This document shows, in pieces, positions 1 through 64,000 of a stretch of 64,000 bases of DNA. Position 1 is the first letter of the stretch. Each line of letters begins with the position of its first letter. The translations under genes and the position numbers were made by a program. The stretch comes from Flammeovirgaceae bacterium 311 (GTDB lineage: Bacteria > Bacteroidota > Bacteroidia > Cytophagales > Cyclobacteriaceae): contig CP004371.1 in assembly GCA_000597885.1 (NCBI GenBank), positions 2,248,501 to 2,312,500 on the forward strand. Direction: 5' to 3'. Under the pieces are notes generated by a model. The model did no database searches and was not told the origin of the DNA. It worked only from the letters and a program-made list of their open reading frames with translations.

Positions 1-100
1 CACGGGTAGAGGTTCCTCCCCTGCCAGATCCGGTACCGCGACCAATGCGCTTTTCGGATTTTACTGCACCTTCTGCAGGCTTAAGTGTATGTAATTTCAT
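1..100 (-). CDS. rplO: 50S ribosomal protein L15, N-terminal part (cut by window edge)
   Basis: The first 33 codons of L15 are visible, reading [18 protein letters not shown] and then the Gly/Arg-rich stretch [14 protein letters not shown] that is typical of the L15 N-terminus, which threads into 23S rRNA. The rest lies before base 1. The ATG is one base beyond the L30 stop codon, as expected for the last genes of the spc operon. An AAGGAGG lies six bases before the start codon, which is rare in this window. Confidence 0.95.
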
Positions 101-101
101 C

Positions 102-281
102 TTATGCCTCCTTATAGCTAACTAGGTGTTGAACTTTTTTTATCATCCCTAAGATCTGCGGAGTACCTTCGTGCTCTACAGTCTGGTTCATTTTCTTTAA
201 GCCCAGTGCCTGCATCGTTGCTTTTTGCTTTGCAGGACGCTTAATGGTGCTCTTAACTTTGGTAATGATCAGTTTTGCCAT
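102..281 (-). CDS. rpmD: 50S ribosomal protein L30
   Basis: A 59-residue protein beginning [13 protein letters not shown], with the short L30 fold and the internal [15 protein letters not shown] segment. L30 is a peripheral large-subunit protein that binds 23S rRNA. A longer open frame extends upstream into the S5 gene, but the MAKL start matches the family's usual length and sits four bases after the S5 stop. Its stop is followed by the L15 start after one base. Position between rpsE and rplO is canonical for the spc operon. Confidence 0.95.
107..113 (-). promoter_or_regulatory. Shine-Dalgarno-like AAGGAGG before L15
   Basis: On the minus strand AAGGAGG precedes the L15 ATG with a six-base spacer. 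The other ribosomal protein starts I inspected have no such motif. The bases also encode the last L30 codons (Lys-Glu-Ala), so the match could be a coding coincidence. Confidence 0.4.
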
Positions 282-285
282 GACA

Positions 286-804
286 TTAACCATTAAATAC
301 TTTAGACATCGGAATTCCTCTTTGCATGGATACTGCATGAGCATCACGCATGTTGGTTAGTGCATCAAAAGTAGCCTTTACCACGTTGTGTGGGTTAGAC
401 GATCCTTTTGATTTTGCAAGTACGTTATGTACACCGGCACTTTCGAACACGGCACGCATAGCACCACCTGCAATTACACCTGTACCGGCTGCTGCTGGCT
501 TAACCAGAACAAAACCACCACTGTATTTACCCTCCTGTGTGTGAGGTACAGTACCATTTATGATTGGTACACGGATCAGGTTCTTTTTAGCGTCTTCGAT
601 ACCTTTCACAATAGCATCGGTTACTTCGTTGGCTTTACCCAGACCGTAACCTACTACGCCCTGTCCATCACCAACTACTACGATCGCTGCAAAGCTGAAA
701 CGACGTCCGCCTTTCACAACTTTGGCAACTCTATTGATAGCGACAACCTTCTCTTTCAGATCGATTTCGCTGGCCTTTACTGTTTTTACTGTTGCTTGAG
801 CCAT
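286..804 (-). CDS. rpsE: 30S ribosomal protein S5
   Basis: A 172-residue S5. The N-terminal double-stranded RNA-binding-like domain carries [19 protein letters not shown] and [14 protein letters not shown], and the C-terminal domain contains [23 protein letters not shown]5 sits at the mRNA entry side of the small subunit and influences decoding accuracy. It follows rplR by seven bases and precedes rpmD by four, so translation is probably coupled. Length and motifs are ordinary for Bacteroidetes. Confidence 0.98.
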
Positions 805-811
805 GATGCTA

Positions 812-1162
812 TTAGAAGTTTAAACCACCTTCACGGGCGCCGTCTGCCAGCGCTTTCACCTGTCCGTGGTATTTATATCCGTTACGGTCAAATACTACTG
901 CTGATACACCAGCTACTTTTGCTTTCTCTGCCAGTTTGGAACCAACGGTTTTAGCAGTAGAGATGGTTGCATTTACAGTTTCCAGATCTTTGCTGGAGGC
1001 TGAAGCAATAGTATGACCTTTCAAATCATCTATCAGTTGAGCGTATATGCTGCGGTTGCTCTTGAATACTGAAAGTCTGGGACGCTCTGCAGTTCCGCTG
1101 ATTTTCTTACGGATGCCTTTCTTGATGCGGTCCCTGCTGTTTAAACGAATGTTCTTACTCAT
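812..1162 (-). CDS. rplR: 50S ribosomal protein L18
   Basis: A 116-residue L18. The basic N-terminus ([24 protein letters not shown]) is the 5S rRNA-binding part, and the C-terminus ends in the family signature [21 protein letters not shown]-like block. L18 brings 5S rRNA into the central protuberance together with L5. The gene lies between rplF and rpsE with gaps of four and seven bases. No Shine-Dalgarno is seen; the bases before ATG are A-rich. Confidence 0.98.
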
Positions 1163-1166
1163 TTAC

Positions 1167-1721
1167 TTATTTTTTAGAAGCAGACTTACCAGCTTTCCTT
1201 CTTACAAATTCACCAACAAAGCGAATACCTTTGCCTTTATAAGGCTCAACCTTACGTATCGACTTGATCTTCGCAGCAATCTGACCAATCAGTTGCTTGT
1301 CAATTCCTTCCAGAGTCACCAGGGGGTTTTTACCTTTTGGAGTCTCTGCAGAAACCTTAACCTCATCGGGTACTGCTAAGAAGATGCTGTGTGAATAACC
1401 AACGTTCAATTCAAGAACATTACCTTGTACAGCTGCTTTATAACCTACACCTACTAATTCGAGCTCTTTTTTGTAACCCTGGCTAACACCAACAACCATG
1501 TTATTGATGAGGGCACGGTAAAGACCATGTAGGGCTTTATGACGCTTCTGTTCAGTAGGACGCTCTACTAAAAGCGTACCATCTTCCTGAGATAGCGTGA
1601 AATCTTGATCTATTTGTTGAGCCAGCGCTCCTTTAGGACCTTTAACAGTCACTAAGTTTTTGTCAACTTTGATGTCGACACCGCTGGGTATGCTTATGGG
1701 TTTTTTACCAACTCTTGACAT
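1167..1721 (-). CDS. rplF: 50S ribosomal protein L6
   Basis: A 184-residue L6 with the two tandem L6 folds. It starts MSRVGKKPISIPSGVD and carries the C-terminal signature EPYKGKGIRFVGEFVRRKAGK, which contacts 23S rRNA near the sarcin-ricin loop, the binding site of the translational GTPases. It follows rpsH after nine bases and precedes rplR after four in the spc-type cluster. Length matches the family. Confidence 0.98.
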   Translation of the reverse strand: MSRVGKKPISIPSGVDIKVDKNLVTVKGPKGALAQQIDQDFTLSQEDGTLLVERPTEQKRHKALHGLYRALINNMVVGVSQGYKKELELVGVGYKAAVQGNVLELNVGYSHSIFLAVPDEVKVSAETPKGKNPLVTLEGIDKQLIGQIAAKIKSIRKVEPYKGKGIRFVGEFVRRKAGKSASKK

Positions 1722-1730
1722 ATAGCGATC

Positions 1731-2126
1731 TTAGTAAACGTAACATAAAACTTCGCCGCCAATATTCTGCTGGCGAGCTTCCTTATCTGTCATTACTCCA
1801 TGAGATGTAGACACGATGGCTACACCCATTCCATTCAGTACACGAGGTAATGCATCTGCTTTTGCGTATTTACGCAAACCAGGTTTACTAATTCTTTCCA
1901 GCTTAACGATCGCTGATGTTTTAGTAACCGGATTATACTTAAGGGCAACCTTAATGATACCGCCTACCTGGGCTTCATCATCAAACTTGTAACTTTGGAT
2001 ATACCCTTTTTCGTATAATACCTTAGTTATCTCTTTCTTGATGTTGGAAGCAGGGATTTCCACCACTCTGTGGTTGGCCTTAATGGCATTTCTCAGCCTT
2101 GTCAGGTAATCTGCTATAGGATCCAT
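1731..2126 (-). CDS. rpsH: 30S ribosomal protein S8
   Basis: A 131-residue S8 that starts MDPIADYLTRLRNA and ends with the conserved GVMTDKEARQQNIGGEVLCYVY-type block (SxxTSHGVM motif). S8 is a primary 16S rRNA-binding protein of the central domain; in E. coli it also represses the spc operon by binding its mRNA near L5. Whether that control exists here cannot be seen. An 84-base gap separates it from rpsN, one of the longer gaps in the cluster. Confidence 0.98.
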   Translation of the reverse strand: MDPIADYLTRLRNAIKANHRVVEIPASNIKKEITKVLYEKGYIQSYKFDDEAQVGGIIKVALKYNPVTKTSAIVKLERISKPGLRKYAKADALPRVLNGMGVAIVSTSHGVMTDKEARQQNIGGEVLCYVY

Positions 2127-2210
2127 TTATATAATATGATTTTCTTACATGCCGTAATGGCCTGCAAAAGTAGTGTTTTTTTTCTAAATATAAAATCTTT
2201 CTTACAGTAA

Positions 2211-2480
2211 TTACCAGCTAGCTTTTGTAACACCAGGTATTTTACCATCAGAAGCCATTTCACGGAATGTTACGCGTGAAATTCCAAATTTGCGCATATA
2301 CCCTCTTGGGCGGCCGGTCAACTTGCAGCGGTTATGCAAACGTACAGGCGAGGCATTTTTTGGCAACTTGTCCAGGGCCTCGTAATCGCCTGCAGCTTTC
2401 AGGGCTGCACGCTTCTCTGCATATTTGGCTACAGTAGCAGCTCTTTTGCGCTCTCTGGCTTTAACTGATTCTTTTGCCAT
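2211..2480 (-). CDS. rpsN: 30S ribosomal protein S14, zinc-free type
   Basis: An 89-residue S14 with the [20 protein letters not shown] core and the [22 protein letters not shown]-type C-terminus. Only one Cys is present, so the CxxC zinc ribbon of the short S14 paralogue is absent and this is the long zinc-independent form. It belongs to the head of the small subunit. It follows rplE by two bases and is followed by an 84-base gap before rpsH. Confidence 0.97.
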
Positions 2481-2482
2481 GA

Positions 2483-3037
2483 TTAAGCGTTTTTATTTGT
2501 AAATGGAAGACCAAACTCTTTCAGAAGAGTATAGCATTCTTCGTCAGTATGAGCCGTAGTCACAAAAGTAATATTCATACCTGTGATGCGATTCACTTTG
2601 TCGATGCTGATCTCCGGGAAGATGATTTGTTCTGTAACACCTAAAGTATAGTTACCACGGCCATCGAATCCTTTGCTGTTGATGCCTTTAAAGTCACGTA
2701 CACGTGGCAGTGCAATGGTCATCAAACGGTCCAGGAATTCATACATTCTCTCTCCGCGTAAGGTAACTTTGGCGCCGATAGGCATGCCTTCACGTAGTTT
2801 GAAGTTAGAGATAGAATTTTTAGCCTTGGTAGGAACAGCTTTTTGTCCTGTGATTGTGCTAAGCTCATCGATGCTTACATCAACAAGCTTTTTATCGGCT
2901 ACAGCGGCACCAACACCACGGTTGATGCTGATCTTTACGATTTTTGGCACCTGCATGATCGACTTATAGCCGAACTTCTCTTGCATCGCAGGAACGACCT
3001 CGTTAAGATACTTGTCTTTTAACCTTGTATTAGCCAT
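2483..3037 (-). CDS. rplE: 50S ribosomal protein L5
   Basis: A 184-residue L5. It shows the family core [33 protein letters not shown] and [19 protein letters not shown], followed by the C-terminal block ending in GLPFTNK. L5 binds 5S rRNA and contacts the P-site tRNA in the central protuberance. Its start overlaps the end of rplX by eight bases, and rpsN follows after two, suggesting translational coupling. Confidence 0.98.
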
Positions 3038-3383
3038 TGGTTATAAATTGTCCGTTTTTCTTTGAATAGCGTTGCAGCTTCCCCTGATCGTTTGCCTTAC
3101 GGCCTATGCGGCTGGCTTCTCCGGAAGCTGGGTCTACAACCATCAGATTACTGATGTGCACAGGGGCTTCACTTTGTGTGATGCCGCCTTCTGGGTTTTG
3201 AGCATTTGGCTTTTGGTGCTTGTGCTTCATGTTCACACCCTCAACAATTGCCTTATTTACGTCGCGCAATACCTCCTGCACTTTGCCGGTCTTACCACGG
3301 TCAGCGCCTGTCAGCACCTTCACGGTATCGCCTGTGCGAATGTGTAGTTTTGTAGTTTTTGATGTAGTTGCTTTCATACCCAT
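3030..3383 (-). CDS. rplX: 50S ribosomal protein L24
   Basis: A 117-residue L24 containing the KOW motif ([22 protein letters not shown]) and the [18 protein letters not shown] block. L24 is an assembly initiator that binds the 5' end of 23S rRNA. The start codon overlaps the rplN stop as TAATG, which supports the MGMKATT start; an internal Met at residue 3 is the alternative. The 3' end overlaps rplE by eight bases. Confidence 0.96.
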
Positions 3384-3751
3384 TACAATACTTCTGGAGC
3401 CAACGAAACGATTTTCATGAATTGCTTCTCACGCAATTCTCTTGCTACTGGTCCGAAGATACGTGTACCTCTTGGCTCATCCTGGTTGTTCAGGAGTACA
3501 GCGGCATTTTCTTCGAAACGAATATATGATCCATCCTTACGACGGATTTCTTTTTTGGTGCGAACAACAACTGCCTTGCTAACAGTTCCCTTCTTGATAT
3601 TAGAAGCTGGAATTGCAGTTTTAACAGTTACTACTATTTTATCGCCTACAGAAGCATATCTTTTACCGGTACCACCAAGCACACGGATACACATAACTTC
3701 TTTTGCGCCGCTGTTGTCGGCTACTGCGAGTCTTGATTCTTGCTGTATCAT
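3383..3751 (-). CDS. rplN: 50S ribosomal protein L14
   Basis: A 122-residue L14 starting [19 protein letters not shown], with the family signatures [20 protein letters not shown] and [21 protein letters not shown]14 binds 23S rRNA at the intersubunit face and forms bridge contacts with 16S rRNA. It follows rpsQ by two bases, and its stop overlaps the rplX start codon. Length and sequence are typical. Confidence 0.98.
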
Positions 3752-3753
3752 GA

Positions 3754-4011
3754 TTACTTGGCTCTTTCTAAGATTTCAACTAATCGCCAGCGTTTATCTT
3801 TGCTCAGCGGGCGAGTTTCCTGGATCAGAACGGTGTCTCCTATGTTACACTCATTCTTATCGTCGTGGGCTTTGAATTTGGTAGATTTGCCGATGAATTT
3901 ACCGTAGATCTCGTGCTTCACTTTACGTGAAACTTCTACAGTGATGGTTTTTTCCATCTTATTGCTCACCACCTTGCCTACCCGTTCTTTACGTAGATTG
4001 CGAGGCTCCAT
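3754..4011 (-). CDS. rpsQ: 30S ribosomal protein S17
   Basis: An 85-residue OB-fold protein with the S17 hallmarks [18 protein letters not shown] and [22 protein letters not shown]17 is a primary binder of the 16S rRNA 5' domain. It follows rpmC by one base and precedes rplN by two in the canonical S10/spc order L16-L29-S17-L14. Confidence 0.98.
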
Positions 4012-4012
4012 T

Positions 4013-4207
4013 TTAGTTATTAGTTTCTTTAGCCCTTAATTCAGTTTCGATTCTGGCTATCAGCCTCCGGGAATGCCGGATTTTTGTTGGGTTCTCTATC
4101 GGAGAAATCTCATGAGCAAACTTCAGCTTGGTAAGGCTTTCCCTTTCCGCTGCCAGGCGCTCCTTTAATTCTTCATGCGAGAGTGAACGTATATCTTCTT
4201 TTTTCAT
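4013..4207 (-). CDS. rpmC: 50S ribosomal protein L29
   Basis: A 64-residue two-helix protein reading [21 protein letters not shown] and ending in the [16 protein letters not shown] helix. L29 lies near the peptide exit tunnel, next to L23, where it contributes to the docking site for factors acting on nascent chains. It follows rplP by nine bases and precedes rpsQ by one. Confidence 0.97.
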
Positions 4208-4216
4208 GAACGTGGC

Positions 4217-4636
4217 TTATGCTGCAAAGTCGTTACGTACAATAAATTTCGTTTTAACCGGAAGCTTTTGTGCTGCCAGACGAAGTGATTCCTGAGCCAG
4301 TTCAGAAGTAACTCCTGTAGACTCAAATAAAATCGTACCTGGTTTGATCACAGCTACCCAGTATTCCGGAGCACCTTTACCTTTACCCATCCTTACTTCG
4401 GCAGGCTTCTTGGTAATTGGCTTATCTGGAAAAATCCTGATCCATACGCGACCTTCACGTTTCATGGCACGGGTCATGGCGATACGAGCTGCCTCGATCT
4501 GCCTGGAGGTTATCCAGCCTGCTTCTAACGACTTGATGCCAAAGTTGCCAAATGCCAACGTATGGCCGCGCTGAGCGATGCCTTTAACTCTACCCTTTTG
4601 TTGCTTTCTAAATTTTGTTCTTTTGGGCTGTAACAT
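4217..4636 (-). CDS. rplP: 50S ribosomal protein L16
   Basis: A 139-residue L16 with [16 protein letters not shown] at the N-terminus, [21 protein letters not shown] in the middle and [20 protein letters not shown] near the C-terminal half. L16 helps place the aminoacyl-tRNA in the A site. The gene follows rpsC with a 22-base gap and is followed by rpmC. No anomalies are seen. Confidence 0.98.
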
Positions 4637-4658
4637 GTTCGTACAGATTTAATACAGC

Positions 4659-5402
4659 TTATTTTCTTTTCTTTCTATTACGTCCGCCATCTCTTCTTTG
4701 CTTGCCTGGACCGGCAGGACGGCGAGAGTCGCCACCAGAAGGCGCCTGTGCGGCAGCATTTGGAGATAAGTCAGGCTTACCATAGATCTCACCCTTGAAA
4801 ATCCATACTTTGATACCGATCTTACCATATACAGTCTCTGCTTCAGAGATAGCATAATCGATATCGGCACGGAGTGTATGAAGAGGGATACGACCTTCTT
4901 TATATTGCTCTGTACGAGCCATTTCAGCACCACCTAAACGGCCTGAACATTTGATCTTGATACCCTGTGCACCAACACGCATAGCACTAGCTATAGCCTG
5001 CTTCATGGCGCGACGGTAAGAAATACGGGCTTTTAACTGCTGAGCAATTGACTCCCCTACCAGTTGTGAATCGAGCTCCGGACGTTTGATCTCAAAAATG
5101 TTGATTTGAACATCTTTTCCGGTTATTTTCTTCAGCTCTTCACGAAGACGATCCACTTCGGCACCGCCTTTACCAATAACCACACCCGGACGTGCCGTAT
5201 GGATGGTAAGGGTAATGCGCTTGAGTGTGCGCTCAATGATTATCTTTGCAATGCCACCCTTTGGAATACGGGCAACGATATACTTGCGAATGTTATGATC
5301 TTCGACCAGTTTATCGGAAAAGGTTTTGCCACCGTACCAGTTCGAGTCCCAACCTTTGATGATGCCTAATCGGAGACCTATCGGATTAACTTTTTGTCCC
5401 AT
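4659..5402 (-). CDS. rpsC: 30S ribosomal protein S3
   Basis: A 247-residue S3. It starts [15 protein letters not shown], has the KH domain ([21 protein letters not shown], about residues 70-90) and the C-terminal domain with [21 protein letters not shown]3 lines the mRNA entry channel. The C-terminal 30 or so residues are a low-complexity Gly/Pro/Arg/Lys tail ([18 protein letters not shown]) beyond the folded core. It follows rplV by two bases. Confidence 0.98.
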
Positions 5403-5404
5403 GA

Positions 5405-5785
5405 TTATTCTGCGCTATTATTATTATCCTCGATCGTCTGACCGTTGCGGCTGGCAACTACCAGCGTTACATGGTTGGAGCGTTTTCTGATCCGGTGAGC
5501 CCTGCCCTGAGGAGCCGGACGTAAACGTTTCAGCATTCTGCCGCTGTCTACCTTGATCTCTTTGATGAACAGGTTAGCATCTTCAAGACGCTCATCTGTA
5601 TGTTTATTCTGCCAGTTAGAAATGGCCGATACCAATAGTTTCTCCAGGCGCTCTGAGCTGTGTTTTGAATCGAACTTCAATACGCTAAGTGCTCTGTCTA
5701 CCGCCATACCGCGAACCATATCAGCTACCAATCGCATTTTGCGTGGAGATGTAGGCACGTTATTCAGCTTTGCTACTGCTTCCAT
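5405..5785 (-). CDS. rplV: 50S ribosomal protein L22
   Basis: A 126-residue L22. The [16 protein letters not shown] block and the C-terminal beta-hairpin region ([24 protein letters not shown]) are clear; the hairpin lines the peptide exit tunnel, where macrolide-resistance changes occur in other species. It follows rpsS by two bases and precedes rpsC by two. Confidence 0.98.
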
Positions 5786-5787
5786 AA

Positions 5788-6066
5788 TTATCTCTTGCCT
5801 TTATCTTTTTTAGCTGTGTGACCTCTGAAGTTACGGGTAGGCGCGAATTCGCCCATTTTATGTCCCACCATGTTTTCAGTGATGAAAACAGGAATAAATT
5901 TATTGCCATTGTGAACGGCAAAAGTGTGACCTACGAAGTCCGGAGAAATCATTGAACGGCGAGACCAGGTCTTGATAACAGACTTTTTGCCTCCTTCGTT
6001 TATTTTATCAACTTTCTTTTCCAGCCGGAAATCTATATATGGTCCTTTTTTAAGTGAACGTGACAT
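5788..6066 (-). CDS. rpsS: 30S ribosomal protein S19
   Basis: A 92-residue S19 starting [19 protein letters not shown], with the signature [22 protein letters not shown] and [17 protein letters not shown]19 forms a complex with S13 in the small-subunit head. Its start codon overlaps the rplB stop codon as TAATG, and rplV follows after two bases. Confidence 0.98.
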
Positions 6067-6890
6067 TATTTCTTCCTTTTGCTAATGATTAAGCCGTTGC
6101 TGTACTTTTTCGGACTTCTGGTTTTCTTACCTTTTGCTATCTGGCCGTTGCGTGAACGGGGGTGACCACCTGATGCACGACCTTCGCCACCACCCATAGG
6201 GTGATCTACCGGGTTCATGGCTACACCACGAACGCGAGGACGACGTCCTAACCAACGCTTACGACCTGCTTTACCAAGGCTTTCGTTCATGTGTGTGCCG
6301 TTAGAAACGGTACCCACAGTGGCAAGACACTCAACCAGCACCTGACGGGTTTCGCCAGAAGGCAACTTTACAGTTGCATATTTACCCTCACGGGCAACGA
6401 GCTGTGCATAGGAGCCTGCACTACGAGCCATTGCGCCACCTTTACCAGGCTTCAGCTCAATGTTATGAACGATGGTACCCAGTGGTATGCTTCTTAGCGG
6501 AAGTGTGTTACCAAGCTCTGGTGCTACGCTTGCGCCACTGATCACTGTTTGTCCAACTGCGATGCCTTCAGGAGCCAGGATATAAGACTTGGTTCCATCT
6601 GCATACCAGATCTGTGCTACACGGGCAGTACGAGTAGGATCATACTCGATTGCTTTAACAGTTGCAGGCACATCGAAGTGAGCACGCTGAAAATCGATAA
6701 CACGAATTTTCTGCTTGTGGCCACCACCGATATGGCGCATGGTGCGACGGCCCTGGTTATTGCGGCCGCCTGATTTATTTTTCGACACCAGCAGTGATTT
6801 TTCCGGCTGATCGCTGGTAATCTCACTAAATGCTGGAGCTATTCTGAAACGCTGACCCGGCGTTACAGGTCTTAGTTTTTTAATTGCCAT
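6066..6890 (-). CDS. rplB: 50S ribosomal protein L2
   Basis: A 274-residue L2. It begins [16 protein letters not shown], contains [20 protein letters not shown] in the OB-like domain and [19 protein letters not shown] near the C-terminus, the segment with the conserved His close to the peptidyl transferase centre. A GTG codon lies directly upstream in frame, but the ATG gives the family's usual MAIKK start. It follows rplW by eleven bases. Confidence 0.98.
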
Positions 6891-6901
6891 CACTAATCTT
6901 A

Positions 6902-7189
6902 TTAAATGCCGCTATAAAAATCTATTACTTCACCTTCCGCCACAGTTATTATCGCTTTCTTGAAGGAAGGTGTCCGGCCGCTCACTACACCTGTTTTGGT
7001 GTAACGGGATTTTTCTTTTCCGTTGTAACGCATGGTGTTTACTGTCTCCACCGTTACGCCATAGGTTTTCTCTACCGCTTTTGCAATCTCAACTTTGTTA
7101 GCAGTTTTCGCTACTACAAAGCCATACTTGCCTTTTTCGTTCAGGGCAGAGACCTTTTCGGTTACTAGAGGTTTAATCAGCACACTCAT
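6902..7189 (-). CDS. rplW: 50S ribosomal protein L23
   Basis: A 95-residue L23 starting [18 protein letters not shown], with [24 protein letters not shown]23 sits at the tunnel exit and is the docking point for trigger factor and the signal recognition particle. Its start overlaps the rplD stop by four bases (ATGA), a sign of translational coupling. Confidence 0.98.
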
Positions 7190-7821
7190 GACGCAGAGTT
7201 ATATATTTCTTCCAGTTTTTGAACGGCACCCTCACTAAAAATCAGGGTATCGGCTTTAATAATTTCGTAGGTGTTCAGATTGCCGGCAGTTGTTACCTGG
7301 GCATTCTTGATATTGCGGCTCGACAGCACTACATTCTGATCTACTTCTGCCAGCACCAACAAAGTTTTTTTGTTGTTTAGTGACAGACCATTGAGCAGCT
7401 TCAGATATTCTTTGGTCTTTGGACCCTCGAAGCTTAAGTTTTCCAGAATGCTGATGCTATTATCCTTTGCTTTGTAAGCAAGGGCAGACTGTCTTGCCAG
7501 CTGCTTTACTTTTTTATTCAGCTTAAAGCTATAGTTGCGTGGTCTTGGACCAAAAATACGTCCACCACCACGGAATACCGGCGATTTGATGCTACCTGCA
7601 CGGGCGCCACCAGTACCTTTTTGCTTTTTAATCTTACGGGTAGAACCAGCTACCTCGTTTCTCTCCTTCGATTTATGCGTACCCTGACGTTGGTTAGCCA
7701 AATACTGCTTTACATCCAGGTAGATTGCATGATCGTTCGGCTCAATGCCAAACACTGACTCAGAAAGCGCGATCTTACGCCCTGTGTCTTCTCCAGATTG
7801 TTTTAATACTGCAACTTCCAT
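7186..7821 (-). CDS. rplD: 50S ribosomal protein L4
   Basis: A 211-residue L4 with the extended tunnel loop (RQGTHKSKERNEVAGSTRK, then KGTGGARAGSIKSPVFRGGG) and the Rossmann-like remainder. L4 lines the exit tunnel with L22. In E. coli it also represses the S10 operon; the leader needed for that is not recognisable here. It follows rplC by three bases and overlaps rplW by four. Confidence 0.98.
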   Translation of the reverse strand: MEVAVLKQSGEDTGRKIALSESVFGIEPNDHAIYLDVKQYLANQRQGTHKSKERNEVAGSTRKIKKQKGTGGARAGSIKSPVFRGGGRIFGPRPRNYSFKLNKKVKQLARQSALAYKAKDNSISILENLSFEGPKTKEYLKLLNGLSLNNKKTLLVLAEVDQNVVLSSRNIKNAQVTTAGNLNTYEIIKADTLIFSEGAVQKLEEIYNSAS

Positions 7822-7824
7822 GGT

Positions 7825-8457
7825 TTACTTCTCTAGAATTACGTAAGAATTTTTCGCTCCGGGGATAGAGCCACTTACAAGCAATAGATTTTGCTCTGCA
7901 TAGATCTTAAGGATACGTAAGTTAACCATCTTTACACGATTACCACCTGTTCTGCCGGCCATACGCTGTCCTTTGAATACCCGTGATGGGAAAGAACAGG
8001 CACCAATAGAACCAGGAGCACGCAAACGGTTATGCTGACCATGTGTTGCTTCGCCTACACCGGCAAATCCATGACGCTTCACAACGCCTTGAAAACCTTT
8101 ACCTTTTGAGGTACCAATTGCATCAACGAAATCACCTTCGATGAATACCTCCCCTGCTTTGATGATGTTACCCAGGGATACACCACCTTCAAACTCTACT
8201 CTGAAATCACGAAACTCCACTACCTTTCTCTTTGGTGTGGTATTCGCTCTTGCAAAGTGGCCTGCTAACGCTCTGGTGGTATGCTTTTCTTTCTTCTCAC
8301 CAAAGGCCAACTGAACGGCTGTGTAGCCATCAGTATCTTCATTCTTAACATGCGTTACAACGCACGGACCAGCCTCCACTACTGTGCATGCGACATTTTG
8401 TCCATCGGCACTGTAGATGCTAGTCATCCCGATTTTTTTTCCAATTATCCCAGACAT
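7825..8457 (-). CDS. rplC: 50S ribosomal protein L3
   Basis: A 210-residue L3 starting [19 protein letters not shown], with the central loop [21 protein letters not shown] that reaches toward the peptidyl transferase centre and the block [21 protein letters not shown]. It is the first gene of the long rplC-rplO run. About 63 bases separate its ATG from a TAACTTTG promoter box, so this transcript appears to start here rather than upstream of rpsJ. Confidence 0.98.
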
Positions 8458-8520
8458 CTTCTATGCTGTTAGTTTAGCAGTTGCTTCTTCTTTGCGCAAC
8501 TTACTTTCCATAAAGGACTG

Positions 8521-8551
8521 CAAAGTTAGACAATTTTTTTCTAGATGAAAA
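8521..8551 (-). promoter_or_regulatory. Promoter of the rplC-rplO operon
   Basis: On the minus strand a TTTT element (8548-8551) is followed after 19 bases by TAACTTTG (8521-8528), which fits the Bacteroidetes TTTG-N19-TAnnTTTG promoter. It lies between the S10 terminator and the L3 start and is followed by a leader of about 60 bases that includes GTTGC/GCAAC, a possible small hairpin. Confidence 0.7.
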
Positions 8552-8585
8552 ATGTTGTTGCACTTTTTCTACTTTTCATTACAAC

Positions 8586-8623
8586 AAAAAAGAACCAACT
8601 ACCGTAATCCGGCAGTTGGCTCT
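8586..8623 (-). terminator. Terminator after rpsJ
   Basis: The minus strand reads AGAGCCAACTGCCG, a four-base loop, ACGGTAGTTGGTTCT and then a T-run, a strong intrinsic terminator 23 bases after the S10 stop. It separates the rpsL-rpsJ unit from the rplC unit. Confidence 0.85.
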
Positions 8624-8645
8624 TCAAAGTATTATGTTCTGTTGA

Positions 8646-8951
8646 TCAAACTTTGATCTCAACATCAACACCGCTGGGAAGTTCAAGCTTCATCAGGGCA
8701 TCTACTGTTTTTGCACTGGTAGAATAGATATCTACCAGACGCTTATATGTGCAAAGCTGAAACTGCTCGCGAGCCTTCTTATTCACGTGCGGAGAACGCA
8801 GTACTGTGAATATTTCTTTCTCGGTAGGCAAGGGTATCGGACCACTTACCACAGCTCCGGTTGATTTAACAGCACGTACAATCTTTTCAGATGATTTATC
8901 CACCAGATTGTGGTCGTACGACTTTAGTTTTATGCGAATTTTCTGGTTCAT
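8646..8951 (-). CDS. rpsJ: 30S ribosomal protein S10
   Basis: A 101-residue S10 starting [18 protein letters not shown], with [28 protein letters not shown]-type central block. S10 is a head protein of the small subunit and, with NusB, part of the antitermination complex. It follows fusA by six bases, so it is the last gene of the str-type unit rpsL-rpsG-fusA-rpsJ and not the first gene of an S10 operon, since a terminator follows. Confidence 0.98.
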
Positions 8952-8957
8952 ACCAAT

Positions 8958-11075
8958 TTATTTTTGCGGCCCTTTTACTTTAGCAATCACCTGCTCGGCA
9001 ATGTTAGATGGTACCTGCTCGTAATGTGAGAAGGTTAAAGAAGCAGTTGCACGACCTGAAGTGATGGTACGTAAGTCTGTTACATAACCAAACAGTTCAG
9101 AAAGCGGCACATTTGCTCTTATAACCTGGGCAACACCTTTAGGGTCCATACCCCTCATGATACCACGGCGACGGTTCAGGTCACCTGTTACAGGACCGGT
9201 ATACTCATCTGGAGTTACTACTTCCACATTCATGATTGGCTCAAGAATGATAGGCTTAGCTTTCTTCGCGGCTTCTTTAAAACCAATACGGGCAGCAAGT
9301 TCGAAAGACAGCGCATCAGAGTCAACGTCGTGGAATGAACCATGGAACAGACGTACTTTCATCTGCTCGATAGGATATCCCGCCAGTGGTCCGTTTTTCA
9401 TGGCGCCTTCAAAACCTTTCTGAATAGAAGGTATGAATTCACGTGGAATAACACCACCTACAACATTGTTCACAAACTGCAAACCATTTCTTACTTCTTT
9501 CGGATCGGCCTCTGCATCAATTGGTCCTAATTCGAACACAATATCCGCAAACTTACCTTTACCACCGGTTTGCTTCTTGTACACCTCTTTATGCTCAACA
9601 TTGGCAGTAAGGGCTTCTTTGTAAGCAACCTGAGGCGCACCCTGATTGATCTCTACCTTGAACTCACGACGCATACGGTCGATGATGATCTCAAGGTGAA
9701 GCTCACCCATACCTCTAAGGATGGTCTGACCAGTTTCCTGATCGGTATGCACATGCAGTGTTGGATCTTCTTCCACCAGCTTGGCAATGGCCATACCCAG
9801 TTTATCTACGTCGGCCTGTTTTTTAGGCTCAATGGCATAACCAATTACCGGCTCAGGGAACACCATGGATTCCAGCACGATCTTGTGCTTCTCATCACAG
9901 AGGGTATCACCTGTTTTGATGTCTTTGAAGCCAACTACCGCACCGATATCACCTGCACCCAGTCTTTCGATCTGGTTCTGCTTGTTCGCGTGCATCTGGA
10001 AGATACGTGAGATCCTTTCTTTGTTGTCTGAACGAGTGTTGTACACATACGAGCCAGACTCCAGCACACCTGAATAGGCGCGGATAAAGCAAAGGCGACC
10101 TACGTAAGGGTCAGTTGCAATTTTAAAAGCAAGGGCAGCGAAAGGTTCAGTTTCAGCTGGCTTTCTTTTTGTTTCATTACCTGTATCAGGGTTGATACCG
10201 GTGATGCTCTCTTTATCCATGGGTGACGGGCAAAGCGCCATCACGTAATCAAGCATGGTTTGAACACCTTTGTTCTTGAAAGAAGAACCACAAAGCATTG
10301 GTACAATGGCCATGTCGATGGTTGCAGCACGAAGAGCAGCCAGAATCTCAGCTTCAGTAATTGATTCCGGATCATCAAAATACTTCTCCATCAGGCTCTC
10401 ATCATATTCCGCTACTGCTTCCAGCAGCTTTTCACGATACTCCTGCGCTTCTTCCATCATATCATCCGGAATGGCTACTTCGGTAAAGGTCATACCTTTA
10501 TCCTCTTCATTCCAGATAATGCCACGGAAGTTTACCAGGTCAACAACGCCTTTGAAGTTCTCTTCAGCACCAATAGGCAACTGAAGTGGTACAGCATTGC
10601 TGCCAAGCATTTCCTTCACCTGCTTACACACGCCAAGGAAGTCAGCACCGCTGCGGTCCATTTTGTTCACGAATCCGATACGGGCAACTTTATAGTTATC
10701 CGCCAGGCGCCAGTTAGTTTCTGACTGCGGCTCAACACCGTCTACAGCACTAAACAGAAACACCAGACCATCCAGTACACGCAGTGAACGGTTTACCTCT
10801 ACGGTAAAGTCCACGTGACCCGGGGTGTCAATGATATTGATATGATACTCCTGACCTCTGTAAGGCCATTTTACAGTTGTAGCTGCTGAGGTAATGGTTA
10901 TACCCCGCTCCTGCTCCTGCTCCATCCAGTCCATGGTGGCAGCACCATCATGAACTTCACCGATCTTGTGGCTAACACCAGAATAGTATAGAATACGCTC
11001 AGTGGTGGTGGTTTTACCCGCGTCAATGTGCGCTGCTATACCTATATTTCTTGTAAATTTTAAGTCTCTCGCCAT
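8958..11075 (-). CDS. fusA: Elongation factor G
   Basis: A 705-residue translational GTPase that drives tRNA-mRNA translocation and, with RRF, ribosome recycling. G1 is [15 protein letters not shown] near residue 17, G3 is DTPGHVDF and G4 is [10 protein letters not shown], followed by domains II-V with the [21 protein letters not shown] block. Its usual place between rpsG (three-base gap) and rpsJ is kept. It is a standard EF-G; no second EF-G copy is in the window. Confidence 0.98.
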
Positions 11076-11078
11076 TTT

Positions 11079-11546
11079 TTAGAATCTGAAGTGTGAGAAT
11101 GCTTTGTTTGCCTCAGCCATACGATGTGTATCGTCTTTCTTCTTGATCGCAGCTCCCTCACCTTTAGAAGCAGAAATTATTTCTCCTGCCAGCTTCTCTG
11201 TCATGGTTTTTTCACCACGGTTACGAGCATAGCTGATGAGCCATTTGATACCCAGCGAGGTCTTGCGTTCAGGGCGCACTTCCTGGGGAACCTGGAATGT
11301 TGCACCACCTACACGACGGCTTTTCACCTCTACGCCAGGCATCACATTGTTCAATGCCTTGCGCCAGGTTTCGAGACCATTCTCGCCAGTTCTGCTTTCT
11401 ATCAACGCTACTGCGTCGTAGAAAATGCTGTAGGCAATACTCTTCTTACCGTCCACCATCATGTAGTTTACAAACTTGGAAACCATTACATCTCCAAATT
11501 TTGGATCCGGTAGAATATATCTCTTTTTAGGCTTACTTTTTCTCAT
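11079..11546 (-). CDS. rpsG: 30S ribosomal protein S7
   Basis: A 155-residue S7 beginning [19 protein letters not shown], with [19 protein letters not shown] and the C-terminal [24 protein letters not shown]7 nucleates assembly of the 16S 3' domain and lies near the E site. In E. coli it feeds back on the str operon; nothing here shows whether that holds. It follows rpsL by 18 bases and precedes fusA by three. Confidence 0.98.
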
Positions 11547-11564
11547 TGTATTATTACTCGAATA

Positions 11565-11945
11565 TTAGCTTTTTGCTTTTGGTCTCTTGGCACCGTATTT
11601 GGAACGTGCTTGCAGACGACCACTAACACCTGCGGTATCAAGTGCACCACGAATGATGTGGTAGCGTACACCTGGAAGGTCTTTAACACGACCACCGCGG
11701 ATTAGCACAATTGAGTGCTCCTGCAGGTTATGTCCCTCTCCCGGAATGTATGCGTTTACTTCTTTACCATTGGTAAGACGTACACGCGCAACTTTACGCA
11801 TTGCAGAGTTAGGTTTCTTCGGCGTTGTTGTGTACACGCGGGTACACACACCTCGACGCTGCGGACATGCGTCCAGCGCCGGTGATTTTGATTTTGAGGT
11901 CAGTTGTTTTCTGCCCTTTCTTACTAATTGCTGAATAGTAGGCAT
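11565..11945 (-). CDS. rpsL: 30S ribosomal protein S12
   Basis: A 126-residue S12, first gene of the rpsL-rpsG-fusA-rpsJ unit. It has [17 protein letters not shown] and [18 protein letters not shown], with Lys at both positions whose replacement gives streptomycin resistance in other bacteria, so the sequence is of the sensitive type. S12 sits in the decoding centre. A promoter lies about 50 bases upstream. Confidence 0.98.
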
Positions 11946-11994
11946 TCTCTTTACCTGGTTTAGCTACTGATCCTATGATCGGTTTTTCGGACTG

Positions 11995-12026
11995 CAAAAA
12001 TATAAAAATAGTACACACATTGCAAA
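11995..12026 (-). promoter_or_regulatory. Promoter of the rpsL operon, overlapping a terminator
   Basis: The minus strand has TTTG (12023-12026), 20 bases, then TATTTTTG (11995-12002), a near-ideal Bacteroidetes promoter about 50 bases before the S12 start. The TTTG lies in the loop of the hairpin at 12005-12044, so the promoter and the preceding terminator share bases. Confidence 0.8.
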
Positions 12027-12044
12027 GAATGTGTGTACTATTTT
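12005..12044 (-). terminator. Terminator of the secE-rpoC-DUF3467 transcript
   Basis: A perfect 17-bp stem (AAAATAGTACACACATT with its complement) closes a six-base loop 24 bases after the DUF3467 stop and is followed on the minus strand by TATATTTTT. The spacer of the rpsL promoter runs through its second arm. Confidence 0.8.
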
Positions 12045-12067
12045 AGATTAACTAGGATTTACTCTTC

Positions 12068-12400
12068 TCAGGCTTCGCCAATGGTGCCTCCAAAGTTCAT
12101 CGGAAAGCGTACCTGCTCTTCGTCTGCCTGCTTTATGTGCCCAAAACTATCTTCGTACTTGGAGATATTATCGTTCAGGGCCTGCAGCAAACGTTTGGCA
12201 TGTTCGGGCGTTAATATCACCCGTGCTTTCACTTTTGCTTTTGGAACACCCGGCATCAGCCGGATAAAGTCTATTACAAACTCCGAGTTGGAGTGGGCCA
12301 CCATGGCCAGATTGGAATAAACGCCCTCTGCTATTTCCTCAGTCAGCTCTATATTTATCTGCTGTGGTTTAAGGGACTTTTTAGGATCCTGATCTGACAT
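12068..12400 (-). CDS. DUF3467 family protein
   Basis: A 110-residue soluble protein of the DUF3467 family, recognised from NIELTEEIAEGVYSNLAMV, SEFVIDFIRLMPGVPKAKVKARVILTPEHAK and the short tail. Its function is not known to me. It starts nine bases after rpoC, and no terminator lies between, so it is almost certainly co-transcribed with the RNA polymerase genes; this placement after rpoC is common in Bacteroidetes and hints at a role near transcription, which is only inference. A strong terminator follows. Confidence 0.88.
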   Translation of the reverse strand: MSDQDPKKSLKPQQINIELTEEIAEGVYSNLAMVAHSNSEFVIDFIRLMPGVPKAKVKARVILTPEHAKRLLQALNDNISKYEDSFGHIKQADEEQVRFPMNFGGTIGEA

Positions 12401-12409
12401 AGTTTCCGC

Positions 12410-15400
12410 TTATCTTGCTTCTAATTGTCTTTCACGAGCTACAGGCTCATCTTCATGTCCTGCTTTAACCTTGCTGTACTCATCTTCTGAATAAACCAGC
12501 ACACGGTTAAACTCACGCATACCAGTACCGGCTGGGATCAGGTGACCAACGATCACGTTTTCTTTCAGACCCATCAGGTAATCTGTCTTGCCACGGATAG
12601 AGGCTTCACTTAGTACCTTGGTTGTTTCCTGGAAGGATGCAGCCGAGATAAAGCTTTCAGTACCTAATGATGCCTGTGTGATACCCTGTAGGGTTGGCTG
12701 CGATACAGCTGGTGCCGCATCACGCACATCTACCAGCTTCTGGTCGTTACGCTTCAGTTTAGAGTTTTCTTCTCTTAAACGGCGGGCGTTCACAATCATA
12801 CCTGGTTTCAGGCTGGTTGAATCACCGGCGTCTGTCACTACTTTCTTATCCAGAATGCTGTCATTCTCTTCAAAGAAAGCAAAACGATCAACCAGTTGGT
12901 TCGGCAGGAAGCTGGTATCACCCGGATCTACAACAAGCACCTTCTGCATCATCTGGCGTACGATCACTTCAATATGTTTGTCGTTGATCTTCACACCCTG
13001 CAGACGGTATACTTCCTGGATCTCGTTCACCAGGTATTCCTGTACTGCAGTAGGTCCTTTGATGTTCAGAATATCTGCAGGCGTAACGGCACCATCAGAA
13101 AGAGGAATACCTGCACGCACAAAGTCATTATCCTGTACCAGAATGTGCTTGGACAGCGGTACCAGGTAACGCTTCTTCACACCATCCTTAGATTCGATAA
13201 AGATCTCGCGGTTACCACGCTTGATGGAACCGTAAGTAACCACACCATCAATTTCAGACACTACGGCCGGGTTAGATGGGTTACGGGCTTCGAACAGCTC
13301 TGTTACACGTGGCAGACCACCTGTGATGTCGCGTGATTTACCCATGGTACGGGGTATCTTCGCCAGTACCTGTCCTTTTTTCACTTTATCGCCCTGATCT
13401 ACTACCAGGTGAGCACCCACAGGGATGTTATAACCTTTGGTAGTATCAGCATTGCCTGTATTTACAATGATGGATGGGTTCTTTGCCTTATCCTTGGTTT
13501 CAACAATCACTTTCTCGCGGTGACCGGTCTGTTCGTCCGATTCTTCACGATAGGTAATGCCTTCTTCAATGGCATCGAAATCAATGTGTCCATCAAGTTC
13601 TGACAGGATCACCGCATTGTAAGGATCCCAGAAACAGATCTGATCTCCTTTGCTGATCTTATCACCGTCTTTCACTACCAGGAAGGCACCGTATGGTACG
13701 TGGTTTGAGATCAGTACTTTGCCTGACTTCTCATCCACAACCTGAATTTCTCCTGAACGACCCATTACCACGGTAATGTCAGTGCCTTCGTCGTTGGTCG
13801 TATTAATGGTACGCAGCTCCTCAAAGCGGATGGTACCATCAAACTTAGCCCTGATCTGTGCTTCTACCGCAATGTTAGAGGCAGTACCACCTACGTGGAA
13901 GGTACGAAGCGTAAGCTGTGTACCCGGCTCACCAATAGACTGTGCTGCAATAACCCCTACAGATTCCCCTTTCTGTACCATACGGCCAGAGGCAAGGTTA
14001 CGTCCGTAGCACTTGCCGCAAATACCCTGACGGGTTTCGCAGGTCAGTGCAGAGCGGATCTCCACCTCTTCTACCGCAGATTCGTCGATACGGGTCGCAA
14101 GTTCTTCTGTTACTTCCTCACCAGCCTTTACGATCAGCTCATCTGTGATCGGATCGTACACATCGTGTACGGTAACGCGACCCAGAATACGCTCGCTTAG
14201 CGGCTCTACCACATCTTCGTTATCTTTCAGAGCAGTTACGTTGATACCACGCAGGGTACCGCAATCAGGCTCATTTACCACCACGTCCTGTGCAACGTCT
14301 ACCAGACGACGGGTCAGATAACCTGCATCGGCAGTTTTAAGGGCCGTATCGGCAAGACCTTTACGGGCACCGTGGGTAGAAATAAAGTACTCGATTACGT
14401 CCAGACCTTCTTTAAAGTTCGAAAGGATCGGGTTTTCAATGATCTCTCCTACCGAACCCTGCAGGTTTTTCTGTGGCTTGGCCATCAGACCCCTCATACC
14501 ACCCAACTGGCGAATCTGCTCCCTGGAACCACGGGCTCCGGAGTGCATCATCATAAAGATAGAGTTGAATCCCTGACGGTCATCTTCCATCTGCTGCATC
14601 AGGCGGCCGGTTAACTGTGAGTTAACGCGGGTCCAGATGTCAATCACCTGGTTGTAACGCTCGTTATCTGTGATCAGACCCATCAGGTAGTTGTTCCATA
14701 CGGCATCAACTTCCTCTTTGGCCTGATTAATCATCAGGTCTTTGTTCTCCGGTACCAGGATATCGCCCAGACCCATTGACAGACCACCGCGGTACGCACT
14801 CTGGAAACCAAGTTCCTTGATGTCGTCCAGGAAGTGAGCCGTACGGGCCATACCTACGATCTTGAATACCTGAGAAATAATCTGCTGAAGCTTTTTCTTG
14901 GTAAGCAGCTCATCTACATAACCTACTTCTTCAGGAACGTGCTGGTTAAACAGTACGCGACCGGCTACGGTCTCTACCATCTTCTCTTCCAGCTCTCCTG
15001 TTTCAGGATTACGCACTTTTGTTTTCACAAAGATGTACGCATGCTTGCTCAGACGCTTCTCATTCATCGCAATGATCACCTCTTCGGCAGAGTAGAAACG
15101 CATGCCTTCGCCCTGCTCCTTGTGCTCCGGCGTACTGCGGCGACCTTTGGTCACGTAGTACAGGCCAAGCACCATGTCCTGCGAAGGTACGGCAATTGGC
15201 GCACCGTTGGCAGGGTTCAGGATGTTGTGCGAAGCCAGCATCAGCAGCGATGCTTCCAGGATAGCCTCATGACCCAGGGGTACGTGTACCGCCATCTGGT
15301 CACCGTCAAAGTCGGCGTTAAACGCTGTACACACCAGTGGGTGCAGCTGAATAGCCTTACCTTCGATCAGCTTAGGCTGGAATGCCTGGATACCCAGACG

Positions 15401-16732
15401 GTGCAGGGTTGGCGCACGGTTAAGGAGCACAGGGTGGCCCTTCAGTACGTTTTCCAGAATATCCCACACCACGGGATCTTTGCGATCAACTATTTTCTTG
15501 GCTGATTTTACGGTCTTAACGATACCGCGCTCAATCAGCTTACGGATAATAAATGGCTTGAAAAGCTCGGCTGCCATGTTCTTGGGCAGACCGCACTCGT
15601 GCAGTTTCAGCTCAGGGCCTACCACGATAACCGAACGACCGGAATAGTCGACACGCTTACCAAGAAGGTTCTGGCGGAAACGGCCCTGCTTACCTTTCAG
15701 CATGTCTGAAAGTGACTTCAGCGCACGGTTACCATCCGAACGAACGGCGTTTACCTTACGGCTGTTATCGAACAGGGAGTCTACTGCTTCCTGTAGCATA
15801 CGCTTCTCATTCCGCAAGATTACCTCAGGCGCTTTGATATCAATCAGGCGCTTCAGACGATTGTTACGGATAATAACACGACGGTACAGGTCATTTAGGT
15901 CGGAGGTAGCAAAACGGCCGCCATCCAGGGGCACAAGCGGACGAAGCTCTGGTGGAATTACCGGTACCATTTTGATGATCATCCATTCAGGACGGTTCAC
16001 CACACGGGTGTTGGCATCACGGAAAGCTTCTACTACCTTCAGACGCTTGAGCGCTTCAGCTTTACGCTGCTGCGAAGAGTCTGTGGCAGCCTGGTGGCGC
16101 AACTCATACGACAGCTCATCCAGCTGGGTACGGGCAAGCAGCATTTCCAGCGCTTCTGCACCCATCTTGGCGATGAACTTGTTCGGATCGTTGTCGTCAA
16201 GCATCTGGTTTTCACGCGGCAGCTTGTCGATAATGTCCAGGTACTCATCTTCAGTAAGGAAGTCCATGGTGTTTACACCATCTTCTGCCTTGGTACCTGG
16301 CTGAATTACCACATAGCGCTCGTAGTAAATAACCTGATCTAATTTCTTTGTTGGCAAACCCAGCAGGTAACCGATCTTATTAGGTAAAGAACGGAAATAC
16401 CAGATGTGGGCAACCGGAACCACTAGTTCAATGTGGCCCATCCGCTCCCTGCGTACTTTTTTCTCGGTTACTTCAACCCCGCAGCGGTCGCAGATAATGC
16501 CTTTATAACGAATACGTTTGTACTTACCACAATGACACTCCCAGTCTTTCACCGGACCGAAGATACGCTCGCAGAAAAGACCGCCCATCTCCGGCTTATA
16601 AGTCCGGTAGTTGATGGTCTCTGGCTGCGTTACTTCGCCGTGTGAACTTTCCAGAATAGATTCCGGAGAGGCCAGGCTTATGGTAACCTTTGAGAAGTCA
16701 ATGTTGAGCTTTTTATTTTTACGAAATGCCAT
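12410..16732 (-). CDS. rpoC: DNA-directed RNA polymerase subunit beta'
   Basis: A 1440-residue beta' subunit. The N-terminal zinc site uses Cys66, Cys68, Cys81 and Cys84 (CHCGK...CDRCG), and the catalytic magnesium loop NADFDGDQ lies at residues 472-479. The bridge helix/trigger loop region and a second Cys cluster ([15 protein letters not shown]) follow. It catalyses RNA synthesis with beta. The 124-base gap to rpoB contains a GC-rich hairpin. DUF3467 follows after nine bases. Confidence 0.99.
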
Positions 16733-16821
16733 ACCGATGTTTATTGAATCGTTGTTTAGCAGACCTTTAAGGTTTTATCGGGCAATTTAGTTCGCCCTGT
16801 GGACTGTTATAGCTCATGAAA

Positions 16822-16845
16822 GGCCGGACACTTTTGTGCCCGGCC
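16822..16845 (-). other. GC-rich hairpin between rpoB and rpoC
   Basis: The minus strand reads GGCCGGGCAC, AAAA, GTGTCCGGCC and then only TTTC, 12 bases after the rpoB stop. The stem is strong but the T-run is weak, so it could be a partial terminator, an RNA-processing site or a stability element that sets the beta to beta' ratio. Confidence 0.65.
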
Positions 16846-16856
16846 AGTATGAATAT

Positions 16857-19800
16857 TTAGTCCATCGTGATTTCAAGTGCAAGGCCACGAAGCTCGTGTA
16901 CCAGTACATTGAATGACTCCGGAATGTTAGGACGTGGCATATTTTCGCCTTTTACAATGGCTTCGTATGCTTTGGCACGGCCTACAACGTCGTCTGATTT
17001 AACCGTTAAGATCTCTTGCAGAATGTTGGCAGCACCGAATGCTTCCAGTGCCCACACTTCCATCTCACCAAAACGCTGACCACCGAATTGTGCTTTACCA
17101 CCCAGCGGCTGCTGTGTAATGAGTGAGTATGGTCCGATAGAACGGGCGTGCATCTTGTCATCCACCAGGTGACCCAGTTTCAGCATGTAGATCACCCCTA
17201 CCGTTACCGGCTGATCGAAGCGCTCGCCTGTACGACCGTCGTGCAGATAGGCACGGCCAAATTCAGGAACGTTAGCAGCTTTCAGCTCCGCAGCTACTTC
17301 TTCCATGGTAGCACCATCGAAGATAGGCGTTGCGTACTTGCGGCCCAGTTCAAGACCGGCCCAGCCCAGTACGGTTTCGTAAATCTGGCCGATGTTCATA
17401 CGCGAAGGTACGCCCAGCGGGTTCAGTACGATATCCATTGGAGTGCCGTCTGGCAGGAATGGCATATCTTCAGCACGTACAATCTTGGCAACCACACCTT
17501 TGTTACCGTGGCGGCCCGCCATCTTGTCACCTACCTTCAGCTTACGCTTCTTGGCAATGTAAACTTTGGCCAGCTGCACAATACCTGCCGGAAGTTCATC
17601 ACCCACCTCCAGCGTAAACCTGTTACGCTTAAAGTGTGCGTTGATTTCGTTGCGGCGGCGGTTGTAGTTCTTCACCAGCGATTGTACCAGTCCATTGGTA
17701 TGCTCATCTTCAGTCCAGCCTTCCAGGTTCAGGTCGGCTATCATGTTCACCTCTTCTGCTACTGCATAAGTACTCTCGTCGCGGTAGATGTTCTTCTCCG
17801 GGAAGATGTTGTTCTCAATGTTCTGACGGGTGAATTTCACACCTTTAGACATGATCTCATCACCAAACTTGTGCCTGATGCCCTGTGAAGTTTTACCATC
17901 CAGCAGCTGTACCAGCTTATCGATCATGCGGCCACGCAGGCTTAGCAGGTCTTTGCTGTAACGCGCTTTCAGGTTATCTACTTCTTTCTTGGCACGGGCA
18001 CGAGAGTCTTTATCACGCTTAGGGCGTGAGAATAATTTAGTATCGATTACCACACCAGTAAGTGATGGAGGCGCCTTCATGGAAGCATCCTTCACGTCGC
18101 CGGCTTTGTCACCAAAGATGGCACGAAGCAGCTTTTCTTCAGGAGTCGGATCGGTTTCACCTTTAGGGGTGATCTTACCAATCAGGATATCTCCCTCACG
18201 CACTTCGGCACCCAGGCGGATAATACCGTTCTCATCAAGGTTGCGAACAGCTTCCTCACTAACGTTTGGAATCTCTGAAGTAAGCTCCTCTTCGCCACGC
18301 TTGGTATCACGCACCTCCATCTCAAATTCTTCAATGTGAATTGAGGTGAAGATATCTTCGCGTACCACGCGCTCGGAGATTACGATCGCATCCTCGAAGT
18401 TATAACCCTGCCATGGCATGAAAGCCACCCGCAGGTTACGACCCAGGGCCAGCTCGCCACCTTCCGTTGCATAACCTTCGCACAGGATTTGTCCCTTAGT
18501 AATCTTTTCGCCTTTGTATACCATTGGCTTCAGATTAATACAGGTATCCTGATTGGTGCGGCGGAATTTGGTTAAGCCGTGAACAATAATATCGTTATCG
18601 AACGAAACCAGCTTTTGCTCGTCTGTTTTGTCGTAACGGATTCTGATTTCAGTAGAATCTACAAACTCTACTGTACCATTGTCTTCTGCTACAATCAGCG
18701 AGCGTGAGTCGGCTGCCACACGTCCTTCCAGACCTGTACCTACAATTGGAGCTTCCGGACGAAGCAGTGGTACTGCCTGACGCTGCATGTTCGAACCCAT
18801 CAGGGCGCGGTTAGCATCGTCGTGCTCCAGGAATGGAATCAGGGAAGCCGCAACAGACACAATCTGGTTTGGCGCAATATCCATATAAGTCAGCTGGTCA
18901 GGATCCAACACAGGGAAGTCACCTTCGTAGCGAGCTTTTACCTTATCGTTCACATATTTACCCTGCTCATCGATAGGCGCATTGGCCTGGGCAATGTTGT
19001 GGGTATCTTCTTCTTCGGCAGTCAGGAATACTACATCTTTACTTACCACACCATCTTTCACCTTGCGGTATGGTGTTTCGATAAAGCCCATATGGTTCAC
19101 CTTGGCATGCACACAAAGAGAAGAAATCAGACCAATGTTTGGTCCTTCCGGCGTCTCGATAGTACAAAGGCGGCCATAGTGGGTGTAGTGAACGTCACGT
19201 ACCTCAAAACCTGCACGCTCGCGGCTCAAACCACCTGGTCCCAGGGCCGACATTCTACGCTTGTGCGTTACCTCGGCAAGGGGGTTGGTCTGGTCCATGA
19301 ACTGGCTCAGCTGGTTGGTACCAAAGAAGCTGTTAATTACAGATGAAAGCGTACGGGCGTTAATCAGGTCAACAGGTTTGAAGTCCTCATTATCGCGTAC
19401 GTTCATACGTTCCTTAATGGTACGCGACATACGGGCAAGACCTACGCCAAACTGGGCATAAAGCTGCTCCCCTACGGTACGTACACGGCGGTTGCTCAAG
19501 TGGTCAATATCGTCCACTACAGCGCGTGAGTTGATCAGGGTGATCAGGAACTTAACAATGCTGATGATATCCTGCGTTGTCAGTACCTTGGTGTCTGAAG
19601 CAATCTCAAGACCGAGCTTCTTGTTAATTCTGTAACGGCCTACTTCACCCAGGTCGTAACGCTTATCAGAGAAGAACAGGCTGTGAATAATATCACGGGC
19701 AGTTTGCTCGTCTGGTGCTTCGGTGTTACGAAGCTGACGGTAAATCTGCTCAACCGCTTCTTTCTCTGAGTTAGAGTTATCTTTCTGCAGGGTGTTGTAG

Positions 19801-20723
19801 ATGATGGTATAGTCGTTCACGTTCACATCTTCCCTGTGCAGGATGATGGAATCAGAACCAGAATCCAGAATGGTTTCTATATCATCATTGGTAATAAGTG
19901 AATCGCGCTCCAGTAACACTTCGTTACGGTCGATAGACACTACTTCACCAGTATCTTCATCTACGAAGTCTTCAGTCCAGGTGCGAAGAACCCTGGCTGC
20001 CAGACGGCGGCCTACAACCTTTTTAAGGTTAGCCTTATTATTCTGAACTTCTTCGCTCAACCCAAACAGGTCGAGTATTTCTTTATCTGTACCATATCCG
20101 ATGGCGCGCAACAGTGTAGTAACCGGGAATTTCTTCTTACGGTCGATGTAGGCATACATCACATTGTTTACGTCTGTTGCAAACTCTATCCAGGAGCCCT
20201 TGAAAGGGATGATCCTGGCCGAATAAAGCTTGGTACCGTTTGTGTGCTTGCTTTGGGCAAAGAACACACCCGGCGAGCGGTGCAGCTGTGATACAATAAC
20301 ACGTTCAGCTCCATTGATCACAAAGGAGCCTTTTTCTGTCATGTAAGGGATATTGCCGAGGAAAACTTCCTGTTCGATGGTCTCGAAATCTTCGTTTTCC
20401 GCGTCGTTACAGCGCAGGCGCAATTTAGCCTTAAGCGGAACGGAATAGGTTAGTCCGCGTTCGATACACTCCTCCACAGTGTACTTAGGCGGATCGAGCA
20501 TATAATCAACAAACTCCAGTACGAAATTTTCGCGGGAGTCTGAAATTGGAAAGTTCTCCATAAACACCTTGTACAAGCCTTCTTGCGTACGCTTGTCGGC
20601 AGGTGTTTCTAATTGAAGAAAGTCCATATATGACTGTAGCTGCACATCCAGAAAATCAGGATAGTCCAGTACAGTTTTAATGGAGGCAAAATTAATCCGT
20701 TCGTTATATTTTGTATTTGCCAA
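16857..20723 (-). CDS. rpoB: DNA-directed RNA polymerase subunit beta
   Basis: A 1288-residue beta subunit. The rifampicin-binding segment at about residues 467-500 reads [16 protein letters not shown] and [14 protein letters not shown], with the Asp, His and Ser residues of sensitive enzymes intact. Further on are [15 protein letters not shown] and the C-terminal [23 protein letters not shown]-like block. It forms the catalytic core with rpoC. It lies 170 bases after rplL, a gap that holds an attenuator-like hairpin. Confidence 0.99.
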
Positions 20724-20833
20724 GACTATAGAACTTTTAGTACCTAAATTGAACCGGTATTGGTAAGAACTGAAGCCTGATAAGATTAGTTCGCTGGAAA
20801 AAATATTATCAGGAACAGGTACAAACAGGAAAA

Positions 20834-20854
20834 GACCTGACTAATCGTCAGGCC
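20834..20854 (-). terminator. Attenuator-like hairpin between rplL and rpoB
   Basis: The minus strand reads GGCCTGAC, a five-base loop, GTCAGGTC and TTTTCC, 40 bases after the L7/L12 stop. The T-run is short, so partial termination is likely, as known for the rplL-rpoB gap in other bacteria, where it lets L7/L12 exceed polymerase. A second small stem GGACC/GGTCC lies just upstream. Confidence 0.55.
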
Positions 20855-20893
20855 TAAAAGTATAGGTCGGACCGTGTTAACAGGTCCATGCAG

Positions 20894-21271
20894 TTACTTC
20901 AGTTCTACTTCAGCTCCGGCTTCTTCAAGTTGTTTTTTAAGAGCTTCAGCTTCGTCTTTACCGATGCCTTCTTTGATTGCTTTAGGAGCGTTGTCTACTA
21001 CGTCTTTCGCCTCTTTCAGACCAAGACCAGTAAGTTCTTTCACAAGCTTAACTACTGCAAGTTTAGCGGCGCCAGCTGATTTCAGCACTACGTCGAATTC
21101 TGATTTCTCTGCAGGAGCGGCGGCTTCTGCACCACCACCAGCTGCGGCTGCTGGAGCAGCGGCGGCAGCAGGCTCAATACCATACTCGTCCTTAAGGATA
21201 GTTGCTAACTCGTTAACTTCTTTAACGGTTAGGTTCACTAGCTGCTCTGCAAACGCTTTAAGATCTGCCAT
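20894..21271 (-). CDS. rplL: 50S ribosomal protein L7/L12
   Basis: A 125-residue L7/L12. An N-terminal dimerisation helix ([20 protein letters not shown]) is followed by an Ala/Gly-rich hinge and the C-terminal domain with [21 protein letters not shown] and [15 protein letters not shown], which recruits translational GTPases. It follows rplJ by 26 bases, and a 170-base gap with a hairpin precedes rpoB. Confidence 0.98.
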
Positions 21272-21297
21272 TTTAGATTACCTTTTAAAATTGAATG

Positions 21298-21834
21298 TTA
21301 TTCTGATTGTTGTTTTTCTTGAAGAGTTTTTACCACACCTGCGATAATGTGCTTGCCACTGTTAAGGGCTCCAAGTACATTTTGTACAGGTGAGTTAAGT
21401 AACCCGATAATTTCGCCGATAAGCTCTTGTTTAGATTTAAGCTTAGTCAGCATTTCCAGCTGTTCTGCACCTATAAAGAGATCGGAATCGATGGAAGCCC
21501 CTTTAAATGTGAGTTTTTTGCTGTTCTTTTTCTGGAAATCCTGAATTAGTTTTGCAGGAGCATTACCATTCTCTTTTGAGAACAGTACGCCTGAGAAACC
21601 TTTCAGAACCTTCTCATTCAGCCCGGAGAAGTCGGCGTCTAATCCTTCCAGTGCTTTCGCAATAAATGTATTTTTGATGACCCGGTACTCGAGTCCGCTC
21701 TGGAAGCACTGGCGACGCAGCGCATTCACTTCTGCTACAGTCATGCCGGTAGCATCTGTAATGTAGAAGTGCATGTTATTGCGGAATTTTTCCTGCAGAT
21801 CCTCAATGATCTGTGCTTTTTCTTCTCTGTTCAT
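21298..21834 (-). CDS. rplJ: 50S ribosomal protein L10
   Basis: A 178-residue L10, the base of the stalk to which L7/L12 dimers attach through its C-terminal helix. The N-terminal rRNA-binding domain shows DATGMTVAEVNALRRQCFQ and EYRVIKNTFIAKALEG. Only two bases separate it from rplA, so there is no room for the L10 mRNA leader that regulates this gene pair in many bacteria; L10 autoregulation, if any, must act elsewhere. Confidence 0.98.
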   Translation of the reverse strand: MNREEKAQIIEDLQEKFRNNMHFYITDATGMTVAEVNALRRQCFQSGLEYRVIKNTFIAKALEGLDADFSGLNEKVLKGFSGVLFSKENGNAPAKLIQDFQKKNSKKLTFKGASIDSDLFIGAEQLEMLTKLKSKQELIGEIIGLLNSPVQNVLGALNSGKHIIAGVVKTLQEKQQSE

Positions 21835-21836
21835 GA

Positions 21837-22535
21837 TTATAATCCTGCTACAGAACCTTTATCTAAAGTGATACCTGGGCTCATGGTGCTTGAGATGTGA
21901 ATGCTTCTGAAATACGTGCCTTTGGCCGAAGAAGGCTTCAGACGGGAAATCGTATTCAGCATTTCACGTGCATTTTCCACGATTTTATCCGGGGTAAAAG
22001 ATACTTTACCAATGCTGGCGTGAATGATACCGGTTTTATCAACTTTAAAGTCGATTTTACCCTGCTTTACCTCTTTCACAGCCTTGGCAACATCCATGGT
22101 TACAGTGCCTGACTTAGGGTTAGGCATCAGACCACGCGGACCAAGCACACGGCCAAGTTTACCAACTTTAGCCATTACAGTAGGCATGGTGATGATAACG
22201 TCTACATCTGTCCAGCCACCTTCAATTTTAGAGATATACTCGTCGAGCCCTACAAAATCAGCACCGGCTTCTTTGGCTTCGGCTTCTTTATCAGGGGTAA
22301 CAAGTGCTAAAACGCGAACTTCTTTACCAGTGCCATGAGGCAGCGATACAACGCCGCGTACCATCTGATCGGCTTTACGCGGGTCAACACCCAGGCGCAC
22401 ATCAATGTCTACAGAGGCATCGAACTTGGTGAAGGTGATTTCCTTTACCAGTTGTGCTGCTTCTTCCAGGCTGTACTCTTTCTGGCGATCGAGCTTGCCA
22501 AGGGCAGCTTTTTTGTTTTTACTTAACTTTGCCAT
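21837..22535 (-). CDS. rplA: 50S ribosomal protein L1
   Basis: A 232-residue L1 with [44 protein letters not shown] and the C-terminal [21 protein letters not shown]1 forms the mobile stalk that handles exiting tRNA and is a translational repressor of rplK-rplA in E. coli. It follows rplK by four bases. Confidence 0.98.
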
Positions 22536-22539
22536 AGTC

Positions 22540-22986
22540 TTAAGCTGTTTCCCAAGGTGCTTCGCCTGATACTGTGATACCCATGCTTCTTGCAGTGCCT
22601 GCCACCATTCTCATGGCCGACTCAACCTCAAATGCATTTAAATCCTGCATTTTGGTTTCTGCGATCTGGCGAACCTGATCCCAGCTTACATTGCCAACTT
22701 TTATACGGTTAGGCTCTGCTGAACCACCTTTCTTTTTGATAGCATCCATCAGCAGCACAGCTGCGGGTGGAGTCTTGATCACGAATTCAAAAGATTTATC
22801 AGAATATACGGTAATCACTACCGGCAATACCTGTCCCATCTTATCCTGGGTTCTTGCATTAAACTGCTTACAGAACTCCATGATGTTCAAGCCTTTACTA
22901 CCTAGTGCAGGACCTATCGGAGGCGACGGGTTGGCTGACCCGCCTTTAACCTGCAGTTTTACATATCCGGTTACTTCCTTAGCCAT
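22540..22986 (-). CDS. rplK: 50S ribosomal protein L11
   Basis: A 148-residue L11 with [22 protein letters not shown] in the N-terminal domain and the rRNA-binding C-terminal block [24 protein letters not shown]-type. L11 shapes the GTPase-associated centre and is needed for the stringent response sensing of uncharged tRNA. It follows nusG by four bases. Confidence 0.98.
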
Positions 22987-22990
22987 TGTG

Positions 22991-23545
22991 CTATTCTTGT
23001 TTTTCTACTTGCATGTAATTTAACTCTACCGGTGTATTCCGGCCGAAGATCTTAACCGTAACGTTAAGCTTTTTGCGTTCTTCGAACACTTCTTCGACAG
23101 TCCCGGTGAAACCACTGAAGGGGCCTTCCATTACTTTTACCGTTTCCCCAACTATGAACGGTGTTTCGAGTTTTTCTCCTGCAACTGCTCCCTCTTCTAC
23201 CTTACCTAAGATCCGGTTGATTTCTGTTTGACGCAGTGGAACCGGCACTTTGCTCTGGCCTTCGCCAGCACCCAAAAAGCCTATTACGCCCGGAATGCTG
23301 TTGATGACGTGCAGTACCTCACCATTGTTCAGATCGGCAGATAGAATAACATAGCCGGGAAAGAAATTACGCTCGCGGACTCTTTTCTTTCCGTTGCGCA
23401 TTTCATATACCTTTTCTGCAGGGATAAGGATCTGAGGAACTTCTTCTTGCATCCCCTGCCTGGAAACTTCATTCTCCAGATAGGTTTTGATTTTCTTTTC
23501 CTGACCACTCACCACCCGCAGTACGTACCATTTTAGTTCGTTCAT
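22991..23545 (-). CDS. nusG: Transcription termination/antitermination protein NusG
   Basis: A 184-residue NusG. It has the NGN domain ([20 protein letters not shown], then [14 protein letters not shown]) and a C-terminal KOW domain ([21 protein letters not shown]). NusG binds RNA polymerase, suppresses pausing and links it to the ribosome or Rho. The secE-nusG-rplK order is the classical one; it follows secE by 20 bases. Confidence 0.98.
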
Positions 23546-23565
23546 CTGCCGGATTCTCTGAATGT

Positions 23566-23757
23566 TTAAAAAGCGTCGTAGAACCAGCCCAGCGCGTTTT
23601 CGAACGCCAGGTCGATCAACCCAATCGTTAAGGCGAAGATCAGCGATGCAACCAGCACCAATATTGAGCTACGCTGTAACTCGCCGTATTTGGGCCAGGT
23701 TACCTTGTGCTTCATCTCCTCGTAAGACTCAGCTACAAATGATTTAAGCTTTTCCAT
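23566..23757 (-). CDS. secE: Protein translocase subunit SecE
   Basis: A 63-residue single-span SecE: an N-terminal amphipathic helix (MEKLKSFVAESYEEMKHKVTWPKYGE with the conserved VTWP) and one membrane helix (SSILVLVASLIFALTIGLIDLAF). It clamps SecY in the inner membrane. An in-frame extension of eight codons would run into the 3' end of tRNA-Trp, so the ATG at 23757 is preferred. It is the first protein gene after tRNA-Trp. Confidence 0.95.
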   Translation of the reverse strand: MEKLKSFVAESYEEMKHKVTWPKYGELQRSSILVLVASLIFALTIGLIDLAFENALGWFYDAF

Positions 23758-23778
23758 CGCTTTCGGATTTATATCTCG

Positions 23779-23851
23779 CACGGGCGGTAGGGCTCGAACC
23801 TACAACCTACGGTTTTGGAGACCGCCACTCTACCAGTTGAGCTACGCCCGT
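23779..23851 (-). tRNA. tRNA-Trp (CCA anticodon)
   Basis: A 73-base cloverleaf with acceptor ACGGGCG/CGCCCGT, D-arm GCTC...GAG, anticodon stem GCGGT/ACCGT around CTCCAAA (anticodon CCA) and TPsiC arm with GGTTCGAGCCC-type loop. CCA is not encoded. It lies between tuf and secE, the classical arrangement. Confidence 0.97.
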
Positions 23852-23915
23852 GTGTCCCTGCTGTAAAGGCCTCTCTTTCTTGCAATTGAGTATAGCCCTT
23901 TCCTCGAAAGGAGTG

Positions 23916-23946
23916 CAAAGATAGTGATATCTAAAGACAAATAAAA
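23916..23946 (-). promoter_or_regulatory. Promoter of tRNA-Trp-secE-nusG-rpl-rpo transcript
   Basis: On the minus strand TTTT (23943-23946), 19 bases, then TATCTTTG (23916-23923). The -33 element overlaps the base and T-run of the tuf terminator. The box lies 65 bases before tRNA-Trp. Confidence 0.65.
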
Positions 23947-23975
23947 GCGTTCCTGATATTATTCAGAAACGCTTT
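23944..23975 (-). terminator. Terminator of tuf
   Basis: The minus strand has AAAGCGTT...AACGCTTT flanking inner TCTGA/TCAGG pairing and is followed by TATTTG, 20 bases after the EF-Tu stop. It overlaps the -33 element of the next promoter. Confidence 0.75.
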
Positions 23976-23994
23976 ATTATCTTCGAAATATTTA

Positions 23995-25182
23995 TTAAGA
24001 AAGGATTTCAGTTACCTGACCAGATCCTACGGTACGGCCACCTTCGCGAATCGCAAAGCGCAGACCTTTTTCCATAGCGATTGGCTGGATCAGCTCAACT
24101 TCGATAGAAACGTTATCACCTGGCATAACCATTTCTACACCTTCCGGCAGACGAATCTCGCCAGTTACGTCAGTTGTACGGAAGTAGAACTGCGGACGGT
24201 ATTTGGTGAAGAACGGCGTGTGACGACCACCTTCTTCTTTTGAAAGAACGTAGATCTCAGCCTTGAACTTCTTGTGAGGAAGTACTGACTTAGGCTTACA
24301 GATAACCATACCACGACGGATCTGCTCTTTGTCAATACCACGCAGCAGGATACCTACGTTATCACCAGCTTCGCCACGGTCAAGGATCTTGCGGAACATC
24401 TCAACACCAGTAACAACTGAAGTGAGTTTTTCAGCACCCATACCAAGGATTTCAACACCCTCGCCAGAGTTAACGATACCACGCTCGATACGGCCTGTAG
24501 CTACAGTACCACGACCAGTGATAGAGAAAACGTCCTCGATTGGCATCAGGAAAGGCTGATCAGTCAGACGAGTTGGCTCTGGGATGTATTCATCCACAGC
24601 GTTCATCAGCTCTTCGATTTTAGCAACCCACTGCGCATCGCCGTTCAGACCGCCAAGCGCTGAACCCTGAATTACAGGAATATCATCACCTGGGAAATCA
24701 TAGTCGCTAAGTAGCTCGCGGATCTCCATCTCTACAAGCTCAAGAAGCTCCTCGTCGTCAACAAGGTCTACTTTGTTCATGAATACAACCAGTGCTGGTA
24801 CACCTACCTGACGAGACAGAAGAATGTGCTCGCGAGTTTGTGGCATTGGTCCATCAGTTGCAGCTACTACAAGAATAGCACCGTCCATCTGGGCAGCACC
24901 AGTAATCATGTTTTTCACATAGTCAGCGTGACCAGGGCAATCTACGTGTGCGTAGTGGCGCTTGGTTGTCTCGTATTCTACGTGTGAAGTGTTGATGGTA
25001 ATACCACGCTCTTTTTCTTCTGGAGCGTTGTCAATTGATGAAAAGTCGCGCATTTTAGCAAGACCCTTCTCTGCCAGTACTTTAGTAATAGCAGCTGTTA
25101 AGGTAGTTTTACCGTGGTCCACGTGGCCGATAGTGCCTATGTTTACGTGGGGCTTCGACCGGTTAAAGGTTTCCTTAGCCAT
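23995..25182 (-). CDS. tuf: Elongation factor Tu
   Basis: A 395-residue EF-Tu. G1 is [15 protein letters not shown] near residue 19, the switch region has [13 protein letters not shown]3 is DCPGHADY and G4 is [10 protein letters not shown]; domains II and III follow. It delivers aminoacyl-tRNA to the ribosome. It is preceded by tRNA-Thr, tRNA-Gly and tRNA-Tyr in one direction, the layout known as the tufB operon in E. coli. No promoter box is seen between tRNA-Thr and tuf, so co-transcription with the tRNAs is likely. Confidence 0.99.
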
Positions 25183-25235
25183 ACTTGAAAATCCCTCGGT
25201 TTAGTTACGAATGTTAGTTGAAATAAAAATTATTG

Positions 25236-25307
<72 letters not shown>

Positions 25308-25374
25308 TTTTAAACCAATCAGATCAAATGATCTGACTTAATTTTCACCTGATCACTTCTTGATCAGATAAGCG

Positions 25375-25447
25375 AGCGGGAGACGAGGCTCGAACCCGCG
25401 ACCTACAGCTTGGAAGGCTGTCGCTCTACCAACTGAGCTACTCCCGC
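25375..25447 (-). tRNA. tRNA-Gly (TCC anticodon)
   Basis: A 73-base cloverleaf with acceptor GCGGGAG/CTCCCGC, D-arm GCTCAGTTGGTAGAGC, anticodon stem ACAGC/GCTGT around CTTCCAA (anticodon TCC) and CGGGTTCGAGCCT in the TPsiC arm. It is the middle of the Tyr-Gly-Thr trio. Confidence 0.97.
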
Positions 25448-25522
25448 TTATGTTCCCATTACCTGAGGAGCCAGACTATTTTTGGCTCTTTTCACTAATG
25501 TACTTTTGCTGCCAAAAGTTCG

Positions 25523-25605
25523 TGGGGAGAGAAGGATTCGAACCTTCGAAGTCGTAAGACAACGGATTTACAGTCCGTCCCATTTGGCCGCTCTGGAATC
25601 TCCCC
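25523..25605 (-). tRNA. tRNA-Tyr (GTA anticodon)
   Basis: An 83-base class II tRNA with acceptor GGGGAGA/TCTCCCC, anticodon stem ACGGA/TCCGT around CTGTAAA (anticodon GTA), a long variable arm (GTCTTACGAC) and AGGTTCGAATCCT. It is the first gene of the tRNA-tuf transcript. Confidence 0.97.
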
Positions 25606-25654
25606 CTGAATCTAAATCTTACCTGCAGGCAAGCAGAATTTGAATTCGAGTGTG

Positions 25655-25685
25655 CAAAATTATATGCTTTTTTAATTATATCAAA
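25655..25685 (-). promoter_or_regulatory. Promoter of the tRNA-Tyr-Gly-Thr-tuf transcript
   Basis: On the minus strand TTTG (25682-25685), 19 bases, TAATTTTG (25655-25662), an exact match to the Bacteroidetes housekeeping promoter, 50 bases before tRNA-Tyr. Confidence 0.85.
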
Positions 25686-25715
25686 CTCTCATTCAAAAAA
25701 AATCCCAATAAGCGC

Positions 25716-28310
25716 TTAAAAGTAATTTTTATACTGACTCAATACCCTCGGATCTTTCTCTTGCTCAGCGATATTACGCAATATTGCTTCTTTTTCGGGT
25801 AAGTTCTGCTGGATGGCCAATGCATAAAAGGCTCCTAAACGTACATTGTATGCCTGGTGATTGGTAGCATAATCTGTTAATATTTTAGCTGCGCTTTCCA
25901 CCTGATCCTGAGGCGCCTGCATAAGGTACTGGCCAAAGTAGTTGATGAAATAATAAAGATCATTTCCCGATAAACGGCTAAGCTTCTTTACATACCAGTC
26001 GTATTTGCCCGGCTGCTGCACTGCTGCATAGTAATCTGCAAGGGCCAGGGTTACATCTTTGCCATTGGTATTCTCCAGGCTTTTGAAAACAGCTTCTTTG
26101 TCAGTTGCATCCCCAAGGGCATAACCGTACACTGAGGAGGCCACCACGGCATAGGAACGATCATCAAGCCCCTTACGAAACTGCTCCCGGTAAGCGCCCG
26201 GAGCCGTACTGGCCAGCAGTGCCAGTGCATCGGCACGTACCAGGGTGCTTTTATCTGTTTCTGCAATTTTGGCTATCTGGTTCAGCACGTTTTGCCTGTC
26301 ACTGCCCCCGTATTCATCAAAGGCAGTAAGCGCCAGCCTCCGTATATAACTGGAACTATCAGCCAGGGCCGCATTGAATATTTTTCTGGTTTCCGGAGTC
26401 TTGTCCTCCAGCAGGGAAGCCAGCGCTTTGTAGCGGCTTATATAGTTTTCGGCTGCCTGAAACTGGTAGCGCATCTCTTCCGGGCTTTTAGCATGCGTTA
26501 TCTCGGCCAGCAGCTGTTCTTCTGCATCGAACAGCACCAGCTGTGGTTGCTGTGGTGCCGGAAAGCTAAATTCCTGCTTTTGTTTATCTATGCGGATGGC
26601 ATAGCGTGTTTTCTGTCCCTGGATAAACAGATCCACATACACAGGCAGAACATAAAGGGGCGTTTCGCTTAAATCCTGCTGCTGCTCTACCTGCAACACC
26701 ACCTTACCGCCCGCCCAATGGCTGCTCACGTTCAATACCGGATGCCCGCTTGCCAGGAACCACTGGTTGAAAAACCAGTTCAGGTCTTCGCCGGTCACCT
26801 CTTCAAAAGCAAGCCTGAGGTCGTGCACCTCTACCGGTTTGTATTCGTTCGTCTTCAGGTAGCGGTTAAGCGCGGCAAAAAAAGCATCATCGCCCACATA
26901 GTTGCGCAGCATGTGCAGGATACGGCTGCCCTTGGCGTAGGTATGGCTGTCGAACATATCCTCGCGGTCGTCATAATAAAAACGGATCAGGTCTGCCTGT
27001 TTCTGGCTGGCTTCCCTGAAATAGGAATCGCCCTGGTTGAGCAGCACTTCTGCGGCGGCATCATCGCCATACTTGTAATCTGTCCACAAATACTCCGAGT
27101 ATTCAGCAAAGGCTTCATTGAGGGTAAGGTTAGCCCACGACTCGGTTGTTACCAGGTCGCCAAACCACTGATGAAACAGCTCATGGGCAATGATGTAGTC
27201 CCAGTTCTCATCGAGCAGGTAGCGGTCATCCACCTGCAGGGATTCCATAAAGAGCGATGCAGAGGTGTTTTCCATGGCACCGGAAACATAATCGCGTACT
27301 ACTACCTGTGCATATTTTGGCCAGGGGTATGGGTAGCCCAGTATTTCGGAAAAGTAAGTGAGCATTTCCGGTGTATTACCAAAAATAGACTTCGCCCAGC
27401 GCTGGTACTCCGGCTCCACATAATATTCCAGCGGAATGTTATTCCATTTATCTTCTACCACGGCAAAATCGCCAATGGCCATCATGAACAGATAAGGCGC
27501 ATGTGGCTTGTCCATGCGCCAGTAGTCAGTGCGGGTGCTGTCGTTTACAATGGTAGACTGCACCAATATGCCATTGGAGAGAGTTTTATAGCGGTTGTTT
27601 ACCGTAATGTACATCTCCTGGGTTGTTCTCTGGTTAGGGGCATCTATGGTAGGAAACCACTTGGAGTTTGCCTCAGTCTCCCCCTGGGTCCAGATCTGTC
27701 TGGGTTTGTTGGGGTCAGCACCCAGCGGATTGATAAAGTACAGGCCTTTATCTGAGGTAATGGCTTCACTCCCTCCTACCGGTAGTTCATTAGGCTTTGC
27801 GGTATATTCAATGGCAACGAAAACAGCTTCGTTCCTGGAGAACTCCCGGCCAAGATCAATCAGCAGCTGCTCGCCATTGTAGGTATATTTAAGGGCCTTG
27901 TTGCTGCTGCCCTCCAGCAATTGTACGCTGTGCAGGTCAAAGCCTTTTGCATCCAGTGTGAGGGTACTTTGCGGATAGAACCAGGGGCGCAGCTCCAGGG
28001 TTGCTGTACCCAGCAGGTGCTGCTTTTGCCAGTCGAAGGCTACTTCCAGCCTGGTGTGCACCAGATCGAATAGCTTGGTTCTGGATTGCTGGTAATTGTG
28101 GATGCTCGCCTCTATACCTGTTACATCAGGTGCTGAAGGTTCCGGTGCAACTGCAGGCTGCGGCGCCAGTTCTGGAATATGAGTTTGTTGTGGCGCGGAA
28201 GACCGACAGGAAGCAAGCTGAAGCAGTAAAAAAGCAGCTGCTAAAAACTTGCCGGGTGTGCTATACAGCATAAAACTTGAAATTTTTTTTAACTTGAGCC
28301 CTAATTTCAT
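25716..28310 (-). CDS. M1-family aminopeptidase, lipoprotein
   Basis: An 864-residue gluzincin. GAMEN is at residues 344-348, the zinc motif HELFH at 376-380 and the third ligand Glu399 in NEAFAEY. A hydrophobic segment ending in LASC (Cys35) is a lipobox, so it is probably an outer-membrane or periplasmic lipoprotein that trims peptides. The C-terminal third looks like HEAT-type helical repeats (LADSSSYIRRLALTAFDEYG and similar). The ATG at 28271 (residue 14) gives a better signal peptide than the first one. Divergent from the biotin-carrier gene; if the first ATG is used the two starts are only 15 bases apart. Confidence 0.92.
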   Translation of the reverse strand: MKLGLKLKKISSFMLYSTPGKFLAAAFLLLQLASCRSSAPQQTHIPELAPQPAVAPEPSAPDVTGIEASIHNYQQSRTKLFDLVHTRLEVAFDWQKQHLLGTATLELRPWFYPQSTLTLDAKGFDLHSVQLLEGSSNKALKYTYNGEQLLIDLGREFSRNEAVFVAIEYTAKPNELPVGGSEAITSDKGLYFINPLGADPNKPRQIWTQGETEANSKWFPTIDAPNQRTTQEMYITVNNRYKTLSNGILVQSTIVNDSTRTDYWRMDKPHAPYLFMMAIGDFAVVEDKWNNIPLEYYVEPEYQRWAKSIFGNTPEMLTYFSEILGYPYPWPKYAQVVVRDYVSGAMENTSASLFMESLQVDDRYLLDENWDYIIAHELFHQWFGDLVTTESWANLTLNEAFAEYSEYLWTDYKYGDDAAAEVLLNQGDSYFREASQKQADLIRFYYDDREDMFDSHTYAKGSRILHMLRNYVGDDAFFAALNRYLKTNEYKPVEVHDLRLAFEEVTGEDLNWFFNQWFLASGHPVLNVSSHWAGGKVVLQVEQQQDLSETPLYVLPVYVDLFIQGQKTRYAIRIDKQKQEFSFPAPQQPQLVLFDAEEQLLAEITHAKSPEEMRYQFQAAENYISRYKALASLLEDKTPETRKIFNAALADSSSYIRRLALTAFDEYGGSDRQNVLNQIAKIAETDKSTLVRADALALLASTAPGAYREQFRKGLDDRSYAVVASSVYGYALGDATDKEAVFKSLENTNGKDVTLALADYYAAVQQPGKYDWYVKKLSRLSGNDLYYFINYFGQYLMQAPQDQVESAAKILTDYATNHQAYNVRLGAFYALAIQQNLPEKEAILRNIAEQEKDPRVLSQYKNYF

Positions 28311-28325
28311 ACAACACTAACATGC

Positions 28326-28823
28326 ATGTATCAGGCAATTGTAAATAACGGAAATGTTTTTCAGATAAGCCAAACCGATGGCGGCCTTACCATTAATGAC
28401 CAGCCTCTTGAATGGGACCTTACCGCACTTACGGGCAGTGGCTTTCATATTATTATGAATAACCGTGTACACCTGGCAGAGGTGGTTGAGTACCGGGAGG
28501 AGGAAAAAGTTTACCTGATTAAAATTGGCGGTAAAATACTGGAGATTAAACTAAAAGACCGTTATAATCTGTTGCTTGACCGGCTGGGCATGAGTGAGCT
28601 TGCAAGCACCAAAGTAAACCAAGCAAAAGCACCCATGCCGGGACTGATCCTGGACCTTAAAGTAGCACCCGGAGATGTGGTAAAAAAGGGTGATCCGCTC
28701 CTGATCCTGGAAGCCATGAAAATGGAAAATGTATTGAAAAGTCCCGGCGACGGGGAGGTACAGGCCATTTTAGTGAAAAAGGGAGATAGTGTAGAGAAGA
28801 ACCAGATACTCATCCAGTTCTGA
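28326..28823 (+). CDS. Biotin carboxyl carrier-type protein
   Basis: A 165-residue protein with a C-terminal biotinyl domain: PMPGLILDLKVAPGDVVKKGD, then EAMKMEN with Lys132 as the expected biotinylation site. The first 95 residues form the beta-rich region seen before the biotinyl domain in carboxylase carrier subunits of Bacteroidetes. It would carry CO2 for an acyl-CoA or pyruvate carboxylase, but no carboxylase partner gene is in the window, so the enzyme it serves is unknown. pyrH follows after about 130 bases. Confidence 0.85.
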   Translation: MYQAIVNNGNVFQISQTDGGLTINDQPLEWDLTALTGSGFHIIMNNRVHLAEVVEYREEEKVYLIKIGGKILEIKLKDRYNLLLDRLGMSELASTKVNQAKAPMPGLILDLKVAPGDVVKKGDPLLILEAMKMENVLKSPGDGEVQAILVKKGDSVEKNQILIQF

Positions 28824-28907
28824 CCGGCAGGCGAACCGCCAGGTACATTCTCCTGAAATGATACCTGCCCAATGTAATTTTAGGTAGGAAAGGCTGGGGC
28901 AGAGTGC

Positions 28908-28915
28908 TATATTTG
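28908..28915 (+). promoter_or_regulatory. TATATTTG -7 box before pyrH
   Basis: TATATTTG matches TAnnTTTG and lies 36 bases before the pyrH ATG. No convincing TTTG is seen 19-21 bases upstream. Confidence 0.4.
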
Positions 28916-28951
28916 CGCCGGCATAAACTTAGGTAAACAATCTGCAGCAGC

Positions 28952-29662
28952 ATGAAATATAAACGCATCTTACTTAAACTTAGTGGCGAAGCCCTGATGG
29001 GCAATCAGCAGTTTGGTATTGATCCGCACCGGCTGGAGCAATATGCTCAGGAAGTAAAAAGGGTTAAAGAACTTGGCGTGGAGCTGGCCATTGTGATTGG
29101 CGGAGGCAATATTTACAGAGGCATACAGGCCGAACGTACTGGCATAGACCGGGTACAGGGCGATTATATGGGCATGCTGGCCACCGTGATCAATGCCATG
29201 GCGCTGCAGAGTATACTGGAAAAACACGGTATTTATACCCGCCTGATGTCGGGCTTTAAAATTGAGCAGGTATGTGAACCTTTTATTCGCCGCCGTGCTG
29301 TACGCCACCTGGAAAAAGGAAGGGTGGTGATTTTTGGTGCAGGTATTGGTAACCCTTATTTTACCACCGACTCTACCGCATCTTTAAGGGCCATAGAAAT
29401 TGAGGCTGATGTGGTATTGAAGGGCACCCGGGTAGATGGCGTATACACAGCCGATCCGGAGAAAGATCCAACAGCCCAGCGGTACAGCAACATATCCTTC
29501 CAGGAAGTATTTGAAAAAGGCCTTAGCGTAATGGATATGACCGCAATTACCCTGTGCCAGGAAAACAATCTGCCTATTATTGTTTTTGATATGAATAAGC
29601 CTGGTAATTTATACAACCTTGTGGTGGGTGAAGATGTAGGTACGCTGATTACAGCAAGGTAG
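28952..29662 (+). CDS. pyrH: UMP kinase
   Basis: A 236-residue amino-acid-kinase-fold enzyme that phosphorylates UMP to UDP in pyrimidine synthesis. Motifs are [14 protein letters not shown] at the N-terminus, [29 protein letters not shown]-type block (here [13 protein letters not shown]) and [15 protein letters not shown]. It is followed by frr 47 bases on, the usual pyrH-frr pair; tsf and rpsB, often upstream, are not here. Confidence 0.98.
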
Positions 29663-29709
29663 TATCGTCAGACTTTTTTCTATTGCTAAACTTTTAACAG
29701 AACATACCC

Positions 29710-30273
29710 ATGGAAGAAGAAATCCAGTTACGCCTGGAAGAAGCCCGGGACCTGATGCAAAAAACCCTTGAGCACACCAGCAGTGAGCTTACTAAAATCA
29801 GGGCTGGTAAAGCCCAGCCTAACATGCTCGACGATGTGCGTGTTGATTATTATGGCTCCCCTACCCCTGTGAGCCAGGTAGCCACTGTTAACACACCGGA
29901 TGCCCGCAGTATTGTTGTACGTCCGTTCGAGAAGAAAATGCTAAGCACCATCGAAAGGGCCATTATTAACAGCGATCTTGGCCTGAGCCCGCAAAACGAC
30001 GGTGAGATCATTCGCCTGAACCTCCCTCCGCTTACTGAAGAGCGGCGGCAGGGACTGGTAAAGCAGGCAAAGCAGGAGATTGAGCAGGGCAAAATCAGCA
30101 TTCGCACCATTCGCAAAGATGCCAACAACCACCTGACCAAACTGCAGAAAGAAGGTGTTTCTGAAGACCAGGTAAAGCGTGGACAGGACCAGGTGCAGCA
30201 GCTTACCGATCAGTTCATTGAAAAGATCGACGAGCTCTTCGCGAAAAAGGAGAAAGATATTATGACCGTATAG
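29710..30273 (+). CDS. frr: Ribosome recycling factor
   Basis: A 187-residue three-helix protein with the RRF signatures LTKIRAGKAQPNMLDDVRVDYYG and RKDANNHLTKLQKEGVSEDQ. With EF-G it splits post-termination ribosomes. It is paired with pyrH and followed by a hairpin terminator before the convergent nadD. Confidence 0.98.
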   Translation: MEEEIQLRLEEARDLMQKTLEHTSSELTKIRAGKAQPNMLDDVRVDYYGSPTPVSQVATVNTPDARSIVVRPFEKKMLSTIERAIINSDLGLSPQNDGEIIRLNLPPLTEERRQGLVKQAKQEIEQGKISIRTIRKDANNHLTKLQKEGVSEDQVKRGQDQVQQLTDQFIEKIDELFAKKEKDIMTV

Positions 30274-30300
30274 GGCAAAGCCTTACGTCTCGATCTGTTG

Positions 30301-30335
30301 AACCCTGCTACTGCATAGTGGCGGGGTTTCTTTTT
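30301..30335 (+). terminator. Terminator after frr
   Basis: AACCCTGCTACT, loop GCAT, AGTGGCGGGGTT (two G-U pairs), then TCTTTTT, 28 bases after the RRF stop and before convergent nadD. Confidence 0.8.
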
Positions 30336-30363
30336 AACCGGATAATAGAAGAACCCTGCCAGA

Positions 30364-30936
30364 TTAAATGAAAAATCTTCTTGTTCTGATATGCTCCTCT
30401 ACCTTACGGGGCACCAGGTAGCGGATGTTTTTATGCTCCTGCAGCCGCCGGCGGATGTAGGTTGCGGAAATGTCTACCAGAGGGGCCTCCACCACACGTA
30501 CATTGGCATGAGTGCGTAAGTCTGATGGCCCGGCACCGGGCCTGGGGTATACGTATAAACCGTACTGTTCCAGAATAACACTACTGTTTTTCCATTTAGG
30601 AAAGCTCGCCAGGTTATCTTCTCCAATGATCAGTTTAAACTCGTGCTGTGGGTATTTATCGCTTAACCAGGCCAGCGTGTCTACCGTATAGCTGGGCCGC
30701 GGCATCCTGAATTCAATATCGTTAGCTTCCAGGGCATCATTATCTTCTATAGCCAGCCGCACCATATCAAGCCTGTCGAACTCGTGCAGCAGTGTTTTGG
30801 AGCTTTTAAAAGGGTTGTGCGGCGATACTACAAACCACACCCGCTGCAGATCGGTATCTTCCACCATGGCGTTGGCAATCATTAAATGGCCAACATGTAT
30901 AGGATTGAACGAGCCGAAAAACAGCCCGATTTTCAT
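30364..30936 (-). CDS. nadD: Nicotinate-nucleotide adenylyltransferase
   Basis: A 190-residue nucleotidyltransferase with [19 protein letters not shown] (the HxGH motif) and [10 protein letters not shown] near the C-terminus. It makes deamido-NAD from nicotinate mononucleotide. It overlaps the gmk stop by four bases and is the last gene of the sigma/anti-sigma/gmk/nadD run on the minus strand. Confidence 0.96.
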
Positions 30937-31535
30937 AATGCCACTGACTTAACGGCTGGCATACCATTTGCAAGAAAAGCATCCACCAGTTCCTGTGCTT
31001 TTTGCAGGGAAGTTTCCAGCTCCTCGTTTACCAGGGTAATATCAAACTGGTTTTCGAATTTCATCTCGAACTGGGCCTTGAACAAGCGCTGGGAGAGCGC
31101 ATTGTCAGATTCTGTTTTCCTGTCGCGCAGGCGCTGGGTAAGCACTTCCAGAGAGGGTACCTTTACAAAAATGGCCAGCCCGTTGTCTCCAAAGTATTCC
31201 TTTAAGTGCAGGCCTCCTTTTACGTCCACATCAAAAATAACATGCCGGCCTTCTGACCAGATACGTTCTATTTCTGATTTAAGAGTGCCGTAAAAGTTAC
31301 CGGGATACACCTCTTCCCACTCTACAAAGGAGTTCTGATCGATCTTTTGCTTGAACTCTTCAGGGGTAAGAAAGTAGTAATCCTTTCCATTTTGTTCATT
31401 GCGTCCGCGTTTATCACGGGTACAGGCAGAAATAGAAAACCCCAGAATGGGGTTTGTATTCAACAGGTGTTTTACAATGGTAGTTTTGCCAGAACCCGAA
31501 GGTGCGGAGAAAATGATGGCCTTGCCTTGATGCAT
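30933..31535 (-). CDS. gmk: Guanylate kinase
   Basis: A 200-residue P-loop kinase converting GMP to GDP. It has the P-loop [28 protein letters not shown] and [15 protein letters not shown] (GMP binding), and the lid region [15 protein letters not shown]. It begins 31 bases after the anti-sigma gene and overlaps nadD by four bases. In relatives gmk-nadD is usually preceded by a YicC-type gene; here a sigma/anti-sigma pair takes that position. Confidence 0.97.
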
Positions 31536-31566
31536 TAAGAAAAATGGAGTTATTGACTGAAGTTTT

Positions 31567-31824
31567 TCAGGCTGTTTCGTTGACTTTAGAACGAATTGCA
31601 GTCACAAGATCCGTCGGTACCGGCTTTTTTTCAAGCTTGCTGCGTAAAATATTACGAATTTCTGATTCTATGTTGTAGTTGCGGTAGCAAGGCATGCATT
31701 CTTCTATGTGATGCATGTAGTACTCTTTTTCAGTATCGGAAGCCTCGCCATCCAGCACCAGCTGAAGAATATCCAAGCATCGCTCATGCTCAGAACAACA
31801 CCCTTGATTATCCGTTTTTTCCAT
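31567..31824 (-). CDS. Zinc-type anti-sigma factor
   Basis: An 85-residue soluble protein with a ZAS-type motif H39-x3-C43-x2-C46 ([13 protein letters not shown]) and an upstream Cys16 in [14 protein letters not shown]. This zinc-binding anti-sigma fold holds ECF sigma factors inactive and in some cases responds to thiol oxidation. There is no membrane segment, so it would act in the cytosol. It lies 96 bases after the ECF sigma gene on the same strand, so they are probably partners. Confidence 0.85.
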
Positions 31825-31920
31825 TGCTCAGTTTAGTTTAGCCAGATTAAAAAATTTTCTGCTTCAATCAACATTAATCAATCTAATCAACCCAATTGCC
31901 TTAACCAACGCAGTTACTAA

Positions 31921-32658
31921 TTAATAACCCATTGATTGTGCATAAGAACGAAGTTTATCCTTAAGCAGGTTACGCGCCCGGTGAAGCCGGCTGCGTACCG
32001 TACCAATAGGGATATCCAGTATTTTCGCCATCTCCTCATAGGTAAACCCTTCCAGGTCGCAGAGGATGATAACGGTGCGGAAGTCTACCGCCAGCGAATT
32101 CAGTGCATTCGACACCTCATCGCCAATCATATCCCGCAGCGATTCCACTCTTAGATCGGTGGTCATCTCTACCTGGGCATCTTCCGAATTATAGTACGAT
32201 TCAACATCATTATAGTCTACCTTAGCCGGTTCTTTGCTCTTTTTCCGGTAGTCATTAATGAAGCTGTTTTTCAATATCCGGAACAGCCATGCTTTTGCAT
32301 TGGTTCCTTCCTCAAATGAATTTATAAAACGGAAAGCCTTGAGGTAGGTTTCCTGCACGAGGTCTTTTGCGTCGTCCTCATCAAAGGTAAGCCTAAAAGC
32401 AAAGTTATACATCGCATCGATATGTGGCAAAAACTCACCATCAAAGATGCGCATCTTTTGCTTTTCGGAGTAGCGTTCTACAGGGATATCACCTTCAGTT
32501 GCTTCTTCTGTTAACTGGTTTTCTTCAGTGTCATTCGTATCCGCAGCATCATCGTTATCATCCTCATCTTTTGATTTATTGGGATAACGATTCTCCTCAG
32601 AGCGATCTTCATCTGAATAATCCTGTCCTGTTGGCTCCCAATCTTCGTTCTCAATCAT
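31921..32658 (-). CDS. ECF-type RNA polymerase sigma factor with acidic N-terminal extension
   Basis: A 245-residue sigma-70 family protein. Sigma2 covers about residues 75-140 (FRLTFDEDDAKDLVQETYLKAF and NAKAWLFRILKNSFINDYRK) and sigma4 about 180-240 (FTYEEMAKILDIPIGTVRSRLHRAR). The first 70 residues are very rich in Asp/Glu/Asn and have no counterpart in typical ECF factors of 170-200 residues. An internal Met69 could be the true start. The next gene encodes a zinc-type anti-sigma factor. The regulon and signal are not visible. Confidence 0.9.
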   Translation of the reverse strand: MIENEDWEPTGQDYSDEDRSEENRYPNKSKDEDDNDDAADTNDTEENQLTEEATEGDIPVERYSEKQKMRIFDGEFLPHIDAMYNFAFRLTFDEDDAKDLVQETYLKAFRFINSFEEGTNAKAWLFRILKNSFINDYRKKSKEPAKVDYNDVESYYNSEDAQVEMTTDLRVESLRDMIGDEVSNALNSLAVDFRTVIILCDLEGFTYEEMAKILDIPIGTVRSRLHRARNLLKDKLRSYAQSMGY

Positions 32659-33219
32659 AGGGCGGGGCGTTTAGAAAATTCTTTCTTCTTTAACTGACTA
32701 CGAATAATACTGTTATGGTGCACAGCATATTTTCGCATTTATTGACAAAACAATCAGGGCTACCGGTTTTTAGGCCGGCAGTTGTTTCCAGGATTTCAAC
32801 GAAAACTCAACACCTCTGGTATAAAAGTCCCACATTACCCTTATTAGGTGGGTCAAATCCCAAATCCATGGCAGCTACAACTTTTATTTGAGGGGGCTGA
32901 CTATATTATGCCTTAAGTTATAAAATTCACCTATCTGTACCCGCTAAATGCTGCTGATTCTAAAAATGGCTTACCCATGGGTTTTCTAGGTTGCTCTGTT
33001 ATATTCAGCGTGTTCAAGATTTTACCCTTCTATCAGCCAAAAGCCCTGTTCAGCAACAAAGTACTAACTAAAACTGCTGCAATAGCTTAGCAGGTGCTGT
33101 AACATAGCGCTTGTAATTTCCTCTGGCAGAAAAGCACTACATACATTCAGTTCTATATTAGAGTCTATTGACAAAATCTTCCCTATTTTTGCATTTAAGT
33201 ATTTGTTGCGCACTCCAAG
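32659..33219 (-). other. 561-base gap between divergent sigma factor and glycosyltransferase genes
   Basis: AT-rich and without a supported gene. It contains a TATTTTTG box at 33184-33191, pointing toward the glycosyltransferase 28 bases on. I see no obvious promoter for the sigma gene and no stable RNA. Confidence 0.6.
33184..33191 (+). promoter_or_regulatory. TATTTTTG -7 box before the glycosyltransferase
   Basis: TATTTTTG fits TAnnTTTG and lies 28 bases before the ATG. The nearest upstream TTG is 13 bases away, shorter than the usual 19-21, so the -33 element is uncertain. Confidence 0.45.
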
Positions 33220-35118
33220 ATGCCCACTCCTCTATCAGTCATTATTCTAACATACAATGAAGAAATCTCCATTGCCGGGGCAATAGAAAGTGTATTGTGG
33301 GCAGATGAGGTACTGGTTGTAGATTCTTATAGCACCGATGCTACGATAGAGATTGCCCAATCCTATAACATCAGGGTGGTGCAGCATAAGTTTGAAAATT
33401 ACAGCAAACAGAGGAACTGGGCTATCCGGCAGGCAACACATGACTGGATTTTTATGCTCGATGCCGACGAACGTGTTAGTCCGGCTCTGAAAGAAGAAAT
33501 CCTTTCCTTACTGCAGACAGCCCCAAGCTGTCCGGCATATGAGATAAAGCGCCACAATTACCTGATGGGCAAACGCATACGGTACAGCGGCTGGCAAAAC
33601 GACTGGGTATCCCGACTTTTTAACCGCAGGCAGGCAGATTATGGCAACAAACCAGTACATGAAAAGCTGGTGGTAAATGGCAAAACGGGCAGTCTGAAAC
33701 AGCCCTTGCTGCACTACACCTACAAAAGCCTGGAATCATTTCTCGATAAACACAACAATTACAGCAGGGCATCAGCCAAAGACCTCGCTGCAGACGGTAA
33801 AAACATCAACTATTACCATCTGATGATCAAACCAGCATTCCGGTTCTTTCGGTCGTACATACTGAAACTGGGATTATTGGATGGAAAGGAAGGCCTCTTC
33901 ATCGCCTGTCTTAACGGCTGGAATGTATATATGCGGCATACCATCGCCTGGAGATTACAAAAGGAGAAGCAATCGAACCAGCCGTTAAAAGTACTACACC
34001 TAAGCAGTGAAACCTCCTGGCGTGGTGGTGAGCAACAAATCGCTTACCTGATAGAAGAGCTATCGGCACTGGGTGTCGACAATATAGTGGCTTGCCAGAA
34101 AGGATCTCCATTCGAAGCATACTGCCAGAAAAAAGGTATTCCCTACATCAGCCTTTCGTTCAGGAATTCTTTTGATTTAACAACCTCCTTAGGTGTAAAG
34201 CAGCTCTGCAGCAGGGAAAAAGCCGACCTGGTGCACATCCATAGCTCAAAATCACATGGGGTAGCCATTTTGGCAGATATGATGGGCAACAAACTGCCGC
34301 TCATTCTGAGCAGGCGGGTTGATTTCCCTCCCAAATCTAATGTGTTCACCAGCCAAAAGTATAACTACCCGCGCATCAGGCGTATTCTGTGTGTTTCAGA
34401 AGCCATCAGGCAGGTAATGCTGCCGCATATTGTGGAAAAAGAGAAAGTGCACACCGTGTACAGCGGCATTGATTTGAAGAAATTTGACTCCCCGCAGCCC
34501 GCGAACTACCTGCGCACGCAATTTGAAATTTCCAGGCAGCAGCTGCTGGTTGGAAATATTTCCGCAATAGCCCCTCATAAAGATTATTACACCTTTGTAG
34601 ATACTGCTGAGGAATTACTCAGGCGAAAACTGCCCCTGAAATTTCTAATCATCGGTAAGGGTCCTGAAGAGGCTGCCATCAAAGCATATGTACAGAATAA
34701 AGGGCTGCAGGAGCAGATATACTTCCCCGGATTTCTGAACAACATTCAGCAGATACTCCCTGAGCTTGATATATTTCTGATGACTTCGGAAACAGAAGGA
34801 CTGGGGACTACGCTACTGGATGCATTTGCAGCAAAGGTACCGGTAGTGGCTACCAGAGCAGGGGGCATCCCGGAAATTGTACGGCATGAACAAACAGGTT
34901 TAACAGCTGCCGTAAAAGATGTCCAGGGTCTGGCCAATGCAGTAGAACTGCTCGTGAAGCAGGAAGAGTACAGAAAGCAGCTTAGCGAGCAGGCTTATTC
35001 TTTTGTAAAATCTTTCGACAAAAAGCAAACTGCCCTGCAGACCCTGCAACATTATCAGCAAGTACTGGAAGAAAAAAGACAGCTGCAGTTGCAACTGCAT
35101 TCGCTGCCCATGCCTTAG
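33220..35118 (+). CDS. Two-domain glycosyltransferase (GT2 fused to GT4)
   Basis: A 632-residue protein with two catalytic-type domains. Residues 1-250 are a GT2 domain of the LPS-core glucosyltransferase type (LSVIILTYNEE, VDSYSTD, DADE at 81-84). Residues 256-620 are a GT-B fold GT4 domain (LHLSSETSWRGGEQQ, YSGIDLKKF, IIGKGPEE, and ETEGLGTTLLDAF, where the second acidic residue of EX7E is Asp534). No membrane segment is seen. It probably adds two sugars in sequence to a lipid-linked or LPS-core acceptor. The acceptor is unknown. It overlaps convergent rarA by four bases. Confidence 0.9.
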   Translation: MPTPLSVIILTYNEEISIAGAIESVLWADEVLVVDSYSTDATIEIAQSYNIRVVQHKFENYSKQRNWAIRQATHDWIFMLDADERVSPALKEEILSLLQTAPSCPAYEIKRHNYLMGKRIRYSGWQNDWVSRLFNRRQADYGNKPVHEKLVVNGKTGSLKQPLLHYTYKSLESFLDKHNNYSRASAKDLAADGKNINYYHLMIKPAFRFFRSYILKLGLLDGKEGLFIACLNGWNVYMRHTIAWRLQKEKQSNQPLKVLHLSSETSWRGGEQQIAYLIEELSALGVDNIVACQKGSPFEAYCQKKGIPYISLSFRNSFDLTTSLGVKQLCSREKADLVHIHSSKSHGVAILADMMGNKLPLILSRRVDFPPKSNVFTSQKYNYPRIRRILCVSEAIRQVMLPHIVEKEKVHTVYSGIDLKKFDSPQPANYLRTQFEISRQQLLVGNISAIAPHKDYYTFVDTAEELLRRKLPLKFLIIGKGPEEAAIKAYVQNKGLQEQIYFPGFLNNIQQILPELDIFLMTSETEGLGTTLLDAFAAKVPVVATRAGGIPEIVRHEQTGLTAAVKDVQGLANAVELLVKQEEYRKQLSEQAYSFVKSFDKKQTALQTLQHYQQVLEEKRQLQLQLHSLPMP

Positions 35119-36398
35119 TAGCCGTACTTTTCTTTCCATAGTTGCCGCAGTTTCTGCCGCATTTCATGTTCGCGGGCATTCTGCCCGGGCTCATAGAGCT
35201 TAGTCCCCATTAAATCATCGGGTAAAAACTCCTGGGCAGCAAAATTTTGCTCATAATCGTGCGCATACTGGTAGCCCTTGCCGTAGCCCTGGTCTTTCAT
35301 AAGCTTGGTTGGTGCATTGCGCAGGTAAAGCGGTATGGGTAAATCACCTGTTTTCTGCACCAGCTGGCGGGCTTCCTTGATAGCTTTATAGCTTGCATTA
35401 CTTTTGGCCGAGCAGGCCAGGTACACAGCACACTGCGAAAGAATGATCTCTGCCTCCGGATACCCTATTACCGTTACCGCCTGAAAAGTATTGGTGGCAA
35501 TTACCAGCGCGGTAGGGTTGGCATTGCCAATATCTTCAGATGCCAGAATAAGCATTCTTCTGGCAATAAACTTTACATCCTCCCCTCCTTCTATCATGCG
35601 GGCCAGGTAGTAAACGGCAGCATTGGGGTCGCTTCCGCGCATTGATTTAATGAAGGCTGAAATAATATCATAATGCTGTTCGCCACTTTTGTCGTAGCGT
35701 GAGAGGCGCTGCTGCGAAACGGCTACTACATCATCATCTTTTATCAGCTTCTTGCTTGGGGGTAGGCTGTCTGCCGTAAGCTCCAGCAGGTTGAGCAGCC
35801 TGCGGGCATCGCCACCGCTAAGCCTGAGCAAAGCATCCCACTCTCCTACCTCCAGCTTACGGGCAGCCAGCTTCTTATCTTCCTGAAGGGCCCTTAATAC
35901 CAGTGCCTTTAAATCTTCGATCTCCAGCGATTTGAGCACATACACCTGGCATCTGCTAAGCAGAGCCTGGTTTACTTCAAAACTCGGGTTTTCGGTGGTG
36001 GCACCAATAAGGGTAATAATGCCTTTTTCCACAGCTGCCAGTAGCGCATCCTGCTGACTTTTATTGAAGCGGTGCACCTCATCAATAAAGAGAATAGTAC
36101 GGCTGCGGTTTTTAGCTTTTTCGATTACCTCCCGCACTTCTTTAACCCCGCTGCTAATGGCACTTAGGGTAAAAAAGGCTGCCTGGGTGTAGTTTGCAAT
36201 CAGGCTGGCCAGTGTTGTTTTTCCCACACCGGGAGGGCCCCAGAAGATCATGCTGGGCACCTGGCCTGCTTCTATGAGTTTTCGCAGCGATGCATCCGGG
36301 GAAAGCAAATGCCCCTGGCCTACCACTTCGTCTACGCGCTGGGGACGCATACGTTCGGCCAGGGGAGCTTGTGAGGGAGATTGGTCAAACAGATTCAT
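35115..36398 (-). CDS. rarA: Replication-associated recombination protein A (RarA/MgsA)
   Basis: A 427-residue AAA+ ATPase. Walker A is GPPGVGKTTLASL, Walker B FIDEVHRFNKSQQDALL and sensor 1 GATTENPSF; the C-terminal tetramerisation/helical region includes MRGSDPNAAVYYLARMIEGGED. RarA acts at stalled replication forks. It stands alone on the minus strand and its stop overlaps the end of the convergent glycosyltransferase. Confidence 0.97.
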   Translation of the reverse strand: MNLFDQSPSQAPLAERMRPQRVDEVVGQGHLLSPDASLRKLIEAGQVPSMIFWGPPGVGKTTLASLIANYTQAAFFTLSAISSGVKEVREVIEKAKNRSRTILFIDEVHRFNKSQQDALLAAVEKGIITLIGATTENPSFEVNQALLSRCQVYVLKSLEIEDLKALVLRALQEDKKLAARKLEVGEWDALLRLSGGDARRLLNLLELTADSLPPSKKLIKDDDVVAVSQQRLSRYDKSGEQHYDIISAFIKSMRGSDPNAAVYYLARMIEGGEDVKFIARRMLILASEDIGNANPTALVIATNTFQAVTVIGYPEAEIILSQCAVYLACSAKSNASYKAIKEARQLVQKTGDLPIPLYLRNAPTKLMKDQGYGKGYQYAHDYEQNFAAQEFLPDDLMGTKLYEPGQNAREHEMRQKLRQLWKEKYGY

Positions 36399-36599
36399 GC
36401 TGATAAAGGTAGTAATCTGGCAGTAAAGTTAGTAGTTAACAGGTAGCTGTTCTCGGCCGCAAGCTAGTACAAGGTATATGGTAAATGGAGGTATGGCGGG
36501 AATAGTTTTTGCTGGTTCGTCCTTATACGATATATCAAATACCTTGTGCTGGAAACACTTTAGCAGCCTGCTGCTGCTGTCGTAATGCTAAATTCCGCC

Positions 36600-36607
36600 T
36601 ACCTTTG
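36600..36607 (+). promoter_or_regulatory. TACCTTTG -7 box directly before the DMT transporter
   Basis: TACCTTTG fits TAnnTTTG and ends five bases before the preferred ATG at 36612, so the transcript could start at or very near the start codon. No good TTTG is seen 19-21 bases upstream. Confidence 0.5.
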
Positions 36608-36611
36608 CGGC

Positions 36612-37484
36612 ATGCAGAAATATAAAGTTCACGGAGCACTTACAGCCGTGGGCATGATTTACGGAGTAAACTACAGCATTGCCAAGGAGGTAATGCCACA
36701 CTATATTCAACCCTTTGGTTTTACCCTGCTAAGGGTTGGTGCTGCCACCTTTCTGTTTTGGTGTTATCATTTTATTCATGGCGGAGAATCCATAGACATT
36801 AAAAAGAACCTGCCCCGCCTGCTCCTGTGTGCAGTTTTAGGAGTTTCTGCAAACCAACTGTTCTTTTTAGCCGGCCTTAACCTTACCTCTCCCATAAATG
36901 CTGCCCTGATCATGACGGTTACACCTGTGTTGGTGCTCCTCTCCTCTGCCCTGCTGCTGAAGGAACGAGTCACCGCAAAGAAAGCGCTGGGCATAGGCCT
37001 TGGACTTTCAGGTGCCGTATTACTGGTACTCCAGCAGGGGGAGAGTACAGCCCAGGGAGGCATGTTGGGAGATATCCTGATTTTCCTGAATGCCAGCTCC
37101 TATGGACTATACCTGGTGCTGGTACGACCGCTGATGCAGCGCTATAAAGCAGCAACAATCGTAAAATGGATTTTTCTATTTGGCTTCTTTATGGTTTTGC
37201 CCTTTGGCTGGGAGGAGTTCAGCAGTACCAGCTGGCAAACCATACCACCGCTCATCTGGCTGGCCATTATATATGTAGTGGTTTTTACAACATTTGTTGC
37301 CTATATGCTGAATGCCTGGACACTCCGCTATGTAAACTCCTCGGTGGTAGGCATCTATATTTACCTGCAACCGATCTTCGCCAGCTTTACGGCTGTGCTG
37401 CTGCAGCAAGACCAGCTAACTCCCCAGAAATTACTATTCAGCCTGCTGATTTTCTCCGGTGTGTATCTGGTAAGCCGTAAATAA
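36612..37484 (+). CDS. EamA/DMT-family membrane transporter
   Basis: A 290-residue membrane protein with about ten hydrophobic segments in two EamA-type halves (for example FTLLRVGAATFLFWCYH, AALIMTVTPVLVLLSSALLLKE, SSVVGIYIYLQPIFASFTAVLL). Members export amino acids, metabolites or drugs; the substrate cannot be told. The upstream in-frame start would begin inside the promoter box, so the ATG at 36612 is preferred. It is convergent with the threonine aldolase gene. Confidence 0.9.
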   Translation: MQKYKVHGALTAVGMIYGVNYSIAKEVMPHYIQPFGFTLLRVGAATFLFWCYHFIHGGESIDIKKNLPRLLLCAVLGVSANQLFFLAGLNLTSPINAALIMTVTPVLVLLSSALLLKERVTAKKALGIGLGLSGAVLLVLQQGESTAQGGMLGDILIFLNASSYGLYLVLVRPLMQRYKAATIVKWIFLFGFFMVLPFGWEEFSSTSWQTIPPLIWLAIIYVVVFTTFVAYMLNAWTLRYVNSSVVGIYIYLQPIFASFTAVLLQQDQLTPQKLLFSLLIFSGVYLVSRK

Positions 37485-37806
37485 TTAAATTTTAGGGCAA
37501 AAAGGGCCTGCAATCTATTCACAAGCGGCTTATAAATTACATTGTCGGAACAATGAAAAAATTAAATAAATTTTAGAGATATCATTGATAATCACATAAT
37601 TCTCTGTACATTTGAAGTATAGAGCTGCCAATAAAGTTAATTTTTTAGACTAAACATTACATAATTTTTTAATATTTGTTGGTTTATTTGCGGGTTAATA
37701 AATTTTTAGGCAGTACTCCGTAACAGGTTGAGCATTTTTTCCTTCTCTCACAAGAATTTTTTAAAATGCAGCTCAACCTGTTATTTTTTTGTCCTTCCTG
37801 CTAAGC
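37485..37806. other. 322-base AT-rich gap between convergent genes
   Basis: No supported ORF. It holds a long inverted repeat at 37722-37782 followed by a T-run. The stretch before it is very AT-rich and contains no full promoter that I can support, but a small RNA ending at the hairpin is possible. Confidence 0.5.
37722..37790 (+). terminator. Large inverted repeat with T-run
   Basis: AACAGGTTGAGC (37722-37733) pairs perfectly with GCTCAACCTGTT (37771-37782); inner ATTTT/AAAAT can extend the stem with a three-base bulge. ATTTTTTT follows. The loop is long for a simple terminator, but it sits between convergent genes and could end transcripts arriving on the plus strand. Confidence 0.6.
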
Positions 37807-38835
37807 TTAAAATCTGATACCTTCCAGAATCTTCAGAAGTCGCTCCAGTTTTTCGTCTGTAAACTGCAGATGTGTTACCATGCGTATGCTTGCAGGACCA
37901 AAAGCAGCTGCCTTTACACCTTCCGACAGTAACTTTTCCAGCACCTGCGGGACTGTACACCCTTTCAGGTCAAAAAGCACGATGTTGGTATCTACCGGTG
38001 CTACCCGCTCTACCCAGGCTAATTGTGCTAATGTATTGCCGATCTGGCGTGCCCGCTGATGGTCTTTCTTTAGCCGCTCCACATGATGCTCCAGTGCGTA
38101 CAAACCTGCCGCCGCCAGGTAACCAGCCTGCCGCATGCCGCCTCCCATGGCCTTTCTGATGCGCAGCGCCTTTTTAATGTGCTCCCTGCTGCCAAGCAAG
38201 ACAGATCCCACCGGGGCGCCAAGACCTTTGCTCAGACAAACAGAGATGGTTGAAAAATAACGGCCATATTCACGGGGGTCCTCACCTGTCTCCACAAGGG
38301 CATTGAACACACGCGCCCCATCCAGGTGCAGCGGAATATTCTGTGCCCTACATATCTGGTAGATGGCAGCAATCTGGTCCAGGGGATATATGCTACCGCC
38401 TCCCTTATTCATGGTATTTTCCAGCGCTACCATACCGGTTGCCGGAAAATGAATATCATCGGGATTAATATTTGCAGCAACCTCCGCCGGATCAAGCCGC
38501 CCTCTGTCGCCGGGCAGCAACCGAACCGAACATCCGGAGTTAAAAGCAATACCCCCGCCCTCATACAGGTAAATATGTGCATTTGCGGCACATATTACCT
38601 CCTGGCCGGGCTGCGTAAGCACCTTGATGGCAATCTGGTTCGTCATGGTGCCTGAAGGGCAGAACAAGCCTGCCTCCATCCCAAACTTTTGTGCGGTTGT
38701 TTCTTCCAGAGCCTTTACGGTCGGATCTTCGCCCCACACATCGTCTCCTACCTCGGCAGCCATCATGGCCTGCAGCATGGCAGGCGTTGGCTTGGTAATT
38801 GTATCGCTTCTAAGGTCTATTACTTCTTGTTGCAT
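37807..38835 (-). CDS. ltaE: Low-specificity L-threonine aldolase
   Basis: A 342-residue PLP enzyme of the beta-eliminating-lyase family, splitting threonine to glycine and acetaldehyde. It starts [16 protein letters not shown], has the PSGTMTNQ block, LDGAR at 171-175 and the Schiff-base Lys203 in [13 protein letters not shown]. It lies 81 bases after the TPR gene, with that gene's terminator between, so it is probably a separate transcript. Confidence 0.95.
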
Positions 38836-38881
38836 ACCTCAAAAGTAGGACCTTAGCACCGGCACTGCCAAGTTCCTGCAC

Positions 38882-38906
38882 AAAAAAAACCGGCATAGGC
38901 CGGTTT
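38882..38906 (-). terminator. Terminator of the TPR protein gene
   Basis: The minus strand reads AAACCGGC, CTAT, GCCGGTTT and a run of T, ten bases after the TPR gene stop. Confidence 0.85.
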
Positions 38907-38915
38907 GGTATAAAA

Positions 38916-41900
38916 TTAGTTGCTTTTACAATGCTGAATCAGGTAAAACCTGGCTTTGCTGTCCCCCTTGCCGGAGGCTTCTACCCAGTCTGTACAGGCG
39001 CCTTCCCGGTCGCCAAGCTGAAATTTAACATAGCCCCGGTTCCGGGTATATTCCGGCTGGGTCGGGTCAATTTTTAAGGCGCGGGTAAAATCGTTAAAGG
39101 CTGCCTCCCATTTTTCCATGCCCATTTCAGCATTACCACGCAGGAAGTAAGCGCCATGATCGTTTGGATTCAGCTCCAGCACTTTGGTATAATCTTCTAC
39201 GGCTCCGGTAAAGCTTTTTTCTGTATTACGGATGGTAGCCCTGTTGTAGTAGGCGTTGGTATCGCTGGGGTTTAGCTTGATTACCCGATCCAGATCGGCC
39301 ATGGCCAGGCGGTTCTGCTGCATCATCAGGTACAGCTGCGAGCGTTTTTTATAGGAGCCCAGCTGCTTGTCGTCCATAATGATAGACTGGGTAAAACTAC
39401 CCAGGGCATCCTTGTATTCTTCTACTTCCAGCTGCGAATAACCCATTCTGTAGTAAAGGTCTGCTGTTCTCACCCCTTTATCAATGGAGCGCTGAAAGTA
39501 GTCAATGGCTTTGTTCCACTGCTTATCCTTAAAGCAGATATCGGCCATCAGGCTAAGAGTTTCAGGAGCTGGTTCTTCCATTTTTTCCAGCGCCTGCAGG
39601 TCGGCAAAAGCTTTTTTCGAATCTCCTTTTTCGTAGTAGGCCAGGCCACGGTTGTACAAGGCCTTGGTATAGCTGTTATCCAGCTCCAGTGCTTTTGTAT
39701 AATCTGTAATGGCACTATCAAACTGCTTCAGATTAAATTTTGCCTTGCCCCTGTTATTGAGCAAAACCTTATCGCTTACGCCCAGCTGCACGGCTTTGTC
39801 ATAGTCGGCTACGGCTTCGGCATAAGCATTTTTCCGGAAGTGTGTGTTGGCACGCTGGGTGAAGGCATCGGCATAGTCAGGTTTCAGGCGAATGGCTTCC
39901 CCAAAATCTGACAGGGCACCTTCCAGGTCATTGGCATCGTAGCGGGCATGGCCACGGTGGTGATAAGCCGCTGGTTCCTTTGTTCCCTTTGTAATGGCTT
40001 TGTCCAGATCTTCCTTTGCAGCTGCCAGTTCTTTTGTTTCATAACGGCTGATGCCCCTGCTTAACCAGATCTGCTCATCGTCGGCACCGCCCTGTATGGC
40101 TCGGTTCAGATCAGGCAGTGCCTCTGCATATTGCCCCAGGAAATAACGGGAATTACCACGGGCAGCATAAACATCGTTTGCCGTGGCGCCGGCAGTAACT
40201 GCTTTGTCGAGGGTAACCACCGCTTCGGCATAGGCAGCTGTTTTGTACTGGCAAAGCCCGAGGGCTCCCAGTATTTCCTTGCTGCTTTCACCCAGGCTTA
40301 CTGCCTTTTGCAAATCTGCCTGCGCATCAGCAGCATTTCCTTCCCTAAATTTCAGCAGTCCTCTTCCCGCATAGGCTTTGGCAAAATCAGCCTCCAGGGC
40401 AATGGCTTTGCCATAATCCAGAATGGCCGCATCGTTCTGTTTGAGCTGCTGGCGGGCGCTGCCACGTGCATAGAAGAGGGGGGCTGTTTTAATACCTTTT
40501 GCTTCGGCGCCTTCAAAAGCTTTGATAGCTTCCGTTGGCTTTTCGAGTGCTACATAAGCATTGCCCAGTTTCAGCATCAGTTCTCCGCTACCTGCTGTAG
40601 TGGTGGCAATGGCCTGCAGATCTGCAACGGCGGCATTCCATTCTTTTTGTTCGTAGTAGGCATTGCCCCGCTGTGCCCGCTGCTCGGGACTTAGGGGTTT
40701 GGTCTTTTCACTCTGCTGCCAGTCGGCAATGGCGGCGCTATAATTTTTTTGCTGATAGCAGGCTTCTGCCCTGCCGGCATAGGTTTCTGCAGATTTATCC
40801 CCCAACTCAATGGCCTGCCCCAGTTCCCGTTCGGCACTTTTATACTGCTGTTTCTCCAGCATCATCAGGCCACGGTACCGGAATATTTTCTGGTCCTTCA
40901 CCCCTTTGGCAACGGCTTTGTCCAGGTAAGGAAGTGCCTGCTCTTTCTGTCCACCTTCGTAGAGTCCCAGGGCCAGCATGCTGAACAGCTCTGCTTCCTG
41001 CACTCCTGCTGCTTCGGCCTTTTGCAGATCTGCGATGGCTTCGGTAGTTTTCTTCTGGCCAAAGTAGGCTTTACCACGCAGCCAGTAAGCTTCCTGCAGG
41101 CGGCTATCACTTTGAATAGCTTTGCTTAAATCTGTAATGGCTGCTGCAGCATTACCGGATGCCAGCTGTGCTTTTCCTCTTTTGAGGTAAAGGGCCGGTT
41201 CGGTAGCGCCTGCAGCCAGGGCTTTGTCAAAATCAGCAATAGCCGGAGCATGGCGGCTGGCTGCCAGGTGCAGATCGCCACGGGCGGCAAAGGCAGCAGC
41301 ATCTTTCACTCCGCCTTCTATAGCCTTATTCAGGTCAGCAAATGCCTGATCGGCCTGCTGCTGGTAGTAGTAGGCCAGGCCGCGGTAAGCCAGCAATTGT
41401 GGTACTGAACCACTGCGCAGGGCTATGGTTAGGTTATCCACCGCCTTTGGCCAGCTTTTCTGGTGAAAGCGGGCCGTTCCCAAAACGGTATGAATCCGGA
41501 CATCGTCTTTGCCTGCATTTACCACTGCTTCCAGGTCTGTGGCTGCGCCGTCCCAATCCTGTAGCGCCAGCTTGGCCTCTCCACGGCCGGCAAAGAGATC
41601 TTCTTTGCTGTAACCGGCAGCGCGTGCCTTATCGTAGTAGCCAATGGCTTGCTGCCACTGCTGTAACTGCAGAAATGAATTTGCCGCTTTGGCATGGGTA
41701 TCGCCCCCCTTTTCGCCCAGCCCAATGGCTTTTTCGTAATCGGCGGCAGCTTCTTTCCACTGCTTTTGCTGGTAGTACGTATCTGCCCGGTTCAGGTAAG
41801 CCTTGCTGAACTGCGCATCTTGCTGTATGGCTTTTCCAAAATCTGCAATGGCAGCTGCCAGCTGGTTCTGCAGCAGCTTTGCTTTGCCACGATTGTTGAA

Positions 41901-43049
41901 GAGTACAGCATCGGCCAGGCCGGCAGCCTCTGCTTTTTCATATGCCGTTACTGCTTTTGCATACTGCTCTGATTTAAAGCAGGCATCGCCCAGCATCTTT
42001 TGGGCTGCAGGCTCTTTCAGTCCGCCATCAAGTACCCGCTGCAGATCGGCCGCAGCGGCAGTGGCATTACCCGTTTCGTAAAAACTGATTCCCCGTGCAT
42101 GGAGTACTTCCATGGGAGCCACTCTTAACTCAACTGCTTTGTTCAGGTCTGCAAGGGCTTTATCCCATGTTTTTTGTTTTGCATAAACCAGCCCCCTGCC
42201 GGCAAAAGCCTCTCCTGAACTGCTTTGCAGCTTAATCACCTCAGAGAAAACAGCAATAGCTTCATGGTCGCTGCCGGTTTTGGCATAGGTTTGTGCCAGC
42301 AAGAGGCGCAGGGACACATCTTGCGGAAAAACGGCTGTTGCTTTTTTCAGATAAGATTGTGCCTCCCCCTCCTGCTCCCGGGCAAGTGCACTTAAGCCCC
42401 TCATATAGCTGTAATCAACACGGTTGCTTTTATTCCAGGCTTTCAGGGTATTGTTCACGGGGTTCAATTTCTGGAGCTTATCGGCAGTAACCACAAAAGA
42501 AGGCCCTTCCTCCAGCACCACCAGCACCCCTGCCAGCTCTCCGTTCAGCGTCAGGAGCGGGGCACCGCTAAGCAACCCGGGAGTTGCATTCAAGAGTACA
42601 ACAGTGCCATGACCAACTACATCTGCAGTGCTAACTGTTGCAGTTCCTGTAGAAACAGCACGTGGTTCCGGAGAGGTAAACCAGTTTAGCTGTGCCGGCA
42701 TAGCGCTATTTCCCACCAGCAAGGGCCTGAATTTAGCACTTTGATTGTTATCAATGGTAAAGCGTACCAAGCCGCTGCAGGGGTCGGCAGCTTCGATACG
42801 CTGTAGCTGATGGGTGGTGCTGTCTACTGTTTTGAGACGTGCTGTTTCGGCACCCTCCAGCAAGCTTGCATGCACCACGCCCCTGCCCTGATCATCTACA
42901 AAGAAGCCTGTACCCCATTTCAGGCGGCTTCCCTGTGCATTGAAGGTTTCGATAAAAAAGACACCTTTGTTTTTTTGCTGAGCCTGGAGTACAAGATTAC
43001 CCTGTAGCAGCAGGCACAAAAAAGCTAAGAGCGAGGCTATGTATTTCAT
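38916..43049 (-). CDS. Secreted giant TPR protein with degenerate trypsin-like domain
   Basis: A 1377-residue protein. A signal peptide (SLLAFLCLLLQGNLVLQA) is followed to about residue 220 by a trypsin-like domain: GTGFFVDDQGRGVVHASLLEGA aligns with the His region and SGAPLLTLNGELAGVL with the Ser region. The Ser is kept, but the GNSGGP glycines are altered (GLLSGAP), the His block is shortened and the Asp region reads SGLVRF, so it is probably not an active protease. About residues 240-1370 are some 33 tandem TPR units (A.Y.NRG.A.Y pattern). It is likely a periplasmic scaffold. It has its own terminator. Confidence 0.85.
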   Translation of the reverse strand: MKYIASLLAFLCLLLQGNLVLQAQQKNKGVFFIETFNAQGSRLKWGTGFFVDDQGRGVVHASLLEGAETARLKTVDSTTHQLQRIEAADPCSGLVRFTIDNNQSAKFRPLLVGNSAMPAQLNWFTSPEPRAVSTGTATVSTADVVGHGTVVLLNATPGLLSGAPLLTLNGELAGVLVVLEEGPSFVVTADKLQKLNPVNNTLKAWNKSNRVDYSYMRGLSALAREQEGEAQSYLKKATAVFPQDVSLRLLLAQTYAKTGSDHEAIAVFSEVIKLQSSSGEAFAGRGLVYAKQKTWDKALADLNKAVELRVAPMEVLHARGISFYETGNATAAAADLQRVLDGGLKEPAAQKMLGDACFKSEQYAKAVTAYEKAEAAGLADAVLFNNRGKAKLLQNQLAAAIADFGKAIQQDAQFSKAYLNRADTYYQQKQWKEAAADYEKAIGLGEKGGDTHAKAANSFLQLQQWQQAIGYYDKARAAGYSKEDLFAGRGEAKLALQDWDGAATDLEAVVNAGKDDVRIHTVLGTARFHQKSWPKAVDNLTIALRSGSVPQLLAYRGLAYYYQQQADQAFADLNKAIEGGVKDAAAFAARGDLHLAASRHAPAIADFDKALAAGATEPALYLKRGKAQLASGNAAAAITDLSKAIQSDSRLQEAYWLRGKAYFGQKKTTEAIADLQKAEAAGVQEAELFSMLALGLYEGGQKEQALPYLDKAVAKGVKDQKIFRYRGLMMLEKQQYKSAERELGQAIELGDKSAETYAGRAEACYQQKNYSAAIADWQQSEKTKPLSPEQRAQRGNAYYEQKEWNAAVADLQAIATTTAGSGELMLKLGNAYVALEKPTEAIKAFEGAEAKGIKTAPLFYARGSARQQLKQNDAAILDYGKAIALEADFAKAYAGRGLLKFREGNAADAQADLQKAVSLGESSKEILGALGLCQYKTAAYAEAVVTLDKAVTAGATANDVYAARGNSRYFLGQYAEALPDLNRAIQGGADDEQIWLSRGISRYETKELAAAKEDLDKAITKGTKEPAAYHHRGHARYDANDLEGALSDFGEAIRLKPDYADAFTQRANTHFRKNAYAEAVADYDKAVQLGVSDKVLLNNRGKAKFNLKQFDSAITDYTKALELDNSYTKALYNRGLAYYEKGDSKKAFADLQALEKMEEPAPETLSLMADICFKDKQWNKAIDYFQRSIDKGVRTADLYYRMGYSQLEVEEYKDALGSFTQSIIMDDKQLGSYKKRSQLYLMMQQNRLAMADLDRVIKLNPSDTNAYYNRATIRNTEKSFTGAVEDYTKVLELNPNDHGAYFLRGNAEMGMEKWEAAFNDFTRALKIDPTQPEYTRNRGYVKFQLGDREGACTDWVEASGKGDSKARFYLIQHCKSN

Positions 43050-43106
43050 TTCAGACCCTTTATGGTATTTGCAGAATACAAATTAGAGGGGTTTGGGGCT
43101 GAATAC

Positions 43107-43136
43107 AAAAAAAGGCCCCTTCAGATCGGGGCCTTT
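43107..43136 (-). terminator. Terminator after the CHRD-like pseudogene
   Basis: The minus strand reads AAAGGCCCC, an eight-base loop, GGGGCCTTT and then T, 26 bases past the pseudogene stop. Confidence 0.8.
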
Positions 43137-43162
43137 CTCTTTGCAAATATTACATAGCTAAG

Positions 43163-43920
43163 TTATTCATTGGCATTAGCACCAACATTACCGCTGGCAA
43201 CCATGTTTTCAGGCGTTGGGCTAGTACCCGCATGAATGTTTGCATGGCCTGTACCTGTGGTCCAGTCGCCGTAGGTTCTGGCGGTAGTACCATCATCAAG
43301 CATATCTACATCTGTCTCACTCATACCAGCACCTGTGGCATCGGTGTTCACAGCATTGAGGGTTCTGGTAACAGCGCCTCCACTGCCTGCGTCTCCTTCA
43401 TTGAAACTGGCATAGTAGCCATAATCCTGCATACCACCAGTGATGTTTGTAGTAGCCAAAGCATTTCCGCTTCTGCGCTCAGACAAGGTAACGGTACCTG
43501 TTACGCCCGAGTCATTTGCAGAGGCAAGGTTGTAGGTAGTCTGGTTACCGGTAAAGGCATTACGGCCAACATCTCCCTGTAACGCAGTGGTGTTCATATC
43601 ATCTGCACTGTTAGATACATTAATATAGCCGTCAAAATCCTGCAGATCATCATAATCAACAGCCGCTCCGTCGTTTACTCCCTGGTCGTAATTGGTAATT
43701 CTGGTGATGCTCTGGTTGTCTCTAACACTTCCAGGGTAAAGGCTACATTATTCCCATTTGGCCCTGCAGCGCCCGGGGTGGCAGCGGTGCCTGTATTGAT
43801 ACTTGCAGGATGTACACCCCCGGCAGGCGTGCCCTGTGTATTCATAACTACATAAGTAGCATTATCTGCGCCTCTGTAGAAGGTAGCATTATAGTGGGGT
43901 GGTTTAAAAAAAAGCTGGAA
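43163..43920 (-). pseudogene. CHRD-like secreted protein, 5'-truncated and frameshifted
   Basis: The downstream frame (from about 43745) reads GSVRDNQSITRITNYDQG, then DLQDFDGYINVSNSADDM, LQGDVGRNAFTGNQTTYNL and HANIHAGTSPTPENMVASGN. The upstream part, in another frame, reads NATFYRGADNATYVVMNTQG and HPASINTGTAATPG. Together they are one copy of the two-repeat CHRD-like family with HPAHIHAG-type motifs and GYINVH blocks (degenerate here). The frames break near TTTACCCTGG at 43745. The 5' end runs into a stop codon next to a poly-A/T tract, with no start codon or signal peptide. An open frame of 144 codons from an internal ATG at 43597 remains. Confidence 0.7.
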
Positions 43921-43952
43921 AATTCAGGAGCAGCTGGTAATATATAGAACAC

Positions 43953-43986
43953 AAAAAAAGGCCCGCAGTCTTTCGATCTGCGAGCC
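43953..43986 (-). terminator. Terminator after the candidate small membrane protein gene
   Basis: The minus strand reads GGCTCGCAGA, a loop TCGAAA, GACTGCGGGCC and TTTTTTT. It lies 21 bases after the 27-codon ORF stop and is separate from the lpdA terminator, so it implies an extra transcript in this gap. Confidence 0.8.
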
Positions 43987-44006
43987 TCGTTGTTCACCCT
44001 TAACCA

Positions 44007-44090
44007 TTAACCTATCAATATTATTATATACACTGCAAAGAAGAGTAGCCCCACTATAGTGGACTTAATGGTAGTAATTTTCCGCTCCAT
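44007..44090 (-). CDS. Candidate 27-residue membrane peptide
   Basis: ATG at 44090 opens 27 codons reading MERKITTIKSTIVGLL and then FFAVYIIILIG: a short charged N-terminus and one hydrophobic helix, a common form of small membrane protein. The stop is followed 21 bases later by a strong terminator, and the lpdA terminator lies upstream, so the ORF occupies its own transcription unit. No Shine-Dalgarno or clear promoter is seen. It could also be an untranslated small RNA. Confidence 0.45.
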   Translation of the reverse strand: MERKITTIKSTIVGLLFFAVYIIILIG

Positions 44091-44206
44091 ACATTCCCAA
44101 TAATTACTGTAGTTAAAAAAATTGTTGCCCTGGGGCTTCAAAGAACTTATATACCTTAATACGATCTTCAGCAGCCGGAAGTTGTTGTTCTAACGCTATT
44201 ATTTTG

Positions 44207-44238
44207 AAAAAAAATACCCGGCCAGAAGGGCCGGGTAT
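44207..44238 (-). terminator. Terminator of lpdA
   Basis: The minus strand reads ATACCCGGCC, a five-base loop, GGCCGGGTAT and a T-run, 25 bases after the lpdA stop. Confidence 0.9.
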
Positions 44239-44262
44239 TCAATCAAAACATATCTATCTGGC

Positions 44263-45657
44263 TTACAAATGGATAACTTCATCGTAAGCCGCAGCAGTTG
44301 CTTCCATTACTGCTTCGCTCATGGTGGGGTGCGGATGCACTGCTTTCAGCACTTCATGACCGGTAGTTTCCAGCTTGCGGGCCAACACTACTTCGGCGAT
44401 CATTTCAGTTACATTAGCACCTATCATGTGAGCGCCTAACCACTCGCCATATTTAGCATCGTATACCACTTTCACAAAACCATCTTTTGCACCTGCAGCA
44501 CTTGCCTTACCGGAAGCCGAGAATGGAAACTTACCCACCTTTACTTCGTAGCCTGCTTCTCTGGCCGCTTTTTCGGTATAGCCCACTGAGGCAATCTCCG
44601 GAGAGCAATAGGTACAGCCCGGGATGTTGCGGTAATCGAGTGGCTCGGGGTGATGGCCGGCAATTTTCTCCACACATATAATACCTTCGGCAGAAGCAAC
44701 GTGCGCCAGGGCCGGGCCCGGTACAATATCGCCAATGGCATAAACACCAGGTACGGAGGTGCGGTAGAACTCATCTACCACCACGCGGCCTTTATCAGTC
44801 TTAACACCTACCTGCTCCAGGCCAATGCCCTCCAGGTTGGTACTCACGCCTACAGCAGAAAGTACCACATCGCACTCGAGCTGCTGCTCGCCTTTTGCAG
44901 TTTTCACGGTTACCTTGCAGCCTTTGCCACTGGTATCTACTTTGGTTACTTCAGAAGAAACCATAATGTCGATACCGGATTTTTTATAGTTTTTCTCCAG
45001 CTGTTTGGAAACCTCCTCATCCTCAACAGGCACAATACGGTCCATGAACTCCACAATGGTTACCTTGGTACCAATGCTGTTGTACACATAAGCAAACTCA
45101 ACACCAATAGCACCTGATCCTACCACGACCATGCTCTTTGGCTGCTCTGCCAGGCTCATAGCTTCACGATAGCCGATAATCTTTTTACCATCCTGCTTCA
45201 GGTTAGGCAGTTCACGGCTGCGGCCACCCGTAGCCAGCATAATGTGCTTGGCTTTATAATCCTGCTTTTTGCCGTCTTCGCCGGTAACTTCAACCGTATC
45301 TTTGGCTTTAAGCTTGCCGAAGCCGGCTATATGTTCAATTTTATTTTTGCGGAACAGAAACTGAATGCCCTTGCTCATGCCGTTGGCCACATCGCGGCTA
45401 CGCTTGATGATAGCTCCGAAATCGGCTGTAGCATCGCCTACTGTAATACCATAGTCTTTGGCATGGTTGATGTATTCGAACACCTGCGCACTTTTGATTA
45501 GCGCTTTGGTGGGAATACAACCCCAGTTAAGGCACACACCTCCCAGGCTTTCCTTTTCCACCACCCCTACTTTCATGCCCAGCTGTGAGGCACGGATGGC
45601 GGCTACGTACCCGCCCGGGCCGCTGCCTATAACAATAAGATCATATGAAGTTGCCAT
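44263..45657 (-). CDS. lpdA: Dihydrolipoyl dehydrogenase
   Basis: A 464-residue flavoprotein disulfide reductase, E3 of the 2-oxoacid dehydrogenase complexes. The FAD fold begins IVIGSGPGGYVAAI, the redox pair is Cys42/Cys47 in GGVCLNWGCIPTK, the NAD fold has VVGSGAIGVEFAYV and the C-terminal His-Glu pair lies in HPHPTMSE. No E1 or E2 gene is nearby, so it may be shared by several complexes. It has its own promoter box and terminator. Confidence 0.97.
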   Translation of the reverse strand: MATSYDLIVIGSGPGGYVAAIRASQLGMKVGVVEKESLGGVCLNWGCIPTKALIKSAQVFEYINHAKDYGITVGDATADFGAIIKRSRDVANGMSKGIQFLFRKNKIEHIAGFGKLKAKDTVEVTGEDGKKQDYKAKHIMLATGGRSRELPNLKQDGKKIIGYREAMSLAEQPKSMVVVGSGAIGVEFAYVYNSIGTKVTIVEFMDRIVPVEDEEVSKQLEKNYKKSGIDIMVSSEVTKVDTSGKGCKVTVKTAKGEQQLECDVVLSAVGVSTNLEGIGLEQVGVKTDKGRVVVDEFYRTSVPGVYAIGDIVPGPALAHVASAEGIICVEKIAGHHPEPLDYRNIPGCTYCSPEIASVGYTEKAAREAGYEVKVGKFPFSASGKASAAGAKDGFVKVVYDAKYGEWLGAHMIGANVTEMIAEVVLARKLETTGHEVLKAVHPHPTMSEAVMEATAAAYDEVIHL

Positions 45658-45969
45658 AAAATTATTACGGATAAATACTGCTTTTTAACAGAGGCCAAAT
45701 TTAAGGCAAAACATGAGCTTAAAAAAACTTAATGTTGTACGTTTCTGATGTTTTGCTTTTTTTGTGCCGGAATTACCAGCTGCGGCATGCTTATTATTAG
45801 CGGCCCCTTGGCGATTTTTGCTGTATATTGTACCATGGATATGGGATTAGAGGGGCAAGTGGTAGAGATTAGTAAATGAAATGTACTTTTACCTGTTTGC
45901 AATCCCTATACAAGGGACCTTATACCCTATACTGAATCAATTAAACTGACTACTTAAATTAAACGACAT
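45658..45969. other. 312-base gap between divergent lpdA and fabG
   Basis: Holds the lpdA promoter. I see no clear TAnnTTTG box for fabG and no ORF or RNA that I can support. Confidence 0.6.
45696..45726 (-). promoter_or_regulatory. Promoter of lpdA
   Basis: On the minus strand TTTT (45723-45726), 19 bases, TAAATTTG (45696-45703), 38 bases before the lpdA start. Confidence 0.6.
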
Positions 45970-46716
45970 ATGAAATTACTGGAAGGGAAAGTGGCGCTGG
46001 TAACCGGTGCATCAAAAGGCATTGGACGCTCCATTGCCCTTAAATATGCAGAACAGGGCGCTGCCGTTGCCTTTACCTACCTCTCTAGCGTAGAAAAAGG
46101 CCAGGCCCTGGAAGAGGAGCTGAAAGCACAGGGCGTAATTGCCAAAGGCTACCGCTCTAATGCTGCCGAATATGCCGCTGCCGAAGAACTTGTTAATAAT
46201 GTGGTTGCTGATTTTGGCAAACTGGATATCCTGGTGAACAATGCCGGCATTACGCGCGACAACCTGCTGATGCGTATGAATGAGCAGATGTGGGATGAGG
46301 TGATCAATACCAACCTGAAGAGCTGTTTTAATACCGTAAAAGCAGCTACCCGCACTTTTATGAAACAAAAGAGCGGCAGTATTATTAACATGACTTCTGT
46401 TGTAGGGCTTAAGGGCAACGCCGGACAGGCCAACTATGCCGCCTCCAAGGCTGGCATCATCGGCTTTACCAAATCAGTAGCACTCGAACTGGGCAGCCGC
46501 AACATTCGCAGCAATGCCATTGCCCCCGGCTTTATCGAAACTGAAATGACAGAGGTACTGGATGAAAAAACAGTGCAGGGCTGGCGCGATGCCATTCCCC
46601 TCAGGCGCGGCGGCAGACCAGAAGATATCGCCGATTGTGCTGTATTCCTGGGCTCCGACATGAGCACCTACATCACCGGCCAGGTGCTGCAGGTTGATGG
46701 CGGCATGCTGACCTAA
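45970..46716 (+). CDS. fabG: 3-oxoacyl-ACP reductase
   Basis: A 248-residue short-chain dehydrogenase with the cofactor motif TGASKGIGRS, NNAGITRDNLLMRM, and the catalytic Ser-Tyr-Lys in MTSVVGLKGNAGQANYAASKAG. The sequence is closest in style to FabG, which reduces 3-oxoacyl-ACP with NADPH in fatty acid elongation. It is not near other fab genes. A large hairpin follows the stop. Confidence 0.92.
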   Translation: MKLLEGKVALVTGASKGIGRSIALKYAEQGAAVAFTYLSSVEKGQALEEELKAQGVIAKGYRSNAAEYAAAEELVNNVVADFGKLDILVNNAGITRDNLLMRMNEQMWDEVINTNLKSCFNTVKAATRTFMKQKSGSIINMTSVVGLKGNAGQANYAASKAGIIGFTKSVALELGSRNIRSNAIAPGFIETEMTEVLDEKTVQGWRDAIPLRRGGRPEDIADCAVFLGSDMSTYITGQVLQVDGGMLT

Positions 46717-46805
46717 TGTGCTGATTATTTAATGTGCTAATGAGGGGGCTGCTGTCGTTAAATCTACCGCAGCCCCACATTAGCACATTGTTTATTAGCA
46801 CAATT
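46715..46805. repeat. TGTGCTAAT repeat cluster
   Basis: Four copies of one motif in two orientations: AATGTGCTGAT (46715-46725), AATGTGCTAAT (46731-46741), ATTAGCACATT (46779-46789) and ATTAGCACAATT (46794-46805). The first overlaps the fabG stop codon. Confidence 0.75.
46731..46789 (+). terminator. Large hairpin after fabG
   Basis: AATGTGCTAATG plus GGGGCTGC pair with GCAGCCCC plus CATTAGCACATT (one extra G and one A/A mismatch), closing a 16-base loop. GTTTATT follows. It would end the fabG transcript, although the T-run is short. Confidence 0.6.
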
Positions 46806-46864
46806 TACAAGAACATAAACCGCTGTTCGTTAACTTAACTGGAGCAAAAGGAGAAAGAAGATAA

Positions 46865-48934
46865 ATGGATGTACGGCAATTGTTGTGGGGAGCCTCTCCC
46901 TGGTGGATTTTGGTGTGCCTGCTGGCAGGCTTGCTCTATGCCGGTTTACTCTATAGCCGTACCCCAACCCTCTGGAACCGTACTACCAACTGGGGGCTGT
47001 TTGCACTGCGCTTTGTACTGGCCAGTTTAGTTTGTCTGCTGCTGCTGGAGCCCTTCCTGCGACAGCTCACCCGCCACGTAGAGGAGCCCATTTACCTGGT
47101 GGCCATTGATAACAGCCTATCCGTACCGGAAGGAGGTGGGGCAACCGAAGCATCCCTGCGGCAAACCATCAGCCGGCTGCAGCAGGAACTGGAGGGGAAA
47201 GGCCGGGTAGAGCTTCGCACCCTCAACGGAGAGATTCCCCAGCCCGACAGCCTGAGTTTTACTGCCCAAACCACCAACCTTAGCAATCTGCTGACAGGCG
47301 TACGTTCTGATTATGAAAACCGGAACCTGGCGGGCGTGGTGCTGCTTTCCGATGGAATTTATAACCAGGGTATTTCACCTGCCTATGTGCCTTACCCTTT
47401 CCCCATCTATAGCCTGGGCCTGGGCGATACACTGCCTAAAACAGATGTAAACCTAAAAAACCTGTACTATAACAAAGTAGCTTACCAGGGCAACCAGTTC
47501 AGGGTGCGGGCAGAAATAACCCAGAACGGCTATGAAAACCAGCCCCTCACCCTTACCGTAAAGCGTGGTAGCAGGGTGCTGCAGCAAAAGTCAATCCGTT
47601 TTGCACAGGGCGCTTCCCTGCTGGAAGAGGAAGTAGTACTCGATGCCGATGAAGCAGGCCTGCAGCATTATGTATTTGAGGTGAGCGGTGCCACCAGTGA
47701 GTATACCCTGAAAAATAACACGCGCCATGCCTATATAGAGGTAATAGAAGGCCGCGAAAAAATACTGATTGTAGCCAGCAGCCCCCATCCTGATATTACA
47801 GCACTGCGCAGGGCCATCGAAAAAAATAAAAATTACCAGAGCTTTTTATACATCCCGGGTATCTCTGATTATGAGGAAGAAACCTTTGACCTGGTGATCC
47901 TGCACGGCTTACCCGGCGGGCGCAACATTCCTCAAATGGAGCAGATCCTGAAAAATGCCAGGGCCCGCTGGTATATTGTAAGTGCACAAACCGACCTGCG
48001 TGCATTCAACCAGCAGCAGGAGCTGGTGCAGATACAGGGCCTCCAGCGTGAATTCGATGAAGTATTCCCGCTCCTGAATGGCAACTTCGATCTGTTTACC
48101 TATTCCGGCGACTACCGCCGCAACATAGCAGCTTATCCGCCCGTGCAGGTACCATTTGGGCGTATACAGCTGGCTGGCTGGGGCAGGGTGCTGCTGCAGC
48201 AACGCGTGGGCCGTGTAGATACTGACAAGCCCCTGCTGATCATAGGTGTTCAGGAAGAAAAGAAAACTGCCGTAATGCTGGGCGAAGGCATGTGGCAATG
48301 GCGTTTACAGGAGTTTGCCGCTACTGAAGACTTCAAAGCTTTTGATGAACTGGTGCTGAAAACCGTACAATTACTCTCCGCCCGCGACGACCGCCGCCGC
48401 TTTAAGGTGTACCCGCTGGAGGAAGAAGTGCTGGATACCGAGGGTGTTACTTTTGAAACAGAAGTATATAACCAGGCCTATGAACGCATCTGGGGGCAAA
48501 CCGTAAACCTGCTGATTACAGACGAAGGTGGCAAGCAATACCGCTACAGCTACCAGAATACCCGTAACAACCCCCGCTACTCGGTACAGAACCTTCCGGC
48601 CGGGATCTATCAGTATAGGGCTGCTACTGCATTGAACGGCGAAAACCACACCGCCACAGGCCGTTTCAGTGTACAGAACCTGCAGCTTGAGTCGCTGGAG
48701 TTAACGGCAAACCATAACCTGCTGCGCAACATCTCAGATAAAACCGGCGGGCAGTACTATCATTATCAGCAGGAGGATAACCTGATTCAACAACTGAAGG
48801 AGCTGGAGGCTAAAAATGTTATTACTGCAGATGAGGCTTACGAATCGGTGCTGAACCTGGAGTGGCTCCTGGTGCTGATACTCTTATTGATCAGTGCAGA
48901 GTGGTTTGTCAGAAAGTACAATGGCGGATATTAG
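46865..48934 (+). CDS. BatA-like membrane protein with von Willebrand-type domain
   Basis: A 689-residue protein: two N-terminal membrane helices (about 12-30 and 45-63), a VWA-like domain with the metal-site motif DxSxS at residues 82-86 (IDNSLSV) and LLSDGIYN, a central region including VILHGLPG that resembles the glutamine-amidotransferase-like domains of this group, Ig-like parts (PAGIYQYRA), and a C-terminal helix at about 663-680. It is probably an inner-membrane protein with a large periplasmic part. AAGGAG lies 11 bases before the ATG. The function is unknown. Confidence 0.75.
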   Translation: MDVRQLLWGASPWWILVCLLAGLLYAGLLYSRTPTLWNRTTNWGLFALRFVLASLVCLLLLEPFLRQLTRHVEEPIYLVAIDNSLSVPEGGGATEASLRQTISRLQQELEGKGRVELRTLNGEIPQPDSLSFTAQTTNLSNLLTGVRSDYENRNLAGVVLLSDGIYNQGISPAYVPYPFPIYSLGLGDTLPKTDVNLKNLYYNKVAYQGNQFRVRAEITQNGYENQPLTLTVKRGSRVLQQKSIRFAQGASLLEEEVVLDADEAGLQHYVFEVSGATSEYTLKNNTRHAYIEVIEGREKILIVASSPHPDITALRRAIEKNKNYQSFLYIPGISDYEEETFDLVILHGLPGGRNIPQMEQILKNARARWYIVSAQTDLRAFNQQQELVQIQGLQREFDEVFPLLNGNFDLFTYSGDYRRNIAAYPPVQVPFGRIQLAGWGRVLLQQRVGRVDTDKPLLIIGVQEEKKTAVMLGEGMWQWRLQEFAATEDFKAFDELVLKTVQLLSARDDRRRFKVYPLEEEVLDTEGVTFETEVYNQAYERIWGQTVNLLITDEGGKQYRYSYQNTRNNPRYSVQNLPAGIYQYRAATALNGENHTATGRFSVQNLQLESLELTANHNLLRNISDKTGGQYYHYQQEDNLIQQLKELEAKNVITADEAYESVLNLEWLLVLILLLISAEWFVRKYNGGY

Positions 48935-49069
48935 TTAAAGGGGTAATTTCTGTTTTGAGACGATTTTAAGTAGCTTAGGCCAGTGTTCTTTGTTTACACC
49001 TGCTCCCGTCCCGGAGTCAGGCAGCCGGACAAAGGCCAATTTTACAGCTATTTACCTGAACCTATCTTT

Positions 49070-50827
49070 ATGCAGCGATCCTTTTTTTTCCTGCTAAACC
49101 TGCTACTGCTTACCTCTTACTGCTTTGCGCAAACGCCGGTCACCATCAGTGGTACCATCAGGGGCAATCAGCAGGACTCCATCTCACTTGGCACCACAAC
49201 AGTGGCCATCGCCCCCAATGGGTCTTTCATCTTTAAACCCCTGCTGGAGAAGCCACAGTACCAGAAACTCCACTACAACGAGCAAGAAGTAGAACTCTAC
49301 CTGGAACCGGGCAAAAGCCTGCTCTTGTCGTTCGAGGGTGATGCATTTTCCCAAAGCTTAAGGTTTAGCGGAGAACTGGCTATTGTCAATGACTACCTGC
49401 GCCGGCAGGAAAAGACCAACCAGGAGCTACAGCAATGGGTAACCCAGCACTGGGGCGCTATGTTCTCTAAGCAGGAACCTGAGTTTATTGCTACACTGGA
49501 TTCTATCCGCAGCCTTTTTTTAGAACCGCTCAACGATTTACTCTACAAAGACCGCAGCCTTCACCCCTGGTTTCTTACCCAGCAACGCGCTGATCTAACC
49601 TATCCCTTTGATCGCTGGCTGCTCTCCTATCCGGAAATCCATCGCCGCTATACGGGTGAAAGCGTGCAGCTAAGCCCTAAATCAGAGGCACATCTCTATA
49701 AGGCCGATCTGAATGATTCCAGGTTGCTGGAGTTCGACAGCTACAAAGATTTTGTAAGGGACTACCTCTACCAGATTGTTCAGAAGGAATTTTTAGCTGT
49801 GGCAGATAAAAAAGGTATGGACAACAAATGGCTGTACGCTGCCTTTAAAACAGTGCCACGTGTTATAAAAAACAAACCGGTGCAGGAATTCTGGCTGTAT
49901 GATTATATGCACCGTCACCTGGAAGACTATGGCACCAAAAACCTGGATAGCCTCTACTCCGCTTTCAATGCCCGGGTTAGGAATCCTGCCTATCGCAAAA
50001 CAGTACAGGAACTTTACGAACAGCAGGTACAGGCCCGCGAAAAAGTAATCAGCAGGGTGTACCACGAAGTTGATGGCCACAAGCTGCTGGCCTTTATAAG
50101 CCTGCCGGAAAATTTCAAAAAAGGTGAGCAAAGGCCTGCCATGGTGTATGTACATGGCGGCAGCGGCAATATGGGCAAGCCCGACTGGCACTTTGGTCCT
50201 TCTCCCTACGGCTTTGTAAACATTGCGGTAGAATACAGGCTGCGCGACCGCCAGGGCACCCTGCCTCCCGAACAGGCAACAGATATCAGGGCTTTTTTCC
50301 GCTGGCTGCGCCAGCATGCCGGTGAGCTGGGGGTAGATACCAGCCGTATTGTAGCATCGGGCAATTCCAACGGAGGCTTTTTGCTGCTGAATGCGACCAT
50401 GGCACCGGGTATAGAAGACCTGAAGCTGCAGGCATCTGCTGCCGAAACTGCCCCCGACGCCCGGAAAGGCCTGCGCATCAGTCATGCACCCAATGCCATT
50501 ATTTTACAGGCTGCCGGTTTCGATGCGGCAGTAAACAACTGGTGGAACAAATACATACCCGATCAGGCAGTGGTGCAGCAGCACTCTCCTACCGAACATG
50601 TGCGCTCCGGCTTACCACCCATGCTGGTCATCCACGGCACCAGCGATCAGTCAGTACCCTACCATACTGCCGAAGCCTTTGTGGAGAAAATGAAGGCTGC
50701 CGGTAATCCAATCGAATTCCTGCCGCTGCAGGGCAGCCCTCATCCTTTTTGGGCAATTCCTTATTTCAATAATCAGGCAAAAGCAAAACAAGAGGAGTGG
50801 CTTCGCATGTTAGGTTATATCAGGTAG
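49070..50827 (+). CDS. Secreted alpha/beta-hydrolase, S9-like peptidase or esterase
   Basis: A 585-residue protein. The ATG at 49070 gives a clean signal peptide (MQRSFFFLLNLLLLTSYCFAQ); a longer frame upstream adds 29 residues that hide it. Residues 22-100 look like a small beta domain, 100-330 are helical and unassigned. From 330 on is an alpha/beta-hydrolase with HGG at 362-364, nucleophile Ser433 in GNSNGG, Asp526 in HGTSD and His558 in SPHPFW. The triad suggests a prolyl-oligopeptidase-like peptidase or an esterase. It is probably periplasmic. Confidence 0.8.
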   Translation: MQRSFFFLLNLLLLTSYCFAQTPVTISGTIRGNQQDSISLGTTTVAIAPNGSFIFKPLLEKPQYQKLHYNEQEVELYLEPGKSLLLSFEGDAFSQSLRFSGELAIVNDYLRRQEKTNQELQQWVTQHWGAMFSKQEPEFIATLDSIRSLFLEPLNDLLYKDRSLHPWFLTQQRADLTYPFDRWLLSYPEIHRRYTGESVQLSPKSEAHLYKADLNDSRLLEFDSYKDFVRDYLYQIVQKEFLAVADKKGMDNKWLYAAFKTVPRVIKNKPVQEFWLYDYMHRHLEDYGTKNLDSLYSAFNARVRNPAYRKTVQELYEQQVQAREKVISRVYHEVDGHKLLAFISLPENFKKGEQRPAMVYVHGGSGNMGKPDWHFGPSPYGFVNIAVEYRLRDRQGTLPPEQATDIRAFFRWLRQHAGELGVDTSRIVASGNSNGGFLLLNATMAPGIEDLKLQASAAETAPDARKGLRISHAPNAIILQAAGFDAAVNNWWNKYIPDQAVVQQHSPTEHVRSGLPPMLVIHGTSDQSVPYHTAEAFVEKMKAAGNPIEFLPLQGSPHPFWAIPYFNNQAKAKQEEWLRMLGYIR

Positions 50828-50949
50828 TAGCGCAGTGCTTATTTTATACCTGCCCACACATTTGCCGAAGAGACAGGCCACAGAAGTAAGGGCATAGCAC
50901 AAACGCAGCTATCTGCTTAATGATTAACCAAGCAAATACTTATCTAGAA

Positions 50950-51936
50950 ATGGAATACAGACAATTAGGGAAAACAGGTTTTAAAGTTTCGGAGGTTTCA
51001 CTGGGTACCTGGCAGGTAGGTGGCCGCTGGGGTGATCCTTTTAACGATAAAACTGCCGAGCACATTATTAATACGGCCATTGATGCCGGGGTTAATTTTA
51101 TAGATACTGCCGATGTATACAGTGATGGCCAGAGCGAAGCTGCCGTGGCCAGGGTGGTAAAGAACAGGAAGGAAGAGGTTTTTGTAGCTACTAAATGCGG
51201 CCGCCAGATACAGCCCCATACACCAGAAGCATATACGGCCAAGCGACTGGCAGGCTATGTAGAGGAAAGCCTCCAGCGCATGAAGCTGGAGACCCTGGAC
51301 CTGGTGCAGCTGCACTGCCCGCCAACAGAAATATACAAAAGACCTGAAATTTTCGAAGCCTTCGACAGGCTGAAGGAGCAGGGTAAGATCCAAAACCTGG
51401 GCGTGAGCGTGGAAATGGTAGATGAGGCCCTGATGGCCATGCAGTACCCCAACGTAACAACGGTGCAGATCATTTTTAATATGTTCAGGCTCAAACCAAT
51501 GGAGGAGTTCTTTGCCAAAGCTAGGGAAAACAACATTGGCATTATTGCGCGGGTACCGCTTGCCAGCGGGCTGCTCACCGGCAAAATGAGCCCACAGACC
51601 AGCTTTGGCCCCGAAGACCACCGCAGCTTTAACCGGAATGGAGAGGCGTTCGACAAAGGAGAAACCTTCTCAGGGGTGGATTTTAACCTGGGCCTGGAAG
51701 CAGTGGAAGAGCTGAAGAAAATATTTCCCGGGCAGGAACCTCTGGCAGCCCTGGCCATTCGCTGGGTGCTGATGTTCCCGGAAGTAAGTACTGTGATCCC
51801 CGGCGCTTCACGGGCAGAACAGGTACGTACCAACATTACTGCCTCTGAATTACCACCGCTCACAGAAAAACAAATGGAGGGCGTAGCACGAGTGTACGAT
51901 AAGTACATTAAGCCATCGGTACATGCCAAGTGGTAA
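50950..51936 (+). CDS. Aldo/keto reductase
   Basis: A 328-residue TIM-barrel oxidoreductase with the family pattern MEYRQLGKTGFKVSEVSLGTW, catalytic-region FIDTADVYSDGQSE (Asp, Tyr), ATKCG (Lys) and VQLHCPP (His), and VIPGAS for NADPH binding near the C-terminus. The upstream Met at 50920 adds ten residues not seen in the family, so the ATG at 50950 is preferred. The substrate is unknown. Confidence 0.92.
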   Translation: MEYRQLGKTGFKVSEVSLGTWQVGGRWGDPFNDKTAEHIINTAIDAGVNFIDTADVYSDGQSEAAVARVVKNRKEEVFVATKCGRQIQPHTPEAYTAKRLAGYVEESLQRMKLETLDLVQLHCPPTEIYKRPEIFEAFDRLKEQGKIQNLGVSVEMVDEALMAMQYPNVTTVQIIFNMFRLKPMEEFFAKARENNIGIIARVPLASGLLTGKMSPQTSFGPEDHRSFNRNGEAFDKGETFSGVDFNLGLEAVEELKKIFPGQEPLAALAIRWVLMFPEVSTVIPGASRAEQVRTNITASELPPLTEKQMEGVARVYDKYIKPSVHAKW

Positions 51937-52042
51937 GCTGTTACAGCATTTAACATAATTTAACATGGCAACGAAGCAGCATTCAGGTGCTGCTTCGTTA
52001 ATTTTTGGGCTTCCAGTCTTAACCCTACCAAAACAGTACCCC

Positions 52043-52585
52043 ATGCTTAATAAAATTTCAATTGTAGTAGCTTCTGCCAATCCGGTTAAAGTAAATGCTG
52101 CCCTTGCCGGTTTTCAGATAATGTTTCCCCAGGCAAGTATCAGCACCAGGTCCATCAGTGCACCATCAGAAGTAAGCGATCAGCCTATGTCTGATGAGGA
52201 AACACTAACAGGCGCCAATAACAGGGCGGCTTATGCCTTTGCAGAGCAGCCCGATGCTGATTTCTGGATTGGGATAGAGGGCGGTGTGCAGCCCCTGCAC
52301 AACGAGCTAACAGCTTTTGCCTGGGTGGTAGTCCGCTCTAGAAGCCAGACAGGCAAAGCCCGTACAGGCACCTTCTTTTTACCCCGTGCGGTTGCCGAGC
52401 TGGTAGAACAGGGTATTGAACTGGGTACTGCCGACGATATGGTTTTTGGCAGCAAAAATTCAAAACAAGCCGGCGGTGCTGTGGGTTTGCTTACAGGGAA
52501 TGCAGTAGACCGCAGGCAGCTGTACGAGCAGGCTGTTGTGCTGGCCCTGGTGCCCTTTAAATGGGAACAGCTGTATAAGGAGTAG
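52043..52585 (+). CDS. yjjX: Inosine/xanthosine triphosphatase (YjjX/DUF84 family)
   Basis: A 180-residue protein with the family start ISIVVASANPVKVNAAL, then SDQPMSDEETLTGANNRA, FWIGIEGGVQ and GTADDMVFG. The family hydrolyses non-canonical purine triphosphates, keeping them out of DNA and RNA. The open frame extends upstream to 51965, but the ATG at 52043 gives the normal length. It lies between two aldo/keto reductase genes. Confidence 0.88.
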   Translation: MLNKISIVVASANPVKVNAALAGFQIMFPQASISTRSISAPSEVSDQPMSDEETLTGANNRAAYAFAEQPDADFWIGIEGGVQPLHNELTAFAWVVVRSRSQTGKARTGTFFLPRAVAELVEQGIELGTADDMVFGSKNSKQAGGAVGLLTGNAVDRRQLYEQAVVLALVPFKWEQLYKE

Positions 52586-52801
52586 TGGTGGGGTGGTTGC
52601 AGGCGTTTAACGGGGTGCTCCACCGATAGCCAGCCCTTTTTAATAATTTATTGGAAATTATACCCCATCATTGGTTCTATAATTTTTCGTAGATTCGTTA
52701 AATAGACCAGGCTACTTCCACAAACACCCTGAAGCTGCCTCCGCAAAAGAGCTCGTTATTTTATACCATACGTCTGGAAATACTTTTCAGTAAACCCTAT
52801 T

Positions 52802-53698
52802 ATGAAATATAAGACCCTTGGAAAATCTGATCTGAAGGTTAGCGAAGTCAGCTATGGCTGTATGTCTTTAGGAGATGATCATGAAAAAAACACAAAGCTG
52901 CTGCTTGCTGCTGTTGAGCAGGGAATTAACCTTTTTGATACAGCCGATCTTTACGATAAAGGCAATAACGAAATAACCGTTGGCAAAGCCTTCAGGGGTA
53001 TACGGGATCGGGTGATTATTTCCAGTAAAGTGGGCAACCAGTGGAGAAGCGACGGAAGCGGCTGGGACTGGAACCCCCGCAAAGAGTATATCCTGAAAGC
53101 GGTAGAAGATAGCCTGAAGCGACTGCAGACAGATTATATTGATCTTTACCAATTGCATGGTGGCACTATGGAAGATCCCATCGATGAAACCATAGAAGCC
53201 TTTGAGCTACTGCAGCAACAGGGTAAAATCCGTTTCTACGGCATCTCTTCCATCAGGCCAAACGTGATAAAGGAATGGGTAAAACGCTCTAATATTGTAA
53301 GCGTGATGATGCAGTACAGCCTGCTGGACCGCCGCCCGGAAGAGGAGTGTCTGGATGTACTGCAACAGCATTCTATCAGTGTGCTGGCCCGCGGTGCTTA
53401 TGCGAAAGGGTTGTTACTGGGCAAACCTGCAACTGCCTATCTGGATCACTCGGAAGCAGAAGTAGAAAAGGCAGCGAGGGCCATCAGATCGCTGGAAGAT
53501 ACTAACCGTACTGCCGCACAGATAGCAGGCCGTTACGCACTGCATCATCCGGCAGTGGCCTCTGTGGTACTGGGCATCCGCATCCGCAGCCACCTGCACG
53601 ATGCTATAGCTATTTCTCTGGCTAACCCACTCTCCACAGAAGATCTTGAACAGTTAAAGCAAATTGCCAGGCCTATCAAATATGAAGAACACCGGTAG
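52802..53698 (+). CDS. Aldo/keto reductase, second copy
   Basis: A 298-residue aldo/keto reductase: KTLGKSDLKVSEVSYGCMSLG, NLFDTADLYDKGNNE (Asp, Tyr), ISSKVGN (Lys) and LYQLHGG (His), with VVLGIRIRSHL at the cofactor end. It is related to, but clearly different from, the enzyme at 50950 (shorter barrel ends and different substrate loops). The substrate is unknown. GH5 follows after 48 bases on the same strand. Confidence 0.92.
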   Translation: MKYKTLGKSDLKVSEVSYGCMSLGDDHEKNTKLLLAAVEQGINLFDTADLYDKGNNEITVGKAFRGIRDRVIISSKVGNQWRSDGSGWDWNPRKEYILKAVEDSLKRLQTDYIDLYQLHGGTMEDPIDETIEAFELLQQQGKIRFYGISSIRPNVIKEWVKRSNIVSVMMQYSLLDRRPEEECLDVLQQHSISVLARGAYAKGLLLGKPATAYLDHSEAEVEKAARAIRSLEDTNRTAAQIAGRYALHHPAVASVVLGIRIRSHLHDAIAISLANPLSTEDLEQLKQIARPIKYEEHR

Positions 53699-53746
53699 CG
53701 ATAAAAGCCCCACAGGCCAGGCTGCTTTCTACTCCCCCTATCTTGC

Positions 53747-54772
53747 ATGAAAAACATATTCACCCTCACTGCGCTTTTTCTTTGCAGCTTGTGTTTTCCG
53801 GCCTTTGGTCAGAATACCCTGCAGGTAAAAGGTCGCTTCTTATACACCCCTACCGGCGAAAAGGTAATTTTGCGGGGTGTTAACGAAATGTTCATCTGGT
53901 CTGATGATCTTACCGGCGAAAGGACCTATCCTGAAATTGCCAAAACCGGAGCCAATGTGGTACGCATTGTGTGGCTGAGCGATGATGAAAATCCCAGAGG
54001 TACTGCTGCCAGCCTGGATAAGGCCATTACCAACTGTATTGCCGCAGGCATGATACCCATGCCTGAGCTGCATGGCGCCACCGGCAAGTGGGATAAGTTG
54101 CAAAACCAGGTAGACTACTGGGTAAAACCAGAGGTAGTAACGGTATTAAAGAAGCACGAACCCTACCTGCTCCTGAATATTGCCAATGAAGTAGGCGCTC
54201 ATGAAGTAAGCAACGAGCAGTTTCAGGAGGGCTACCAAAAGGCAGTCTCACGCATACGTGCGGCGGGTATTAAGTGCCCCCTGGTGATTGATGCCGCCAG
54301 CTGGGGACAAAGTATTGATATGCTGCAGGCCACCGGCCCCTATCTGATGCAGCAGGATCCTCTCAAAAATCTGCTCTTTTCCGTACACATGTGGTGGACG
54401 GCCCCCGATGGTGCTACAGACAGAATAAAGAAAGAGGTCCATGAATCAGTAGCACAGCAGCTGCCCCTGATCGTAGGTGAATTTGCGCCCATGGGCGTAG
54501 GCTGTGCCGAATCTATCGACTACAAAACTATTATGGAGCAGTGCCAGCAACATGAAATTGGCTGGCTGGCCTGGTCGTGGGGCCTGCAGGACAACGGCGA
54601 CTGCAAGCTGATGGACATGACCAATGACCAGGAACGCGGAAAGTTCAGCGGCTTGTTTGACTGGGGCCTTGAAGTAGCTGTAACTGACCCCAACAGCATC
54701 AAAAACACTTCCCGGCATAGTGAGTATATCAAGGAGTGGAGTAAAAAAGTGGCAAAGCATAAATTTCAGTAA
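53747..54772 (+). CDS. Secreted GH5-family glycoside hydrolase
   Basis: A 341-residue protein with a signal peptide (NIFTLTALFLCSLCFPAFGQ) and a GH5 barrel. The acid/base Glu148 lies in LLNIANEVG and the nucleophile Glu245 in LIVGEFAP; VILRGVN and WLAWSWG are further family marks. The style is near bacterial endo-beta-1,4-mannanases or endoglucanases; the substrate cannot be fixed from sequence. No carbohydrate-binding module, SusCD pair or secretion tail is seen. Confidence 0.85.
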   Translation: MKNIFTLTALFLCSLCFPAFGQNTLQVKGRFLYTPTGEKVILRGVNEMFIWSDDLTGERTYPEIAKTGANVVRIVWLSDDENPRGTAASLDKAITNCIAAGMIPMPELHGATGKWDKLQNQVDYWVKPEVVTVLKKHEPYLLLNIANEVGAHEVSNEQFQEGYQKAVSRIRAAGIKCPLVIDAASWGQSIDMLQATGPYLMQQDPLKNLLFSVHMWWTAPDGATDRIKKEVHESVAQQLPLIVGEFAPMGVGCAESIDYKTIMEQCQQHEIGWLAWSWGLQDNGDCKLMDMTNDQERGKFSGLFDWGLEVAVTDPNSIKNTSRHSEYIKEWSKKVAKHKFQ

Positions 54773-54803
54773 ACGCAGCCCTTGGCTGGCCTGATAAAAA
54801 CAC

Positions 54804-54835
54804 AAAAGCCCGGGGATCTCTCCCCGGGCTTTCTA
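54804..54835. terminator. Bidirectional terminator between GH5 gene and clpC
   Basis: AAAGCCCGGGGA, loop, TCCCCGGGCTTT, with A-run on one side and TTTCT on the other; it lies between convergent genes and can serve both. Confidence 0.85.
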
Positions 54836-54856
54836 TGTCCAGTTGCACTTACGTGA

Positions 54857-57412
54857 TTACTTTTTATCTGAAGAGCCCTTGTCTTCTTCGGCTACAGTCT
54901 CTTTGCGGGAAATGGTCAGGACATCGCCTTCTCCACTGTAATCCGCCAGTAGTACGTCGCCTTCGGTCAGATCGCCTTTCAGGATCTCCTCCGCTACCGG
55001 ATCTTCCAGGTATTTCTGGATGGCACGGTTCAGCGGACGGGCACCATATTGTTGATCATATCCTTTTTCAGACAGGAAGTCTTTCGCCTTTTCGGTCAGC
55101 TCAATGTCGTAGCCGAGTGATTTCATACGGCTAAACAATTTGCCAAGCGAGATGTCGATGATGCGGTGAATATCTTCGCGTCCAAGGGAGTTAAACACGA
55201 TCACATCGTCCAGACGGTTCAGGAACTCAGGGCTAAAGGCTTTGCGCAGGGCATTCTGAATAGTTGATTTCATCAGCTCATCAGAATTCTCGCGGCGGTT
55301 GGAGGTTGCAAAACCTACACCGGCACCAAAGTCCTTCAGGTCGCGCACACCAATGTTAGAGGTCATGATGATAATGGTGTTTCTGAAGTCTACGCGGCGG
55401 CCAAGGCCGTCGGTCAGAATACCATCATCAAGTACCTGCAACAGGAGGTTGAACACATCCGGGTGCGCTTTTTCGATCTCATCGAGCAGCACCACAGAAT
55501 ATGGTTTGCGACGTACCTTCTCGGTTAGCTGGCCACCTTCTTCGTAGCCAACATAGCCGGGAGGCGCTCCTACCAGGCGCGATACAGAGAATTTCTCCAT
55601 ATACTCCGACATATCGATGCGGATCAGCGCCTCATCCTTATCAAACAGGTAGCGGGCCAGTACTTTGGCAAGCTCAGTTTTACCTACACCGGTCGGGCCC
55701 AGGAATACGAAAGAACCAATTGGTTTCTTCGGATCTTTCAGACCAACGCGGGTACGCTGAATGGCTTTCACCAATTTCTTGATTGCCTCGTCCTGGCCGA
55801 TCACGTTTTTCTTCAGCTCTTCGTTCATGCCCAGCAGCTTGGCACCCTCGTTCTGGGCGATACGCTTGGTTGGGATTCCCGTCATCATACCAATTACCTC
55901 GGCCACATCGTCTTCATCAACGGTATAGCGTTTGGTTTTGGTCTCGTCTTCCCAGCGCCTCTTAGCAGAATCGAGCTGCTCCAGCAGTTTTTTCTCTGAA
56001 TCGCGCAGGCGGGCAGCCTCTTCGTATTTCTGGCTTTTCACCACGCGGTTCTTCTCATTCTTGATATCTTCGATCTCGCTTTCCAGCTTCACGATTTCAT
56101 CAGGAACGTGTATGTTATTGATGTGTACACGGGCACCAGCCTCATCGAGCACATCGATGGCTTTATCCGGCAGGAAGCGGTCGCTGATGTAGCGGTCAGA
56201 CAGCTTTACGCAAGCCTGAATTGCCTGGTCGGTATAATTTACGTGGTGGTGTTCCTCGTACTTATCTTTGATGTTGGTCAGGATCTCAACGGTTTCTTCC
56301 ACAGAAGTAGCATCTACCATTACCATCTGGAAACGACGGGCCAGGGCGCCATCTTTCTCGATGTACTGGCGGTACTCATCTAAAGTAGTAGCACCGATGC
56401 ATTGAATTTCGCCACGGGCCAGGGCAGGCTTAAACATGTTGGAGGCATCCAGCGAACCGGAAGCGCCACCGGCACCTACAATGGTGTGCAGCTCATCAAT
56501 GAACAGGATTACGTCTGGTGATTTCTCCAGCTCGTTCATCACTGCTTTCATCCTTTCCTCAAACTGACCGCGATACTTGGTACCGGCCACCAGTGAAGCA
56601 AGGTCCAGGGTTACCACGCGCTTGTTAAACAGCACGCGGCTTACTTTGCGCTGTACAATGCGCAGGGCCAGACCTTCTGCAATGGCGGTTTTACCTACAC
56701 CAGGCTCACCAATCAGAATAGGGTTATTTTTCTTACGGCGGCTCAGGATCTGGGCCACACGCTCAATTTCATCTTCACGACCTACTATTGGGTCGAGTTT
56801 GTTATCTTCGGCCATCTTGGTTAAGTCGCGGCCAAAGTTATCCAGTACAGGCGTACGCGATTTCTCGGCGCCTTTACCAGAACCGGATTCGCTACGGCCC
56901 GAGCCACCACCGCCACCAAAGATGCGTGAGCTGTCGCCCTCGTCATCATCAGTATCGTGGGCAGACATAGGCCCGTCCGACTGGTATTCCAGCATTTCTT
57001 TTACGACGTCGTAACTAACGTCGAATTTTTCTAAGATTTGGGTGGCGATGTTATCTTCATCGCGCAAGATTGACAGCAGTAAATGCTCTGTGCCGATCAG
57101 CTGACTTTTAAAGATCTTAGCCTCCAGGTAAGTGATCTTCAGTACCTTTTCCGACTGACGGGTCAGTGGAATATTGGCAAGATTTTTTACCTGGTGGGTG
57201 GCTGTACCTTTAGTGGCACGTTCTATAGACTGACGCAATTCATCCAGAGACACACCTAGTTTCTTAAGAATGCTGACAGCAACGCCCTCACCCTCACGGA
57301 TCATGCCTAGTAATAAATGTTCAGTTCCTATATAATCATGCCCAAGCCGGAGCGCTTCCTCCCTGCTGAGCGAGATCACTTCTTTGACCCGGTTTGAAAA
57401 TTTTGCTTCCAT
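54857..57412 (-). CDS. clpC: ATP-dependent Clp protease ATPase subunit ClpC
   Basis: An 851-residue Clp/Hsp100 ATPase. Two N-domain repeats are followed by a Gly/Ser-rich linker ([16 protein letters not shown]), the first AAA+ module ([13 protein letters not shown]), a middle domain with a UVR-like motif ([16 protein letters not shown]) that marks ClpC rather than ClpA/ClpB, and the second AAA+ module ([12 protein letters not shown]). It unfolds proteins for ClpP. clpP and the mcsAB genes are not nearby. Confidence 0.96.
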
Positions 57413-57544
57413 ATTATAGTGGCTAACGATTATCTAACGCTGAAAGAGAGGAAATCATACGCTTCTTCTTTAAGGCACTTAGATAATCACCTTTAAGTTA
57501 GTAATTAACTGGTATTTTTAAAACAGATTCCAGTTTTAGAATGT

Positions 57545-58186
57545 TCATTTCTGCTTTGCCGATTGGCGAATAACTGTTGCAGCTGCCGGGCCTTCGCAAA
57601 AAAGAACATCCAACACGCTTAGGTTAGCTACAAATTTTGCGCCAAAAAGCTGGGTATAGGATACCGAACTATAAAGATCACGGGCAGTAAACGGTAAATT
57701 AGGCCGTATGGCCTGCCTCAGGTCATAAAGGCCGGTTCCGGTTTGTTGTATGTACGCATGCGTGGGCGAAGGTGTTGCCGGAAGTTGCAGTAAATCCAGA
57801 CAAAGTGTCAGAACTTTTTCGTTCAGGTCCCACAAGTATTCCCATTTCTGCTGAAATACAGGCGCTAAGCGTGGTGCATAATGTTCAAAAAAAGGCGATT
57901 TGCCATAGCAGCTCTGCAGACTGCGCCAATGTTGCCGCTGCCAGGACTGCCTGTTATCAACCCTGATATCCCTCACCAAAACTTTTTTGGCTCCCCCTAT
58001 CACAGGCACTGTCAGCTTCTCTACCTGGTGAGGCCCCAGAATATAGCAGCGGTTCCGGTAGCTCTGCTTGATAAAATACTCATGCGCCTCCAGCAACACC
58101 TCTCCCGGCCTGGTAAAACAGCTAAAGTATTCCAGACAGGGAAAATAATGCAGCGCCAGCAGCGGAGTTAGAGTTTCTTGAAGCAT
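57545..58186 (-). CDS. WbqC-like family protein
   Basis: A 213-residue protein with LLALHYFPCLEYFSCF near the start and SYRNRCYILGPHQVEKLTVPV, which match the WbqC family, often found near polysaccharide genes and of poorly known role. The open frame runs 27 codons further upstream, but that part is translated GTATTGAGTA repeat, so the ATG at 58186 is preferred. It is 132 bases after clpC. Confidence 0.8.
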   Translation of the reverse strand: MLQETLTPLLALHYFPCLEYFSCFTRPGEVLLEAHEYFIKQSYRNRCYILGPHQVEKLTVPVIGGAKKVLVRDIRVDNRQSWQRQHWRSLQSCYGKSPFFEHYAPRLAPVFQQKWEYLWDLNEKVLTLCLDLLQLPATPSPTHAYIQQTGTGLYDLRQAIRPNLPFTARDLYSSVSYTQLFGAKFVANLSVLDVLFCEGPAAATVIRQSAKQK

Positions 58187-58250
58187 TGAGGGGTAGTAGG
58201 TATTGAGTGAGTATTGGGTAGTGGGTAATGAGTATTGAGTATTGGGTACA
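58184..58250. repeat. GTATTGAGTA-type low-complexity repeat
   Basis: Degenerate tandem units such as GTATTGAGT, GTATTGGGTA and GGGTAATGA fill the DNA before the WbqC-like gene. The same family is seen at 62903-62957. Confidence 0.75.
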
Positions 58251-58519
58251 ATGACAGAACAGGTCATTGGTTAAAAGCAGATATTCCTGATAAACCATTT
58301 TGTATGTTGCTAAATCAGCACAATACAGTTGCTTTGGTAGTTCAGCATCATTTGCCCCGATACTTATCAGGCCTGTAAAAGAAGCAGAAGCATTAAAGAT
58401 TTGCAAGTACCCCTGTCGTTGTACCCTATACTATATACCATATACCCAGCACCATACCCACACACAGAATAGTCTAATCATTTGGCGTAACGGTAAAAGC
58501 TTCCGACTTTTGCAGCCTT
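58187..58519. other. 333-base gap between divergent WbqC-like and acyltransferase genes
   Basis: Contains the GTATTGAGTA repeat at one end and the acyltransferase promoter at the other. In between I see no gene or RNA that I can support. Confidence 0.6.
58481..58512 (+). promoter_or_regulatory. Promoter before the acyltransferase gene
   Basis: TTTG (58481-58484), 20 bases, GACTTTTG (58505-58512), one base off TAnnTTTG. The ATG is seven bases further, so the mRNA may have almost no leader. Confidence 0.55.
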
Positions 58520-59365
58520 ATGTTGCTAGTAAAACTCTTTTCCCGCATGCCTTTCTGGCTGCTGTATGGCCTGTCGGATTTTCTTTCATGGCTGTTGTAT
58601 GCCGTTGTTCGATACCGCCGCAAGGTAGTAGCCGATAATATCCGCCATGCCTTTCCCGATCAGACAGAAGCCTGGCGCCGCAGCACTATCCGTAAATTTT
58701 ACACCAGCTTTACCGATGTGTGGCTGGAGTCACTGAAATCGCTTTCGCTTACAGATGCTGAAATGCGCGAACGGGTGTCCCTTGAGAACCCGGAGCTGCT
58801 GGCGCAGTATCAGGCGCAGGGCTTAAGTACCATTGGGCTGGCCGGTCACATTGTTAACTGGGAATGGCTGTTTTTGCGTGGCGGCATGGAATTAACAAAC
58901 GTATGGGGAGTGTACCTCAAGGTGGATAATCCATTCTTCGATAAGCTGATGCTGAAGATCCGCAGCCACTATGGCAACCGATTGATTGAGAAAGGAAACC
59001 TGCTTAGGGAAATAGTGCGCACGCGCGGACAGATGCGCAGTGTGGCCATGGTAGCCGACCAGGCCCCTAAAAGAGGCAACAACTATTACTGGCAAAACTT
59101 TATGAACAGGCCTGCTCCTTTCTTTACCTCAGCCGAAAAGCTGGTACAGAAGGAAGAGCTACCCCTTTACTTTGTTGGCATTGCCCGCATCCGCAGGGGC
59201 TATTACAAATTGTGGTTCGAAGAGTTGGGTTTTCCGCCCTATCCACCCATGCCGGAGGGCACGCTTACCAGCCGCTACATCCTGGCACTAGAACGCGCCA
59301 TCCGCCAGCAGCCCGAAAACTACCTCTGGTCGCACAAGCGCTGGAAGCATCAGCCACCGGTATAG
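58520..59365 (+). CDS. LpxL-like lipid A / lysophospholipid acyltransferase
   Basis: A 281-residue protein with an N-terminal hydrophobic stretch (MPFWLLYGLSDFLSWLLYAVV), the VVADNIRHAFPD block and the catalytic HxxxxE motif in GLAGHIVNWEW, all typical of the LpxL/HtrB acyltransferase family that adds secondary acyl chains to lipid A at the inner membrane. The KRWKHQP tail fits. Bacteroidetes members are often simply called lysophospholipid acyltransferases, so the exact acceptor is uncertain. Confidence 0.9.
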   Translation: MLLVKLFSRMPFWLLYGLSDFLSWLLYAVVRYRRKVVADNIRHAFPDQTEAWRRSTIRKFYTSFTDVWLESLKSLSLTDAEMRERVSLENPELLAQYQAQGLSTIGLAGHIVNWEWLFLRGGMELTNVWGVYLKVDNPFFDKLMLKIRSHYGNRLIEKGNLLREIVRTRGQMRSVAMVADQAPKRGNNYYWQNFMNRPAPFFTSAEKLVQKEELPLYFVGIARIRRGYYKLWFEELGFPPYPPMPEGTLTSRYILALERAIRQQPENYLWSHKRWKHQPPV

Positions 59366-59389
59366 AGGATTGATGACAGGATAGAGGAC

Positions 59390-59536
59390 AGAGGTTAGAA
59401 GAAAGAAGAAAGAAGATAGACTAAGGGCAGGAAACCTCACACATTAGATTTGGGACTTAAGGTCTTAAAAATGACAAAACGTTAGCTTTTTGTAGATAAC
59501 CATTGTCTATCCTCTTACTTCTATCCTCTAACCTCT
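59390..59536. repeat. Imperfect inverted repeat of AGGATAGA-type DNA
   Basis: A 34-base purine-rich stretch (59390-59423) matches the reverse complement of 59503-59536 at 29 of 34 positions. Both belong to a low-complexity AGAGGATAGA/AGAGGTTAGA family that starts at about 59363. The arms lie between the convergent acyltransferase and tsaC genes and could form a long hairpin in transcripts from either side. Confidence 0.7.
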
Positions 59537-59540
59537 CCCC

Positions 59541-60173
59541 CTAAACTAGGTGAGGCGTAAGATCTCCTGCGCCCTGGCGTACTATTTCAAATACATCGCC
59601 GGTACAGTCCACCACGGTCGAGGGCATGTTATTACCCATCCCTCCATCAATCACAATATCCACAAGGCCTTTGTAGCGCTCCCAGATCTCTTCCGGATCG
59701 GTGGTATATTCTCTTATGGTATCAGTATCGTGAATAGAGGTAGTTATAATGGGATGCCCCAGCTGCTCTACCAGCATCCGCGGAATATTATGATCAGGCA
59801 CCCTGATGCCTACCGTTTTCTTTTTGGCATGAATGATCTTTGGCACCTTGGAGCTTGCCTCCAGCAGGAAAGTATAGGGGCCTGGCAGCACTTTCTTCAT
59901 CACCTTAAAAACGGGGGTACTCAGGTTGCGGACAAACTCGGAAATATGACTGATATCCTGGCAGATAAAGGAGAGCTGTGTTTTATCTGCCTTTACCCCT
60001 TTTATCTGACAAACCCGCTCCACAGCACGCTGATCAAAAATATCGCAGCCAATGCCATAGATCGTATCAGTAGGATAAATTACAACGCCTCCATTCTGTA
60101 GCACTTCCACTACCCTGGCAATTTTTCGCTGTTCGGGATTATCGGGATGAATTTTCAAGAGTTCTGCTGCCAT
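59541..60173 (-). CDS. tsaC: L-threonylcarbamoyladenylate synthase
   Basis: A 210-residue YrdC/Sua5-fold protein with the N-terminal [33 protein letters not shown] and [13 protein letters not shown] blocks. It makes the threonylcarbamoyl-AMP used for the t6A37 tRNA modification. It is the YrdC/YciO-like short form without the Sua5 C-terminal domain, so YciO is an alternative name. It is convergent with the acyltransferase gene. Confidence 0.85.
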
Positions 60174-60353
60174 AAAATCAAAAATTTTTACGTTAAAGAA
60201 TCAGGCTGTGCACTTACAATCTACAATATTTTAAGAACTTTAACAGCCGGTTTTAGATTAAGACTACCGGGTTAACCCTGCAGCCCAACCTGATTGTTTA
60301 CAGATAGAGAAGAAAAAACAGGGCTGCAGGACTCCTTATTTGCTGAATTTAAT

Positions 60354-61388
60354 ATGAAGAATAGAAAGATACTGTTAGCCGGGTTAATCATCTTTTCGGT
60401 GCTGCTCACCTCTTTTACCTTTTATGCCTGGCAGGTGCTGTTTACCCCCAACATCCTGGTAGAGCAGGAAGACCGCTCCATCATCATCCGTCCGGGCGAG
60501 TCTTTCAAAAGTGTTCAGGACCGGTTTTACGAAGAGCGCATTGTGCATGAGCCGGTGTCCTTTGGCTTTTTGGCCAAACTGATGGATTATGATGAGCAGG
60601 TAAAGCCCGGCCATTATGTGCTGGAGAAAAACATGAACAACCTGGCGGCCATACGCATGCTAAGGGCAGGCCGGCAAACGCCAGTTAGGATCACCTTCAA
60701 CAACCTGCGCACCCGCGACGATCTGGCAGAACGACTGGGCGATAAGCTGATGTTTACCCGCCAGGAGATGGACTCCCTCCTGAACAGCCCTGCCGTGGCC
60801 CGGGAATATGGCCTGGATACGGCCACCATCATCAGCCTGTTTCTGCCCGATACCTATGAATTCTACTGGACTACCACCGCCCGGGAATTCATGGACCGCA
60901 TGAAGCAGGAGTACGCCAAGTTCTGGAACGAAGAGCGCCGGCAGAAAGCCGAACAGATGGGCCTGACACCTTCAGAGGTAGTAACCCTGGCTTCTATTGT
61001 TAGAGCCGAGACCAACAAGGCAGATGAAATGCCACGGGTGGCAGGCGTATACCTGAACCGCATCAAACGAAATATGCCGTTGCAGGCAGACCCTACCCTG
61101 GTATTTGCCCTGGGTGATTTCTCCATCAAACGCATACTGGCCAAAGACAAGGAAGTAGACTCCCCCTACAACACCTATATGTACCGCGGCCTTCCGCCCG
61201 GCCCCATCAACATGCCCACCACCACGGCTATCGATGCTGTGCTGAATCCGGAAAGCCACAACTATATATACTTTGTGGCAAAGGAAGATTTCTCAGGCTA
61301 CCATACCTTTTCCACCAACTACGATGAGCACATGAAAAATGCCAGAAAATACCATAGTGCACTCAAAAAGCGCGGTATTTTCAGGTAA
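60354..61388 (+). CDS. mltG: Endolytic murein transglycosylase MltG
   Basis: A 344-residue single-span membrane protein (KILLAGLIIFSVLLTSFTFYAW) with a LysM-like region (SFKSVQDRFYEERIV) and the YceG domain containing LASIVRAETNK with the catalytic Glu, QADPTLVFALGD and YNTYMYRGLPPGPI. It cuts growing glycan strands in the periplasm. A longer frame from 60294 adds 20 residues before the helix; the ATG at 60354 is preferred. Confidence 0.93.
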   Translation: MKNRKILLAGLIIFSVLLTSFTFYAWQVLFTPNILVEQEDRSIIIRPGESFKSVQDRFYEERIVHEPVSFGFLAKLMDYDEQVKPGHYVLEKNMNNLAAIRMLRAGRQTPVRITFNNLRTRDDLAERLGDKLMFTRQEMDSLLNSPAVAREYGLDTATIISLFLPDTYEFYWTTTAREFMDRMKQEYAKFWNEERRQKAEQMGLTPSEVVTLASIVRAETNKADEMPRVAGVYLNRIKRNMPLQADPTLVFALGDFSIKRILAKDKEVDSPYNTYMYRGLPPGPINMPTTTAIDAVLNPESHNYIYFVAKEDFSGYHTFSTNYDEHMKNARKYHSALKKRGIFR

Positions 61389-61499
61389 AGTTGCCTATTG
61401 TAAAATTGTTCCCCATATTTAAACATGGGAAAATGGCACAGCCTGCTGATAGACAGGCGGAGCCCTTATACTGCATTCTGGGTTTAATCCTGTTAAGGT

Positions 61500-61910
61500 A
61501 TGTATGTAGCCGAAACAAAGCTGCGGGTCCGTTATGCTGAAACGGATCAGATGGGATATGTATACTACGGCAATTATGCTACGTATTATGAGATAGGACG
61601 GGTAGAGGCGCTCCGTGACCTGGGCTTTAGCTACAAGGCCCTGGAAACAGAGGCAGGCGTAATGATGCCGGTACTGGAGCTGCATGTTCAGTACAAAGCA
61701 CCCGCCCTTTACGATGATGAACTACGCCTGCAGATCAGCGTACCGGAAATGCCGCAAACGCGCATGCGCTTTGAATACAAGCTTTACAATGCAGCCGGCA
61801 AGCTCCTGAATGAGGGCTATACCACACTGGCGTTTGTAAACAAGAGCAGCGGTCGTCCCTGTAGAGTACCTGAGGAACTAAAACAGGTCTTGCTCCCTTA
61901 TTTCAAATAG
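61500..61910 (+). CDS. Acyl-CoA thioesterase, YbgC/4HBT family
   Basis: A 136-residue hot-dog-fold protein with RYAETDQMGYVYYGNYATYYEIGR (the catalytic Asp and the YGNY motif) and the VQYKAPALYDDEL strand. It cleaves acyl-CoA thioesters; YbgC members act with the Tol-Pal system, but no tol genes are near. It is one base from the next gene, so the two are co-translated. Confidence 0.9.
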   Translation: MYVAETKLRVRYAETDQMGYVYYGNYATYYEIGRVEALRDLGFSYKALETEAGVMMPVLELHVQYKAPALYDDELRLQISVPEMPQTRMRFEYKLYNAAGKLLNEGYTTLAFVNKSSGRPCRVPEELKQVLLPYFK

Positions 61911-61911
61911 T

Positions 61912-62892
61912 ATGCAGAGGGTTAGGAACCATATTGCTAATTCGCGCAGGCTTCGCAAGCTTAGGCATTTCCTGATCAGTGTGCGCATCCGCAACCGCCA
62001 GGTATCGCTTTTCAGGATTATTGTGGTATTTCTGGATAAGATCAGGGCTGCCGATGTATTTGAACGTGCCTATGGCGTAGCCTTCAACCTTACCCTTTCT
62101 GTTTTTCCCGCCATCATCTTCTTCTTTGCCCTGCTGGCCTATTTACCGGTGGTAGATGATGTACAAACCATGGCTTTTATGCGGGATGTACTGCCGCTGT
62201 CGGTCTACCAGCTGATCGACAACACCATTCGTGATATCCTTAGCCGGCCCCGTGGCGGACTCCTCTCCTTCGGTGTTATTTTTGCCCTGCTGCTGGCCAC
62301 CAGCGGCATGATTTCGCTGATGAATGCCTTTAACCGCATCCACCTGACCATCGAAAAAAGAAGCTTCCTGAAAGCCCGTGGCATTGCCACCTTCCTTACC
62401 CTGATCCTGGCCGTTGTACTGGTGATGGCAATTGCCCTGCTGGTGGTGGGGCAGCTGTTTATGAACTGGGTCTACCACCAGAATTCGCTGCTGGAGGCAC
62501 ACCAGTTCTACCTGATCATCTTTTTGCGCTTCGTGATCATGTTCCTGTTCTTCCTGATGGCCATTTCCTCCATCTATTACCTGGGCCCGTCCATTGAGCA
62601 GCGCTGGAGCTTCTTTTCACCCGGATCATTTCTGGCTGCTTCCTTTTGCCTGGCCGCTTCGTTCCTGTTCTCTGCCTATATCTCCAACTTCCAGCTGTAC
62701 AACAAAGTCTACGGCTCCATTGGCGCCCTGATAGCGCTCATGGTATGGATCTACATGATTTCTGTAATCCTGCTGCTGGGCTATACCGTAAATGCCAGCA
62801 TCGACGTGGCCCTGGACCGAATCAGGTGCAAAACTAACCAGCCTTCAGTGATGAAAGTAGAGCGCGTAGAACTGGGCCAGCCTGCGCACTGA
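61912..62892 (+). CDS. YihY/BrkB-family inner-membrane protein
   Basis: A 326-residue protein with about six membrane helices (for example LTLSVFPAIIFFFALLAYLPV, VILAVVLVMAIALLVVGQLF, FVIMFLFFLMAISSIYYLG, IALMVWIYMISVILLLGYTVN). It belongs to the YihY/BrkB family, once called ribonuclease BN; its role is not settled. It follows the thioesterase gene after one base and is the last gene before tRNA-Ser. Confidence 0.9.
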   Translation: MQRVRNHIANSRRLRKLRHFLISVRIRNRQVSLFRIIVVFLDKIRAADVFERAYGVAFNLTLSVFPAIIFFFALLAYLPVVDDVQTMAFMRDVLPLSVYQLIDNTIRDILSRPRGGLLSFGVIFALLLATSGMISLMNAFNRIHLTIEKRSFLKARGIATFLTLILAVVLVMAIALLVVGQLFMNWVYHQNSLLEAHQFYLIIFLRFVIMFLFFLMAISSIYYLGPSIEQRWSFFSPGSFLAASFCLAASFLFSAYISNFQLYNKVYGSIGALIALMVWIYMISVILLLGYTVNASIDVALDRIRCKTNQPSVMKVERVELGQPAH

Positions 62893-62902
62893 TGTGCGGG
62901 GG

Positions 62903-62957
62903 TTGGTATTGAGTATAGCGTAGTGAGTATCGGGTATTGAGTATGAGGTGGTATATT
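62903..62957. repeat. GTATTGAGTA-type low-complexity repeat, second cluster
   Basis: Units GTATTGAGTATAG, GTAGTGAGTATCG and GTATTGAGTATGAG follow the BrkB-family stop. They match the repeat at 58184-58250. Confidence 0.75.
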
Positions 62958-63069
62958 GATTTGAGCAGCAGCAGAAATAATTTTAGCAGGCTAAGCAGCG
63001 TAATCTGTTCAGGAACAGGTAAAAGCTAAAAGAGGGCTGTAAATTTAATTGATAAAACAGCCCTTACTA

Positions 63070-63100
63070 TTTGACAAAACGGACAGATCTGTTACCTTTG
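63070..63100 (+). promoter_or_regulatory. Promoter of tRNA-Ser
   Basis: TTTG (63070-63073), exactly 19 bases, TACCTTTG (63093-63100), ten bases before the tRNA. A small stem AGGGCTGT/ACAGCCCT (63033-63064) lies just before. Confidence 0.85.
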
Positions 63101-63110
63101 CATCCGCTAC

Positions 63111-63197
63111 AGAGGAGTGGCAGAGCGGTCGAATGCGGCGGTCTTGAAAACCGTTGAACCTTTGCGGGTTCCGGGGGTTCGAATCCCTCCTCCTCTG
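63111..63197 (+). tRNA. tRNA-Ser (TGA anticodon)
   Basis: An 87-base class II tRNA with acceptor AGAGGAG/CTCCTCT, discriminator G, anticodon stem CGGT/ACCG around CTTGAAA (anticodon TGA), a long variable arm (TTGAACCTTTGCGGGTTCC) and GGGGGTTCGAATCCC. CCA is not encoded. It is intact and is followed by AT-rich, foreign-looking DNA. Confidence 0.97.
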
Positions 63198-63202
63198 CGA
63201 AA

Positions 63203-63234
63203 AAGCCCTTAGATTCAGTTCTAAGGGCTTTTTT
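63203..63234 (+). terminator. Terminator of tRNA-Ser
   Basis: AAGCCCTTAGA, loop TTCAGT, TCTAAGGGCTT, then TTTT, six bases past the tRNA 3' end. Confidence 0.9.
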
Positions 63235-63243
63235 CGTTTATAC

Positions 63244-63265
63244 GGGGTACACATAGGGGTACACA
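63244..63265 (+). repeat. Tandem GGGGTACACA repeat next to tRNA-Ser
   Basis: GGGGTACACA occurs twice (63244-63253 and 63256-63265), a 12-base period, right after the tRNA terminator. Paired short direct repeats beside a tRNA are a common form of integrase arm-type binding site; this is only inference. Confidence 0.6.
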
Positions 63266-63467
63266 GAAAATCTTAGGCAAATATGTTTCACTTAAGAAGT
63301 AGTTCTAACTTTCCTTAAACTCTTTCTCTTTATACTATGTGTAGAGTTAGAACAAACGGTATCAAATTATTGCCGAATTGTAAATGAGAAATCTCACTGT
63401 GTAAATCAAAATCCCACCAACTTGCTTTTCACCAATCCGAAATGTAAGTTGGACCATGTCATAATCA

Positions 63468-63482
63468 AAGAATGACATTCTT
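63468..63482. promoter_or_regulatory. 15-bp palindrome, candidate operator
   Basis: AAGAATG A CATTCTT is a perfect palindrome around 63475, 28 bases before the ATPase start codon. It has the size and place of a dimeric repressor site. Confidence 0.4.
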
Positions 63483-63510
63483 CATAAAAGAGGATTTAGC
63501 TAAGTAAACC

Positions 63511-64000
63511 ATGCTGAAAGACATTAAAATAATAAGAGCAGTTTCAAATATTTCTCAAAGAGCTGAGAGGCAAAAGGATACAGATAAAATAGTAAGCTCA
63601 TATGTTGAAGTAGGCATTTTACAACAACTTCTAAACAGCAATAATCAAATACTGTATGGAAGAAGAGGCACTGGCAAAACTCACATACTTAAAATGCTGG
63701 AGAGCGAGTACTCTAACAATCCATCAATAACAACTTGCTACATAGATTGTAGATTCTTAGGCAGCTCACCACAGTTTACAGACACAACACTTTCTCTATC
63801 CCACAGATGCTCATCATTGTTTATAGATATCCTTAATGAGTTAGTTGAATCGATACTTAATCATATAGCCAACAATCCTAATAGCTACTCTGAGCAGTCA
63901 CTCAAAGCATTGGATGACTTTTCCAAAGCTTCAGTTGGTGAAATACAAAAATCCAAAAAAATAATACAGCGTAACAAGGATACTAACTCTGATCAAACAG
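63511..64000 (+). CDS. P-loop ATPase, N-terminal part (cut by window edge)
   Basis: An open frame of 163 codons reaches the end of the window without a stop. It starts MLKDIKIIRAVSNISQRAE, has Walker A GRRGTGKTH at residues 50-58 after YVEVGILQQLLNS, and then CYIDCRFLG. No longer name is safe; the GRRGTGKT form occurs in AAA/ORC-like ATPases annotated in genomic islands and defence loci. Codons are AT-rich (ATA, AGA, TTA), unlike the GC-leaning neighbours, which suggests recent transfer. It begins 313 bases after tRNA-Ser. Confidence 0.8.
   Translation, partial: MLKDIKIIRAVSNISQRAERQKDTDKIVSSYVEVGILQQLLNSNNQILYGRRGTGKTHILKMLESEYSNNPSITTCYIDCRFLGSSPQFTDTTLSLSHRCSSLFIDILNELVESILNHIANNPNSYSEQSLKALDDFSKASVGEIQKSKKIIQRNKDTNSDQT

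Follow-up and report, generated by a model that had tools for sequence, protein, structure and literature searches.

A probable 48.3-kb tyrosine-integrase island at the 3' end of tRNA-Ser(TGA), and the paired repeats that mark its ends

The closest described counterpart of the locus analysed here is the 10K island of Riemerella anatipestifer, for which integration and excision have been demonstrated experimentally (PMC6764341). Both loci are from Bacteroidota and combine a tRNA 3' end with a tyrosine integrase, and on our reading of the relevant passages the 10K direct repeat includes the tRNA terminator hairpin (PMC6764341). The IntCTnDOT subgroup, with CTnDOT and NBU1, comprises arm-binding tyrosine recombinases of Bacteroidetes (PMC8138268), and the island integrase may be akin to it. 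NBU1 targets the 3' end of tRNA-Leu, according to a title cited in the same paper (PMC8138268). Phage hotspots that carry anti-phage genes are also known (PMC9122126, in part), and BREX includes ORC/Cdc6-type ATPases (PMC12839542, in part).

The window is a 64,000-nucleotide stretch (G000:C1:2248501-2312500) of G000, a single-contig genome of 6.67 Mb. We added the next 76 kb to the right, and positions above 64000 continue the window scale. The window appears to end 0.8 kb into a 48.3-kb genomic island that has a tyrosine integrase and lies at the 3' end of tRNA-Ser(TGA); judged from sequence, we put the probability of this reading at about 0.92. It draws on elements that can be read directly in the DNA, namely the intact tRNA gene, a terminator, paired repeats, an integrase open reading frame, an attR-like core, steps in base composition and the recurrence of the layout in relatives. 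The features at the two borders are as follows.

63111-63198, + strand: intact tRNA-Ser(TGA), the host gene that contains the attachment site (ARAGORN)
63185-63195, + strand: attL core CCCTCCTCCTC, an 11-mer within the tRNA 3' end (repeat search)
63185-64000, no strand: part of the probable 48.3-kb island that lies in the window; the island continues to window-scale 111544
63199-63243, + strand: stretch with the tRNA's intrinsic terminator, within the left attachment arm (folding)
63244-63265, + strand: tandem pair GGGGTACACA-TA-GGGGTACACA, period 12, putative left arm-type sites
63511-65073 (63511-64000 in the window), + strand: P-loop ATPase of 520 aa with the motif GRRGTGKTH (open reading frame and genome extension)
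Window-scale 106940-107230, - strand: excisionase-like HTH_17 gene
Window-scale 110088-111347, - strand: tyrosine integrase of 419 aa (Pfam and motifs)
Window-scale 111399-111420: second pair, AGGGAACACATCGGGGTACACA, upstream of the integrase start (degenerate pattern search)
Window-scale 111534-111544 (G000:C1:2360034-2360044), same strand as the tRNA copy: attR-like core, the second copy of CCCTCCTCCTC

The first-pass annotation of the window had placed the likely edge of an integrated element at an intact tRNA-Ser, with an AT-rich shift after it and a GRRGTGKTH gene running off the end; all of this holds. The last 800 bases have a G+C content of 34.6%, below every one of the 312 earlier 800-base windows taken at a 200-base step (minimum 39.75%). 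On the larger scale, G+C is 47.95% at 1-63198, 42.3% at 63266-111534 and 47.9% at 111600-140000, so that a step is present at both island borders. The tandem repeat that was described as abutting the tRNA terminator is real, and 45 nt containing that terminator separate it from the tRNA itself. The terminator stretch forms a hairpin with a T run (-21.2 kcal/mol, z -7.5), and none of 200 shuffles was equally stable. Reading GGGGTACACATAGGGGTACACA in full, the pair comprises GGGGTACACA copies at 63244-63253 and 63256-63265, and neither strand of the window holds another; CCCTCCTCCTC likewise occurs once in the window when both strands are searched. Shortly before the tRNA, positions 62906-62944 contain a short member of a repeat family whose arrays, with a 21-base step, recur in G000 and in the other two genomes of the genus, G001 and G002.

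An integrase was to be sought to the right of the window according to the same annotation, together with a second copy of the tRNA-Ser 3' end. The integrase is present 48 kb away, and the second copy lies just beyond it on the same strand as the first. Both PF00589 (2.5e-13) and PF13102 (8e-10) match the integrase above their cut-offs, and the arm-binding domain PF17293 falls just below (20.3 bits versus 22.6). The 419-aa open frame contains TGLR, HTGRR, GHKD and MKY, which we take to be the catalytic motifs of a tyrosine integrase. Over 60001-140000, CCCTCCTCCTC occurs on either strand only twice, at the tRNA 3' end and at 111534. No exact 12-mer of the tRNA end has a second same-strand copy; the common core is 11 bp. 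The shortness of the right core, which also misses the TG that follows the left copy, means that attR has decayed or diverged. The likely excisionase is the small HTH_17 protein encoded close to the integrase. Between these two genes lies a protein of unknown function (L007:7325-8719) that has a 35% identical counterpart at the corresponding place in G029, a genome of the same family (L106:5270-6853); the G000 copy has no Pfam match. Beyond the right core lie Xre and RES toxin-antitoxin genes.

A degenerate form of the pair, allowing up to two mismatches, was searched across the whole 6.67-Mb G000 genome and gave two matches, which are exactly the two island ends; the reversed control gave one. 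To compare related elements, we searched 390 genomes of the order with the integrase (E <= 1e-60), which yielded 16 loci in 14 genomes including G000, and added G029 for a total of 17. When periods from 10 to 14 were compared just upstream of the integrase, 12 was the outright best in 16 of the 17 loci and tied with 10 in G282, although these counts are not independent events because the loci are related. Taken alone, the integrase-side pair of G000 is unremarkable (45 of 300 shuffles were as good), and more than 5% of 300 shuffles did as well in five of the 17 loci (L108, L109, L119, L123 and L106). The degenerate pair has 22 matches in 13 of the 17 genomes versus 7 for the reversed control, and we rejected a chance repeat on these counts and on those in G000. 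Five of the 22 have no element end assigned to them, namely all three in G001, the single one in G146 and the second in G359.

The matches also delimit whole elements. G099, G153, G178 and G207 each have one match near the integrase and a second, 12-44 kb distant, that shares its contig and strand; the distal pair follows a tmRNA gene in three of the four, and in G178 it comes after an adjacent element's right end. For nine further elements we picked the integrase-side pair by eye and looked for it across 19 to 80 kb of far-side sequence, leaving out the second G099 locus, which has no clear pair. The left ends of such islands are usually hard to place, yet a far-end pair recurred in all nine; it kept the strand and differed at 0 to 3 of 20 positions. 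Among the other matches listed, each had at least 4 mismatches, save one on the reverse strand with 3, located 43 kb away in G060. An RNA gene stands directly before the far-end pair in eight of the nine (three tmRNA, four tRNA-Ser(GGA) and one tRNA-Arg), and ARAGORN found none before that of G092. The start of the pair falls 44-46 nt past the RNA 3' end in these eight elements and in G000, and a hairpin-like sequence can be seen by eye at the matching place in related elements.

When left ends were compared with pairs from different elements, an element's own integrase-side pair fitted with 0-3 mismatches, versus 4-11 for foreign pairs. The exceptions are G359, G282, G258 and G000, which share one common motif and in which foreign pairs fit equally well or better (0-5); because pairs are interchangeable within this set, the motif tracks the element only between groups. 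Both ends lie on a single contig at 14 of the 17 loci; those of G029 are on two contigs, and the remainder are G146 and the second G099 locus. Among the literature matches listed for the motif strings, no title concerned a Bacteroidota island. The simplest reading of these patterns is that the pairs at both ends would be arm-type integrase sites and that the left arm includes the terminator.

In its congener G002, the sequence is collinear with G000 at 83% identity over 3.2 kb until 4 bases past tRNA-Ser, where a different tyrosine integrase lies directly 3' of the same tRNA (L036:4207-5478, G002:C16). This G002 integrase is preceded by TGTTTCAC-like repeats. The G001 contig stops within tRNA-Ser, and no exact empty site was found in these two genomes, one being occupied and the other truncated. 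In G002 an Xre-RES pair and the tRNA are 7.8 kb apart, but we rejected the argument that this placement proves an empty site, because a second copy of the pair is present elsewhere in that genome. G002 also carries an 82-base stretch that is 93% identical to the G000 left end, comprising tRNA end, terminator and pair (L038:12857-12938, G002:C21), with no tRNA in the surrounding 3 kb. In G029, tRNA-Ser, the terminator and the same kind of pair occur together on one contig, while another contig holds a pair with an integrase and an HTH protein 77% and 81% identical to those of G000. The right core of G029 is an intact 14-mer, CCCTCCTCCTCTGC, and a second integrase, 55% identical to that of G002, follows about 180 bases past it (L106:8496-9689). 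Tandem islands at one RNA gene, in which the right end of one element runs directly into the left end or integrase of another, are seen at G178:C100:61850-102724 (L142, L122 and L131) and at L106:6885-9689.

These observations suggest a model for the insertion. The pairs of 12-bp period at the two ends would serve as arm-type sites to which the right-end integrase binds, and this enzyme would recombine the core within the tRNA 3' end. The island would supply its own tRNA 3' end and terminator, and we infer that the 3' end of tRNA-Ser(TGA) was reconstituted in this way; insertion would leave the tRNA unbroken for this reason.

The genes of the island to which names could be given are listed here from left to right.

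Left part: the ATPase; a resolvase; a PIN-domain gene; a porin-like gene; a PAS histidine kinase; a second serine recombinase
Next: a pair matching PADLOC PD-Lambda-2 A and the first third of B, presumably HigBA-like
Middle: cytochrome c assembly, NrfA-like and NrfH-like genes; then SusD, SusC and FecR
Window-scale 101455-104193 (L007:1455-4193): MmeI-like type IIG restriction-methylation gene, with a PADLOC match only from position 236
Right part: DUF6371; a D5-type primase; the HTH_17 protein; a DDE_3 transposase, presumably IS630-like; the integrase

The MmeI-like gene looks 5'-shortened in sequence. The NrfA/NrfH region occupies L006:233-5764 (window-scale 80233-85764), and copies of the cytochrome c assembly, NrfA and NrfH genes are found on other contigs of the two genus mates at 68-77% identity per aligned piece. 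Sister elements carry matches to defence models: of ten sister proteins picked by eye, nine match defence models and one, from G166, matches none. The models are DpdE, DrmMI and DruE-like (G166), PDC-M12A and B (G178), HEC-01A (G245), type IIG (G282 and G258) and an orphan methyltransferase (G359). Very large proteins matching DpdE, DrmMI and DruE are clustered in the 29-kb sister island of G166 (L160:2669-15135), and this cluster is possibly an unnamed defence system.

The island may be composite, because its internal G+C is uneven and it contains two serine recombinases and a transposase. We considered whether the 48 kb represents several insertions stacked at one tRNA rather than a single transferred unit. 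The pieces would be an integrase-primase element on the right, captured metabolic genes (nitrite reductase and SusCD) in the middle, and an AT-rich, resolvase-bearing block with the ATPase on the left. The G+C profile is consistent with such a division (39.3% at 63-80 kb, 46.0% at 80-98 kb and 41.1% at 98-111.5 kb), as are the location of both serine recombinases in the left block, the occurrence of left-block pieces on other G002 contigs (the closest, at 84-86%, on contig C30) and the tandem elements at one RNA gene in G178 and G029. However, the pair and the core each have only two copies, both at the outer borders, so that no internal junction made by the island integrase is visible. We regard stacked insertions as possible but doubtful. 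A prophage or phage satellite, as opposed to a plain genomic island, is less probable still. The D5-type primase/helicase near the integrase has strong PHROG matches, and some sister elements span only 4-12 kb. In contrast, the nine island proteins compared with PHROGs matched primase/helicase, integrase, regulator or unknown-function families, or nothing, and none matched a structural or packaging family; for the integrase, a search of viral contigs able to reach only close relatives yielded no confirmed relative. Finally, although unrelated genes commonly neighbour tRNA genes, the idea that the composition change is a coincidence and the ATPase ordinary chromosomal content was rejected as highly improbable, given the integrase, the second core copy, the pairs at both ends, the 9/9 far-end pairs and the layout repeated in relatives, together with searches that did not find the ATPase in the two genus mates or in other family members among the 390 genomes.

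The genomic-island reading is also consistent with the distribution of its first gene. Had the ATPase been conserved in place among close relatives, the first-pass annotation would have counted this against an integrated element; instead, the integrase and the repeated tRNA end exist, and the ATPase has no match in the two other genomes of the genus. Seven of the 390 genomes of the order match it, including G000; four of the other six match over most of the length, and all six lie outside the family. Within the phylum, 27 others among 395 genomes match, six of them over most of the length. Relatives 63-69% identical to the G000 protein are found in two Flavobacterium, a Nonlabens, a Polaribacter MAG (as two split ORFs) and a Calditrichia MAG. 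Identity to the Flavobacterium proteins is as high for the Calditrichia copy (69-71%) as for the Nonlabens one (67-69%), and because these identities ignore taxonomy, the gene has probably spread horizontally.

The surroundings of these relatives vary. The Calditrichia copy has ThsB-TIR, SIR2 and HerA genes close by, and the Nonlabens copy has a RelA/SpoT gene. By eye, both Flavobacterium copies share one ordinary chromosomal setting and the Bacteroidota relatives we fetched lie mostly amid ordinary-looking genes, which weighs against the gene being exclusively mobile. No conserved upstream block is obvious by eye. Viral contigs hold 11 relatives at 22-37% identity, nine of which were viewed in context. 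Three have a phage integrase adjoining or near, four lie a few kb at most from packaging, head or lysis genes, one is accompanied by a SEFIR/TIR gene, and one stands beside a phage family of unknown function.

The ATPase belongs to PF24389, ORC-CDC6-like (57.5 bits versus a cut-off of 27). A first structure model had a pLDDT of 68 and a second, built from 21 sequences, reached 79.7; with both, the best Foldseek PDB matches were archaeal Cdc6/Orc proteins, and RADAR RdrA was also listed. The better model matched Cdc6/Orc at E 1.2e-7, yet global TM was low (0.34/0.44). On our reading, the order of strands and helices at the C-terminus is compatible with a winged helix. The proposal, made from the window, that a defence module begins with this ATPase is plausible only. 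The pattern is rather that of a solitary accessory gene, often found on mobile DNA, whose function has to be judged from context. We take the gene to be cargo, and its most likely role, at about even odds, would be to counter phages or rival elements by attaching to their DNA or to their replication complexes. More tentatively, the family could represent an undescribed form of single-gene immunity, in which a Cdc6/Orc-like AAA+ switch on islands and temperate phages engages the replication origins or forks of rivals.

The ATPase is a testable anti-phage defence candidate. The pair sequence varies between element groups along with the integrase, and the pairs offer an easy means of delimiting this family of Bacteroidota islands and of matching integrases to their likely arm sites. 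Islands delimited in this manner could then be harvested for cargo. We put this end syntax forward without claiming that it is unpublished.

Compared with known systems, the ATPase falls near two described families. Sll1717 P-loop ATPases in NCBIfam match 20 of the 21 aligned members, including the window protein, at E <= 0.001, but the window protein lies below the cut-off (45.5 versus 75 bits), and nothing was found in the literature under the name Sll1717. The NCBIfam model DS41_1_antiphage, which by its name would correspond to the DS-41 system, matches 13 of the 21, again including the window protein, here with 26.9 bits against a cut-off of 370 and over residues 36-134 only. DS-41 is among the validated systems of DefensePredictor (PMC13092281, in part), and by sequence the ATPase appears to be a distant relative of it and not a member. 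In contrast to CTnDOT and NBU1, none of the 27 island proteins compared with Pfam (10 + 7 + 10) matched a relaxase, conjugation or mobilisation family. The Riemerella 10K island differs in its tRNA-Arg target, its 53-bp perfect repeat, its 10-kb size and the position of its integrase beside the tRNA, and the passages of that report covered here do not describe paired arm repeats (PMC6764341). The island itself is of a known kind, and the syntax of its ends is a useful generalisation.
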